The position numbers were made by a program, and so were the translations under genes. 64,000 nucleotides of DNA from Panorpa germanica. Its lineage: Eukaryota; Arthropoda; Insecta; Mecoptera; Panorpidae. The DNA lies in the NCBI GenBank assembly GCA_963678705.1, contig OY783210.1, positions 12,277,331 through 12,341,330 on the forward strand. The letters are read 5' to 3'. The notes under the pieces were generated by a model. It ran no database searches and was not told the DNA's origin. It worked only from the letters and a program-made list of their open reading frames with translations. Of the stretch, positions 1 to 64,000 are shown in pieces; the first letter of the stretch is position 1, and every line of letters begins with the position of its first letter.

Positions 1-1319
1 TTGCACTATTCTCTCTTCCTTTCAGACTTCATATTCCCTTTCCTTTTTATCTCGATCACTCTGTTCAGACATAAACCCTCTGGTTTTTCACTTTCTCCTT
101 CTGCAACAAATTTTGAAGTTGAAAATTTTGAAGTTTTGTTGCATAAAATTAGAATTTGCTTTTCTTGAATAATGTATAAGTAGTTAATTAAAATAATTAA
201 TGGTTTATTGGCTGGTTACATATAATCTGTTATAAAATATAATACAGCGATATTTATTAATAATTTCACTTTCTAATAACATAAATAATTATTTCAGATT
301 CATCAGTTTAGTGATATGTCGCTACTGAAAGAATTCAATTTAAGGTAAGAATTTATACATATAACACACTATCCCGAAAGTATGTTTGCTGTACGATATA
401 TGCCTAAAACGTAACAAACCACATTAAACTTTGTCTGCATAATATAAAACTCTGCTTTTAAAAGATTTATTTAAAATGATTAGTTAAATAATGTATTAAA
501 TTTAAAGGAGAAAATAAATTTTTTGAAGTGATTACATTTATGTTTGTCTTAGTATTAGTGTGAGAGTTGGTTAGATGTTGGATGGGTTCGTTCCTTCCTT
601 CGTTCGTTCGTTCCTTCGTTGTTGAATTCCATTCTCTAAACGTACTACTACTTACAAGTAAGTAAACCCTCTACAAGCAAAGAGAAATGATATCTCCATG
701 TCAACTCAACTTTTAGCCTAAGGGTAGTACAAAAAGTTTTATCAAAAGTTTACTCACACCACAACTTTTTATCCTTATCCAACATTACACCCCTTCACTT
801 ACTCTTCCAGTTTTCTCATACTTTATACTTCTACCAACACTTTTCTTACCAGAACCGAATTCGTTAAATACAGTTACATGCTTACGGTCATCAAAGATGT
901 GTGTCAGTATTTTAAGGACAACCTATCAGAAAGATGTGCTGTTTTGAGCCCTGTTCGTGAGAAGCGTCGTATGTCAATACGTAATAAAATTAACACAATC
1001 AAAAGTAGTTCACTTTCAATATATTTATTAAAAGATACCGTTTACTGTAGTTTTTATTGCAGGACAATATTTGCCATATTCTTAAGTTATCATTCTAAGT
1101 TGTTCAAAGCAATCGTAAGAAAATTACTATTGTTATTACACAAAACAAACTAAGCGAAAGAAAAACAAAAGTAAGCTAGTAATTATCTAGTTTCTATCTT
1201 ATTTACACGCGTATTGTGAAATTTGTAAGGCTTGTTTTGTAAGCTAAACGCAACTTTACTGCTAGAGTGAAATATTATTGAATATTAATCTTTCTACGAC
1301 ATATCCTGTAAAAACAAAT
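1..1319. other. No recognisable gene; low-complexity patch
   Basis: AT-rich sequence. A degenerate CGTT/TTCC microsatellite lies at about 586-622. At 872-968 there is a short open stretch preceded by an AG and followed by GTATGT, reading VIKDVCQYFKDNLSERC. It is more coding-like than its surroundings, but I do not recognise it and it could be a transposon-derived remnant or chance. Confidence 0.4.
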
Positions 1320-1705
1320 TTTATGTTGTATATTTATTTTAATGAATCTCTGGTCTCTCCTCTATGCTTTACATTATTCTATATAATTCTTAATTATATT
1401 TCATTAATTCTAATTAAACTTAAAAACTAATGACATCTCTTACTTTCTCTGTCCTCTATTCATATATTGCTCTATTCCTTTATTCCTCAACTTCCCTCTT
1501 CTAAACTTCATGATTCCCCCCTTTTCGTGTCTCTTCTCTTCCTTCCTCTCGGTATCTCCGCCATTCATTTTCTTCCTCCTCTCGTCACCTTCTCTAACCT
1601 TTTCTCTCCCGACTGCTACTCTACCTTTTCCTCTTCTTTCTTTCTTTTTCTCACTACTTCTACAATCCACCTCTTCCCTTCGTTGCATCCTCTCATTAAA
1701 TTTGC
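1320..1705 (-). repeat. Decayed 3' end of an R1-like LINE (family alpha)
   Basis: Read on the minus strand this is purine-rich, with a Lys/Arg/Glu-rich open frame (1440-1688), followed by a 3' untranslated part. That part matches, with clear divergence, the LINE tails at 14.85-15.3, 18.1-18.5 and 55.8-56.4 kb (shared block around GAAATATAATTAAGAA and AATAATGTA). The zinc-knuckle cysteines seen in the 18-kb copy are not preserved. It is an old, non-functional fragment. The plus-strand open frames here are pyrimidine-rich shadows. Confidence 0.45.
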
Positions 1706-4700
1706 ATTATTAATTTAGTCATTAAGCAAATTTGATATAGCAAAGATGGACCACATATTTTAAATTTTAGAAAACCGGTATTACCATATCCGAAAGAAAT
1801 ATATTTTTCTTTTCGAGTTCGGCTCTGTTTTTTACTAACTAACCAACGAATACGACATTTGCAAACACAATTCATCCTGTTGGTCTGTCTGCTACAAACC
1901 CAAAGAGCATTCTCTTATCCAAACCTAATTTAGCTTAAACTAATCCAATTTAACATTCCATTTTGTATGTCCATGTACATTCAACTTTACTGTTTATGGT
2001 TTTATTCACCATGCCTTTTAAATCGTGAAGACGTCTTCGTTTGTATGTGTGTGTGTGAATTACTTTATCTACACTTGTGCTTTGTAAAAAGTGGAAAAAC
2101 TTTACCCAAATTCTCAACGTGCTAGGCAGAATTTAAAGTTAAAAAACAATTAAATTATACAAGGCTGACGCTGCTACAGAAGAAATGTGTATGACCGACA
2201 ACTATTTATCATGAAGTCATGAATGTTAAGTGTAGCAATAGAGCAACGAATTGTTGTGAAATTTTACATGAAAGTTGAAAAAACCGCTACTGAAACTTAT
2301 AATTTATTGAAAGAAGTGTTTTTGAGTGGTTTAAACATTTTTAAAATGGCTGAGCCTATATCGATATGAGTTTATATAAATGAAACTACAAAATATGTAT
2401 AAAAAACACATAACTACATTCAGCAACTCACCGTCAAGCATCAACTTTCGAAATGGAGAATGTACTGGTATGAAAATACATTTTCAAAGACTGCTTGCTG
2501 CAAGTAATTATATAAAGCTTCTCATAATTCAAAACAGAGAAAAGCAAAACAAAAAGAATTATAAAAAAATTCGATTAATTACAATGACCGACATTCCTTC
2601 GTTATTATTTTTATAATTTTTTGTTTCTTTGATATAAAACACTAGGATATAAAATTCAATGGAAGCTTTTTTACGAATAGCTGAGCTTTTACGTCGAAAG
2701 CTTCGTCGTAATTAGTTTGTTTGTTTTGGATATAAAAAAGTATTGGTTTCTGTTGTACTGAACTATATATAGGAATACTACGATTTCTATATTGCAGGTA
2801 TTTGTAGTACGAGTATATTTGTGGAATAGCAAAATACAGAGTGTTCCAAAATCATTATGTAGCTTGAAATATATTTACGAATATGAGGTATGTTCAAAAA
2901 CAAACGGGAATTTGTAATTTAAAAGAAAAACGCGGTAAATATTTTATGATAATATTTTTCTGCCAATTCATATAATTGAAATCAGAAATTAACTGACGTT
3001 AAGTAAATTAAATTTAAAAAAAGTGCTAGTGAAGTGGATTGATTAAAGTACCTGCTGTATGCAAACGGATTGACTGATCTTACTTATTTTCAATTTTCAA
3101 TGCGGGAAATTTAACGCCGGCAATTTAAATAAATATATTTTACTACAGAGGAATCCTGCAAGTAGAATAGTAAAGCGGGTTCTAGAATACTTTTGCATAC
3201 ATTTTTGTAGGGCAAGGAACAAGGTGGGGGAAGAAAGAGATAAATGTTGTTATGTATTTATGTAAAAGTGAGACAGATAATTCTTAATGGATTATACAAA
3301 TAATGAAACGGCGAAAAATAATAACCTAGAACTAAAAGAAGTTTTATTTAATTTAATTACAAACAAAAACGGAATGGGTACAAAGTGTGACAAGACGTGG
3401 TTAAAAAAGGGCACGGTAGTGGTTATAAGTTCCGTAACATTACACGTAATCTAAAATTCGATATCCAAAAAAATAAATAAGACCCAATAAAAATGAGGGA
3501 CACAAAGAATATATTCTTTTAAAAGTGTGACGTAGCAATGTGTGACAAGACGTAGCAGGAGGATCGAATATCAGTTTAAGAAACTATGAATTTTTTGTAA
3601 TTTAATAATGCATAATTCAAAATCATTTCGGTTGGAAATCGTTTTAAATTTTCAAGAGACTGAAAAATGTAATAAACACTATTTCAATATCTTTCCACAA
3701 AATGAAACATAAGGGTTAATATTATAGATTGTAGTTACTCCAGTGAGGACGATCCTTTAGAATCCTAACTTTCCGATATTTTGTGTAAGGAAGTGTTGAA
3801 CAAAAGGATCAGATTCTGTGTGTAATCTGAATGTAGTAGAAAATGCGAAATCAGTAAAAAAGAGGAAAGGATTGTATGTACAACATAAAACCGAACATAT
3901 CTCCGTTCCAATCTGGGGCGCATTACTCGTACATGCTACATAACATTTGCAATCAGTAAGTATTGTACAGTAGCACTGTACATGTATATGTAAATATATG
4001 TGTGTATGGGTTTGTTGGTGTCATGTTTTTGTAACGAGCTTTTTGCGTAGCTTTAATACATTTTTGTGATTAGTGGAAAATGTGGTCCTTTTATTTAGTT
4101 GGTAATATGTTTGAATGAAATTAACGGTTTATTTTCCGGTCATGTTCATTTTTGGGCGTGTCCAACATACTTGGTTAAATGATTTATTAAAATAATAAAT
4201 ATACGTAATGGTTCTATCCTTAAAGAAACACTTTCGTAATATATGTAACCCCAGGGAGGAAAAACGAATGGAAAACGGTAACGAAGTAATGTTATTTACC
4301 GAAATGATGACATAATTCATTACGTAATAATATGACATGGAATTATGACTTGTTTTTATTATTTCGATTAATATAAAACAATAATTCCTGTTTGTGAGTT
4401 TTATGTTGAAAACGTTTTAAGAACACAAAGCAATTACTTGAAAGCAAGGATCGGCTTTACAAATTCATATAGGTTTGTGAAAGGACAGATCTGAACATAC
4501 ACATTACGAAATACGATACATTAGAGACGTCATCAATACAGCTATTAAAAAGAATTAGATTAGAAGCGACTTCAACATCATCTAAACCACCAAAGATGTA
4601 ATACTATAGATTCAAGAGACATACATTCACATAATGACCCCAACAATTTTACTATTAATTTGGTACTTAATTAGGAACAAATCGATCATCAATTCCACTT

Positions 4701-4812
4701 CTCTCAAATTAATAGCTCGATGTTACAACATTTAATTAATACGATTGAATCTATTATAGATTGTAAATTACTAAAAATAATACAATTGAAATTAGATGGA
4801 GAAAAGTAGAAT
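1706..4812. other. Intergenic, nothing recognised
   Basis: AT-rich sequence with short open frames only, none resembling a protein I know and none with codon structure. I see no terminal inverted repeats with matching target duplications in this stretch. Confidence 0.5.
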
Positions 4813-4820
4813 CATATGCC

Positions 4821-5161
4821 CAGGAGTGGTCTTAGCTATTGCGAGGCCCCGGGCAACAGATATTTGCGAGAACCTTGTTCTTTGTGTAATTTATGTAATA
4901 AGTATTTTTGATGAGAAATAAAATTTTATATTAGAAGATTTATAAAAGTTAACAAGCACAAAGACGACAAATATTAAAGATGATAAATTAAGGCACATGA
5001 ATGCCTTAAAAGAACACGCAGTGATCCTAGTGGGATTTCTAAAGCGCGAGGCGCGAGATTCAAATTCATATATAGTAATGAATTTTTCTACTTGGGTTGT
5101 TGCGCTAGAATGCGAGGCCTCAGGCGGTTGTCGTGCTTGCCGCCCTCTAAGGCCATCCCTG
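4821..5161. mobile_element. Non-autonomous hAT element (MITE), 341 bp
   Basis: The left end is CAGGAGTGGTCTTAG and the right end is CTAAGGCCATCCCTG, an imperfect inverted pair beginning with CAGG. It is flanked on both sides by the same 8 bp, CATATGCC (4813-4820 and 5162-5169). An 8-bp target duplication with CAG...CTG ends is the hAT signature. The right part is GC-rich compared with its flanks. The interior codes for nothing I recognise; the 70-aa frame across it is incidental. Confidence 0.88.
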
Positions 5162-5169
5162 CATATGCC

Positions 5170-6584
5170 AATGATATCTATGTTAAGAAATCAAATAATA
5201 TTAAACTAGTGCCTTTTCAAATAAAGGGTACAGTAGCACTGGAAAGATAGATGAAGGGGTTCTCAAAACACAACTTTCTTTAAGAAAACCAAGTTTACTT
5301 AATTCATTTTTATTTACAAATGGTTGTAGATAACAAATCTTAAAATGGATTGTATACTGATAATTTCTTTAACAACGTTGTGTGCTTGTCAGCTGCGTGA
5401 TTGCAAAGCTGATGACTTGTGGACATCTTAACTGTGAAAAAATCGTGTCCATCGTAGGAACAGACTATCAAAGACATCGCTTTTATTGGAAATCTGGACT
5501 ATGAATAAATCGACGCTGTGTAAAAGCTATGATTTTCCACAGGAAAAATACCCGATACTTTAAAAATACCGATTTAAATTATATATTATCAATGAACTAA
5601 TAGTACTTTTTATTAAGCTAAAATAACACTCTTTTAGCGTACTGTACAGAGACCGAAACCCCGTTATTATTTGTTATGTAATTTGATAACAATATGAAAT
5701 TTTCAATTCGTTATCGTTATTTTCAAGGTTATTTTGTTGGTTGGTCTTGGTAAAAATACGATACTCGGTGTTTAAATACTTGATTTCGGTATTTGTATAA
5801 TAGAAACTGTCTTGTACCAGTATAATTGCACAGAATTCGAATTTAATATAGAAAATACGTACTACACACATAAGATACATAAGTCAAAAAAGAAAGTGGC
5901 ATAAATCTGCTCTGAAGAATTTATGGCGTAGATTTCTTTTTCACTAAATAATGAAGTTTGATTTCATTGAAAATCAAAAAGCAATGAATTGACTTTTTAT
6001 CTGATGAAATAAAAACAAAACAATTTCGGTTGTAAGCGCCTGTTTTAATAACAAGTTTATTTTAAGTTTTATTAATGCTAGTAATGTACATATGGCATGT
6101 TTTGTTGTGTTATTAATTAATAGCTCACGTCTCTGATGTTAAGATATATATTTTAATTAACTACTAAATTATTTCAGGTTTCTAATTATACACTTTTTAT
6201 TTATTTCTTAATTGTTGTAATTTTATATCATTAAATCACATCAGCTTCAATAGTATTAAATATGTTTAGTATTTAAATATTTAGAACTAGAAATTTAGTA
6301 AATATTTTGAACTTAGATACTATAGAATTAACCTTACACTTTAACCAATATTTTTTTACTTATTTTCGGTTAAAAATGCAAGAAAAATTTAAAGTATTAT
6401 TTATCAACTTTTTAATATTTATATTTACTTTTTTGCTTTAATTAGTGGTACACTTAATTTTTTTTTTTAATATTTATTTTGTTTGTGCATCAACTTTTAG
6501 AAGTTATTAGCACTTATATTAGCACATATACAATTATTTATAATATATAATTTGTAATTTATAATTTACAATTTATAAATATTT
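5170..6584. other. Intergenic, nothing recognised
   Basis: AT-rich sequence with no supported gene. The last part (about 6450-6584) is the 3' untranslated tail of the LINE fragment that follows on the minus strand, with the block GTGCTAATAACTT and an A-rich end. Confidence 0.5.
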
Positions 6585-6860
6585 TTAAAATAAGGACACT
6601 AGGTTTGTTTTGTTCATAAATTCAATAAGGTTTTTCAAATTTTCTTTGTTTTTATGTATCAGTCTATATTCTTGAGGTATATTATATTCTTGTCTGAGCG
6701 ACGAGTATTTTGAGCAATGGAAAATAATATGCTTTACTGTTAGTGGGTTATTGCATTGTTCACATATTGGTTGTGGACACTTAATTTTATATAATATTGC
6801 AGAAAGAGTTCTGCACTATAAATTTTATGATATCGTGTTCTACTGAAGGAAATTGTGCTC
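6585..6860 (-). pseudogene. LINE (family beta) C-terminal zinc-knuckle fragment
   Basis: The minus-strand frame 6797-6585 is open to a TAA and reads as the C-terminus of an I/R1-type non-LTR retrotransposon. It has the zinc-binding segment PICEQCNNPLTVKHIIFHC (Cys-x2-Cys...His...Cys), then NLKNLIEFMNKTNLVSLF and stop. This domain follows the reverse transcriptase and RNase H domains in complete elements. Both are missing here, so this is a 5'-truncated copy. The same C-terminus and tail recur at 30.7-31.0 and 38.9-39.2 kb, and the tail alone at 27.6, 44.8 and 58.7 kb. This is the least damaged copy in the window. Confidence 0.75.
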
Positions 6861-9800
6861 TGTTTCAGGCGCTCTTGTTTTTAGGTCTGCGTACATTTTA
6901 CAAAAGGGTATTTTGTGTTTCCGTTTCAAGGTTATACTCTGTAGCTACATGAACTAAAGGTTACCATACACTGGTTTAATATAAAGGCGATTATCATTAC
7001 TATTGACAGTGTTACAAGTCAACTCGACCGATCTGAACGCATGGACGAACTTAAATAAGTTGAAACTAGGAAAAACTTTAGTTGGGAAAACATCTGTCAC
7101 TAGAGATATGGTCGCAGGGCAGCCAAAAGTAATATGGCCATGTGGAAATTGGATTGACAAGCTTTTTGAACGCTGAAGTACCAATAATGTACGGGGTTAT
7201 AAGATCCTTAGAGGAAGTGGATTAAAATTAATATATATATATACCCAGACATATATTTAATAGAATAGTGGATTACTTTACATTGAGTTATTAAAAATAT
7301 GGATGCTTATCTTTTTCAGCATTAATACTTATTATTAAGAGTTTCTAGAAATTACATTAATTACTTTTATGTACAACATGTTATCAAGAGATTTACATTT
7401 TATTGTAAGACCCTCCCCCCTCTGCATTTTCTAACTTGCCTTCCTTACAAGAAGCTTACAGATTGCTCTTGATATATATTATACATAAACCTAATATCTT
7501 CTAAGACAACTTCTCCTTTATTATTATGAAAATTAATTGAGTTAATTTTAGAATTGAATTAAATTATAGGTTCATTAATAATCATTTGAAGTTATTTAGG
7601 GATTTATTTATCTTAATCAAATAATTTATATTTTAATTTAAAATAAAGCGCTTCTATAATCGTAATTATTTATTCAATTTTCAACGTAGCAACTGTTTTT
7701 AGTAATATATTTTTCGTTTAATATATAATCTAATTATAATTATGATTATAATTAAGGCTTCGTCATTTTCTCTGCTTTAGATCAATATTTAGTATTACTT
7801 TTATTTCTGTTTATTTCAGTATTCAGAATTAGATTTTATACGTTTATTAATTTTAGACATTTCTGCCAGAATAAAATTTTCATTTACGTAGTAAGCAATA
7901 ATTTGTATTTAATGTAAAACGTTCAAAAAACGCTTCTGTTTAACTCCATTTAAATAAATAATACCTATATCAATCGTGTAGTTCATTACTAGGACAACTC
8001 ATCTACTTGTTACTAACAATACTCACCTACCTCATAATTACAGCCGAACAAAATTATAATGCAGATAAAGCTCTGAACTCAGTGCTCTGACGAAATATGG
8101 AGGAGTGTGTTTATTATTTGATAAAATTAATATATAGTGTTAATTTAGGTGTATTTAATTTGTCGAAAAAAATTTTGTCGAAATTTTTCCATCGATTGTG
8201 AAGCGAGATATTTATAATTAAAGTCCGATAAAGTATAAGAAAAAAACATAGTTTCGTGTATATCTAAAAAACTAATATTTAATAAAAAAAAGAATTTGGA
8301 AAATTTGGAAATGAAAATTATTTTCTTTTATCGATTAGTTGAAAAATATAAATATTTAAAAAAAAATTTTTTTTTAATATAGTTTCTCGGGCTTCTTAGG
8401 CACGTAGCCTTTTATCGCCGCTTATATTGTTCTGCTTCTTCTTATACGTTATATCCAGACAGCAAGAATGATCTATTCATGGCTACTGCAGTTATAAATT
8501 TCGGTTTCTCAATCAAAAAGGCGGTGATATCAAATATTTAAAGTTGAAATAAAAAAATAACAGATACCACAATTTGACAACGCTGGTCTTATAGTTTACT
8601 TTTTATGGTACTTCTATAAGACATGCGGCATTGGGATTGGTAGTGTTGCCACATTGGCTGTTATTAAGTAGTTTAATGTTTTCGTATTGACTGTCAGACT
8701 ATACTTTTCTCTCCGATTGTCACGGCCAAGCTACCTTAATAGTCCGTACCAATGAATAAGAAAAATATGAGATGAATACAACTTCATTTTATGTGGGATT
8801 AGAGTATTATTTCTTTAAATAAACCCACGTAGTTTAATACCTACAGCTCTGCTTACGAAGTTGTACCTTTAATAAATGTATTTTTATCTGCTTCACACTT
8901 TATTCGTAAGAAGAATTACAGATATCCTATTCCCATCAACTGTTTATTACCAAGATTCAACATAAATAGCTTTTACTTTTGAAACATTTTTTTTTTTTTG
9001 AAACGTGAGGCATTATATTTTTAATTTTAATTTTTTTGTGTTTGTGACGTTTGCTTTTAAAAAATATAAAGTGGAGCACTTAGGAAAGGAGCTTAGGTAG
9101 GGATTAAACATTACTTTTGGAATGTTTTCTCTTCCTAAATGTAAAAGTTCCATTAATTTCATATTTTCTTGAGATATAATTTTTTTTTAATTATTATGTC
9201 AGTTAGATTGCTAAAGTTCGTTTCTTCTCTTCATTCGTCTACAATTACAACTGGCATACAACAAAAGTTAAAAGAAAGATAAAACAATTGAAATTAAATA
9301 TTATAACAATATTCAAATATTCAAATGTTACTTTAAGTTTAAGAATTAAAATTAAAGTGAAATAGCAAACATTACAAATTAAATTTAAATATTTATATAT
9401 TCATGTGTCGACATATGGTACAACATTCATAGGACCGAGGACGAGGACGAGGACGAGGACCCCTTGGAAGCCATTATGGGTCCTCCATAAGATTTCCACT
9501 TTACTACACGAGAGATTTGTGAGAGAGGATGCTCACGTACACCCAACAGCGACACCTTCCACACAACGAACAACGTACGAACTAACTAACGCAACGGGTT
9601 ATTTAAATGTTAGAATTTAAATATAAAATATGAAAATGGGAAGCTCGTAGCAAGTTGCTCAAAGTAAATTTACTTAACAAAACTTGGAACATAATGACAA
9701 GGTTCATATTATTATATTTTTGATGAAAATTCGTTGGATCTCGGAACTTCAAGGGCAGCTCTTTTAACTCTCTGTTAACTAAGGGTTATTATAAACTTTC

Positions 9801-9930
9801 GTTGAAATGTTTGTTTTTAATTTTTGTTTCTATTTGAATCGAACATAAATATTACTATAGAAAACTATGAGTACTAGAAAATTACTAATTTCCCTGTTGA
9901 TACTAAATTTTTGTTAAGTGATTTAAAATT
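6861..9930. other. Intergenic, nothing firmly recognised
   Basis: AT-rich. A frame at 6954-7184 (minus) has more ordinary amino-acid composition than its neighbours, but I cannot assign it. A hexanucleotide microsatellite (GAGGAC repeated about four times) is at 9436-9461. No RNA gene or element boundary was seen. Confidence 0.45.
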
Positions 9931-10552
9931 AATGGGTTTGTGTCCTATGTCTTAATTTCTATAAAAGTGTACTATATATTGATAAAGTGGGTTACTAGAA
10001 CCTCAAATGTTCAATTATTTTTTAATAACTCCTTATATGTTAAGAGATATTAACAATTAAATAAAACATTTTGTCTCTTTAATTATTGAAGAGATTCAAC
10101 GTTGTACACATTCCAAATGCATGTGACATCTCAACCGCTGCCAACCTTACAGCTCATAAATCTCTACTATATGTATTTATATATCAAAATATCAAATATT
10201 ATTTACAGCTATTTCAAGGAACAATAAAATTTCAATATTATGTCTGCCGTAACAGGGTTAAATAAAATAAAAACTTATTAATCTTTGACTTGGCTTGATT
10301 ATTTCGACTACCAACAGCTACAAAACATTACCACAGCACTCAACAAATAACTGACGTTAAAATGCATTTCAAGTCATACAAATATGGCCGACCATTTCTA
10401 GCGCTAAAACTACAATTCAAACTTTTAATTGCTATATCTCCGTCAACATTTAGATATTTAATAAAATAGATCCGCCAATAGACATTTATTAACATCAATT
10501 TCAATCAATAATTGAAAAATCGACCACTAAAAAATGAGGACACAAGCCCATT
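9931..10552 (+). mobile_element. MITE, family ATGGGCTTGTGTCC, copy 1
   Basis: A 622-bp unit with ends AATGGGTTTGTGTCCTATG and (inverted) AATGGGCTTGTGTCCTCAT. It is the same element as 11010-11650 and, in opposite orientation, 33223-33839, with high identity over the whole length. No transposase is encoded. I could not define a perfect target duplication; flanking TTA/TTA is suggestive only, so the superfamily is left open. Confidence 0.75.
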
Positions 10553-11009
10553 AGTTTTTTTTTTATTCATTTACGTAACTACAACTGGTCTAATGACCAA
10601 CCACCAATTTATCCGTAACCAATACATATACATAACAAACGATATTAAGGATCGTCCATTGACATTTCCTTAATTTACACTATTTATATTTTTGTTTTCA
10701 CACTACTTTTATAACTGTCATTGTAGTTCGAAAGATTTCTTTCTCTTAATTATTCTACTTAACGCTTGGTTGTCCAACAGTTGGAGTACCTCGTCATTCG
10801 GATGACAGCAATCTTTTTATTTCTTCGAAGCATATCTTTTTATTTCTTCTTTGACAAAATTCGGTGTCACCGAAAAATTAATTAGTGAATTATAAATGTT
10901 ATGTTAAATGTGTATAAAAAATGTTTGATAGAGGCTAAGACGAATAAAAGTCAAGGCCATATAAGTAAATAAAAAAAGAAATAGGAAATTACTACTCTAC
11001 AAAATCGAA
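10553..11009 (+). repeat. LINE 3' tail between two MITE copies
   Basis: The block GAATAAAAGTCAAGGC followed by an A-rich run (about 10942-10980) matches, in inverse, the tail of the RNase H-bearing LINE at 39.96-40.02 kb. The sequence upstream of it (10.55-10.94 kb) is probably the rest of that 3' end, but I find no clear coding match. Confidence 0.5.
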
Positions 11010-11650
11010 AATGGGCTTGTGTCCTATGTCTTAATTTCTATAAAACTGTACTATATATTGATAAAGTGGGTTACTAGAACCTCAAATGTTCAATTATTTT
11101 TTAACAACTCCTTATATGTTCAGAGATATTAACAATTAAAAAAGTCATTTTGTCTCTTTAATTATTAAAGGAATTCAACGTTGTACACGCATTCCAAGTG
11201 CATGTGACATCACAATCCTTGTGCAAGGTTACCAACCTTAAAGCTCATAAATCTCTGCTATATGTATTTATATATCAAAATATCAAATATTATTTACAGC
11301 TATTTCAAGGAATAATAAAATTTAAATATTATGTCTACCTTAGCAGGATTAAATAAAATAAAAACTTATTATTCTTTGACTTGACTTGATTATTTGACTA
11401 CCAACAGCTACAAAACATTACCACAGCACTGACCTACTCAACAAATAACTGACGTTAAAATGCATTTCATGTCATACAAATATGGTCGACCATTTCTAGC
11501 GCTAAAACTACAATTCAAACTTTTAATTGCTATATCTCCGTCAATATTTAGATATTTAATAAAATAGACACGCCAATACATATTTATTAACATCAATTTC
11601 AATCAACAATTAAAAAATCGACCACTAAAAAATGAGGACACAAGCTCATT
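11010..11650 (+). mobile_element. MITE, family ATGGGCTTGTGTCC, copy 2
   Basis: Direct repeat of 9931-10552, about 640 bp. The left end is ATGGGCTTGTGTCCTATGTC and the right end is GAGGACACAAGCTCATT. Internal blocks such as CAACAGCTACAAAACATTACC are shared with both other full copies. It has small insertions relative to copy 1 (for example around 11210-11230). Non-coding. Confidence 0.75.
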
Positions 11651-12069
11651 GCGACTGAATGCGGAAAATTGGTGGAAATCCTTGGTTCTGAATATTTTGT
11701 TTATCAGTCTCAATTTTGCTGATTTGGGTCTCCATCTTAAAAAAATGACGGTCAAAAGAGGTGTTTTTTGCAAAATCTCCTTAACAGTAAGTCCTAAGAT
11801 AAAAATGATTATTATCAATCGAATAGAGGGCTCAATTTCCTTCAATTTGTGTATACAAAATTTTTTTATATACCTGATAGATAACTGAAAATTATTCATA
11901 ATTCAAAACAGCGCAGACATTCAACAGTGAGTGCATGGAGTTACAATTTTGACTATAATTCTTAAACCTATATGTATAAACATACCATTTAAAAAGAATA
12001 TATCTACAATTTTTATTTAAATATTTCTTTAATAAAATAAAGTGATTACATACAAACATGTAAAAAGAA

Positions 12070-12600
12070 GTTTTTGCATTTTTTGTCTAATAAATTTGAA
12101 GCTATGCATTATTTTTTTTACCAGCTTATTCGCCAATTTACCGAATTCAGTGATTTAGAGATGGTGATGTCACACAAGATTCTTACCCACTTCCTTTCAA
12201 TGAATTGCCAGCTCTTTTATATAACAGAGTGTAATAGAGATGTATACGAGTGTGTGTAATACGTCAGTTACTATATACAGCTGGGTCGTGCAACCCGTAA
12301 AGGAAAAATAAATTTCGATTACTTTAAGCATTAAATTATTTAATGGTTTTTGCCGTTAGGTACTACATTCTTCCAGTTATCTTAAATTACATTCATTTTA
12401 CATAAATAACACTTACAAGAGTTAAACTTATAATTAATTATTAATTCTGTGATATGTCGTATGCAGAACTAATACAATCGGAAAAACAGAAATTCAAATT
12501 TTAAATAGCTACATCTTTTGGATATTACAAAAATGAAAGCGCCAATTAAAAACAAATTAAGAAAAACCATCTCTAAAAGATGAAACCCCATAAAATTGTA
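12070..12600 (+). repeat. Diverged relative of the ATGGGCTTGTGTCC MITE
   Basis: It shares with 20.35-20.63 kb the blocks CTGGGTCGTGC, TCTTTTATA.AACAGAG and a stretch ending in CTTTTGGATAT. It also shows weaker likeness to the middle of the three full MITE copies. The ends are not preserved, so the limits are approximate. Confidence 0.45.
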
Positions 12601-13096
12601 TAAAGAAAACATTTTTCACGTACAAAGTAATTTTTTTTATGTTAAATAAACCATAAATACATGTAACTGAGTTTAGCGGATATATTTATGTGTGTATGTG
12701 TGTGTCATACAAAAGCGTAGCATGATATTCTGTTTGCCTAACACCATTTTCCTCATTTTAGCGTGAAGTCATCTCTTTTCTTATATACATTTTCCATTCG
12801 ACCTTATATACTCGTATAGAAGTTATTTCCGTCAACTTGATCCCTTATCAACTATATTTTTGTGTGTTTAATAACATTTTGTTTTTCTTTGTTATTTTCT
12901 TCGTTTGCACAGCTTTATTATTTGTTTATAATCTGACAAATAAAATCGAGACCAACTTCTAATCGATCACTTTTATAATAACATATTATTGTTTTCTATG
13001 AAGCAAAACACACATATGCCTTTATATCACACTTATATATCAGAAGTTATGAAAACATTTCTAGCGTACTGCGAGAAACTAAGAAATGTTTTCTTC
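12601..13096. other. Intergenic, nothing recognised
   Basis: AT-rich sequence with a short GT-rich patch at about 12691-12708. No gene or element end was found. Confidence 0.5.
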
Positions 13097-14351
13097 TAAA
13101 GGCTCAGTACACACTTGAAGATGTTGGGCTCGCGTCTGAACTGATCGTGGCCAACATCGATTAACAAGGAAATGCATAATATTTAAACAATTGAAATAAG
13201 GAAACCGATTTTAATTTTGTGTAAAAAAAATTATAAAATAATGGTTTTAATGTAAAACTAATTGTTATTATTAAATCAGTGAAAATAAAAATGATATTTT
13301 AGTTTCAGCGTTCCATCAGCAGGAGAATTAATTTTCTTACGTTTTTTACGCAAGAACATCGAAACTCTCTCTCTCTCTCCCTCTCTCTAATTTTATATTT
13401 CCATAAGTCACACTCTTTATTATTTTAATTTTATTATATTACTTTGCTTTGTCAGTCAAGGAACAAAGTCTTTCCTAGCGGTTAGTATTGTAAAGCCGAC
13501 TCCAAACGATGTTACAAACACCTTCCAACGTTAGACGCATCGTGTAGCCGATTCTGGAACTAAGTGTGTCCAATATCATGTGTTCAACGTTCATGTTGAA
13601 AGAAGTTCGGGCTGTTGTCGGTCTTTTGACCCGTGTCAAAAGGGATTTTTCTACCCCCACCATACACTTGATCCACATGTCATGCACTGCTGCACGAATC
13701 GTCCAACAAAGGAAAGTTTTATACTTGAAAGTTTTTTTATTTACTTGAAAGTTTTTGTTAAACAGTATCAGTGTCAATAATATAAACAAATAATTAAAAT
13801 AAATAAATCATTCGGATTAAACATTCATTCCACCGTGTAGCAGGAAACTTGCCATGTCAATCTTTCAATATTTGACTTACACGTTGGAAGCAAACATTTG
13901 AATCACGTTCACCGCATCGCCTTGGCCACCTTAAGTGATTTAAGATTAGAATAGTTAACTCAAACTTAACACGTGTTAACCCAAGGTGATTGAAAATTTA
14001 AAACAATTTGGTAAATAAAATCAAATTTGTTAAATAAAGAATTTTATAGCTTGCTTTTGTACTATACTGTATACGTTAACTATTAATTTTATTAGAATAT
14101 TATTAATGTTTAAGTTGCAGTACGTTAAAAATCCTTTTTAATGATATAAGGTATGTTTATCTGCCATAATAGTTTTAAGAAATATTAGCAAAATAGTGAA
14201 GTGAAAAAAAATTGTATAAATAAATTGTAGAAAATTGAGTCGTATTATTAGATTGATAATAACTATTTTATTCTTAGGATTGAGTTATCTTGAAAATAAA
14301 CTGTGTTTGCTGATAACGCATGCAAATATTCGAGTGTGTATGGGGCCTTTA
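13097..14351. mobile_element. TIR element of about 1.25 kb (unclassified DNA transposon)
   Basis: The left end TAAAGGCTCAGTACACAC and the inverted right end TAAAGGCCCCATACACAC match at 14 of 18 positions and continue as (T/C)TGAA-like sequence. The same terminus is seen at 19116-19341. Inside, a minus-strand frame at 13475-13789 (104 aa) has ordinary composition but no motif I know. A CT-rich microsatellite lies at about 13366-13388. No clean target duplication was found. The ends recall hAT-type MITEs, but that is inference. Confidence 0.5.
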
Positions 14352-14849
14352 CCTCAATTATTATTTTTTATTTAGCAAGTGCATTATGCATGTACCAGTA
14401 ATATGCATACGAGTATATAACTGATTCATATTTTACAAATTCCAATGGAAATACTTTTTACTTTAATAAAGCATTGCTTTTGACATAGAATTGCATATTT
14501 ACGAGTACAGTTATTAAATTCTGTATAATAAATCTTTTAATTGAAATCAACTTTTTAATTTAATTAACAACAAACTTATTTTCACAACATTTCCAACACT
14601 AAATAATGTTAAGTTATGTAACGTCGTTAGAGGGAACTAACAGAACTTATAATAACTTGTGAAATTATGAACTGGAAACATTTACAAACGCAGAAAACTT
14701 TCAGTAAACATGCTTAGAAATGTACTTCAATAACTTTTTTAAATAACTCTTTTATGCGTTAATTTTAATGATATGTATATAGTTTAAATTATGAGAGATT
14801 GGCAGTGATCCATGCTTAAAATCTGTCTCAATAATTTTCTTATAATTAT
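14352..14849. other. Intergenic, nothing recognised
   Basis: AT-rich spacer between the TIR element and the LINE 3' end that follows. No feature is supported. Confidence 0.5.
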
Positions 14850-15300
14850 TATTATTATTATTTATTATATTAATTGTGTGCCTTTCGGCTTTACAATCTA
14901 CATTATTATATTTCTTAATGCATTTCATATAAATTCAAAGTTAAAACTAAACTTAAACTATTCTAGACTATTACTACTTCGAATAGTACTTTCTGTTTCT
15001 TCTTTTCTTGATCCTCTCTCTTCATGTCCCCTACTCCTCCTTTATTCACACCGTTTCCTGCTTCTCCTTCCTCATTGCCTGTATCTACGTCTCTCACCTC
15101 TTGCCTTCTTTGTCTCCTCTCGACAAACCCTCTATTATCTTTTCACTATCCTTCCTGCCTTCTCTCTTCATTTTCACTTCTCCATTTATGTCTATTACAG
15201 GCATAAACGCTCTATCTTTACTATTTCTTCTTGACTCTCTTCCTTTACTATTTTATTATTGTCTCTATCAAATAATATATCTAATAATTTTCTTATAATG
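14850..15300 (-). repeat. R1-like LINE (family alpha) 3' end, minus strand
   Basis: In reverse complement the order is a purine-rich coding remnant, a 3' untranslated region with GTAAAGCCGAAAGGCACACA, then an (AAT)n tail at 14845-14872. It is nearly identical over about 430 bp to part of 55775-56220. The copies at 18.1 and 56.4 kb add the coding end and the CAGGACAATAAATAAGCTCG block that is missing here. The long plus-strand open frames at 14812-15298 are pyrimidine-rich antisense shadows of it. Confidence 0.7.
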
Positions 15301-15859
15301 TATGTTGCATTCACACATCCCCAATTTACCATCGCATCGTGTATATACGACTCTTATAATTTTTTTTTATCATGAGTCATCACTGAACTCTCGTAATTTG
15401 AACTATATCTTTTATTTATAAAATATTTGTAATGTTTGTTTCATATTATTATATAATCCAATGCAATTAAGAGTCATTCATAAATTACATCACGAAAATT
15501 TCCTGAATTTTTAACTCCACTCCCCTTTCCTGTTTTCACGTTTTGTCACACATTAATTCCCCCTATTAATTATAGAATGCGTAATTTAAGGATTTATCAG
15601 AAGTAGGTAATATTTCCAGATAAGAGTAGAAAGAATTTATACTGTAGGTAGAACAAAAAAGCTTAATGTTTACTATTTAAGATTAAGTATGCTTAAAAGG
15701 AATTAGTTATTACTTTTAACCGGATTGGATTACCAATATGATATAAAAACATAACGATTCTAGAATCGTTCTCTCTTATTAGCTTGTCAATTATTTCATA
15801 AAGACAAAGTCTTTACATTCTGTTTAAACTAAAGTTAACATAATTTACACAAATTGCTT
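15301..15859. other. Intergenic, nothing recognised
   Basis: AT-rich spacer. There are no open frames above background and no repeat ends. Confidence 0.5.
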
Positions 15860-16295
15860 AAACTATAATTAATTCGTTCGCCTCCTTCGGTTCATTTTAC
15901 TTCCTTGTTATGTTCTTCGACGTCCTATTCTTTCTATTCGCTGTGCAGCATTCTAATTTTTTCTCCCTTCCTCCTACTAACAATTCTTTCAAGCTCATTC
16001 TTCTTTCCACTTTTCTCCAACACCTATTCTCCGCTTCAGAGCGTTATCCTATTCTTTGACTTACTTACCTTTTATTTTCTATGTTCCATTCGTGCTTGAT
16101 CTTGCCTCTCTCACTCATTTTTAGTTCGCTTTTTACTCCTTCCTTGGCTCTTATTCATCTCTTCTCCAACACGTTTCATTCTGTCTTCATTCTATATTCT
16201 AGTCTCTCTTTCCATCCTCATGTTCCTGTACACAATCTTTTCACAGCTTTTCTTCTCTTTTCCTCTCTTGATTCTAACGACTCATGACATAGTTG
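15860..16295 (-). repeat. Possible decayed LINE coding stretch, purine-rich on minus
   Basis: Read on the minus strand this is strongly purine-rich, like the 3' coding parts of the alpha LINEs nearby, and it ends with a block resembling CCGAAGG before an A-rich stretch. No zinc-knuckle or reverse transcriptase motif survives. It could also be a plain pyrimidine-rich tract. Confidence 0.3.
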
Positions 16296-18075
16296 CCATC
16301 CTTGTCTAGTACTGTGACTCTGCAATACAAGTATATACATTTGTAAAAACAAAACAAAAATACGTAAACCAAATCTTGTCATAAATCATAACAACACATT
16401 TTTGTTTTCAAAAGTCCGCCCCGTTCCGTCTCATCCCCCTACACACCTGTTCGTCACGCTATCCTAAGGAGAGAGTGAGACAGAATGATAAGTTACATCT
16501 GTATACCTGTACAAAGACCAGTGTTGTTTTTATGTGAAAATAAATGAAACTGAACGGTTTGTTGCGACGCCGAGGCGTCGTTTACATCGACCGGATAGCA
16601 ACCTAGAATTCTATATACTTATAAAAATTATATTGACGGTGTTCCACACAAAATATTGTTATAGCATGATAAATAAATGTAACGGTGTATTTATAAGATG
16701 AGGTTACTGAATAAAAATGTTTACAGGTCTTTTGTTATAAGCAATATAAATCAATGACAGAATCTATTGTATTCAATGAAATTATAGGGTTTTAATAAAA
16801 GTGTACTTTAATGTAAGTACTGTGTGGAAAAAAGTTTGACTTTTTGTCTGTTGCTATGTATTCATAAATAAAACAGATTATTTGATACTTATTATATAAC
16901 TTTTCTGCTCTGTTAGTACTTATCAACATTTCACGAATTGATCGATTGGTTTTTTTAGAAACAACTCAAAATATAGGTGTACAAGTCTTTTGTTATCCCA
17001 CTAAATGAACAGCATGAACTCTTTGATGTGATTCAGCTTTTGTGTTGGTTCATCACACTTAAAATAATAATCGTTTTCGATTGATGTTATTATAGACCAG
17101 ACTTTTGGAGTCATTTAATTGATGCAATGCAACTGCAAATTACATTTATGTTTCTAAATCTATCCCATTCTTCAGATTAGCCATTGGTTATCTTTTTTAG
17201 TTCCTAAACATAAATTGAAAACTGACATTAAATGAACCAGTCAGTTGTCAATCCAATGACTTCAGTAATTTGACAAATTATCCTTTTTGGAGAGCACGAA
17301 AAAGTAGAACATGAATTCTAAAAAGAGAGTGTGTTAACTTTAAAAAAATTAAATGAATCTTTTTCAATTCAACGGAAAAGTGTTTTTATAAAATTGTTAC
17401 TGAAAATGGAATGAGTTATTTATTCCTCACCAAATAATAAATAAATTATAAAATCAACAAATTATAGTACTATTCAATAATATATATATAGATGTAATGA
17501 TTGAAATGATAGATTTAACCTCTACACAATCTCTCGCACGATTATCTCACAATGCGATTCAATTATAACTTTGATACTATCATCATAAACTACAGATGGT
17601 CGACCAGAGCGTTGGTTATACATATTTGAATTAAGAAACACCAGAATGGAAATTCTTTAATAAAATTCTGACAAATGCGTTTTCTTTAATAATCAACACC
17701 ACAAACTTCATGTATTTCTTTGTAAGCCTTAGCAGCTTCTTTGTTTTTCCGGAAATTAAAAATTAAAATACCGAGATCGACTAGTTCAACTAGTGAGACA
17801 TGTCAATATCTTAATTTTTAATGACTAAAACAATATTTGAGTTGTATAGATTCCAGCGATATTCCACAAGTTTAATTGCAATATAGTGCTGTTGTTTAAT
17901 TGCCAATATGAGTTATCTGCGATATGGAATCAGAGGGAGGATTATCTTCGGAATTGTTCTACTAATGAACTGGGCTATCAATAAATCAAAGAATTCTTTT
18001 TATGCGCCCCATGTTAAAATTACCCCAGACTAACAGTTGCAACTTATTGCTAGTAAAGTAAACTGTAACTGAAAC
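16296..18075. other. Intergenic, nothing recognised
   Basis: AT-rich apart from a GC-richer patch at 16420-16610. That patch contains a 7-bp stem palindrome (CGACGCC/GGCGTCG) at about 16564-16580. No gene is supported. Confidence 0.45.
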
Positions 18076-18505
18076 TGTAAAGACAGCAAGGTTTAGATTG
18101 GGAAATGAGGAAAAAGGAAACAGATACTGGGAAAGTAGTGAGGAAAGAAAGTGTAGAGTGTGCGGAATGGAGGACGAAACACTGGAGCACATTAAGTTTG
18201 AGTGTAAGGAAAAAGTAGTGAGCGAAATGAATATTGGCCAGCTATTAAAGCGAGGCAGTGAAGGAAAGAGGTGGATGGCGGAAATAGAAAAAAGGAAAGG
18301 AAAAACAGGACAATAAATAAGCTCGTGACTGGGTTGTATAAGGAACATGAAGAGAGAGGAAGTACTAAAAGTAATTGTAATAGTCTAGAATAGTTTAAGT
18401 TCAGTTTTTAACTTTGAATTTATATGAAATGCATTAAGAAGTATAATAATGTAGATTGTAAGCCGACAGGCACACAATTAATATAATAAATAATAATAAT
18501 AATAA
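18076..18505 (+). pseudogene. R1-like LINE (family alpha) C-terminus and 3' tail
   Basis: The plus-strand frame to 18316 carries RFRLGNEEKGNRYW, then the zinc-binding segment CRVCGMEDETLEHIKFEC, then a Lys/Glu-rich end and stop. This order (RFRLGNE block, then CxxC...H....C) is typical of the C-terminus of R1-type and related LINEs. It is followed by a 3' untranslated region and an (AAT)n tail at about 18488-18505. The reverse transcriptase is absent, so it is a 5'-truncated insertion. It is the best-preserved coding end of this family in the window. Confidence 0.75.
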
Positions 18506-18568
18506 GTAAACTAAAAGTGACATCACATTGACAGAATTACTTTAAAACGAAGGTAATACTATTTGTTA

Positions 18569-18753
18569 CCGACACTTTACTCTCGCCGAGACAGGCGAGA
18601 TCGAATGTGTACAGTAGTATTTGCCTCGTTTTGGCATTTCTCGCGTGCTTTTACACAAGTCAAAGGAAACGAGAGGTGAGACCAATAGCCATGTTCATTC
18701 TCGGCACATCGACAAATGTTTTGACAAATGTCTCGCCGAGAGTAAAGTGCCGG
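18569..18753. mobile_element. Short MITE with ACTTTACTCTCG inverted ends
   Basis: The left end CCGACACTTTACTCTCGCCG and the inverted right end CCGGCACTTTACTCTCGGCG differ at two of 20 positions and continue with AGACA. The unit is about 185 bp. The interior codes for nothing. No convincing target duplication was found. Confidence 0.65.
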
Positions 18754-19115
18754 CATGTAAAATTCAATATTACTAATTTGACAATCTTATAGTTCAAGAT
18801 ATTGAAGTTTAAAATCATAATTCATAATTTTTATTTCTGTATTTAAAGTAGACAGTATGTATAATTGATTCAATAATAATAAATTCAGTTCAAAGAATTT
18901 TCTTTTTAATTATAATTCACGGGCTTTCTAGGACCACGGTCCTGTTCAAAGAAATTCAAATAGCAAAATGTACAAATTCAAATATATGACTTGAAAATAT
19001 TAAAACCAACGCGTACTTAAAATTGTGCATTGAATCGTTAAGCACCCCAGGGACTATATATATTATTTCAGTAATTGCTCCAGGTTTCTTATGGTTCTTA
19101 TATCACCTTTTCTGT

Positions 19116-19341
19116 AAAAGGCCCCATACACGTTCCAATAACTGGTTTATCTAACATGCTTGATCCTTTATTCGGCTCTTGCTCGGCTAGTGAGCATTTT
19201 GGGTGTAATAAAAATTATTTTATTATTTCTATTTCAAAATTATTTTAACTAAAATGTGAAGCTCGTTGCATTTACTTGTAAAGTGCTGTTGGCGTAACCG
19301 CGAGCATGCTGGTTCAGGCTCCGAGTGTGTATAAGACCTTT
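19116..19341. mobile_element. Short TIR element related to 13097-14351
   Basis: The ends AAAAGGCCCCATACACG and (inverted) TAAAGGTCTTATACACAC resemble those of the 1.25-kb element at 13.1 kb, so this is probably an internally deleted relative of 226 bp. The target duplication is not clear. Confidence 0.45.
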
Positions 19342-19967
19342 AACACTCAAAGTTGAAATACAAAACACACGAGGACGACACGAGGTATGAAGAACCATTA
19401 TAAAAGGTCTGAGATTGTATAACATAGAAGTATCAAACTCCAGGAAAGTCTGGCTTCCGGTTCAGGTGTATAAGGTAAAACGTAGACGGGGCCGTAGAGC
19501 AGGTGCGGTAACAACCACTTAAACTATGTCAGCACGTGACCCAGCCACGTGATGTCGACAATAAATAAGGACAGTTCCTACGTTTTACGACGGTATTTGC
19601 AATATAACTTCGTTTCAAAGTTACGTAATATTCATAATGTATAAAAAATTTTATGTTGATTTTTCTAAGTTAAAACGGTACGGCTTGAGATGTTTTTAAA
19701 TTTCATACAATCCTAAATACTCCGCAAAGGAAATAGATTTTATTTCGATCTCTGCCAATGACTGTAACTCAATCTACACGAGGTTCGAGTAGGACAACAC
19801 ATTATGAGAACGCAATGCATCTCACTCATGACTTATAAGAGAACACGTGTAAATCGCACTATATAAGGCTGTGAGATCAATAGAGTAATAAACGCATTGA
19901 TAGATTTACAATATTATACTACAAAGCAAGTAAATAGGAATAAAAATTTCAATGGAAGTCTATTGAA
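19342..19967. other. Intergenic, nothing recognised
   Basis: A somewhat GC-richer patch is at 19440-19590. It includes inverted TAAAACGTAG / CTACGTTTTA about 100 bp apart, which may be another decayed TIR pair. No gene is seen. Confidence 0.4.
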
Positions 19968-20640
19968 ATAAGCTTGTGTCCCATGTCCTAATTTCTATAA
20001 AACTGTACTACACAACCCAGTAAACATTTTGGAGTCACTTTGACATCATATTGAAGATGCGTCATGATTTTTTTGTCATGAAATAGTTCATTTATAGTTC
20101 AGTTTCTCACATTTTTTCATATAAAATCCCTACTTTATCGCCTACAAATGACGAAATTACTCCACCTGTCGGAGTACAAATGAAGATAAAGTTGATGCAA
20201 ACTATAATTGAAGTGAAATAGTGATAGAAACGTCACTAAATAGGGCACTTCACCAAATTGTTTACCGGGAAGGATAAAATTGGGTACCAGAACCTCAAAA
20301 GCCCAATTAATTTTTAATAATTTAATTGACAATTGAAAAAGTCATTTTTGATTCTTTAATAAGTTAAGAGCGTGTGATGTCACGTCCGATGATATGCCAT
20401 CTCTTTTATACAACAGAGACAAGTGTGTGTGTACAATACGTCATTTACTACTAACACCTGGGTCGTGCGTTCTATGAAGTATTATATTATGAATGTTGTA
20501 AAAATAGAAAAATAATCTCGATTACTTATTTTTCCTGTGACACCATAGCAGATAGAAGCGGTAAAACTGAAATTCAATTTTTAACTAGCTATATCAACTT
20601 TTGGATATTTAAAAAAAAATAAACGTTAATATATTAACCT
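19968..20640 (+). repeat. Rearranged MITE of the ATGGGCTTGTGTCC family
   Basis: It starts with AAGCTTGTGTCCCATGTCC, like the left end of copies 1 and 2. It is then interrupted at about 20023-20105 by a block also found at 46228-46305 (AGTAAACATTTTGGAGTCAC and beyond). It resumes with sequence shared with 12.07-12.6 kb. The structure suggests an insertion into, or chimerism of, the MITE. Confidence 0.5.
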
Positions 20641-22367
20641 ATATTTCAAATACCATACTTATAAAAATAATGACAATTCACTTGTTTTAAATTATTTCGT
20701 ATTAAAGTAGGTCGGTGTCTATGGTGTGAAAGAAGATTACACTACTGAGCTACGAGTTCGTATTATTCGTTCCCATTTTCGTTCCAGTATTTTGGAGGTG
20801 ACTGTCCCACATTATTTGTCACACATTTAATCACAGTTCGCAGCGATTTCTATTTCCGACTTGTCCATTATTTTTTTTTTATTTTCGTATTTTCTTGTCA
20901 TCGGTTTTCCGAGCCGGTTGTTCAGTCTGTAAGCTCTGAACTGTCACTGAACTAGGGTGGGGGTGCGAGGTGATTAGGGTAGGAGGTTTATGGGGGTTGG
21001 ACGTTACGTTACTGTTTGCACACTACGACAGGGGCTGGTCGTGTCGGTATTCAGTTAGGATTAATTAACAATGTTTATGAATAATATATAATGTAATTTA
21101 AGGGGTTTTAATGAACTGATATATATTATATCATACGAGTAAGTAAAACCCACCCCACCCTGTATATGTACTGTACCTGTATCATTATGTACTTTTCTCT
21201 TACCTCTGGTTATTGTGCTATTACAATATGTGTTATAAAAGATGTATGCAGTCGTTATAATATTTGAATGTTAGTACTAGTTAATTAGTTTTCGCGTCGA
21301 TTCATTTATTGATTTTGTAGAATATCATAGTGGAGTTGTACAAGTTCATTCACAAAATACGTATATGAGCTCAAAGTACAACACACAAATATGCTGAACT
21401 CGGTTCTGGACCTGTATTCCTCAGTTTTGTTAACAGTGATCATTTTTAAAAAATTTTATATCTTACAATCTAGTCTATTGGACTAATAAGCAATTTAAGG
21501 AAGTACAGGACGTTAACGTAAATGATGAAAACGTTGTGAAATTTGGAGGGTCAATACAAATAGTTAAAATACATGCTGTCTCAAAATTTTAGAGACCTAG
21601 GGTTCATAGTTTTCTTTTTATACATGATTAAAAATAGTAATTTTCCATACAAATCATAATTTTTAGCTCAATTTCACCACATAATATAACTTTTAACTAT
21701 AAAAAAATGGTGACACATCTTTCAAAAACTAGGTGTATATAAAATAATCTTTTCTGTAACTATTGCAAAAAGAAAATTATCAAAAGGACACGTATTTACG
21801 AAAATATTTAAATAAAACCTTTAAGAAACAGTAAATGTAGGTTATAAGCCGGCAACGTTGCAAATGCCAATTTGAGCGGGAAATTGAAAATCGGAATAAA
21901 TGTTATATAAAATATAACAATTTATTGGTCAAAGAACCAAATCACGCATGCGTCAACACACGTAAATTTGCAGCGTTGCAAAATTTATTATTCCTTTTTC
22001 AAAATATTTAATTTGTATTTAAATTGAATTAATATAAATTTGATATTAATTATAGGTAATTTTTAATTTATTAAACTATTATATGCATAAAAAATCATTT
22101 TAACAAGCAAAAAGCAGTTTAATAGAGAATTGAAAAATTCATTTTCAAAGGTACAGTCCCAATATGTGCACGTCCCTCATGTACTTCGTATTTTGCATTT
22201 CGTATTACCGAGAGATAAACTTTTTGCATTGACGGTACGTCCTGTACCTCCTTAACGTTACCATAATATAAACATTTAAGGTTTTGCTCTTCAGCATACC
22301 TTAAAGTATAACATGAAATATTTAACATAAATATGTATTACGTTTTGCACAATTACATTTAATTTCA
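20641..22367. other. Intergenic, GC-richer patch, no gene
   Basis: A GC-richer stretch lies at 20920-21060, surrounded by AT-rich sequence. No open frame resembles a protein and no element ends were found. Confidence 0.45.
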
Positions 22368-22766
22368 TTAAACTAACGCAAAAGGTTTAACCCTTCTCAG
22401 TCTTCTTCTTATTTCTCCATCGTTGTCCAGTAGGTGTGTTACCTCATCATTAACATGTTGTTGGAGTCTTTCCTAGTGAGTCTTGGCAAATTTCTTTTTT
22501 GTAGTGTCCACAGTTTCCATCTTTAAATCCCGGTGAAGATCACTGTTTCTAATATACCAGGGTGCTTCCACGATGTTTCTTAGCATTTTGTTCTGGAACC
22601 TATGGATTATATCCTTGTTACTCTGACTGGTACAGCCCCATAGCTGGATACCACAAGTCCACACTGGTTTAAGGATCTGTTTGTATATTAGTAACTTATT
22701 TTGCACTGAGAGAGTGGAATCCTTTCCAATCATCCAGTACAATTCCCTGTATTTTATAACAGTTAT
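22368..22766 (-). pseudogene. Jockey-type LINE reverse transcriptase C-terminal fragment
   Basis: The minus-strand frame reads KYRELYWMIG, then YKQILKPVWTCGIQLWG, then IIHRFQNKMLRNIVEAPWY and RNSDLHRDL. This is the region just after the reverse transcriptase catalytic core in Jockey-clade non-LTR elements. The frame is broken by a TAG at 22473-22475. It then continues in the same frame through ERLQQHVNDEVTHLLDND to a TAA at 22368-22370, which is the usual end of such proteins. The 5' part, endonuclease and catalytic FADD region, is absent. It is a truncated, inactive copy. Confidence 0.88.
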
Positions 22767-24711
22767 CATAATCAAACTTATTTAATTTATATGAGTGAAA
22801 TATTCTATGAATTACTTTTAAAACAGTATTCTTAACAATAGTAACAATTAATATAAAATTCAGTACCCAGTTTAGAATACTGGTATTTTTAAAGTAAGCA
22901 TTATTATACTAGCCTTACAGACATCTAGTACCCCCACAGCTGCAGTAATAATACACTACCTACAATTTATGATCTGCATAAATTGCAACCCTTGTACGGG
23001 GTTTTTCAACAAGAACTTTGTTTTTCCAATAAGGGCAACCGCAACAACATGACACTTTTGACATTTAGTTTTTCGAAATATCAGTAGTACATGCTTTTGC
23101 AATGAATTCAATTTCAATTTTTGCCAAAAAGTGATTGAAAATTTTGATAAAAGAATCGTTATCTGTCAGCGTGGTCGTGGTGGACATTTGTCCGATGTCA
23201 TTTTTCATTCATAATTGCCAAACTTTACTCTTTCTAATGCAATTAAAATTTGCATCATTTTCATCTAAATTCCTTGCTTTATTTTATTTTAAAAAGCAAA
23301 GTTCTTGTTTAAAAATCCTATACAATAGATTTATATAGGCTAGAGGTAAATAACACATCAGATTTAGTCTAGCACTCAGTAAGTAAAGACCTCTAAATTA
23401 CAATAACTACTTCTCTCGTTTGATCAGTTAACCTCTGGCAAAACATTATTATCGCCTGTGCATTTGTTGGCAAAGGCAAACTCTTTTCAATCATAGCCTT
23501 GCATGCGTTCTTTCTATTCCGATAATTATTAGTCCTTTAAATAATATACCTATAGCTTTATAAACATTTGTATGTATAATTTATAATTTACAAATACGAG
23601 TATTGTATTGCCCCTAAATTTGCAAGAACAAAAACACTGCATGAAAAAACCTGTTTATATATGTTATATGTATGGTATGTAGATATATACGTAATTATGA
23701 AATACAAGACTACATTTTGATAATTTTATAAACACTTAAACGTGCTTCTACATCAAAAATAAAAATTATCAAAGTTAATCTCATGAATATTTCATTTAAC
23801 GATCGCCGCGTCGTAAAGTTTATATAAAAACAGTATGGGTATATTCAGCCGTCCACATAACACACCTACTTTCCTCCCACCTGTCCTCAAAGCTTTCCAC
23901 GTCTCTCTACCCTTACTATCCACCCTTTTCTCCATCCCACCATTTTGTACTAATAGACATTAGCATTTGTTATAAAACATTATTCGCTATTTTAAATCCA
24001 AGTTATTTTAATGAAAGACAAAAAAATATTCTGAAACCCGTAAACGCCTTTGATGACTCGGGTCCGGGACAAGGACAAGGCTCCAGCTACTGCTCGGAGC
24101 TAGATAGTAGTCCAGTAAAATTAGAGTTTATTTCAGAATACTTTAATAAAATGTTTCTCTTTGTTTTTCTTGTTCATTGCAACATTCGAAATAAGTAAAC
24201 AAAACTTCCTTATAGATATGTTTTTTTCATAATTTTTACATGGTAGAAAAGACACACATTTTTGTTTTTTGATAATATCATCGTTTCTATTCGGTTAACG
24301 ACTGTAAAACTTATATAAAAAAAGATAGATAAGAATTTTAAAAAAAAAGGGTTCTACACTTTATTGTCATCAGCTGTTCAATTGAGACATATAGTTTTAG
24401 TTATTTAATGTATATTTTTTCATTTATTATGTACAAAAAATTCTTAATTAATACACGTTTTTTAATAATAATTACCATTCTTATTAAATAAAAACAAAAC
24501 ACAAAAAATCGTGTATGATATTGAGATGAATTTGTTAGGCTCAAGTTTTGGTTCATATAAATAAAGTATAGTCTGTATTAAAAATATTAACTTAGTTAAT
24601 ACAAATAAAACAAATTAGTTAAATATTACAAAATTATATTATTATTTTAATTTTTTTTATGTTAACCAAAGTGCTACTTAATAGATTCATGTTATTATTG
24701 TGTAATAGTGC
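22767..24711. other. Intergenic, nothing recognised
   Basis: AT-rich. A short tail fragment resembling the beta LINE 3' end (minus) may be present at 23560-23610. No gene is supported. Confidence 0.45.
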
Positions 24712-24910
24712 GATAGATTCATTCATTATTGATACATTGTAGCTCTATATTAAGTACTAATAATATACCGCCAGTTTGGTGTCTTAAACAAACCATAGAA
24801 AATATGTTTGTTTAAGTAGTTTAGTAGTTATTTAAGTAGTTTGTTTATAAACCTTTACAATGTATTCGTAAATATTAGGCAACAATTTATCAATAATGAA
24901 TGAATCTATC
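24712..24910. repeat. Inverted-repeat unit with 23-bp perfect arms
   Basis: GATAGATTCATTCATTATTG at 24712 is repeated exactly in inverse ending at 24910, and the match extends to 23 bp. The 199-bp unit is probably a MITE or the ends of a deleted DNA transposon. The core is AT-rich and non-coding. Similarity continues imperfectly for a few bases outside the arms. Confidence 0.6.
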
Positions 24911-25865
24911 TCACTGTCTCAATTGAAACAACATAATAACCAATCCCAATACATGTAATACTAGTCTGGCCATTAAAACTAAAGACATATAGGCCTAATA
25001 TCCACCAAACGATAAATTAGTTCCCGTATTTGAAGACAAGTAGCTTTGCTAAGAAAGATGACATTTCCACCTCTGACTACCATCTTTCAAACGACACCAT
25101 ACAAAATTTAAGATTGATAACTTAATTTTCATTTGACATTCATTTGTGTTAAACAAGTTTGGTGTCTTTTCGTTTTCAGCTAATTCTACTGGACTATAGC
25201 TTGATTCCCAACTACGATGTGGCGAAGCTGTCAGTTAGAATACTAATGTCCAAACAGATATTTAAATCTGTGAAAAGCGAACTGGTTTAATTAATGAGTT
25301 ACAAGAAAAGCTTCGAATGTTTTTATCCCACGCTGTATTACATTAATGGTTAATGAAAAACGCCAAGTTTTTATTACATTAAAAATATAAAAAGAAAAAT
25401 AAAACGAGATATAAATGCAGACATTGATTAGAAACTGGCTTTTGTTGCGAGAATAACAATTATTAAGCAAGAATATTGCGACAATCTGGTGGAGGTTTAT
25501 GCCGTCGTAAATCCGTGTCAGGCGTCAGCTAGCAATAAGGCGTCCGTCTGGGAGCGGGGTTTATTCATTTCACCTTAACTGACTTTATCAGGAATTATCA
25601 TATTTTAAAATTTCATTTTTAATATTCAGATTTTTTGATGTAGTATATAATACTTTGAGTCTTCTGCTTTAAAGACGAGCATTGCACGCGTAAGCTGTTT
25701 ATATAAAGGGTCTTTCAGTAAGCGGTGTTATTTGGAGTGCCTTTAACAAGAGGTGTCATTTTAAATCAACATAGAAACGTAATATTTTTGTGAAAACTTG
25801 TGATATTTTTACGTTATTTCAATTTAAAAACTCTGATTTTAGTTATTAAGTACATATATATGTAT
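24911..25865. other. Intergenic, nothing recognised
   Basis: AT-rich spacer with no supported gene or element end. Confidence 0.5.
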
Positions 25866-25970
25866 AAAATCATAAACTTATTAGACAGTGGTGTAATTCC
25901 ACATATATGAGGCCACACTTAGTAGGAGGTGAACGTTAGGTCAACGTTAAATAAATTAAATAAAAAAATG
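25866..25970 (+). repeat. LINE 3' end (family delta) fragment
   Basis: It contains CACATATATGAGGCCA and ends with ACGTTAAATAAATTAAATAA. The same tail is present at 56595-56750 (plus) and 60980-61105 (minus). A conserved 3' end with a simple A/T-rich tail and variable 5' limits fits a non-LTR retrotransposon. No coding part remains. Confidence 0.6.
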
Positions 25971-28890
25971 AAACTACCTGATTGAATACGTAGTACGGAC
26001 AAAGCATGCCAGTATCTTAAGCTAGATGTTACTTCGGTTTGGACGTGTTGTACAACCTCTTGCAACAAATGTAGAATGTCACACTGATATGGACGATGCA
26101 TTACATTATATTTATTCGATCCTATTGCTTTTAAACACAACTTTTACATCCTAAACACATGTTACCACCTCGTACTAATTCATACATCCTTTATTATTTT
26201 TTTATAGTTGATAACAAAAATAAAAACAAATTGCTGAAATATTATTTTGGTAGTTAATTATCTTTTAGAGTTTTTATTACTCTCGTGTCTTGTAAAACCA
26301 GTGAAAACCTTTTAAACTTTTTCACCTTCCCTTTTGGAAGTTTTCTTTAGCATCTTTTATTGTTTTATATTTTCCCTGGTTTTACTATAAACTTAAAGAG
26401 TGCTTTCCGTCCGTCCGTTCGTCTGTCGTTCAGTTACAACGTAACTTGAAGAGCTTTGTGCGTCTTAAAAATTTCGCATTTACTAAGTTAAACAAAAAAC
26501 AATTCAATTTACATTTGCTTACGTAATAACAAAAATACTTTTGTTTATTTTACTAATTCTTAATTTTTAATGAAATTTAATTTAACCATCGCAAATATTT
26601 TTATGCGAAAGTTTTTAAAATATGTTAACTTTAAATGTTATGTTTTAAGATTTGTGTCAAGTATCATTCCCACCTACTGTTTGTATGTTTTAGTCACAGA
26701 ACAGAGTGTGCATTTCTTGTAGTGTTTTAGCTTTTATGGTTATGCGTTAGTAACATACTTTATTTAATATTATTGACATATTTATAAAAATGATATATCA
26801 TAAAATTTTTATTTTTTCACAATCCGAATAATTTTACTTATAACAGATTGTAGGTTATGAACTCGGTCAAACAAATTGTAGGTTATAAACTGTCAAATTA
26901 TAATTTATTTAATATTAATTATTATTTTTATTTAAAATAAATTATTGTAGTACGACAGAGTGCTTGACACAGTTTCATTTTCAATTATTTAACTGTGGTC
27001 GGTTTTTGAATTGACTTGAATTGATAAATCAATATTTCAATTTAAACTTGTGTCATAACTGTAGTTTAACTAAGAATTGAAAAACGGCTTTTAATAAATA
27101 TACAAATTGTTATGGAACAGAGTGTCTCTATCGAAGAGTGTTCACAAATTTTGTCATACTTGTTTTTCTTTTTTAAATACCATTCTGCTGTTTACCACCA
27201 TAAAGCACCCCATATTTCACCCAAGAGTGGTTAAGTTTTGCATTCTCGTAAAGCAATCAAGTTTAGATTGAGGGCTATCTACTTAATATGTATTATAAGA
27301 TGACACAGTCACTTGTTCGTGCATAAATCTGTGTTGTGATTCTTTTTACCATGTTACTCCTCCATCCATTACACTCGTAGCGTAGACTCCAGTGTGACTT
27401 ACTCTCCTTGCGTTGCGAGTCGTTCGCTCATTTCAGAGTTGGCTTCTTTCGTGTTCACGGAACCATTTCAGTCATTTAGGCTGATTCGTTAGGGGAATTG
27501 GTTGTAACAGTTACGGTTATGTCTACTGCTCGACTTGACTCGACTCTATTTCATTCCTCTTCTTGTCATATCTCAGTTATTCTCAATGTTTCCATCCACA
27601 TACCATTCACAATATATAAAATGTTTGCAAAATATCTGTTGCCAGTTAGCACTTAAAACAATATATACATTTACAAATATTTGTAATACATAATTTATAA
27701 ATTAAGTAAAAGATTAAATTTGTTTCATTGATTAAGGTTTTTAAGACTTTCTCCGCTTTCAAATATCTGTTCATAGTCTCCAGGCATAAAACAGATTTGT
27801 CTGTCTTATGAGTACTTGGATCATTGAAGAATAATATTCTTTATTATTCATTGGCTATTACATTGTTCATAGATTCACATGCGTTGATGCATATAACATT
27901 ACAAGATAATCTAATAATGCTCAAAATGAACGTATCAGAACGATTATTACCCATAATTAATCTAGTATTAATGTTATAGTGAACAAGTAACTGTAATACT
28001 TTATTTAAACGAATGTGTGAAAAGTTTAGATGAATGTTCGGGTGTTCGGTTTTGTTTGATACACGACCAAGCCCATTTTCGACCACGCACTTCTTGTTAG
28101 ACTGCATCACTTTACGTATCTTGTTTAAAAGTAAGCATATGTCCTAGATTTATGTTAATGTATATTGTAACATTTGTTAATTTTATCAAGTATTTAAAAT
28201 GGGTTTGCGCGGAACAGAATGAAGGCACTGGCCTCTAACGTTTTTGCTATCGATTTACCGTTTCTAATCATCACAATTTAATATGGTGGGGAGTTTTGCT
28301 CTTGTACCAAAGTCTTGTATGGGTATATTTTTAAACTTTTACACAATGAAATGAGACTAAATATAAAATTGATACCATAACCCACCCCCGATCCTCCCTG
28401 TTGGCAGAAGGAGTTCTTATTTACTTTTTTATTTATCTTTAATCCACTTATCTATGAATTCAACCACTTTGGATGGTTACAAATTAGTGTATCTTGCTGA
28501 CAGTTTGAGAAACACTGTTTTGTAGTCACTGGGATTAGTAATACGTACGATATATGTTACATGAAGACACCTTTCGCCACCTCTTTCTATTCGTTATACT
28601 TTGTTATATAAATACTGATTGCTTCACCTTGAAAGAATATGGTGTTCTTATCAAATAAGATACAAGAAGTGTCTGAAGTATATAAAATGTACAATATCTT
28701 TTAGAGTAAAGCTGTTGCCAACAGTTGTATGTTAAGGAACCATAAATACAGTAAACTGTGACTAGATACAATTGAATTTGATTTGAGAAAAGAAGAACTG
28801 ATTATTTACCATCTAGTTATCAAGTTAAACTGTATGTAATAGAATAGTCCCAAGACTATTAGATTCCTTGATAACCTTTTTACATATATC
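25971..28890. other. Intergenic; one LINE tail fragment
   Basis: At about 27635-27705 (minus) lies the 3' tail of the beta LINE (AGCACTTAAAACAATATA). A GC-richer patch is at 27360-27500. The frame at 27844-28110 (minus) is unremarkable. No gene is supported. Confidence 0.45.
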
Positions 28891-28898
28891 CTGCTAAG

Positions 28899-29081
28899 CA
28901 GGGCCTCATTTAGAGGTGTGAAGGCCACGTGGCAACGAAGGAATGGAGGCCTCTAATTATTTTTCGAGTAAAAGGAACAATTTTTTCCGTCAAGTCTTTT
29001 AAAAATTTATTGCTTTTATCTCTATTGTAGGGGCCCCTCTCTTGTGGAAGCCCCGCCTGCCCTTCCTCAAATCCGGGACTG
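28899..29081 (+). mobile_element. hAT-type MITE, CAGGGCCTCATTT family, copy 1
   Basis: The ends are CAGGGCCTCATTTAGAGG and CCTCAAATCCGGGACTG. The octamer CTGCTAAG occurs immediately left (28891-28898) and again at 29079-29086, overlapping the final CTG. The interior (GGCCTC.., poly-pyrimidine, GGGGC) is the reverse complement of 53183-53352. Small, GC-rich at the ends, non-coding. Confidence 0.75.
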
Positions 29082-29086
29082 CTAAG

Positions 29087-30689
29087 CGTATTTACATAAC
29101 ACTTGTTACGTAAACAATATTAACTAATATATTACGCTTTGTGACCTTTGTGCTTTAATACGCTTTATGCTTCTTTGAAACCAAATTCCCATTTCTAACA
29201 TAATCATATATCAGATGATGTTTCACAATGCATAGTGCGATGATACATACGTTCCCCTTCTCCACTCTCTTCCCTCCTTTTTCAACTTTATACCGAAATC
29301 CTTCGACGACTAATCGACGATAACCAATAAATGTAATTTAGAAAAATATAAAAATCTATCCAAACAATTTTGGAATATACAAAAGAATACAAATAAAATA
29401 AAGGGTTCGGTATCCTTTTTATCATGCCCTTTGATTCACTTACTAGCGGTAACTTCGTTAGCCCCGTAATTCAGTCCCGCATATAAAAGATTACAAAAAT
29501 GATACTAATAACATTTTCCTGTAATTTAATTTTCGCGATTGTTTTAGATCTCGGTTATCGTGTTCCAGTTCCAGTTCCAGTTCCAGTTCTAAACGAAGCA
29601 ATAAACAACTGGGTAAAGTCGTTATAGCTGAAAATATTGCGTGTATCATTTTACGACATCAAAAAATATTTACCCGGAAAATTAAGGTAGATAGTAAAGT
29701 TTTGTATTCACTCTTTATGATAACAGTTTTCCAAGTGGAGCAATGCAAACTGTGATTTCTTTTATCACGTGAAAAGATCATGGCAAACAGATTAAGAAAA
29801 TAAGAACGCTATAAAATGGAGTCGGAAATAAAAGCTGAACGAAAATTACAAAAAAAAGTTAAACCGTTAAATTTGACCGTCATTTGAATTAAATGCTTTA
29901 ATTCTTTTTAGAGTTAAATATTTTTTGAAATGGTTAACCGAGGAATAAAACTTAGTTTATGTTACGCTGAGTTTATGTGAGCTTTTTAATGATTAGATCA
30001 GATTCAGATTCGATTTTAGTTTCAATTTATTACTCTAAAAATTGTCTACCAAATTTCAGGCTGGTAATACTAACCGAAGAGAACGAGTTAAGATACCATT
30101 TGTATTGTATAACAGATGTAGATTCAAATCTAGACTGGTTATACGCTACCGCCACGTCGAAAGAAATTTCCGCACTCATATTGCAATGGCTAAGTAAGGG
30201 ATAAAATGATTGACGATGGCCCCTTTTCCACTAAGCTCCTAAGCAGAACCAGAGCTTATAAGAAAGCCACGTTACAAGATATTAGATTTAAGATTAAAAA
30301 TTCAAAATGATTCATAAATTTAAAGTAAATAGTTGTGTTTTAGTATAACAAATATAAAAGTGTAATAATAGATTTTAATAGAATAATAAATTTATAAAGC
30401 AAAAATTATAATAAACACATATTTTATTCAAGCACTAACTTAAATAATATAAAACAGTTATATATTTTACGCTGTCAGAGAATAAAACTTGCGATTTCAA
30501 AGTGTATTTATGTGTGTGAATTATAATACATAAATGGATGAAAACTGTTTCAGTTTCTGTTTAGAAAATTGTCTTGCAATGCTTGATTAACATTTGCTAG
30601 CTTGTCACAATGTACAACCAAAGTTCACTTTGCATGTTCAGAATTAAAGAACAAAATCAAAAATGTAATAAATTATAATATTAGGAAGT
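29087..30689. other. Intergenic, nothing recognised
   Basis: Includes a hexanucleotide microsatellite (CCAGTT repeated about four times) at 29564-29590. The frame at 29977-30204 has mixed composition but no motif I can name. Confidence 0.45.
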
Positions 30690-31027
30690 GAAGCCATCAA
30701 TTCAAAACTCATTCAAAAGAAAACCACAGCCAATATGTGAACAATGTAACAGACCAATAACGGTAAAGCATAATAATCTTCGATGCTCAAGGTACTCGTC
30801 GCACAGATCAGAATGTAATATGCCTCAGGAATATTGACAGATATTTAAAAGCAGGGAAAATCTGGCAAACCTTATTGAGTTTATCCTTGAAACTAATTTA
30901 TTCTCTTTATTTTAAGTAAGTTTATAAGTTGTAATTTATGTGTGGTAAATGTTTATAAATGTATATACTGTTTTAAGTGCTAATAACTTATGAAAGTTGA
31001 TGCAGTCAAATATAAATATTAAAAAAT
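30690..31027 (+). pseudogene. LINE (family beta) C-terminal fragment and 3' tail
   Basis: The plus-strand frame reads PQPICEQCNRPITVKH, aligning with the copy at 6.6-6.8 kb. An in-frame TGA follows QEY, and the frame then continues NLANLIEFILETNLFSLF to the same stop position. The 3' untranslated part (AAGTGCTAATAACTT) and A-rich end follow. The first zinc-ligand pair is kept, but the histidine region is altered (KHNNLRC). 5'-truncated and inactive. Confidence 0.75.
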
Positions 31028-33222
31028 AGAAGTTCATGTTCAAGTTGTCAGATTGATATTGTCATGCAGTGCAAGGTGCCATTTGATTGCTTACTACAAG
31101 CTTATTGACTTATGGTTTATGCATTGTAAGACAATGTTCTGCATGGGCAATAACAAAATAATTGATGGCAATTTATAAGTATCAAAATTATATTATTCTT
31201 TTGTTAAATATTTCTTAAATTATAAATAAAATATTTTAGCATTTCTTCATTTTCTTAAAATCTAACAAACGAAGTAAGTACTCCTGAGTATTTTCTTGTT
31301 CACAAATAGCGGTATTATAAAGCCATTTCCTTCTTCGTCTTCAATCAATCAACAAAAGAAAAAAAAAAGGAACTACACTTGCTGTTCAAAGAATAAGAAA
31401 ACTAAAACACCTAAAACAATGTAAAGAAAAGCATCGTTTTCCCAACTAACAAGAAGGAGGTGTAAGAAGAAAACTCAGATATATATTCATTCATTCTAAA
31501 ATTTTCTCATTCCCCATTTCTTTTTTATCTTTACTATGTACATTATCCGAAAGCGAAAAGGGGCGTACATTGAACAACCCTCTAACAGGACGCTTCACAG
31601 GGATGGAGATCATAGAACGATGCCATACTAATGAAGGGTGCGCCCACAAAAAGTTAACTGGCTGAAAGTTATTCCCGCGGATGTTTGGTTGTTTCAATGC
31701 TAACCCCATAATGCTGTGGGCCCTGAGGCTGGGGATGAGAATGGGAATGGGAGAGAGTGACTACGTTGGAGTTCGAGAGGGATAAGTGGTGACCCATCTA
31801 GCTCGCTATCTCACCTATATTGGAATCCTAAAGGGTGGTCTTCAAGTGTCGTTTAGGGCATTGTATTAATGACGGGTAATGAATATATTACGTGGTGTTA
31901 TGTAAGTCCGACATGGGTTTTGTTGCTGATTCTAATGGCAAGGGATGCGGAGGCGTACGGTAAGTGAATAACTTGCTGTATTCCTATGTTCGTTATAGGT
32001 ACAACCATTGTACCTTTTGTTATCTTTACGTAAGTGTTACGATTATGATTACATGTTCATTTAAAAAGAATCAGTGTATGTTCCATAAAATTTAACTCAC
32101 ATTCATTTGAGCCTTAAATTGTTTAAGTTGTAAAAAATGTCGATGATTAAAGATCGCGATTAAAGAATATTGATCATTATAAATCAACAACAAGATAGTG
32201 AATTTTATATCTTTTTCGTTTCTGTATCCTCGTACATTATAGTAAAACGTTTTAAGTAATATTACCACAGATCTTTCGCGAATTGAACTAGTAATTGTAT
32301 CTCTGTCTGGACGCAACAATTAAATAATACACCAGCTAAGGATTGTCCCCACAAAACTCAAAAACATTACCATACATTCATGCAATACTTTGCTCAAGCA
32401 AAACCTAGTAATACATTATCATAAAACTGCGAAAAAGGATAGATTTAGGTGCAAAAAGCAATAACACAGGTCACAAAACGTTGTAAGTATATTGGATAAA
32501 ATGGTTTAAGTAAACAAGTAACTATTGCTAAATCAGATACACCTTAAATAAGAGTCCACACTGGTAGCATAACTGATATGATAATCTTTTAGGATAATGG
32601 CGAATACCTTAAATTTGCTTGTAAAAAACTAACAAGAGTGAAATTCCACCCAAGCAATTTTTAAATGATAATTAGAAAATAATTCTTAAATTTAACTTGT
32701 GACAGGCTATCAATTGTGAAATTGCAATTCAATACAATTTGACAATACTTGAAGAGCCCTGAAAATTACTCAAAAGATAACGTGGCACTGTTTAAAATAC
32801 TATTCAATTCAGTGCAAAAGTAATTCAACTTATACATCAAGATTACCTGACATTAATCTAATAGTTTACTTAAATAAAACACAGTAATATATCATTTAAA
32901 AGGGTTTAATATTTTAAATACATTTAGTCCTGAAAATGAAATTTCTAAGATTCCATAATCTTTAAAATAGTCTTCTTAAAATGTTTATTTTTCAGAAAGC
33001 TGTAAAATAGGCACATAATATTGTATTCTACTTAAATTCATGTAACTACTTTTGCGGGTTCAAATTCCATTCACGGCTATAAACTTATTTACAAAAAGAA
33101 TTTTTTTTATCTCAGTGCAAAGGTGTATAATTCACTTTCAAGAAATTCAATATGAACTTGATTCAGACTTCCGTTCTGTCGCACCAATATTTTATCAACA
33201 TAATACAAATGGACCTTATTTG
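31028..33222. other. Intergenic, nothing recognised
   Basis: A GC-richer patch is at 31560-31860, with no recognisable frame. The rest is AT-rich. Confidence 0.45.
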
Positions 33223-33839
33223 AATGGGCTTGTGTCCTCAATTTTAGTGGCCGATTTTTCAATTGTTGATTGAAATTGATGTTAATAAATGTGTATTGGC
33301 GTGTCTATTTTAATTAATATCTAAATGTTGACGGAGATATAGCAATTAAAAGTTTGAATTGTAGTTTTAGCGCTAGATGGTAGGCCATTTTTGTATGACG
33401 TGAAATGCAATTTACGTCAGTTATTTGTTGAGTAGGTCAGTGCTGTGGTAATGTTTTGCAGCTGCTGGTAGTCAAATAATCAAGTCAAGTCAAAGAATAA
33501 TAAGTTTTTATATTATTTAACCTTACTAAGGCAGACATAATATTGGAATTTAAGTGTTCCTTCAAAAAGCTGTAAATAATATTTGATATATAAATACATA
33601 TAGCAGAGATTTATGAGCTGTAAGGTTGGTAGCGGTTATGATGTCACATGCATTTGGAATGTGTACTACGTTGAATCCCTTTAATAATTAAAAAGACAAA
33701 ATGACTTTTTTAATTGTTAATATCTCTTAACATATAAGGAGTTATTAAAAAATAATTGAACATTTGAGGTTCTAGTAACCCACTTTATCAATATATAGTA
33801 CAGTTTTATAGAAATTAAGACATAGAACACAAGCCCATT
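33223..33839 (-). mobile_element. MITE, family ATGGGCTTGTGTCC, copy 3 (inverted)
   Basis: A 617-bp unit, the reverse complement of copies 1 and 2. Its plus-strand left end ATGGGCTTGTGTCCTCA equals the inverted right end of copy 1. Full-length similarity, no coding capacity. It lies about 22 kb from the direct pair. Confidence 0.75.
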
Positions 33840-33890
33840 AGGATAAATTTTAATTTGATCTTTCTAAATTTTAATGTTTAAGAAAATATT

Positions 33891-34126
33891 TTGAAATCCT
33901 GGTTCTTTATTCATCATCTGTGCGATGTTATTACCTCGACACCCTGCTACTACACTTATCTGTATTTGCTGCTTGCTTCCTTGGAGGATTCCCTGCTGAC
34001 ACAGTTGACGGTGTCGATCCTTTCAACGGTTCTTGGAAAACCGTGTTATCTTTTTATACGTTTTTCGTTTCCGAACTACTACGAAGAGTTTTCCACTTGA
34101 AAGAAAGTTACACAGTTAACAAATAA
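33891..34126 (+). other. Unassigned balanced-composition open stretch
   Basis: Two overlapping frames (33891-34100 and 33920-34126) cover a stretch that is less AT-rich than its flanks. The second contains FLGGFPADTVDGVDPFNGSW. I do not recognise it, and no splice sites or start context decide a gene model. It could be a decayed exon or transposon part. Confidence 0.2.
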
Positions 34127-34209
34127 CTTGTGTTAAATACGTACTAGTATATATAGTTTGAAACTATTTCATTTTAATAATTAAAAGTTACTCGGATTTA
34201 TAATAGAAT

Positions 34210-37200
34210 ACTAGCTTTTACCCCCGTCGCAAGCGACGTTTGTTTTTTGTGAGTGGCTTGAATTTCAAGTCAAAATTTAATTACATTTTTAAATTGAAAT
34301 AATAAATAAACTCGTCCTATATTGATTTAACATTTAATAACAATTAATTTTTCATACAAACTGACTAAGAAAATACATTTTTTATATCAAAATAAAAAAT
34401 ATTTTGAATTTATGCGATATTTGACCAATTTTTTTCCAAAATTTGGGATTTTTTTTTCGATTCGTAAATAAGTTGCCAAGGTTAGCCTATATACAAAATT
34501 TCAACTTTCTAGCACAATTTTTACTCTCGGCAAATACTGCCCCCGTGCCCCCAATAAAATTTTAAAATTTTGAATTTTTTTTTTATTAATAATATACTTA
34601 ATTATTCTAGAATCCAGAAAATGAATTTTCTCCAAAGTTCCTTGCCGGGCCCCCGAATTTCTTTAACCCCCCCTTTTTTAATTTTTGAATTTCTAATTTT
34701 TAAGAAATGTCAGCATTGAATACCTTAATACACATGCAAAATTTCAACTTTCTATCTTATACGAATTAAAAGTAATACAGCAAAAAAGGGATCACTTTTT
34801 TTCCAGTTTTTCCAAAATTACGGGATTCCAGGAAATTCAGGGAAAAATCCGGGGACGCCAAAAGTCTTAGAATTTTTCTCTCTACGAAATAGGAAATTTT
34901 TAAAAACTTCCCTGGAGCCGTTTTCGAGATGCCATACAAAATTCGAACCAAACATATAAAGACATAAACATATAAGAATATAAATATACAGCTGGGACAT
35001 TATAATAGACTTGAGTTTACCCCCGTCGCAATGCGACGTCTTTTTGGCGTGTATCATTTGAATCCAATAAAATAATTCGTAATTAAATTTCATATTTCAC
35101 TGTTCTATTTTTAAATTGAAATAATAAATAAACTCGCACAAATACATTGACACATATAAATTGACTAAAAAATATATTTTTTTTATCAAAATAAAAAATA
35201 TTTTCAATTTATGCGTTATTTGACCAATTTTTTTTCAAAATTTGGAATTTTTTTTTTCGATTCGTAAATAAGTTACCAAGGTTAGCCTATATACAAAATT
35301 TCAACTTTCTAGCACAATTTTTACTCTCGGCAAATACTGCCCCCCGTGCCCCCAAACAAAATTTTGAAATTTTGAATTTTTTTTTATTAATAATATACTT
35401 AATTATTCTAGAATCCAGAATATGAACTTTCTCAAAAGTTCCCTACCGGACCCCCAAATTTCTTGAACCCCCCCTTTTTCAATTTTTGAAATTTTAATTT
35501 TTGAGAAATGTCAGCATTAAATAGCTCAATACACATGCAAAATTTCAACTTTCTATCTTTTACGAATTAAAAGTAATACAGCAAAAAAGGGATCACTTTT
35601 TTTCCAGTTTTTCCAAAATTACGGGTTTCCAGAAAATTCAGGGGAAAATCCGGGGACGCCAAAAGTCTTAGAATTTTTTTCTCTACTAAATAGGAAATTT
35701 TCAAAAACTTCCCTGGAGCCGTTTTCGAGATGCCATACAAAATTTGAACCAAACATATAAACATATAAGAATATAAGATCATAAGATCATAAGAATATAA
35801 ATATACACCTGGGACATTATAATATACTAGCTTTTACCCCCGTCGCAAGCGACGTCTGTCTTTTGTGTGTGGCTTGAACTTCATGTAAAAATTTTAATTC
35901 CACCAGAGTTTACCCCCGTGGTAAAGCGTCTTTTTGGCGTGTATATTTGAATCCAATAAAATAATTCGTAATTACAATTCATATTTAACTCTACTATAGT
36001 TTACCCCCGTTGCAAAGCGACGTCTTTTTGGCGTGTATCATTTGAATCCATTAAAATAATTCGTAATTACATTTCATATTTAACTGTTCTATTTTTAAAT
36101 TGAAATAATAAATAAACTCGCACATATACATTGCCACATATAAATTGAGTAAAAAAATATATTTTTTTTATCAAAATAAAAAATATTTTCAATTTATGCG
36201 TTATTTGACCAACTTTTTTTCAAAATTAAGGATTTTTTTTTTCGATTCGTAAATAAGTTACCAAGGTTAGCCTATATACAAAATTTCAACTTTCTAGCAC
36301 AATTTTTACTCTCGGCAAATACTGCCCCCGTGCCCCCCAACAAAATTTTAAAATTTTGAATTTTTTTTTATTAATAATATACTTAATTATTCTAGAATCC
36401 AAAATATGAACTATCTCCAAAGTTCCCTACCGGGCCCCCGAATTTCTTCAACCCCCCCTTTTTTAATTTTTGAATTTCTAATTTTTGATAAATGTCAGCA
36501 TTGAATACCTTAATACACATGCAAAATTTCAACTTTCTATCTTTTACGAATTAAAAGTTATAGAGCAAAAAGTAAAAATTTTTTTTTTAGTTTTTCCAAA
36601 ATTACGGGTTTCCAGGAAATTCAGGGAAAAATCCAGGGACGCCAAAAGTCTTAGAATTTTTTTCTCTACGAAATAGGAAATTTTCAAAAAGATCGTAGGA
36701 GCCGTTTCCATTCTACCATACGAATTTCAGCAACAAACATATAAATATACACTTGGAACATTATAATATACTAGCTTTTGCCCCCGTCGCAAGCGACGTC
36801 TTTTTTTTGTGTGTGGCTTGAATTTCATGTCAAAATTTAATTCCATCTTTAAATTGAAATAATAAATAAACTCGCGCACACATACTGACACATATAAATT
36901 AACTAAAAAAATATATTTTTTTATGAAAATAAAAAATATTTTCAATTTATGCGTTATTTGACCAACTTTTTTTCAAAATTTGGGAATTTTTTTTTCGATT
37001 CGTATATAAGTTACCAAGGTTAGCCTATATACAAAATTTCAACTTTCTAGCACAATTTTTACTCTCGGCAAATACTGCCCCCGTGCCCCCCAATAAAATT
37101 TTGAAATTTTGAATTTTTTTTTATTAAGAATATACTTAATTATTCTAGAATCCAGAATATGAACTTTCTCCAACGTTCCCTACCGGTCCCCCGAATTTCT

Positions 37201-37577
37201 TCAACCCCCCCTTTTTCAATTTTTGAATTTCTAATTTTTGAGAAATGTCAGCATTGAATACCTTAATACACTTGCAAAATTTCAACTTTCTATCTTTTAC
37301 GAATTAAAAGTAATACAGCAAAAAAGGGATCACTTTTTTTCCAGTTTTTCTAAAATTACGGGTTTCCAGGAAATTCAGGGAAAAATCCGGGGACGCCAAA
37401 AGTCTTAGAATTTTTTTCTCTACGAAATAGGAAATTTTCAGAAACATTGACGGAGCCGTTTTAGGAGCTACCATACGAATCGCGTAAACATATAAGAATA
37501 TAAGAATATAAGAATATAAGAATATAAACATATAAACATATAAGAAAACAAACATACACCTCGGACATTATAATATA
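34210..37577 (+). repeat. Head-to-tail array of hairpin-headed repeat (six units)
   Basis: Units start at about 34210, 35009, 35826, 35902, 35993 and 36770. Four are about 0.8 kb and two are only about 75-90 bp. Each begins with (C)TAG.TTT.CCCCCGT followed by the palindrome CGTCGC-AA-GCGACG or a variant, and the full units end in an ATATAAGAATATAA-rich part and ACATTATAATATA. Internal blocks such as CAAATACTGCCCCCGTGCCC and GGGGACGCCAAAAGTCTTAG are kept. A minus-strand frame of about 60 aa (for example 34766-34951, 35567-35782, 37304-37555) recurs in several units, but probably only because the DNA is repeated. Class unknown. Confidence 0.85.
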
Positions 37578-37594
37578 GGATGATGATATTATGA

Positions 37595-37850
37595 TTATAT
37601 AGTGCCATTGCTTTGTTTGAACGATACTTTAATCTATTAAAAAGCACTGCTTTATCAACACACGGAAATCTGATTTGTACATTGTTTTGAAAATTTAAAG
37701 AGTAACGTCGCTAAACCCTCTGTAACACGTAAAGTAATGGTGACAATATCATGTAATTTTGACACATATCGTTTGAAGGTTAGTACTATTTAAATATCAT
37801 ATAGATTTGTTAATAGTAGCGCCATCTGTATGTTAATGAAACGATAAGTA
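37595..37850 (-). pseudogene. Mariner transposase 5' fragment (irritans-like)
   Basis: The reverse complement begins with the leader CAGATGGCGCTACTATTAAC. It then has an ATG and the frame MYKSDFRVLIKQCFLID, a stop, and SIVQTKQW. This corresponds to the first helix-turn-helix of the mariner transposase in the neighbouring element at 38.1-38.5 kb. It is degenerate, and no 3' half is present. Confidence 0.7.
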
Positions 37851-38060
37851 AAATTGGAGGCAGGCTGCTGTTCACTATATGATTTTCTTATAACGTTTTA
37901 CATATTTAAATGATATTGTATTGTACAACAAATATTCGGTTATTATTTCCAATCGAATATTGTATTAGTCTCGCAGGTCTATAAGTTCAAATTTTTGATA
38001 TATATTTTTTTGATTATAATGCAAATTCATACCATTTTCAAAATAAATTTATACTGGTTA

Positions 38061-38500
38061 CACATGGGCTGAAAAGTCCCGGGCCTAACAAAGAAAACAC
38101 AGTTTTTTTGGTTCAAAATTAGCTTTATTCATCAACGTAATCTCCATCAAGAGCAACGCAATCATTACGACCACGTTTGAAGTCAGCAAACCAACGTTTT
38201 ATTGTTGTTTCTGATTTAGCGGTGTCCCCATAACACTTTTCAAGCCATTGCTTCGCTTGAACGGTATTTTTTCCCATCAAGAAGCAGTGTAAAATTAAAA
38301 CACGAAATTGTTTTTGATCCATTGTTTTAAAAATAAGAAAAGTAGCGTCACTCTTAGCACAATAACTCACAAACTACTGAATAGAATATCATGAAATTTT
38401 AACAGCTGTCTTTTGAAGGTTAGTATTAACTGAAAAAAAGGTGACTGCAATAAAACTAGCGCCATCTATGTGTTAGGCCCGGTACTTTTCAGCCCATGTG
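38061..38500 (-). mobile_element. Deleted mariner, 440 bp, with both inverted ends
   Basis: The ends CACATGGGCTGAAAAGTCCC and (inverted) CACATGGGCTGAAAAGTACC match over 30 bp with a single difference. They resemble irritans-subfamily mariner ends (GGCTGATAAGTCCC core). A TA lies directly before the left end; on the right a TA follows after one extra base. The short open frame inside is annotated separately. This is an internally deleted, MITE-like derivative. Confidence 0.88.
38125..38322 (-). pseudogene. Mariner transposase with internal deletion (65 aa)
   Basis: The frame starts MDQKQFRVLILHCFLMGKN and continues QAKQWLEKCYGD and TTIKRWFADFKRGR. This is the N-terminal helix-turn-helix DNA-binding region of an irritans-type mariner transposase. 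After GR it joins directly to NDCVALDGDYVDE and stop, the usual extreme C-terminus. About 280 of roughly 345 residues, with all three catalytic aspartates, are missing, yet the frame stays open across the junction. I chose the Met at 38322 rather than the upstream one (38370) because mariner proteins begin with a short M-x-K/Q segment before FRxLI. It cannot cut DNA; whether it could still bind inverted ends is unknown. Confidence 0.85.
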
Positions 38501-38945
38501 CTATATATTTTCTTTAAATCTTTACATTATACATACATTCATTTATCTTTATTTAATACATTTCACAAAAAATACATTTTCTAAAGACAATATATTTGAT
38601 ATAAAATCTGAAATACGAAGACACGAAGATATGTTAGATATCTTTTTGCCCTTACGAAAGATTAAATCCTCTTTAAAAACTGAAGTAGACACTTGCAGAA
38701 GAAGATTGAAAGGTATCGTTCCTTTAGCTGTGAATTATAAACAATAAGCAAAAGTATTCTAACTGGAAAGAATTGAATTCGTTGTAAAACGACATTACTA
38801 TAATACAATGTTCGTAATATTGTTATAAAATTCCCACTTATATTACAACATAAACCGTCTCTGAATATTTGGTCAGCTTAAAGTATTGAAACTGTGACAC
38901 TACCATCTATTATTCATAATATATGATTACTATGTGAATAATATA
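38501..38945. other. Intergenic, nothing recognised
   Basis: AT-rich, with an open frame at 38496-38747 of no known similarity. Confidence 0.4.
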
Positions 38946-39205
38946 ACAGCCCACTAACAGTAAGGCATATGATTCTTCGATGCTCGGACGAGGCTGTAAT
39001 ATCTCAGTGTAATATAGGCAGATATTTGAAAATAGGGAAAGTCTGAAAAACCTTATTGACTTTATCAATAAAACTAATTTAATCCCTTTATTTTAAACAC
39101 TCATACTCGTATCTATAAGATGTAAATTATGTATTGTAAATGTTTAAAAATGTATATATTGTCTTAAGTGCTAATAACTATTGAAAGTTGATATTTAGAA
39201 ATGTT
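38946..39205 (+). repeat. LINE (family beta) 3' end, degraded
   Basis: The zinc-knuckle region survives only as CCACTAACAGTAAGGCAT (the NPLTVKH codons) and scattered matches. The 3' part AACCTTATTGACTTTATC, the stop region and the AAGTGCTAATAACTA tail align with the 6.6-kb and 30.7-kb copies. Confidence 0.65.
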
Positions 39206-39964
39206 CAATGGTACTACACAAAGAATATGTAACTCAGAAATACCACGCTCATAAAGGGTTGTAATATTACTTTAAAAAATACAAACATTTACATTACATT
39301 AACCAACTTGTCCCTACGTTAGCAGTCTATCTGAGCTGTGCCACATATGGGACAGCTGGTTTATTAATCGTGTCTTTAACTGCAGTCGTGTATTTACTTT
39401 TTTCTTATTCTCAATAATTAAAGCTATATCTGTCTTACTTTATCTTAAAATATATCTATTTAAAATGATAGAGAAGTACATATTAGTCTTGTTATAACTC
39501 TCACGTCTCCGTATTTATTTTGTTCTTGTAATGAAACTGTCAAAGCTGTTGAATAACGGTGTAGGAAACGTTTGTTATTAACTACAGAATCGTTCCTCAA
39601 GGACATCCCTTAGAGCGTTAGAATCAACAAAACGGTAAAGAAGGCCGTGACCGTGTGCTACTACAACGTAGGCTACCAAAGCCAACTCTAGGTCACCCAT
39701 CCGAGATACCTATAAGATGTTGGAAAATCCGCAGTTGTACAAACATTTGTGGACAGTAGAGGGGTATAACTTCATGAGGATCTCGCTAAATTTCAAGTTG
39801 GAAAGCCCATTATTTATATATTTATTTATTTATTTATAATTTATTTATTTATTTATAATTTTGATATTCTTAGCATATTAAGGGCTCTCTCACACTACAA
39901 CCTGTTAATGGAATTGTTCTTAGTATGATTAGAATCTAGTATACCAGTTATTATTTTATTATAT
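39206..39964. other. Intergenic; TTTA microsatellite
   Basis: A run of (TTTA)n and TTTATAA variants lies at 39812-39860. No gene is seen. The last part merges into the A-rich tail (read on minus) of the next LINE. Confidence 0.5.
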
Positions 39965-40745
39965 TTATTTATTTATTTGCCTTGACTTTTATTCTTCATA
40001 GCCACCATCTAACATTTTTTATAATTTATAATTCAATTTTACAAATGTCTAAATATTTCAATAATTCACTTATTAATTTTGAATCACTTAACAAAAATTT
40101 AGTAATAACAGGAAAAGTTTTATTCACATCTAATATTTCACTATTCAATTTTGATCTTTCTAAACAATAATTTATGGATTCAAATATAATATGATCCAAA
40201 GTTCCTTCTTCACCACACTGACATCTATCGTCGGATTTAATGTTAATTTTGTACAGGTGAGCTTGAGTTTTACAATGATTACTTTTGATTCTGATTATAG
40301 TTGATATAATTTTGCGGGACTCATTTCTAAACCATCTCTTCTTACTTAAATGTGGATGTAACATATAATAATCTCTTCCTTTTAACTGACTTTTGTTAAT
40401 GAAATCTGTGTTTCTCAAATTGAAGTTTAATTTTTTGATTATATTAAAAATTTCATATGAAGGTTATTTCACTTTCATCTTATTCCACAATGCCCTGGTA
40501 TCCACATAAATTTTATGGTATTATTCTTATTTATTATATTGAAATACATCTCCTTAATTTTGCATGTCAAAATATCATTATTTGATTTGTTATCATTAGA
40601 ATTTAATTTTTTTAAAACACTTAAAGAATCCGTTATTATTATAATTTTATTATTGTTCATATTTTCATTAATTTCCAATGCTATTAATATTGCTAATTTT
40701 TCACCAGTATAAGAGCAAACTTTGTTATTTAATTGTATTAATATT
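39965..40745 (-). pseudogene. LINE (family gamma) RNase H and C-terminus remnant
   Basis: On the minus strand, 40740-40475 carries the RNase H domain of a non-LTR element: CSYTGEKLAILIALE, then IIIITDSLSVLKKL and IKFMWIPGHCGI. These contain the usual acidic residues (E, D) and the H of the domain. A deletion with stops follows. Then 40418-40026 encodes the C-terminal domain with CQCGEEGTLDHIIFES, where the last zinc ligand Cys is replaced. The 3' tail with GTCAAGGC and (AAATA)n ends the element. The reverse transcriptase and endonuclease are missing. I/Outcast/R1-like clades carry this RNase H order; the exact clade is not decided. Confidence 0.8.
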
Positions 40746-41271
40746 ATATTATATATACAATTATTATATTTTTAATTAATGATATTGATCTACTAGTCCA
40801 AAATCTTAGAGCTATGAAATTGATTTTTCTTAATTATTGTATTTCATAATAATAATTGTAGCATCAATAACAACATAAAACAAAGATTTTTAACGAAATA
40901 TAATTTATTAATAACTTTTTACAAAAGAAATAGTTTAAATTAGAACAATAAACATTTATAATTAATGTATATTTATGACAGTTAAAAAAAATTTACAATT
41001 AATAGATTATTAAAAGGATGCATAATTAGTTTTAGATATATTACAATTATATAATGTTTCTACAGGAGCTATATAATTCAATATGTATAGAATATAGATA
41101 TATTTGTACGAATAGAATATAGATACAATATGTACAAAATATAGATATATTTTTCTAATGTCTATTAATTAAATTAGTTTTTCTAATTACAATATTAGAG
41201 CATAGCTTAGAGCATAATTTGTAAATATCCATAAAAGTTTATTTATAAACTCTTTTAAACTAATTATCAAT
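40746..41271. other. Intergenic downstream of small-gene array
   Basis: Very AT-rich. Tandem-like ATAGAATATAGATA stretches lie at 41085-41155. No gene. Confidence 0.5.
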
Positions 41272-41277
41272 TTTATT
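41272..41277 (-). terminator. Candidate poly(A) signal of small gene E
   Basis: AATAAA on the minus strand, 77 bp past the stop codon of gene E. The sequence is AT-rich, so chance occurrence is likely. Confidence 0.3.
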
Positions 41278-41353
41278 AAAAATTAAATTTAGACATAATA
41301 AATTTACACATAGAGAAACTGTTAGTACGAAACAAATTGCAAGATATAAAAAT

Positions 41354-42344
41354 TTAGCTATACAAAGATGTTAAAGCCAGCTTATCATCGATATCGGGTA
41401 CATCTAAGTGTTCTGCGACAACATTCACTATGCGAACATACCTAAAACAATCAATAAACGGTTTAATCAAGTTAGCACAATGAGAAATTTAATGGGTCGT
41501 CTACACCAGTGTGACTCCAACATGCGACATTTGTTGAACGCGTGTGTAAGCTGAAGAAACATGTAACTAAAGGATCAGGTAGCTTTACATGTTGTTTTAA
41601 AATAATTCCGATGCTGAGACCTGTCACCAAAGACGAGTTCTTGTAGTGTCGCGGCCTTACATATGCCTACATAATACGTATTGATGCTATGAGAGACCAG
41701 TGACACAGAACTTTCACAAAACTTTCCAACTGTGACTAACCGCTTCGGCTATCTTATATTCATAGTGCTCTAAGCTATATCTTTGAACCAGACTGTCAAT
41801 GAACACCTACCTTCTTCATCCAATTCTGTTATATTTATGAGATTCTGGTAACATTTTTATAAAAATAAATCTGAAATAATTGAAAATTTCAGTACTACGT
41901 TATGAGAGAAACATAAAGTGTGAAAACTTACCCGCTTAGTAAAGAAATCAACATGGCACCCCAAAAAACGAAACACGTTAGACGTAAAACTTTAGGGTCC
42001 ATATCACTGCAAAAAGATATTTTAAATGCTAACTAAAGAACCAAATAAAATTAATTGCACTGTTCGTAGAAGAACTAAGCAGGTTCTAGAATGACCGAAG
42101 AGGAAGTATGTATTGGAATGGAGGAGAAGAGGGAATTTGCAGAATATGTGAGGAGAAGGAGGAGGAAGAAAAGCTGGAGGAAGTGAATATAAGGAGACTG
42201 TAATGTAGTTAAGGCATATACAGTTAAAATATAAATACAATACAATACGATATAAAAATTCTCCACTTACTCAATGAACATCAAAATTTTTCTCATCACG
42301 TAAACAATGCTTATAACTGTACACATTAAAATTAGAAGAATCAT
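41354..42344 (-). CDS. Small gene E: two-segment membrane peptide, 78 aa, three exons
   Basis: Proposed exons are 42344-42271, 42006-41932 and 41441-41354, all with GT donors (GTAAGT twice) and AG acceptors, and all junctions in phase 2 so that the frame stays open to TAA. Exon 1 starts MILLILMCTVISIVYVM, a hydrophobic anchor or signal. Exon 2 (75 nt, after a shared D codon) gives DMDPKVLRLTCFVFWG and a second hydrophobic stretch. Exon 3 ends hydrophilic and acidic (EHLDVPDIDDKLALTSLYS). Exon 2 is the same size, phase and GACCCT start as the 75-nt exon of gene B, which ties E to the array. I do not recognise the protein; topology by eye is two membrane passes with a short acidic tail. Introns carry a LINE zinc-knuckle scrap (42.06-42.2 kb). 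Confidence 0.6.
42085..42205 (+). pseudogene. LINE zinc-knuckle scrap in intron 1 of gene E
   Basis: The plus-strand frame gives GEEGICRICEEKEEEEKLEE and a stop. This is the CxxC start of the C-terminal zinc knuckle seen in the alpha LINEs, without the His and last Cys. It is antisense to gene E. The pyrimidine-rich frames on the minus strand here are its shadows. Confidence 0.4.
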
Positions 42345-43403
42345 GATGAAATTATTTTTGAATTTGAAGTAAATTTAAGTGCTTCATCAAATGTTTGTAA
42401 ATGGACTGAATTTTTAATCAATTTAAATAATATTCGCTGCGAAACGATTTGCTAAACAATATCATTAAATATTTACGTTCTATTGCTATAAAAACAGTGG
42501 TCCTTAAACGATGATCCGTAATTTTTTTTATAAAATATGTTGAATAGAAATCTACGTTTCAACGAACTAACATTTTTCTTTATGTTACTCAAATATTGTC
42601 AGAAAAAGTATTCATTATTTTTTCATAAATTGTAATGAGTTTTGTTTATATTGCTAAAAGAGTTCATTATTAAAGTCTATTATTATTTAAGAGTCATTGC
42701 ATCGAAAAGTTTGGGAAACATTACTGTTAAAATGATTTTAAACTTGTTTTTGACATATATACTACAATAACAAGTTATTGAATGTTTGAACTGTTTAATT
42801 ATTTAATCAATTCCCATTGTTTGTTCTAGAATCTTTAATTCTGAATGAAATGCTTGAAATCATGATTTTCATTTTCACTATCTACAAAATACAAAAACAT
42901 GAATGTTGCTGTGCTCTCAACACCCATCATATGCAAATTTTTCTGCAGCAAAACCTACTAATATTTCATCTAAGCTATTCTCTAAGCTTTTAATCCATAA
43001 AGAAGTTTTTTGAGTGTGCTTTTGCGCCAGTGTGCTATTAGATTATACATAAGTTTGTAGATGTGCTTGTTTTATAGTGAGTACCGAAGATGAACATAAT
43101 TCTGTTCTTATCATTAACTTAACGTAAATGACATTAAATATCCTGCAAGTAACTCAATCAGAAATGAAACACTTGAATTAGCTTGTAGCACGCTAGCAAA
43201 TTGAATCTCGCACACTGGTATACAGTTTCTATTTCGAAAAGTAGAAAATTAACTTTGGAATAAGGTTGTAGCAAGCGACCTTGAAACTGCACAACAGGAT
43301 AATTTTTAATATTAATTTAGTATGAAACATTGTTACTATAGTATATTTATGTCGAAAGATAATGCAACCCTAAAAGGTAATCTCTTTTATGTTAAATAAA
43401 CAT

Positions 43404-43406
<3 letters not shown>
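42345..43406. other. Upstream of gene E, no further exon found
   Basis: AT-rich. I looked for the 5' flank motif shared by genes A-D upstream of E and did not find a clear match, so E may have a different promoter or a more diverged one. Confidence 0.4.

Positions 43407-43475
<69 letters not shown>
43407..43475. repeat. (AT)n microsatellite
   Basis: About 34 uninterrupted AT units, between the 3' ends of gene D and the upstream region of gene E. Confidence 0.95.
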
Positions 43476-43476
<1 letters not shown>

Positions 43477-43708
43477 CTGTAGTAACTTTAGCTATTAGTT
43501 TTTATATTGGAAGTAAGGAAAAAATAAAAACATAAACTTTTATTTTTGAACCTTAAAATTTATATATTGTTAAAACATACAGATACAATTAGACGTAAAA
43601 TATTAGTAAAATAATCATTGATAAAAAACATTAAAGTAAATATAGTAAGTTCAAAGTATTATGTACCACACATCTTGATCTTGTGCAGTAGAATTTATTT
43701 GCGTATAT

Positions 43709-43923
43709 TTATTTAAAAAGTCCCGCTTTAAACATGATAACTACGCCCCTGAAAATAAATTTATTAAATTACAATTAACCTGATAAAGACACAAAATAAT
43801 ACAAAATGGAACATCAAATTATATAGAAGTATAATAAATATGCAATACTTACCAAATAACAAGTCCTATTAATATCAAGGATATAATAGATTTTGCAATT
43901 TTAACTCCATTGTGTTCCGCCAT
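43709..43923 (-). CDS. Small gene D: membrane peptide, 36 aa, possibly truncated
   Basis: Exon 1 (43923-43853, 71 nt) encodes MAEHNGVKIAKSIISLILIG... to a Trp codon split TG|G by a GTAAGT donor. After an intron of 104 bp with a TTTTCAG acceptor, exon 2 (43748-43709) adds GVVIMFKAGLFK and stop. The peptide would be a single hydrophobic helix with short hydrophilic ends. Past the stop, in another frame, lie the codons for INSTAQDQDVW, matching LNSTVENYDSW of gene C. So D has a frame change of its last exon, either an ending that has evolved or a pseudogene. Its 5' flank and 3' region are well conserved with A and C. Confidence 0.55.
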
Positions 43924-44110
43924 TTTTCCTGTTTGATAAAAATTATTAATATTAAAATATAATGCTTCTGTTATAAAACTCGATAGCTGCAGTTGATGGT
44001 ACGGCTTGATTTTCTCTGAATTTGTTTACGAATTGATAAATGAACTGGGGTCATAATAGCATTCCTCTAATCAACAATTGCTTAAAGAACTATTTGTTTA
44101 TAGCATCTAT
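43924..44110 (-). promoter_or_regulatory. Conserved 5' flank/leader of gene D
   Basis: On the minus strand this contains GAGGAATGCTATT, then TCGTAAACAAATTCAGA, then TATAACAGAAG.ATTATATTTT, directly before the ATG. The same order with about 85% identity lies upstream of gene A, and weaker versions upstream of B and C. It probably holds the promoter and the 5' untranslated region. No certain TATA box can be chosen in such AT-rich sequence. Confidence 0.55.
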
Positions 44111-44546
44111 TATATACAAATTATTAGAAGGTACTTGTTCTTTTATATTCTCATGGTACATAAAAGAGCAAAATTAAATTGCAAATGGAATTCAGATTTT
44201 TTAAATTTTCTTTTTAATATCTCAAAGTTTGAGAGTTGAGATAAAGCTACTTAAAATTTGACATTCTATTATGCCTCCTAATTTCTAATAATATTACCTA
44301 GAACAAGTGTAAAAACAATTTTCGGAAGAGGTATAGTTTTTAAAATAAACAGGAAAGCTTATTGCAACATTATTTTCCCCATCTCCCCATCTCGAAAATT
44401 TTAATTTAAATCCAGGTTTCACTCTAGAAAAAAACTAGAAAATACATGTTGAACCTTAATATTTATTTGATGATAAAATACAATTAGACGTAAAATATTA
44501 GTAAAATAATCAGTGATAAAAAATATTAAACAAAACAAGGCCCCCG

Positions 44547-45111
44547 TCAATTAATGTGTTGGTTGAACCACGAGTCATAATTTTCCACAGTCGAATTTAG
44601 TTGTAGCCGTGCCATGGACTCCTTGGTACGACCTATAAGTAACACCGCTTCACGAAATATAAGGACGCCCCTGAAAATAAATTCATTATTTACAATTGAC
44701 CCGATAAAGACAGCTATGAATATTTTTTATATAAATGTCTATATATATGTCTATAAATTGTAAATTACATATTATAAATGTTTATAAATGTATATATTGT
44801 TAAAGTGCTAATAATTGTTGAAAGTTGACACACAAATAATTATTAAAAAAAAGTAATAAATTTTAAAAAGTGTAATGTAATTGGTAGAATTATTGTTGAA
44901 AAATGTAATACCTAACGACAAAATATATAAATATAATATACAAATAAATGAATGAATGATAATGAAGGTTACCGGTCTTCGATGATTGAATTTACTGTGT
45001 ATTGTTGGTAATAACAAAAAATAAACAATGCAATACTCACCAAGCCACTAACACTATTATCAACACAACTAAGCCCATATTCATAAAGCACGCTACGCAG
45101 TTACTAGGCAT
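44547..45111 (-). CDS. Small gene C: single-pass peptide, 64 aa, two exons
   Basis: Exon 1 is 45111-45041 (71 nt) with a GTGAGT donor; exon 2 is 44670-44547 with a TTTTCAG acceptor. The join restores a Trp codon (TG|G). Exon 1 begins MPSNCVACFMNMGL and is followed by a hydrophobic run through the junction (VVLIIVLVAWGVLIF). Exon 2 is then hydrophilic with one N-glycosylation sequon in LQLNSTVENYDSWFNQ and ends in TGA. This is the cleanest model of the array: two exons, one open frame, good splice sites. It is most simply a membrane-anchored or secreted peptide. No family is recognised; a passing likeness of NYDSW to CD36-type proteins is too short to count. The intron contains a beta-LINE tail. 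Confidence 0.65.
44755..44850 (+). repeat. LINE (family beta) 3' tail in gene C intron
   Basis: It contains TATATTGTTAAAGTGCTAATA and GTTGAAAGTTGACACACAAA with an A-rich end, as at 6.5, 31.0 and 39.2 kb. It is antisense to gene C and inserted after the array formed, since D and A have no such block at this place. Confidence 0.7.
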
Positions 45112-45290
45112 TTTAGTTGAGTGGTTAAAATTACGATTAGTAAAATATAATTCTTCAGTTATAAAACTCAATAACTTCTAACGTCGGTACGACTTTCTGA
45201 ATTTGTTTGTGAAGTAAGAAATAAAAGAGGAGCCCATCGTTCATCAACAATTGCAGCCAGGAACAATGTAAATCTTCGAGTTGTACCTTT
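45112..45290 (-). promoter_or_regulatory. Conserved 5' flank/leader of gene C
   Basis: It shares CACAAACAAATTCAGAAAG, the following GTCGTACCGACGTTAG-like block, and TATAACTGAAGAATTATATTTTA with genes A and D, ending just before the ATG. More diverged than the A/D pair. Confidence 0.5.
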
Positions 45291-45696
45291 TGAAAAATGT
45301 TATCAAAGGCAATAAACATTGCTTGAGTTTTTGGCGGGAACTTGAAATTTTAAAATAATTAAATCATAATAATTTACTTTTGGTTGTGAGTCCGAGATTC
45401 TAAGTGGTAATGGCCATGGATAAAAAAGAAGAAGAGCATTATTGTGGGCGATAAAAGGCTATTTTACCATTAAGACATGAACAGCAAAAAGAAAAACATA
45501 AATTAAAATTGTGACCCTTAAAATATATTTGTTGTTAAGACATACAGACGCAAATATGCGTAAATATTAAAATGGTAAAATAATCATTGATAAAAATATT
45601 AAAATATTCATAACATTACAAAACGTAATAAGTTAATAGTATAGTGGGATCAGTATCAGATTTCTTATTACTAGTCATCATTTTCTACAGTAGAAT

Positions 45697-47919
45697 TTAT
45701 TGAAGATATCGATATTGCTTCAAGGGACGACTTAAATTCCTTGTCAATTTAGGGGTTAAAATGGAGCTGCTAAAAATAAATTACAATTGTTCAAATATAT
45801 TTATTTATTTTATTTATTATCTATCCAATTTCTTAGATAAATATTAAGAAGTACTTGATGTACTTCTTACCTTAGTATATATATAACTTACCTACTAACG
45901 TAAAAAATCAGCACGGAAAAACCAAACATGAATAATATTAAAGACATAACTAAAGGGTCCCTCGTACTGAAAAAACAAATATTGTTATTAACTTTTTTAA
46001 TAACAAACTTAATAAAATATTATGTTTAAATACGTAAATAATAAAATGTAATGTTTGGTAAAAAATTTTACATTCTTAGCAATTTTTGTTTACATGAAAT
46101 ATAAACGTTTTACTCATTTTATAAATAAAACCATTTTATGCCTGTTTGTAGTATAGCTCACAAAGTGCTGTTCCGGGAATTCCCGGAAAATATTATTATT
46201 TTTCGTTTTTTAGTGGCCTCCTAGTAAACATTTTGGAGTCACTTTGCCTTCGTATTGAAGATGCGTTTGATTCTTTTGTCATGAAAGAGTTAATTTACAG
46301 GCGTGTATTTGTCGTATAGTTTTCAGTACCTTACCTTGCCTTTGCTATCGTAGTTTACCTAATTTTGTACACTATAATCATACTCTATTTTTCTAATTTT
46401 ACATATTCTTCAATTATAACGAATTATAGTTCTATACTTACTCAGCTTCTAGGCCTAAGATTGCTGGTAACTCCCTAAACATTAAGAAAAATTAATTTGA
46501 TTAGTACACAAATAATATCCTCAACGGTATTTTTTCAAATACTGTAACTTGTAACAAATTTTTTACGGAACGTTTGCATCGCGTTAATAAAAGAATTGTA
46601 TTTAATTATTTATTATTTGAAACGATAAGAATATTTAGAGATATTTATAAGATATTTATTTGATAAGAAAGAATTAGAAACTTTCATGACATTCGTACTA
46701 TTAGTATGGGTTGTACAGTGATTTTAGTGACGCTACTTTTGTAATTTTCAAAACAATAGAAAAATTTGAGTTCGTGTATTGATAAGTTATTACTTTTTAA
46801 TGGGAAAAAAGTGTACAGCAGGCTATGAACGTATTGAGTGATGTGATAATATTCAACTAAACATCAAATTACAGAATCAATGGAAATGGAACAGAAAGCA
46901 GAGAAGGATGAATGAAAAAAGGAGTAAGGAAGGAGATCAGCGAGAAGAATTAAGGGGTTACATGGGTTTCGTCGGGTAAAAAAAGGCCTATTTTCAATAT
47001 TTTTTTTTCTATGTAAAAAATTATTTATTTAATTCAAACTTTTTTCTGTCTTATAGATACATATTTAAAGAATAATTTCTGAAATTTTCAAAAAAAAAAA
47101 ATTAAAACTCCTCCATTGTGACGTCATTTCCGGTGACCCTTCGAAAAAAAGGTGCGTCCGCGTTGTCAGCATAACTCCTGACAGGATCATCAAAAATGAA
47201 AAAACAAAAATAGGTGTTTTAGTTAAGACCATAAACTCGTGCTTGAAAGAAGGAAAGAAATAAAAAGTAAAAATTGGAATTTTGGCAGACATTTTTCCAA
47301 AAAAATTAAAATTTTGGTCAAATTTGCTTGACATTTTGTTTTTTAAAATAGTTGTAATTAAAAAAAAAAAATCCTTCGTCCAAGCACGAGTAAATTGTAT
47401 CTCAAACACCTGTGTAGAATTTCATCAAGATCGGTTAAGTAGTTTTTGAGAACATTTGACAACCGACTTTGAAAACACGGTTCCCAGAAAAACGCATTTA
47501 AAGTTTTGCGTAACAATAAAACTGACTTGGAGCGCACACCTTCCAAAGGCTGTATCTCCGAAACTATTATTCGGATCGACTTGAAAATTTAGGATAATAT
47601 TCTTGAGATGTTGTAGAAATTAATAAGCCAAAAAAAAATCGATTTTTTGAACCCACGAAACCCATGTAACCCCTTAACCGAGGAAATTATTAAGTAAGCA
47701 TAGTGAGAGAATATTATTGTAGGTGTTGAGATGGAGATATGTTGTTTGAAGAGCGAGAAGGTGCTGTTGCTCAAAGAATCTCACGAAATTATAATTAAAA
47801 AAATCTATAAATGTATAATAAATATCCAATACTCACCAAATAACCTCTAGTACTATTTTTACGATAAATACACATATAGTTGTACTAAGGAAAGCAAACA
47901 ATATATTATCATGCAACAT
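45697..47919 (-). CDS. Small gene B: two-segment peptide, about 87 aa, four exons
   Basis: Proposed exons are 47919-47837, 46474-46442 (33 nt), 45966-45892 (75 nt) and 45769-45697, all with GT/AG borders and phase-2 joins. Exon 1 starts MLHDNILFAFLSTTIC and is hydrophobic to the split Trp. The micro-exon adds ELPAILGLEA. Exon 3 adds TRDPLVMSLILFMFGFSVL, a second hydrophobic segment. Exon 4 adds a basic tail (PKLTRNLSRPLKQYRYLQ) and TAA. The final exon is shifted by one base from the frame used by A and C: its INSTVENDD codons lie in another frame, overlapping the stop. Intron 1 is long (1.36 kb) because a 720-bp TTAA-flanked element sits in it. Less certain than C because four exons must be right. 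Confidence 0.5.
46228..46305 (+). repeat. Short dispersed repeat shared with 20.02 kb
   Basis: AGTAAACATTTTGGAGTCAC, then TATTGAAGATGCGT and TTTTGTCATGAAA, at the same spacing as 20023-20105. The element type is not known; the other copy interrupts a MITE. Confidence 0.6.
46695..46850 (+). pseudogene. Mariner 5' fragment in gene B intron
   Basis: The plus strand carries the leader GACGCTACTTTTGTAATTTTC, then a frame resembling TIEKFEFV and FLMGKK across stops. This is the mariner N-terminus as at 38.3 and 63.7 kb. Only about 150 bp remain. Antisense to gene B. Confidence 0.55.
46954..47673. mobile_element. TTAA-flanked TIR element, 720 bp
   Basis: Inverted ends GGGGTTACATGGGTTTCGT are perfect for 19 bp, and TTAA lies on both sides (46950-46953 and 47674-47677). 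TTAA duplication is used by piggyBac and Sola3-type elements. The GGGG start is not the usual piggyBac CCC, so the superfamily stays open. It has two minus-strand frames (47065-47409 and 47358-47546) without transposase motifs. It is inserted in intron 1 of gene B. Confidence 0.82.
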
Positions 47920-48100
47920 TTTTCTTATTAGTTGGAAATTACTGATATAAAAATATAATCCTCCAATTACAAAACTCGATAACAGCAAAGGAACGACCTT
48001 ATGGCTTTCTTCTCTTTAAATTTGTTTGTGAAATAATAAATTGATTCGATCCATTCCTTTTGTCAACAATTGATTAAGAACAATGCAAATGAGCCAGTTG
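47920..48100 (-). promoter_or_regulatory. Conserved 5' flank/leader of gene B
   Basis: On the minus strand it contains TCACAAACAAATTTAAAG, then TTGCTGTTATCGAGTTTTG, then GGAGGATTATATTTTTATATC before the ATG, in the same order as A, C and D. Confidence 0.5.
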
Positions 48101-48553
48101 TATTATTTGAGAAATGTTATGAAAGAAACGAACAGTACTTGAGTTATTTAATATAAATAATTTGTTATTACAAAATACTGCATACTTTTGTGAATGACTG
48201 TATAAATTTTTCCGGGACGGTCGACACCATCAAAAATTGTTTGAAATAAAGAAATTCAAATTATTTTTGTGAATACATGTAATACCTTTCAAATATCATA
48301 AGTAAAACTTTTTTGTAAAAATGACGGTTCTTTAAAATAAAAAAATATTGATTTATTGTTAAAATTTAATCATAAATAACTTAAATTTGTTTATATATAT
48401 AATAAAATGTTGTTAACAAATACAGATACAATTAGGCTAAAACTATTTGGTAAAATAATCATGGATAAAAACATTAAAGTAAACGTAGTAACTGCAGTGT
48501 GCTATTAATAAAAGATATCCTTGAATGCTGCACCACTACCATAAGTCAGCTTT

Positions 48554-49653
48554 TTACGCAGTAGAATTCATTTGTAGACTTGTTTCGTTTTTCCAGATAG
48601 GAAAACTATAGTTATTCCTCGAAGGGATTGTAGTGTGATTCCTAAAAATAAATTAATCAATTATTTTTTTAATTATTTTAATTAATTAGTTATGAGGGAC
48701 ACCGCAACGAAACTTTTTTTGTGACGTCTGCGGAGATTCGTTGTTAATGCTTCATTTCTTGATATTTATTTATGAAAATTTCACAAAGTATTCTTTAAAT
48801 GTTATTTTATCAGATAGTAATTATAGAAATATTTATATATTAACTGTGTCGTCAAAAAACATTATCGAAAATATGCTTTTTTTTGTATGGATTTGACCTT
48901 AACCCCCTGACTACGGTGTTTTCGAATTCGATGCCGGAACCAGACTTATATTATCTGAGTTTGCTTGGTATTAAGTTAAATTGATTATGTACATACATAA
49001 GGGATTTAAGCCACATATTATAGTAATATATCGAATTTTTCTAAATTGTAGTTTTGCACTTACTGATTTACGATGCTGATCATTACTGCTACATTCCTAA
49101 AAATAAGGAAAATAAATTTAATTAATACAGCACATAATTTTCTTTGCAATTAATCCTAAATACTTTGATGTTAGAGGCGCTATCACACTTGATCATGAAG
49201 GAGAGAATTTTTTAATGTTTATCAATACAAACTGCATCATAAAAGTATGGATCATATCAAAGTGCCGCCCTACTTTTTACTCGCGTCTATATCGTGAACA
49301 CGACTGTTATGTGCTTTGTATAGACAGCGGATCGGTGAGAGGTGAAAAAGATACAGAAATATAATATCCAGTGCAGTGGTGTATTGATAAACATTAAAGT
49401 AAAAGCTTTCTTTTAAAAAATACGAAACAAGTTAAATACATCCTGTTGTAAAAGTGGGCGCCATAGAAAAATGTTAACATTTAAAACAGCGAGCATTTCT
49501 TTACCGTATTGTTACTTTCACCACAAAATATGTTAGTTGAACATCTAATTACATAACTGAATAATAAATATCCACTACTCACCAAAATAAAACAACACAC
49601 ATTGCCATAAGTACAAATGATAGTATATATATAAGTGTAAGTCCATTTGCCAT
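48554..49653 (-). CDS. Small gene A: anchored peptide, 63 aa, three exons, three sequons
   Basis: Exons are 49653-49583 (71 nt, GTGAGT donor), 49096-49064 (33 nt, GTAAGT donor) and 48641-48554. All joins are in phase 2 and the frame is open from ATG to TAA. Exon 1 begins MANGLTLIYILSFVLM and stays hydrophobic to the split Trp. The micro-exon adds NVAVMISIVN. Exon 3 is hydrophilic (NHTTIPSRNNYSFPIW, then KNETSLQMNSTA) with three N-glycosylation sequons (NHT, NET, NST). This pattern suggests a signal-anchored or secreted glycopeptide with the tail outside the cell. The exon 3 length up to NST is the same as in gene C (24 codons). No known family is recognised. Confidence 0.62.
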
Positions 49654-49860
49654 TTTTCTTGTTTGTTAAAAATTACTAATATTAAAATATAATCCTTCTG
49701 TTATAAGACTTGATAGCAGCTGTTGACGGTATGGTTCAATTCTTTCTGAATTTGTTTACGATTTTGTAAATGAACGAGGGTCACAATAGCATTCCTCTTA
49801 TCAGCAAATATTTAAGAATATTTTCTATTGTCTATTATTCAATACTTGTTCAACAAAATA
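49654..49860 (-). promoter_or_regulatory. Conserved 5' flank/leader of gene A
   Basis: It shares GAGGAATGCTATTGTGACCC, TCGTAAACAAATTCAGA and CTTATAACAGAAGGATTATA with gene D at about 85% identity, and more weakly with B and C. The likeness stops at the ATG, where the coding parts diverge sharply. Confidence 0.55.
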
Positions 49861-49944
49861 AGTCGCAGAACGTAATATAGCAAGCCCATCGTCTTATAGA
49901 TGATTTTCAAAATTTTCGCGATATATAGATTTCTTCACATATAA

Positions 49945-50583
49945 TGCCGGCTTTACACCAGATAGACAGTTGCATAAAACTGCAACAAAAAGTTGTTTTT
50001 TTTTAAAAGTTGTATCAATGTTTACACCAAATAAGACATTTTGTACAACATTTTTATCATTTATTGCATTTATTGCAGTTCTTTGCAAAAAAGATCAAAG
50101 GAAACACAGTTGCCTTGTTTTTAGGCCCTTCGCACATGATCGCAAACGCGAACCCTGAATCATGATGGTGAACAGCATGAGCAGAGATGTGCACACACAC
50201 TTTTCAAAAGTATTTCCCTATTATGCTATTGTTAAAAATTCTATAGAGTAACGAATCATTGCTCGACATTGAAAACTTCGAGTTTTCAATCAGACTCGTG
50301 TGTGAACGGCCTTAGTCTATTTGGTTTGAATTTGCAGTTTTAGTTTCTGTATACATTTGCACTTCGCCTCGCAGTCGATTCAAGAGAGGGTAAACATGAA
50401 ATGAATATACTTTTATCTCTTTCTATCCAAACAAGTATAGTATCATCATATTGTAATCTAAAAAATATCTTCTTATAAAGTTGTAAAAACTGTCTAGTTG
50501 GTGTAAACATTGATACAACTTTAAAAAAAAAACAATTTTTTGTTGCAGTTTTATGCAATTGTCTATCTGGTGTTAAACCGGCA
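49945..50583. mobile_element. Long-TIR element, 639 bp, flanked by TAA
   Basis: The arms are about 105 bp long, beginning TGCCGG(C/T)TTTA..ACACC and sharing ACTGCAACAAAAA.TTGTT and GTTGTATCAATGTTTACACC. TAA lies at both outer edges (49942-49944, 50584-50586). Three-bp TWA duplications are typical of PIF/Harbinger, so that is my tentative class. A second, shorter inverted pair (TAGGCCCTTCGCACATGA / TAAGGCCGTTCACACACGA) at 50122-50314 suggests another element nested inside. No transposase. Confidence 0.7.
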
Positions 50584-50586
50584 TAA

Positions 50587-51555
50587 CAGTTTACTGCAGA
50601 TCCAACTTAAAGCAGTATTACAATGTTGCATTTCTGGACGCTTAGCAAAGCTCCTTATTATTCTCAATATTGTTATTGTCACCAAGTCAACAAAGGAAAT
50701 CAAAGCAGAGAGAAATAATCGTTTCACACGACAAATCCCCTACAGTAAGTTTGGCAAAGTCGAACTGGAACTGCAATATCCATTGACCATTGTTTGCAAT
50801 CAGATTCTTTACTTTGTAGTTTGGTTTTTCCTCCACCATACCATACTAGACCAGAACATCTAAACTGTCTTACATAACATATTTATGGTCGAATTTAGGA
50901 GAGACCTGAGTAACGTATCACAATTTATACAATTCTTATTTTGATATGTACATAAACTTAGAACATTTCTCAACAGCGTGTTTTACAAAAATAGCATTCG
51001 GTTTTATGTGTGTGTGTGTGTCGATACTTTTTGTTGCAACTCTCTGTTTTATACAAAACGAACAAGATTTATGCAGCAAACGCAGACAAGTCATCGATTT
51101 AGTATTACTACAGGTAACGCTAGATAAAGCAAGGTAAACTGCAGACTGCACTATATTGTCATTGCTACCAATAAAAGGGAACGAAGTGAAGATCTTATCA
51201 AGGCTAAACACGGAACGCTAACGGAACATTTTGAGAATGGTATTAACCGAAATTAATAAGAACAAAAGAATTTACACTAATCGAAAATTAATGTCTAGAG
51301 AAAATCTAATTACAAGCCAGACTGTTCAAATTTTGTTGGATTTTGTCGAAAACTTATGCCTCAGGAATATCCAGTTAAATTATTATTCCAATATTCTGAA
51401 ATTTAATTGAGGTACATGACTGTAAATGAGGTACATACATAAATCAGCCGAAGTAATTTCAATTGAAAGTGCTACAGATTTTTCAATTAGGAATCCATTG
51501 ATTTTTAATAGGAGTAAATACCATTTAAGTAAAGCAATAACTTGACAAGTGTTAT
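50587..51555. other. Intergenic, nothing firmly recognised
   Basis: Frames of 91-107 aa occur on both strands (50540-50863, 50936-51211), but they lack motifs and overlap each other or the preceding element. A short GT run is at 51008-51020. Confidence 0.4.
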
Positions 51556-51690
51556 TCAGACTCTGATCCATCGAAACAATGATTTATCAACGCACGAAAT
51601 TCAGATTTTTCTGTTGTTTTGAAAACTACAAAAATAACTGCATCTCATAAACTAATTGTCAGAATGTCAAAATTTTGTTCTATAGTGGAT
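51556..51690 (-). pseudogene. Mariner transposase N-terminal scrap
   Basis: The reverse complement reads VFKTTEKSEFRALINHCF, the start of the mariner helix-turn-helix as in the 38.3- and 63.7-kb copies. Nothing downstream is preserved. Confidence 0.6.
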
Positions 51691-51919
51691 ATATATATAT
51701 ATACATTAATAAGGGAATAGTGTACCAGTAGAGAGTATAATTTTATAATTTGTTTTACTTAAAGATGACCACATGAGGGGTGTCGAAAGCTGCTAGTATC
51801 TTTTTATAATAAAGTTAAGTTTTCTATAATAGAAGGGTTGTCTTATTGAACACATACCTAGTAATTGGATGGAGATTCTATAACCTTACCTAAGATGATT
51901 GTATATATATATATATATA

Positions 51920-52630
51920 CTAAAGTTTACCCCCGTCGCAAGCGACGACTGTCTTTTGTATGTGAATTGAAATTAATTTCAAATTTTAATTCCATTTTTA
52001 AATTGGAATATCAAACTCGTTCTATATAAATTTTACATATAAAAACAAATAATTTTTCATATAAACCGAATAAAAAAATTAAAAATATTTTCAATTTATT
52101 CGTTATTTGACCAACTTTTTTTTAAAATTTTGGGATTTTTTCTTCGATTTGCAAATTAGGTACCAAAGCTGTCTATATATAAAAATTTCAGCTTTTTAGC
52201 ACAATTTTTACCTTCGACAGAAACAGCCCCCGTGCCCCCAAATAATTTTTTTTTTTTTTAATATGATATTCAATTATTACAGAATCCAAAATTTGAGCTT
52301 TCTCCAAAGTTTCTTACAGGGCCCCCTAAATTTCTTAGGGCCCCTTTTAATAAATTTTAAAATGCTATGTTTTGAAGTATATTTGCTTTCAGTAGCGTAA
52401 TACACGTGCAAAATTTCACCTTTCTATCTTTTACGAAGACAAAGTTATACAGCAAAAAAGGGCCCACTTTTTTTCTGGTTTTTCCAAAGTTACGGATTTC
52501 CAGGAAATTCAGGAAAAAATCCGCGGACGCCAAAAGCCTTAGAATTTTTTTCACTACGAAATAAGAAATTTTCCAAAATTCAGTACCAAACATATAAGAA
52601 TATAAGTATACACTTGGAACATTATAATAT
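51920..52630 (+). repeat. Solitary copy of the hairpin-headed repeat
   Basis: It begins TTTACCCCCGTCGCAAGCGACG-like (palindrome intact) right after an (AT)n run, and ends ACTTGGAACATTATAATAT. The internal order of blocks is the same as in the 34.2-37.6 kb array, but it is more diverged and about 100 bp shorter. It shows that the unit also moves alone, and that it inserts next to AT repeats. Confidence 0.82.
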
Positions 52631-53174
52631 CCCGATATATGTCATAACTAGTAATCTTCGAATTAAGTTAAAATATTGAATGACACTGAATTTTGTGTAT
52701 GTGCTTAACTTCGTAACAACTTTTATTAAATTTAAAAAAAAAACTTATCAAAAACTGGTTCAATCTTCAATTATTTCCTTCCTACCTAATCAAACGACAT
52801 CATTTTAGAATTATATGAACGAGTATATACATATAGGTATACACATTTGTTAAAGATATTTGAAATAACTATAATAAATTGAATTTCCTTTCGAACAGAT
52901 GATATTCGATGCCGATGCTATTATTCCAAGGTCGTTGCCATGGCCCAAGCATCAGACAACCACCCCTCTACCCTCCTAACCCTCTGATGCGATCGTACCG
53001 TCACGAATGTACTTCCACTTCCCGTTGTGTTCCAATGTTCTGAACCGGAGACTTTGAGTCTAGACAAATAAATAAAGCGATTTGATTGAAAATTATGAGG
53101 TATGGTTTATCGCTTGAAATGGTAATGGTAAGAATGAACTCTGTGTCTGGTCTTGTCTGGTGATACGTTCACGT
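52631..53174. other. Intergenic, nothing recognised
   Basis: A GC-richer patch is at 52905-53060. No gene or element end. Confidence 0.45.
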
Positions 53175-53182
53175 CGTAATGC

Positions 53183-53352
53183 CAGGCCCGCATTTGAGGG
53201 AGAACAGGCGGGGCTGCCCCCACAATAGAAATAAAAGTAATAAATTTTTGAAAGACTTGACGAAAGGAAATTGTTCCTTTTATTCGGAAAATAATTAGGG
53301 GCCTCCGCTCCTACGTTGCCTCTGGGCCTCCACACCTCTAAATGCGGCACTG
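53183..53352 (-). mobile_element. hAT-type MITE, CAGGGCCTCATTT family, copy 2
   Basis: 170 bp with ends CAGGCCCGCATTTGAGG and (inverted) CAGTGCCGCATTTAGAGG. It is flanked on both sides by the exact octamer CGTAATGC (53175-53182, 53353-53360). The inside is the reverse complement of 28899-29081. This copy gives the clear boundaries for the family. Confidence 0.9.
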
Positions 53353-53479
53353 CGTAATGCAGTCTCTAGTCTGTAAAATTCAGCGTTTGTTGAGCTCCTG
53401 ACTGTTCACATAATATTGTCATTATTGTGATGACAGCTAACGTGATATTTATACTAACTTAGTGTAGATAGAATCCATA

Positions 53480-54396
53480 GGGGTCGGCGCTCGAAGTGTT
53501 ACCAATTTCACACTGCTGTAGCAAGCAAACGACTAATAGCAGTGCGCTCATTTTTTGACTAACGTTAGTCTGTTATTACTCTTACAAGCCTACAAGCAAA
53601 TCGTTTTACATTGCTGTTAAAAAAGTTATTGAAATGGAAGTCAAACGCAGTAGTGCTATTGCTTTGTATTTGGCTGGAAAATCGCAACCAGACATTGTTA
53701 ATGAACTCCGGCTTTTACATGTGAACAAAATGTTAGTGTATCAGATCGTTACACGTTACAATGATACTGGTAGCATCAAAAAACGCTATGGAGGCAGACA
53801 TCCAAAAACAACAACATCGCCAAAAATGGTTCGAAAAGTAAAGGCTATAATTCAAAGTAATCCAATACGTCTAGCAAGAGCAAAGGTGTTAAAACACTTG
53901 CACGTTGATGACGAACTTGAAAATTTGTTCTTTTCTGATGATATTTTTTTTATGGTTCGACAATATGTAAACAAACAAAACGATAGTGTATGATTAGAGT
54001 TTAGACCACTCGATTTTATTAAATAGCCCGTGAAACACAACGTTCTTTACAAGAACAAGTTCTCAGCTTAATTTGTTCACAACAATGGCCACCATATTCC
54101 CCGGACTTAAACCCAATTGATTTTTCCATATAGTCCATTGTAAAGGCCAAAGTATCAACAACAAAATATGAGACAGAAAATGAGAATGGGACAAAATACC
54201 ATCAGACCACATTCGTGCAGCGTGTAAAGTTTTCTTGGACAAACTCAATACTATTAACCGCGCTAAAGGTGGCTACGTCGAACAATAACATTTTATTTGA
54301 AATGTTCTTACGATATACTGAAGTTTTTAAATAAAAAAACCAAATTGATAAAATTACAGCATTTTTAATTGGTAACAGTTCGAGCGCCGAGCCCTC
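53480..54396 (+). mobile_element. maT-like DDxD transposon, 917 bp, defective
   Basis: The ends GGGGTCGGCGCTCGAAGTG and (inverted) GAGGGCTCGGCGCTCGAACTG continue in common to TTACCAATT. A TA dinucleotide lies outside each end (53478-53479 and 54397-54398), as in the IS630-Tc1-mariner superfamily. The inside holds a broken transposase (see next entry). Full elements of this type are about 1.3 kb, so roughly 400 bp are gone. Confidence 0.85.
53634..54288 (+). pseudogene. Broken DDxD transposase (maT/ITm-like)
   Basis: The N-terminal part (53634-53880) starts MEVKRSSAIALYLAGKSQ and has a helix-turn-helix (LVYQIVTRYNDTGSIKKRYG), then a GRHPKTTTSPKMVRKVK linker. A deletion follows. The frame picks up ENLFFSDDIFFMVRQYVNKQ, the segment with the first catalytic Asp in intact relatives (FSDEKIF), and stops at 53991-53993. 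A second remnant (about 54085-54288) has WPPYSPDLNPIDFSI with a third acidic residue that is Asp, hence DDxD rather than DDxE. It ends GGYVEQ and TAA. The segment with the second Asp is missing. The protein is dead; the class rests on the NPID motif and the TIR type. Confidence 0.8.
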
Positions 54397-54398
54397 TA

Positions 54399-55139
54399 TA
54401 TAGTATCGCATCAAATGCATTTACTTTTTTGTGATAAACGAAGTAACCACGTGGTTTCGAGAAAGCAGTTCAATATTTCAGTTAATTGCTTATAACATGG
54501 CGTAACACATCTTGTGTTACTTACGTAACACGACAACATCCATAAACATTCGGTTTGTATTGAAACATTTAATAAAATAAAGCAATTAAATAAAACACCA
54601 TTAAAATAATACGAAAATAACAACAACAGCAGCCACAAATTGTAAAACCGGCAAATAAACATTCTGTAACAAATACAAACAATATTATTTCATCGACTCA
54701 CTTCCTTCATAAATTTAATAGCGTGTTTTGTAAATATAGTAAACCAAGAAATGCCTTAGGTGTATATAGTGTTGCCTGGATATATTATTGCAGGGGTTTA
54801 ATTATAATAACCATGTACTAGGGTTGAGGAAATAAGGCATTCACTTGTAATTTGTCGCACGATATAGACGTAACGCGTGATTTCTAAGACTTAATATTGC
54901 CACATAGAATTGTGAATTAGTCAATATGTAGTTTATGATTTCTGTTCTTTGTATTAGTAAATAATAGAAAAATTGTTAGAGTTATTGATCGATGTATTAG
55001 TTTATAAAAGTCATTTTATTTAATGGATACAAGTAGTTGTAAATGTATTGTATTTTTAATTTATTAATTTAACATAAATGTTTTTAGATAAATTATTTAA
55101 CAACTATCTTAAAACTACATATTAAGTTTTATTTCACTT
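54399..55139. other. Intergenic, nothing recognised
   Basis: AT-rich, with no supported gene. Confidence 0.45.
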
Positions 55140-55500
55140 GTCATTTATTTCTCATCGCTTATTTCTAACTTTAATCATCCATTTTATTTCCTCTTTCTTC
55201 GCTGTAATATCTGTGTGAAATGTACTTCACTTTACACCTTTTCCCTGTAGCTACTGCCACACAATCCATATAATTTCTCTTCCTCTGTATATTCTTTTTG
55301 ATCATAATTCGCTGTATCTGGCATAGTACTTTGTTTCATCCTATACTGTTGTCGGACCTCTAGATATCTTTTATTTATTAATTTCTGTACCTTCCTTCTT
55401 TTCCCTATTAGTCTTATTATCTTTGTCACCGCTATCCCTCTTTCTTCATAATACCTTCTTCTCTCTTTTCTCCATCTTGTATTCCGTCCATTTCTGATTT
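55140..55500 (-). pseudogene. Possible degraded LINE coding segment
   Basis: The minus strand is purine-rich. A frame at 55429-55232 (KRRKVQKLINKRYLEV...) and a neighbouring frame with YARYSEL look like the linker before the C-terminal zinc knuckle of R1-type LINEs. No diagnostic motif remains, so this is tentative. Confidence 0.3.
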
Positions 55501-55774
55501 GTTCATTAACTACACTAAGTAGTTGTAAATGTTAATAGCAAATAATAAGTCTACTCTGATGACTCGTGCATTTTATTAATTGACCTTAAAGAACTAAAAT
55601 TGTCAATTCGATTTTCTAAATCGATTTGCTAAACACCGTTCAGGTTTATCTAACATAACAAAAGTTACTTCTTACGTAAACGATTTCATCTAATATACAA
55701 CGTCTTGTGACCTTACTGTATTTTAAAAAATAAATCAGTCCCTTTGCGTATCAGCATACTCATAAAACTTTTTA

Positions 55775-56430
55775 TATATATTATTATGATTTATTATATT
55801 AATTGTGTTCCTTTCGGCTTTACAATCTACATTATTATATTTCTTAATGCATTTCATATAAATTCAAAGTTAAAACTAAACTTAAACTATTCTAGACTAT
55901 TACTACTTTGAATAGTACTTTCTGTTTCTTCTTTTCTTGATCCTCTCTCTTCATGTCCCCTACTCCTCCTTTATTCACACCGTTTCCTGCTTCTCCTTCC
56001 TTATTGCCTGTATCTTCATCTATCACCTCTTGCCTTCCTTGTCTCCTCTCGACAAACCCTCTATTATCTTTTCACTATCCTTCCTGCCTTCTCTCTTCGT
56101 TTTCACTTCTCCACTTATGTCTATTACAGGCATAAACGCTCTATCTTTACTGTTTCCTCTTGACTCTCTTACTTTACTATTTCTTCTTGACTCTCTTCCT
56201 TTACTATTTTATTATTGTCTCTATCTCCGTCATCCACCTCTTGTCCTTATCTCCTTTCCGAAAATCCTCTTTTTTTCTGGACTGAAGTTTAACTGTTTCC
56301 TCGCTACTTCTTTCTTTCTCCAGCTTCCCTTCACTGCCTCTTTTAGTTGTTCCTCTCTCTTCATGTTCCTTATGCAACCCAGCTACGAGCTTATTTATTG
56401 TCCTGTTTTTTCTTTCCTTTTTTCATAAAA
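55775..56430 (-). repeat. R1-like LINE (family alpha) 3' end, minus strand
   Basis: In reverse complement it begins with AAAACAGGACAATAAATAAG (the same words as at 18.3 kb). It then runs through a purine-rich stretch with an internal duplication (AGTAAAGGAAGAGAGTCAAG twice in variants), and ends with the GCCGAAAGGAACACAATTAA tail. It is nearly identical to 14.85-15.3 kb over their shared part. The plus-strand 163-aa frame here is an antisense shadow. Confidence 0.7.
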
Positions 56431-56594
56431 CTTCTTATAACCATATTCTTAAGTGTTATGGAATCTTAAGAACCCTGTTTTAGATGACACAGTGGGCATT
56501 GACAGTTGATGCTGACTACTGTGTCTTAGGGTTCGATCACAGTACTAAAATTATATTCTTTGGATTTCTTTGTTATCAAGCTAAACTGAATATG
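56431..56594. other. Short spacer
   Basis: No feature seen between the alpha and delta LINE ends. Confidence 0.4.
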
Positions 56595-56750
56595 TATGTA
56601 CATAATCATAAACTTATGAGGCAACGGTGTAGGTCATATATATGAGACAACGATACCACAAAAACTACGAACATAATATGAGGTTGTCAATATGATAATA
56701 GAACTCAGCATCGGAAATAGACCTACGTTAAATAAATTAAATGAAAGAAA
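56595..56750 (+). repeat. LINE 3' end (family delta) fragment
   Basis: It has ATCATAAACTTATGAGGCAA, GGTGTAGGTCATATATATGA and ends CCTACGTTAAATAAATTAAA, as at 25.87 kb and inverted at 61 kb. Confidence 0.6.
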
Positions 56751-57690
56751 AAATCATCGATTTAATATATAATTTGTTACTAGTATAAGTTAATAAATAT
56801 TTTTGTTAATGAAACGTGTGCCCTTAATTTACATATCTGTAATTCATTTCTACAAATAACCAAGTACCAGCAGCAACAGCAACAGTATATTGTTTATTAA
56901 TACCCCGCTACAATTATGCAAATATTTTCTCGTATATAATTTCTGCTAGCGGCGTTGGTGCATTTTATCTCATACATTTTTTTCGAATAAATAATATACA
57001 ATTAGCTTTTTATCTTTTTATTTTCCACAAAATGTGCAACAGGTTACTTTTTAATACATAATGTACGGGTAGCATTGGTTTGAAATTGTAAAAATAATGT
57101 GTTTAATAAAAATAGAAATCAATAACCATGTAAAAGTGTAATTATTCGTGTTTACTTCGGTTTAAGTCAGATAACGTTAAAGCCTCATTCCCACTTACTC
57201 CTTTTGATATTAAATTTACGATTTTATTTAATATTTCAATCTAGATTTCAGGTTGGCATTCCTTATCGCATTCGTGTTTTAATTTGAGTTTAGTTTATTT
57301 ATTTAGTGCACATGGATCGTTAGTAATATAAATTATGACAGTTCGAAAATTGAATGTGTAGTAATTAAAATTGCAATAGAAATTGTTTTTGCTACTTTAT
57401 TTATGACAAACTGATATTGAAATTCTATTAAAAACTAAATCCTACTGCATTTTGAGAGATTGTCACATTTTCTTATAATTCTTTCAAATTATTAATAGAC
57501 TTTTTGGCTAAATTGATAACTTTAGTAAATTTATTTTAAGGACGAAATGAAAACTGGTGCTTGTCACATGTTCGCTATTATATATTCTAACATAAAATGT
57601 ATTAGTTTTAATTTATCTCATTGATTGTAATATAACAATTTTGTGTTTAGTAGATTTGTTTATTAATATGGTTGGTAAAAAGTGCATTGC
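56751..57690. other. Intergenic, nothing recognised
   Basis: AT-rich, without gene-like frames or element ends. A short CAG-rich run is at 56870-56885. Confidence 0.45.
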
Positions 57691-57698
57691 TCCGCTGT

Positions 57699-58189
57699 CA
57701 GGGTACTATCACTTAGTGTAAAATTCATCACTGTCGCTTTAGGCGCCCTTAGTCCGCCATTTTTGGAATAGTGAACTAAGATGCTCGGCGACTTAACATT
57801 TGAAGGGAATGAAGGGTGAAGGGAGTGCACTGAGCTAACGTTCAGTGCAGTTCAGTAATACCACATATTAAAACGTAATATTTTTGTATAGTACTAAACA
57901 AAATATAGTACTAAAGTATAGTACTAAGTAAGTACTTTACTTAGTACTACGTAGTAAGTATAGTACTTTTGTATAGTACTAAACAAATAATTGTATACAA
58001 AGTGATACAAAGCATAACACAAAATAAAACTATAATATTAATATATATTTATGTATATATATAAATATTATGTTTTAATATGTGGTATTATTTAGTATGT
58101 GGAGCATCTTAGTTCACTATTCCAAAAATGGCGGACTGAGGGCGCCTAAAGCGACATTGATGAATTGTACACTAAGTGATAGTACCCTG
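57699..58189. mobile_element. hAT MITE, 491 bp, with 85-bp inverted ends
   Basis: It starts CAGGGTACTATCACTTAGTG. The right end is its near-exact inverse through TTTAGGCGCCCT and GCCATTTTTGGAATAGTG to about 85 bp. The flanking octamer is TCCGCTGT on both sides (57691-57698, 58190-58197). The middle has repeated TAGTACTAA / TTAGTACTA palindromes at 57885-57985. CAGGG ends and an 8-bp duplication put it in hAT. Nearly identical arms and a perfect duplication suggest a fairly recent insertion. Confidence 0.93.
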
Positions 58190-58197
58190 TCCGCTGT

Positions 58198-58879
58198 GTA
58201 CAGCATGATAGCAACTAAAATTTTTTAAACCACGCTACCTACCGTTGCGCTCCTCTTCTCGCAGTATCGCACTATCTCATTCGCACTTGAAATACTCGTT
58301 TGTGCTTCACATTCATACGCTCGGCTCACGCGTCAACTGTAAACACACAATTCATACTAATATTGACAATATGCCAACGTGAAAACACAAACAAAAGTCG
58401 GAAACTCGGATGAGCAGAAATGTTCCACGTTCCCAGTAGGGAGTTCGAGTTCTTTTTAACCACGGAGTGTTTTGCCGTGTTTTGTATATTTTTGCAGTTG
58501 GGTTCATTTACCGTCAGCTTTATTTTATTTCATGGAAAATGTTTTATTTGAACTATTTTAGAACAAAGCTTTAAACAAATAGTAAACAAACTATATACGA
58601 CTACGTGTAAATATCTAAACCATGATTCTGCTGCGCGCAAATATTGATGTTCATGGAAATGTCCCTCAATAGTAAATAATTATTGTTCTTTTTTCAATCA
58701 TTTGATAGTTTTAGCACTTAAAACAATATAAACATTTATAATACGTAATTTATAATTTATAAATACGAGAATGGGTATTTAAAGTAAGGAGATTTGATTA
58801 GATTCATTGATAAATCAATAAATCTCTTCTATGAATTGTCATCTTCTTTATACAACAGAGTACGAAACGATCCATGAAC
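58198..58879. other. Intergenic; one LINE tail
   Basis: The beta-LINE 3' tail (minus) lies at about 58705-58775 (TTTTAGCACTTAAAACAATA). A GC-richer patch is at 58230-58340. No gene. Confidence 0.45.
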
Positions 58880-58887
58880 ATGCTAGC

Positions 58888-59735
58888 TTGGGCTTCACAC
58901 GAGCACAAGACTTTTCTCGTCTCGTCTTGTAAAAGCGATACGATACGAAACGAGACTTTTCTGAAAACTATTGAAACGGTACCGAGACCACATACGACGA
59001 GATTCGAGAGTCTCGTTTCTGGTCTTGTTGACGTTATTTAAAAAAAAAATTCCGAGAAAAATAAACTAACAAGCAATATAAACGTTTAACCTTTTTTATT
59101 TCAAAAACATACGACAAGATTCGAGAGTCTCGTTTCTGGTCTTGTTGACGTTATTTCAAAAAAAAATTCTGAGAAAAATAAACTAACAAGCAATATAAAC
59201 GTTTAACCTTTTTTATTTCAAAAAAGGTTTGATCGTACATTTACGAAATATAAAATCTGGTAAACAAACATCTGTTAAATATTTTATTTTATAATTTTGT
59301 CTTTTACAACATTTTGTAACCGAATGGAAACGAATGTTTTAAGGGAAAATAAATGTGAATATAAATTATTTACAATGCGATTGTTTAAAGATGTTTTAAG
59401 CCTTTATTTGCCGCAAAAATGTCGTTGAGGGAAGATGTTAGTAGTGTCAACCTGAAAAAAGTCCGAGATTAGATGAAAGTGATGATGCATTGAGTGAAAT
59501 TAAACCAGTTGTTCAACTGTGTGAAAAAAAAATTCTTCAAAGTTTCATTTTTTTTTAATTTGATGAAATTAATGGTAATATAATTAGTGTGTGAAAAATT
59601 TAGAATAAAAATTTGCCGAAATTATATAATGAATTACTTTGTTTAAGAACTATCTTAGGAGTAAGTTCCCACAATAACGAGAACGAGACGAGATTTTTGA
59701 AACTCTCGCCTTATCTCGTCTAGTGTGAAGTCCTA
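58888..59735. mobile_element. hAT-like element, 848 bp, with internal tandem duplication
   Basis: The ends are TTGGGCTTCACACGAG and (inverted) TAGGACTTCACACTAG. The flanking octamer is ATGCTAGC on both sides (58880-58887, 59736-59743). Near both ends lie many GAGACGAG/CTCGTCTC words in both directions, possibly transposase-binding repeats. A unit of about 117 bp (CATACGACGAGATTCGAGAG... to TTTTTTATTTCAAAAA) occurs twice in tandem at 58991-59225. No transposase. Confidence 0.88.
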
Positions 59736-59743
59736 ATGCTAGC

Positions 59744-60244
59744 CAATTGATTAAAATTAAGCGGGAAAACAGGACTTAAAAAATGAAATAGCTTTGAATA
59801 CATATGCATATAACTCAATAAAAAACTCCGACTTTAAGAAATGAGTTCCAAACTCCTTTTAAAACTCAATTTGCGATAACCAGATGTTGAGAAGAGATAA
59901 CGCATTGATACTAACAAAATAAACAATTATTTAACTTTCCCTTTATTTCACTTTGATAGTTTCCTTATAGTCACTTTCTAATGTCTTTGTATTTAAATAG
60001 GACAACTCTTTTAATTATATTTGTTTTGTTTTTCCTTTCTTTTATTTTTTCTAAAGACTATTTATCTTTATTTCCATTATTTTTAGATGCAATCTTTATA
60101 ATTATATATAAAACTCCTTAAATTAAATTCGACCCAAGCAATGGAATCACAGAACCAAAATTAAATTAACACTTGAAAATGTGCTATCGTTTCACTGTAA
60201 TCTTGCACTCTTACTTTCTTTTGCCATTAAAAGAAACAACACAT
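59744..60244. other. Intergenic, nothing recognised
   Basis: AT-rich spacer with no supported gene. Confidence 0.5.
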
Positions 60245-60265
60245 ACACACACACACATATATATT

Positions 60266-60338
<73 letters not shown>
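60245..60338. repeat. (CA)n-(TA)n compound microsatellite
   Basis: A short CA run followed by about 40 TA units with few breaks. The two plus-strand frames that run through it (poly Tyr-Ile) are artefacts. Confidence 0.95.
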
Positions 60339-60341
<3 letters not shown>

Positions 60342-60979
60342 TAAGCAGTCAACACAATTTTTCATTCTTTTCTTAATCTTTAAATTATCTCAGTTTAAAT
60401 GTTGCTTTAATATTTTTATTTGAAAATTTCTTGATTTTATATTGAAGTTATATGAAAAAATGGTGCGTTTTCAGACCTGCACACACGACCGTGTCTAATA
60501 TAACGTTATATGATTTTAAATAAGTAGCTATGTCCTATGTACCTTTTTGAATAAGGATATTCAACTTGTATGTACCCTTTCCATAAGTCTACCAATATAT
60601 TCTTGCCCAATACTACACCAAGGTTTCAATGTAATCTTCAATGTGTAAATCTATCTTGTTGAAACAAGACATTTCCAAAGTGCAAAATCATTTATCGGAT
60701 GAATAAGCAAAGCCGGACACAGAGATGCTTTTAGAGCTTAGAGAAATTGTTTGAATCTATTCAAGCAACAATGGCATTTTAAATTGGTATTTAGATGAAG
60801 ACCACGTTCCACGTTTCATGTTCGACGTTGTCTATTTGATTAAATTATGCATATAGGGTGTAAGATGGATCGTTGCCAATCTTAACAATGATGATAAAGA
60901 ACGTCCACCTAATTTAATAGAAAACGCTATCAAGCGATGTTAAAGAAATGGATTATTTTCTAATTTCGTTATTAATTTT
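60339..60979. other. Intergenic, nothing recognised
   Basis: AT-rich; no gene, RNA or element end identified. Confidence 0.5.
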
Positions 60980-61105
60980 TTTTTTAATTTAATTTATTTA
61001 ACGTCGGCCTATTTCCGAGGCTTATTAATAATGACCTACTGCTATGTTGGCAGGTTTTCTGGCCTCATATATGTGGATCACACCGCTGTTAATAAATTTA
61101 TGATT
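60980..61105 (-). repeat. LINE 3' end (family delta), minus strand
   Basis: The reverse complement carries GCGGTGTGATCCACATATAT, GAGGCCAGAAAACCTGCCAA and ends CCGACGTTAAATAAATTAAA. It is the longest of the three delta tails here. Confidence 0.65.
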
Positions 61106-61740
61106 TTGTGCGTAAAGATGAAGAAACTGCCTCTTATGATAAATTGTGTTTATGCGAAATAATTCCAGTACTCTACTAAAAAAATCGCAGGTCGCAAATA
61201 GACTGTTGAGACTATGTCACTAGTTGTCTACGAATCAGTAGATAGTTCTTCAAACACGAGTAAAGCAAATATTCATACGGTTAATTTACCGCTGCAAATG
61301 CCGAATGTTTGCCCTATAACTACGCATTTTATAGTACACAAAACCGCCTTTACATTTAAAATTTATATAAACATGTATTCTCGAATAGTTTTAATTATTT
61401 TACATGAATCTATTCAGGTTTTAAGCCAATTATTGTTTAATTACGTTTATTGTGAATATACAATATAATTATTTTAAATTGTTTTCAAACTAAACTCGAA
61501 TTTATTTGATTAAAGTTAACGATACTATTAAAATTTTATATTAAAACAAAAGTACAAAGGAATTCATACGCTAAAGGGATATACATATATATACACATAT
61601 TAAAATAGTAAATACTAAAGCTAACAAATAACAAAATATAATCACTAGTTCATTTAATAGGTAGTGGTTGTATACATTTGTGAGCAGAAGTACTGAGATT
61701 TGCAGGAGATATAGAGTGCGCAAGAGACTGAATACTGAAT
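61106..61740. other. Intergenic, nothing recognised
   Basis: An 84-aa frame at 61214-61468 has no recognisable motif. Confidence 0.4.
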
Positions 61741-61923
61741 AAAGAGAGAGATAGCTGCCGAGTGTCCGATCTGTCTCTTTTTAGCCGAACCGCTACTGCT
61801 GGCTTGTTTGATCGGCGGTGAGGTAGGGAGTAAGCATCAAGCAGACGCTATAGTTAAAATAAAAATAAAAACATCTCGGCTAGAAAGAGACGCAGAGGAC
61901 ACTCGGCAGCTATCTTTCTCTTT
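61741..61923. repeat. Long hairpin: 49-bp inverted arms, 85-bp loop
   Basis: Arm 61741-61789 (GATAGCTGCCGAGTGTCC core) pairs with 61875-61923 with only a few mismatches. The loop is less AT-rich than the arms' surroundings. No target duplication was found, so it may be a MITE or a transcribed hairpin such as a microRNA-like precursor. The arms are longer than usual for a microRNA. Confidence 0.7.
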
Positions 61924-63124
61924 GCTTTATAATTACTTAAATTCAGCCTCTGCGCACTTTATTCTTATTCCTCTATATAAATATATATATAAATATATAT
62001 TACTCCCTGGTATTTAAAGCATTAAGTGAAAGTTTTCTTTATCACCTGTACCTTTCAAATAATGACAAAATACCAAATATTTAGAAAACATTATATAGGC
62101 ACACCCTGTATATTTTATAATAAATAAATATATTAGCTTCAATATGGCTTCATTTTGTATTTGTAATAAATACTTAATTTAAATAAATTTATTTCACACA
62201 CACATGCATCATGACAAAACCTGAAACTTTTTCAGCATATGAATAAACCAACGCTGAAAATCCCGCAATGTCAGATTTTTAGGGAATCGATGAAACGATT
62301 TCTTTTTTAAGAAACAATAAAATTGTTTCCACAATTTTTATTTACAAAATGAAATTCCTTACCCTGAATATAGTTCCTTATAAACTTTTAGAGTAAAATG
62401 GAATGTTTGTATGGGGGTGTATACAGAATGAAGAGAATGGGGTTGATGGTACGGTGTAGGGGTGCGGTGTGTAGTGTACCCTTCTCTCAAATCCTTCTAC
62501 ACTCCCTTTCTATCCTAATCGATCTGCCAGACTGTTTGGGTGACAAGTTAAATGGGAATTGCTGGTTACAGTCCGTGAAGAAATTTCAAAACTATGTTTG
62601 TATTAAGTGTGTTCTGAAAGTTATGCCACATAGTAGAAGCTGCTGTCGTGAAAATAAAATGGTTATTAAATTATCATTAAAAGAACATATGTAGTTTATT
62701 TGTTTCACTGTTAAAGGGCTGTTACACATTCGTTGAGGCTCTCGAATACATACAATTGAGTAAATTTTGCATAACTTCAACATAATATTACTTCATCCTT
62801 TTTTGTTCTGTTCAACTGGTATATCTTTTTTCTAAATAGATAGTTTTGTAGTTGTACAACGCAATGTTATTTACAGAGCTAGTTCTTAATACATCATATG
62901 CTTCTATTTTTATAATTGAATTATTTTTGTAATTGAATTAATTTTATTCTTTTCCTTTTCAGGTGAGTTGTGCTACTTACATTACATTTAAATTCCTTAG
63001 CTGAATTAGTTGGTAAGATAAATAATTATATTTAATGTAACATTATATTTTTTCTGCGATATTATTAATAACTTCACGTTGTCAGGATGACTTGAATCTC
63101 AATGATAAATACATATATGTAACA
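61924..63124. other. Intergenic, nothing recognised
   Basis: The frame at 62398-62694 (98 aa) has many Cys and mixed composition, but no motif known to me and no flanking splice logic. Confidence 0.35.
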
Positions 63125-63850
63125 CTGCACTCAATAAGTTTGTAAGATGACATATAGATGGCGCCACTATTAACAAATCAATATGATTTTTAGATAGTAC
63201 CAACCTTCAAACAATATGTGTCAAAATTTCATGACATTCAGACTATTAGTTTTCAAATTCACATTGATTTTAACAACGCTACCTTCGCATGGGACCTTCA
63301 TTTAGTGTAAAATCTTTCCATACTAAAAAATCGCTTTTAGCGGCAACTTTTACTGGTGTATCTTCTATGAACTAATTACTCGGCGACTCCACAAACGCAG
63401 TGAGTTGGTTTAGCTCCGTTGTTATTTTTGTTATCAGTGCAGAGTATAAAAAAAGTTATTACATAATACTTTATAATATGTTTTAATTGTAAACACACAG
63501 TCCTTATCTAGTTCTTATTTGACATACGATCATAGAGTTACCGCGTAGAAGATACATACATAAATGGTGTTGCCAACAACGGTTCTTGAAGTGTATCCTC
63601 TTTCGTCGCTGTGTAATTTTAGTTCATAGAAGATACATCAATATATGATGTCGCTAAAAGCGGTTTTTTGAATATCGAAAGATTTTTCACTAAGTGAATG
63701 ACTCCTGGACGCTACTCTTTTGTAATTTTCGAAACCATGGAAAAATCTGAATTGTGTGTGCTGATAAAGCATTGCTTTTTGAGGGGAAAGAATGCCGAGT
63801 TCGAATAACACTTGTCAAGCCATTGCTCTTGCTTGAACGGTATTATTAAT
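63125..63850 (+). pseudogene. Mariner 5' part split by a nested MITE
   Basis: The leader at 63150-63282 (GATGGCGCCACTATTAAC, then TTCAAACAATATGTGTCAAA) matches the inverted mariner scrap at 37.7 kb. After the insertion, at 63709 onward, it continues GCTACTCTTTTGTAATTTTC and a frame METMEKSELCVLIKHCF, then LRGKNAEFE. This is the mariner N-terminal helix-turn-helix. Only the 5' end of the element is visible; the last part (to about 63850) is degraded. Confidence 0.72.
63283..63708. mobile_element. MITE nested in mariner, 426 bp
   Basis: Inverted arms of about 80 bp share TTCA.TTAGTG.AAAATCTTTC, CGCTTTTAGCG and GTATCTTCTATGAACTAA. The flanking mariner sequence ACGCTAC occurs on both sides (63276-63282, 63709-63715), a target duplication of 7 bp or slightly more. 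That would fit hAT if one base was lost. The interior is AT-rich and non-coding. Confidence 0.75.
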
Positions 63851-64000
63851 TTTATAATTTCACTAACTTAAATTAGTTTACGTAAATGATGTAATTTGAT
63901 TGTATAATGCATTTTATTAAAAGAAAAAAATAATCTAGATTCAGTGACGTAGCGTGCCTTAGACGGACTCCGTATCAAAATTTGTTGGGGGGCCAAATGA
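63851..64000. other. Window end, nothing recognised
   Basis: The last 60 bases (GTGACGTAGCG..., GGGGGGCCAAATGA) may be the start of another hAT-like MITE cut by the window edge, but only one end is visible. Confidence 0.25.

Follow-up and report, generated by a model that had tools for sequence, protein, structure and literature searches.

Five small spliced genes (A–E) on the minus strand of a 64,000-nucleotide stretch of Panorpa germanica DNA (contig OY783210.1, positions 12,277,331 to 12,341,330; hereafter the window) most likely form a tandem family of membrane micropeptide genes, confined to one locus; the searches found no relative of it. A–E are very probably real genes, with indirect evidence for coding in the hydrophobicity and open frames of their first exons, and four of them (A–D) are linked by leader and 3′ UTR. 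The array is new as a family; membrane micropeptides as a kind are already known.

Exon models and duplication within the array

Genes A–E were rebuilt from the sequence over positions 41354..49860 of the window, minus strand (Table 1), and the five models of the earlier note, with peptides of 36–87 residues carrying one or two hydrophobic segments, were reproduced. Coding exons of 71/33/88 nt (A), 83/33/75/73 nt (B), 71/124 nt (C), 71/40 nt (D) and 74/75/88 nt (E), two to four per gene and with a maximum of 124 nt, gave on translation 63, 87, 64, 36 and 78 amino acids, respectively. First-exon lengths of 71 nt in A, C and D and 83 nt in B, GTRAGT at the donors (9/9 in the rebuilt models), phase 2 at the junctions (9/9) and a Trp codon split between TG and G in A, B, C and D were all found as claimed. 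The length of exon 1 equals 2 modulo 3 in every gene, and both ends of all four internal exons (A exon 2, B exon 2, B exon 3 and E exon 2) lie in phase 2. Two candidate last exons exist for E; the proposed one is somewhat favoured, because AATAAA lies about 77 nt beyond its end, whereas the alternative has neither AATAAA nor ATTAAA within 200 nt and touches a dispersed repeat with its end. For gene B, no AATAAA or ATTAAA was found within 300 nt past the end.

Table 1. Positions of the rebuilt gene parts in the window, with the basis of each assignment
Feature	Position	Strand	Basis
Gene A leader / 5′ flank, 150 nt, common to B–D	49654..49803	−	within-window blastn, alignment with D, genome-wide D-leader query
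Gene A exon 1, 71 nt, MANGLTLIYILSFVLMAMCVVLF + TG of split Trp	49583..49653	−	rebuilt model
Gene A exon 2, microexon of 33 nt and homologue of B exon 2	49064..49096	−	model and alignment
Gene A last exon, with four N-X-S/T sequons and the stop one codon past NST	48554..48641	−	model and alignment
Gene B exon 1, 83 nt	47837..47919	−	rebuilt model
Gene B exon 2, 33-nt microexon	46442..46474	−	model and alignment with A exon 2
Gene B exon 3, 75-nt homologue of E exon 2, with the second hydrophobic segment	45892..45966	−	alignment
Gene B last exon, NST stretch out of frame	45697..45769	−	alignment with A and C
Gene C exon 1, 71 nt	45041..45111	−	rebuilt model
Gene C last exon, longest tail (LQLNSTVENYDSWFNQHIN)	44547..44670	−	rebuilt model
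Gene D exon 1, 71 nt	43853..43923	−	rebuilt model
Gene D last exon, shorter than that of C via alignment gaps; 36-aa product	43709..43748	−	model and alignment
Gene D 3′ UTR, core common to A, B and C	43510..43708	−	within-window blastn, block scores, genome-wide query
Gene E exon 1, 74 nt, leader unlike A–D	42271..42344	−	rebuilt model
Gene E exon 2, 75-nt homologue of B exon 3	41932..42006	−	alignment
Gene E last exon as proposed	41354..41441	−	rebuilt model
Gene E alternative last exon, 67-aa product	41816..41870	−	rebuilt model

When the window was compared with itself by blastn, genes A–D were linked by two blocks, one lying upstream of the ATG and the other around the 3′ UTR. Over the 150 alignment columns that precede the ATG, the leaders of A and D were identical at 124/146 positions. 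The genome (464 Mb, 249 contigs) was then queried with the D leader and with positions 43510-43760, which are mostly D 3′ UTR and include the D last exon; either query matched four places, one per gene A–D and all in the array, these counts being lower bounds. Since both queries match one place per gene and the array alone, A–D are, as judged from their sequence, tandem duplicates of a unit copied whole from leader to 3′ UTR. An interpretation of the array as a dispersed repeat was not supported, the at least four places matched by each query all lying within it.

Among the internal exons, A exon 2 and B exon 2 were identical at 18/33 positions (shuffle p 0.00045; 52/83 with flanks), and B exon 3 and E exon 2 at 44/75 over the full 75 nt, a value reached by 0/20000 shuffles (z 7.1), with acceptor and donor at the same alignment columns. 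The E leader was unrelated to those of A–D (z −0.7 to 0.9), and E exon 1 was slightly like the other first exons (best z 2.2, with B). A division of E into two genes was considered, as its exon 2 resembles exon 1 of A, C and D in having its own ATG 71 nt ahead of the donor. Exon 2 was nevertheless kept as an internal exon, owing to its strong match to B exon 3 (z 7.1) and its slight match to the five first exons (z −0.6 to 2.4). The introns of A, C and D contained no clear relic of the second-helix exon. By these alignments the array consists of four closer copies (A–D) and one distant member, E, tied in by one exon. The tandem array of five described in the earlier note is supported by whole-unit duplication, homologous internal exons and excess hydrophobicity, with its membership recast in this way, and the common leader context described there applies to A–D and fails for E.

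Coding evidence and likeness along the gene

In 264 kb around the array, both strands included, an ATG followed by an open frame and GTRAGT at 60–90 nt occurred at 18 places, eight of which encoded a hydrophobic 18-mer. Six of these eight lay, by eye, inside the 8.5-kb array (the five first exons and the ATG inside E exon 2) and are not independent events, A–D being duplicates. The earlier statement that the consistency of the models is unlikely by chance gains from this clustering, yet most of that consistency is shared descent, and agreement among A–D inherited from one ancestor is not independent evidence.

Against open shuffles of the same composition, the hydrophobic 18-mer was higher in 5/5 first exons (p 0.000 to 0.019), and their summed hydrophobicity of 12.54 compared with a maximum of 9.46 in 2000 shuffle draws. 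T at codon position 2 was counted 71 times in the first exons (shuffle mean 53.1, p 0.0005). All five first exons are open, a state retained by 9–22% of their shuffles, frame 0 is the most hydrophobic of the three frames in each of them, and all five genes have an in-frame stop in the 150 nt that precede the ATG. The T content of exon 1 is 35–45%. Hydrophobic peptides arise easily from T-rich DNA.

Exon 1 indels were multiples of three in 12/18 cases (flanks 5/30) at gap penalties of −10/−0.5, in 10/22 (flanks 4/46) at −8/−0.5 and in 9/27, the chance level (flanks 5/50), at −6/−1, so that the signal varies with the penalties; the gene pairs counted are not independent. Last exons had no excess of multiples of three (3/15, 2/19 and 6/23 over the penalty sets). 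Silent and replacement differences in exon 1 were similar over six pairs (pS 0.27–0.65, pN 0.27–0.55; 0.27 and 0.27 for A–D) and so give no sign of purifying selection on the peptide. Taken as a whole, indirect evidence suggests that genes A–E code for protein.

Likeness along the gene was measured on 71-nt blocks, scored with gap costs against shuffles for six gene pairs under three penalty sets. Exon 1 gave z 1.4–5.2 and was below both leader blocks (z 3.9–18.2) in 6/6 pairs under 3/3 penalty sets. For the 3′ UTR core, scored at one penalty set (−8/−0.5), z was 6.6–12.8, against 1.5–5.2 for exon 1, which again was the lower in all six pairs. The 71-nt block at the start of the last exon scored low too (z −1.0 to 4.4). 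These scores measure relative similarity, not positive selection, and are limited by the 83-nt length of B exon 1 and by the D last-exon block, which overruns its 40-nt coding part. Among the blocks scored (leader, exon 1, last exon and 3′ UTR core), the coding ones are the least alike. This pattern may reflect either constraint that acts on leader and UTR or a peptide that is diversifying.

A stronger claim, hyper-acceleration of exon 1, was dropped. It came from a MAFFT alignment of A and D without gaps in exon 1 (33/71 identical, compared with 124/146 in the leader); with gaps allowed, identity in exon 1 of this pair rose to 45/62 at −6/−1. By column identity, exon 1 was below its flanks at p < 0.05 in 3/24 cases (six pairs × four penalty sets), namely C–D at −6/−1 and A–D and C–D at −10/−0.5, with A–C at −10/−0.5 giving p 0.050; at −4/−0.5 and −3/−0.5, exon 1 equalled or exceeded the flanks in several pairs, with many gaps. 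As gapped alignment removed much of the difference, the claim was replaced by the block-score test.

Hydrophobic stretches, tails and alternative readings

Hydrophobic stretches were located with a 19-residue sliding window with generous edges, by which they span 25–38 residues: 1–35 in A, 1–36 and 41–69 in B, 1–38 in C, 5–36 in D, and 1–25 and 30–59 in E. Start codon, hydrophobic stretch, donor and 3′ UTR are kept in all of A–D. The tails differ, and D has almost nothing past its hydrophobic helix. Four sequons are present in A, all in its last 28 residues, one in B, which is not the NST of the others, one in C, and none in D and E. The NST reported 24 codons into the last exons of A and C was confirmed by hand count on the translations, A stopping one codon later and early relative to C; as a common conserved feature it did not hold, since the same stretch is out of frame in B (shifted by a single gap column against A and C) and in D (by gaps).

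The earlier note had left the peptides as membrane or secreted, and the membrane part is the better supported. Families of secreted toxins usually have a signal exon that is better conserved than any other part and a mature exon that is variable, and 25–38 hydrophobic residues are long for a signal peptide. A secreted product of the array would have exon 1 as its signal peptide and the last exon as a mature peptide of saliva, venom or the male accessory gland, diversified by selection. This is considered unlikely: the hydrophobic exon is itself variable, and the secreted reading fits less well for that reason. The arrangement of a conserved signal exon with a variable mature exon was not found, exon 1 having low z and the last exon varying as well; moreover, B and E contain a second hydrophobic exon, and D is nearly devoid of residues after the helix. 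An N-terminal hydrophobic segment followed by short variable tails, and the four sequons at the end of A, would suit secretion, as would the lower scores of exon 1 and last exon relative to leader and 3′ UTR, a pattern that resembles the one described for venom genes (PMC2711939).

Of similarly low probability is an array of non-coding RNA, that is, a duplicated transcription unit in which leader, splice sites and 3′ UTR matter and the frames are chance products of T-rich exons. It would account for the lower likeness of exon 1 than of the leader and 3′ UTR blocks in 6/6 pairs, for the similarity of silent and replacement differences, for an NST stretch out of frame in 2/4 copies and for an indel pattern that does not exceed chance in the last exons and, at one penalty set, in exon 1. 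It would leave hydrophobicity and codon-position-2 T above those of open shuffles, five first exons open at once where 9–22% of shuffles are, and a phase kept throughout the first, micro- and second-helix exons. A decaying family, with A, C and D as degrading remnants of a once-functional two-helix gene (B-like, E-like), is very unlikely, for although C and D have neither microexon nor second helix, A stops early relative to C, the tails of B and D are frame-shifted and silent differences are similar to replacement differences, the first-exon frame and donor are intact in 4/4 copies A–D despite leader divergence of 15–34%, and every copy has kept its hydrophobic stretch.

Relatives and the proposed membrane micropeptide family

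In agreement with the earlier failure to match the peptides to a known family, Pfam gave no family above cut-off for six proteins (best E 0.012) and the PDB, searched with B and C, 0 matches at E ≤ 10. The assembly, searched with the B and E peptides, returned the array and one further place each at E 0.86 and 0.48, which were taken as chance matches. Viral contigs scanned with C yielded none that was confirmed, and Rfam gave 0 matches in the window at gathering thresholds. Among the papers listed for this subject, titles and the starts of abstracts contained no matching peptide family, which is not proof of absence from print.

Membrane micropeptides already known, among them sarcolamban, a SERCA regulator of insects, have fewer than 100 amino acids and are conserved; those that regulate SERCA bind this calcium pump of the ER and modulate it. 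A–E likewise stay below 100 residues and are mostly hydrophobic helix; they differ in being variable and in forming a tandem family, and Pfam (six proteins) and the PDB (B and C) linked them to no known sequence family. Aphid bicycle proteins carry paired cysteine (CYC) motifs, whereas C-Y-C is absent from the translations of A–E, which have 0–2 Cys per peptide. Bicycle genes, as described in PMC9168663, number at least 5 exons and average about 17, compared with two to four in A–E; like the array, they diverge strongly and have very small internal exons, almost all of them in phase 2 (4/4 here), with frame-safe gain or loss of exons. Yeast ‘TM-first’ de novo genes yield short membrane-prone proteins from thymine-rich DNA, according to PMC7005711, and A–E are also short, membrane-prone, free of relatives and T-rich in exon 1; unlike these genes, they are multi-exon, occur in several copies and have a common leader and 3′ UTR (A–D), and their first exons are more hydrophobic than composition gives. 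In venom gene families with accelerated exons (ASSET), exons change faster than flanks (PMC2711939). The likeness lies in coding exons that diverge more than the rest of the gene, the difference in the secreted toxins of those families as opposed to the hydrophobic stretch that is the variable part in A–D.

With middling confidence, the array is read as a fast-changing orphan family of micropeptides that would cross the membrane once or twice and keep the hydrophobic helix as their constant property. On the simplest history, the ancestral gene would have comprised exon 1 with the first helix, a 33-nt microexon, a 75-nt exon with the second helix and a short last exon, all joined in phase 2, and whole units would have been duplicated from leader to 3′ UTR. 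Because every internal exon is phase 2 at both ends, copies can drop one without damage to the frame: C and D have exon 1 and the last exon alone, A the microexon in addition, B both microexon and second helix, and E the second helix. Exon loss, rather than gain, in the copies is one step that we infer; translation, insertion of the peptides in the cell membrane and any diversifying selection are others. The products, which have 36–87 amino acids, either a single long hydrophobic stretch or two of them, and tails that are short and variable, would have the helix as their working part, B and E as helical hairpins and A, C and D as single-pass peptides. Tentatively, and by analogy with known membrane micropeptides, they may act through helix–helix contact with a membrane partner, hydrophobicity being kept over sequence. 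A more specific proposal, which we regard as quite improbable, is that of hypervariable membrane micropeptides under diversifying selection, for instance parties to genetic conflict or effectors, in which the helix would be reinvented in each copy under a constraint on hydrophobicity alone, with leader and 3′ UTR constant.

Gene finders can easily overlook such tiny genes of several exons, as the coding exons here have at most 124 nt and no relative was found to guide annotation. The array illustrates how exons that are all in phase 2 permit copies with and without internal helices. It also provides replicates within one genome, with an alignable leader and 3′ UTR as internal references, and could be used to ask whether selection on a membrane micropeptide keeps only its hydrophobicity.

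Repeats and elements in and beside the array

Two elements with inverted ends were located at the array of proposed membrane micropeptide genes A–E, one of them within an intron of gene B (91% identity between the ends; TTAA flanking each side) and the other next to gene A (likewise 91%). The dispersed repeat in gene E had at least 40 further matches in the genome (40 of 139 candidates scored). On the plus strand, the transposase-like frame, which we take to be 'mariner-like', gave a match to the Pfam PAX domain that passed the cut-off (E value 4.8e-7).

Features located in the window and its flanks (positions on the window scale)
Feature	Position	Strand	Remark
Candidate first coding exon	31869-31959	+	hydrophobic stretch, GTAAGT donor
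Dispersed repeat	41658-41823		within gene E intron 2
Element, 35-bp inverted ends	46950-47677		inside gene B intron 1
Element, 109-bp inverted ends	49944-50584		directly upstream of gene A
Transposase-like open frame	53559-53990	+	Pfam
Three open frames (L031)	109620-113690		45.6-49.7 kb past window end
Signal-peptide-like exon and repeat open frame (L022-L023)	39.2-41.0 kb ahead of position 1	-	

Coding candidates in the flanks

Ahead of the window, the signal-peptide-like exon (MKLAALLVVGLVAIIGGALA; donor GTAAGT, phase 0) precedes an open frame of 447 aa that consists of repeats of the ESHSCPNSNESEPS type, and the two probably constitute a gene for a secreted repetitive protein. Beyond its end, the frames at 109620 and 110987 resemble each other, with KDTNVAYxHDR common to both, and are unlike the third at 113166; a Pfam scan of frames 109620 and 113166 at E values up to 0.1 returned no family.

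Possible plus-strand host gene

The plus-strand candidate exon encodes MTGNEYITWCYVSPTWVLLLILMARDAEAY, ends in phase 1 and is possibly a first coding exon. Should it be part of a long gene on this strand, one of that gene's introns could contain the array.
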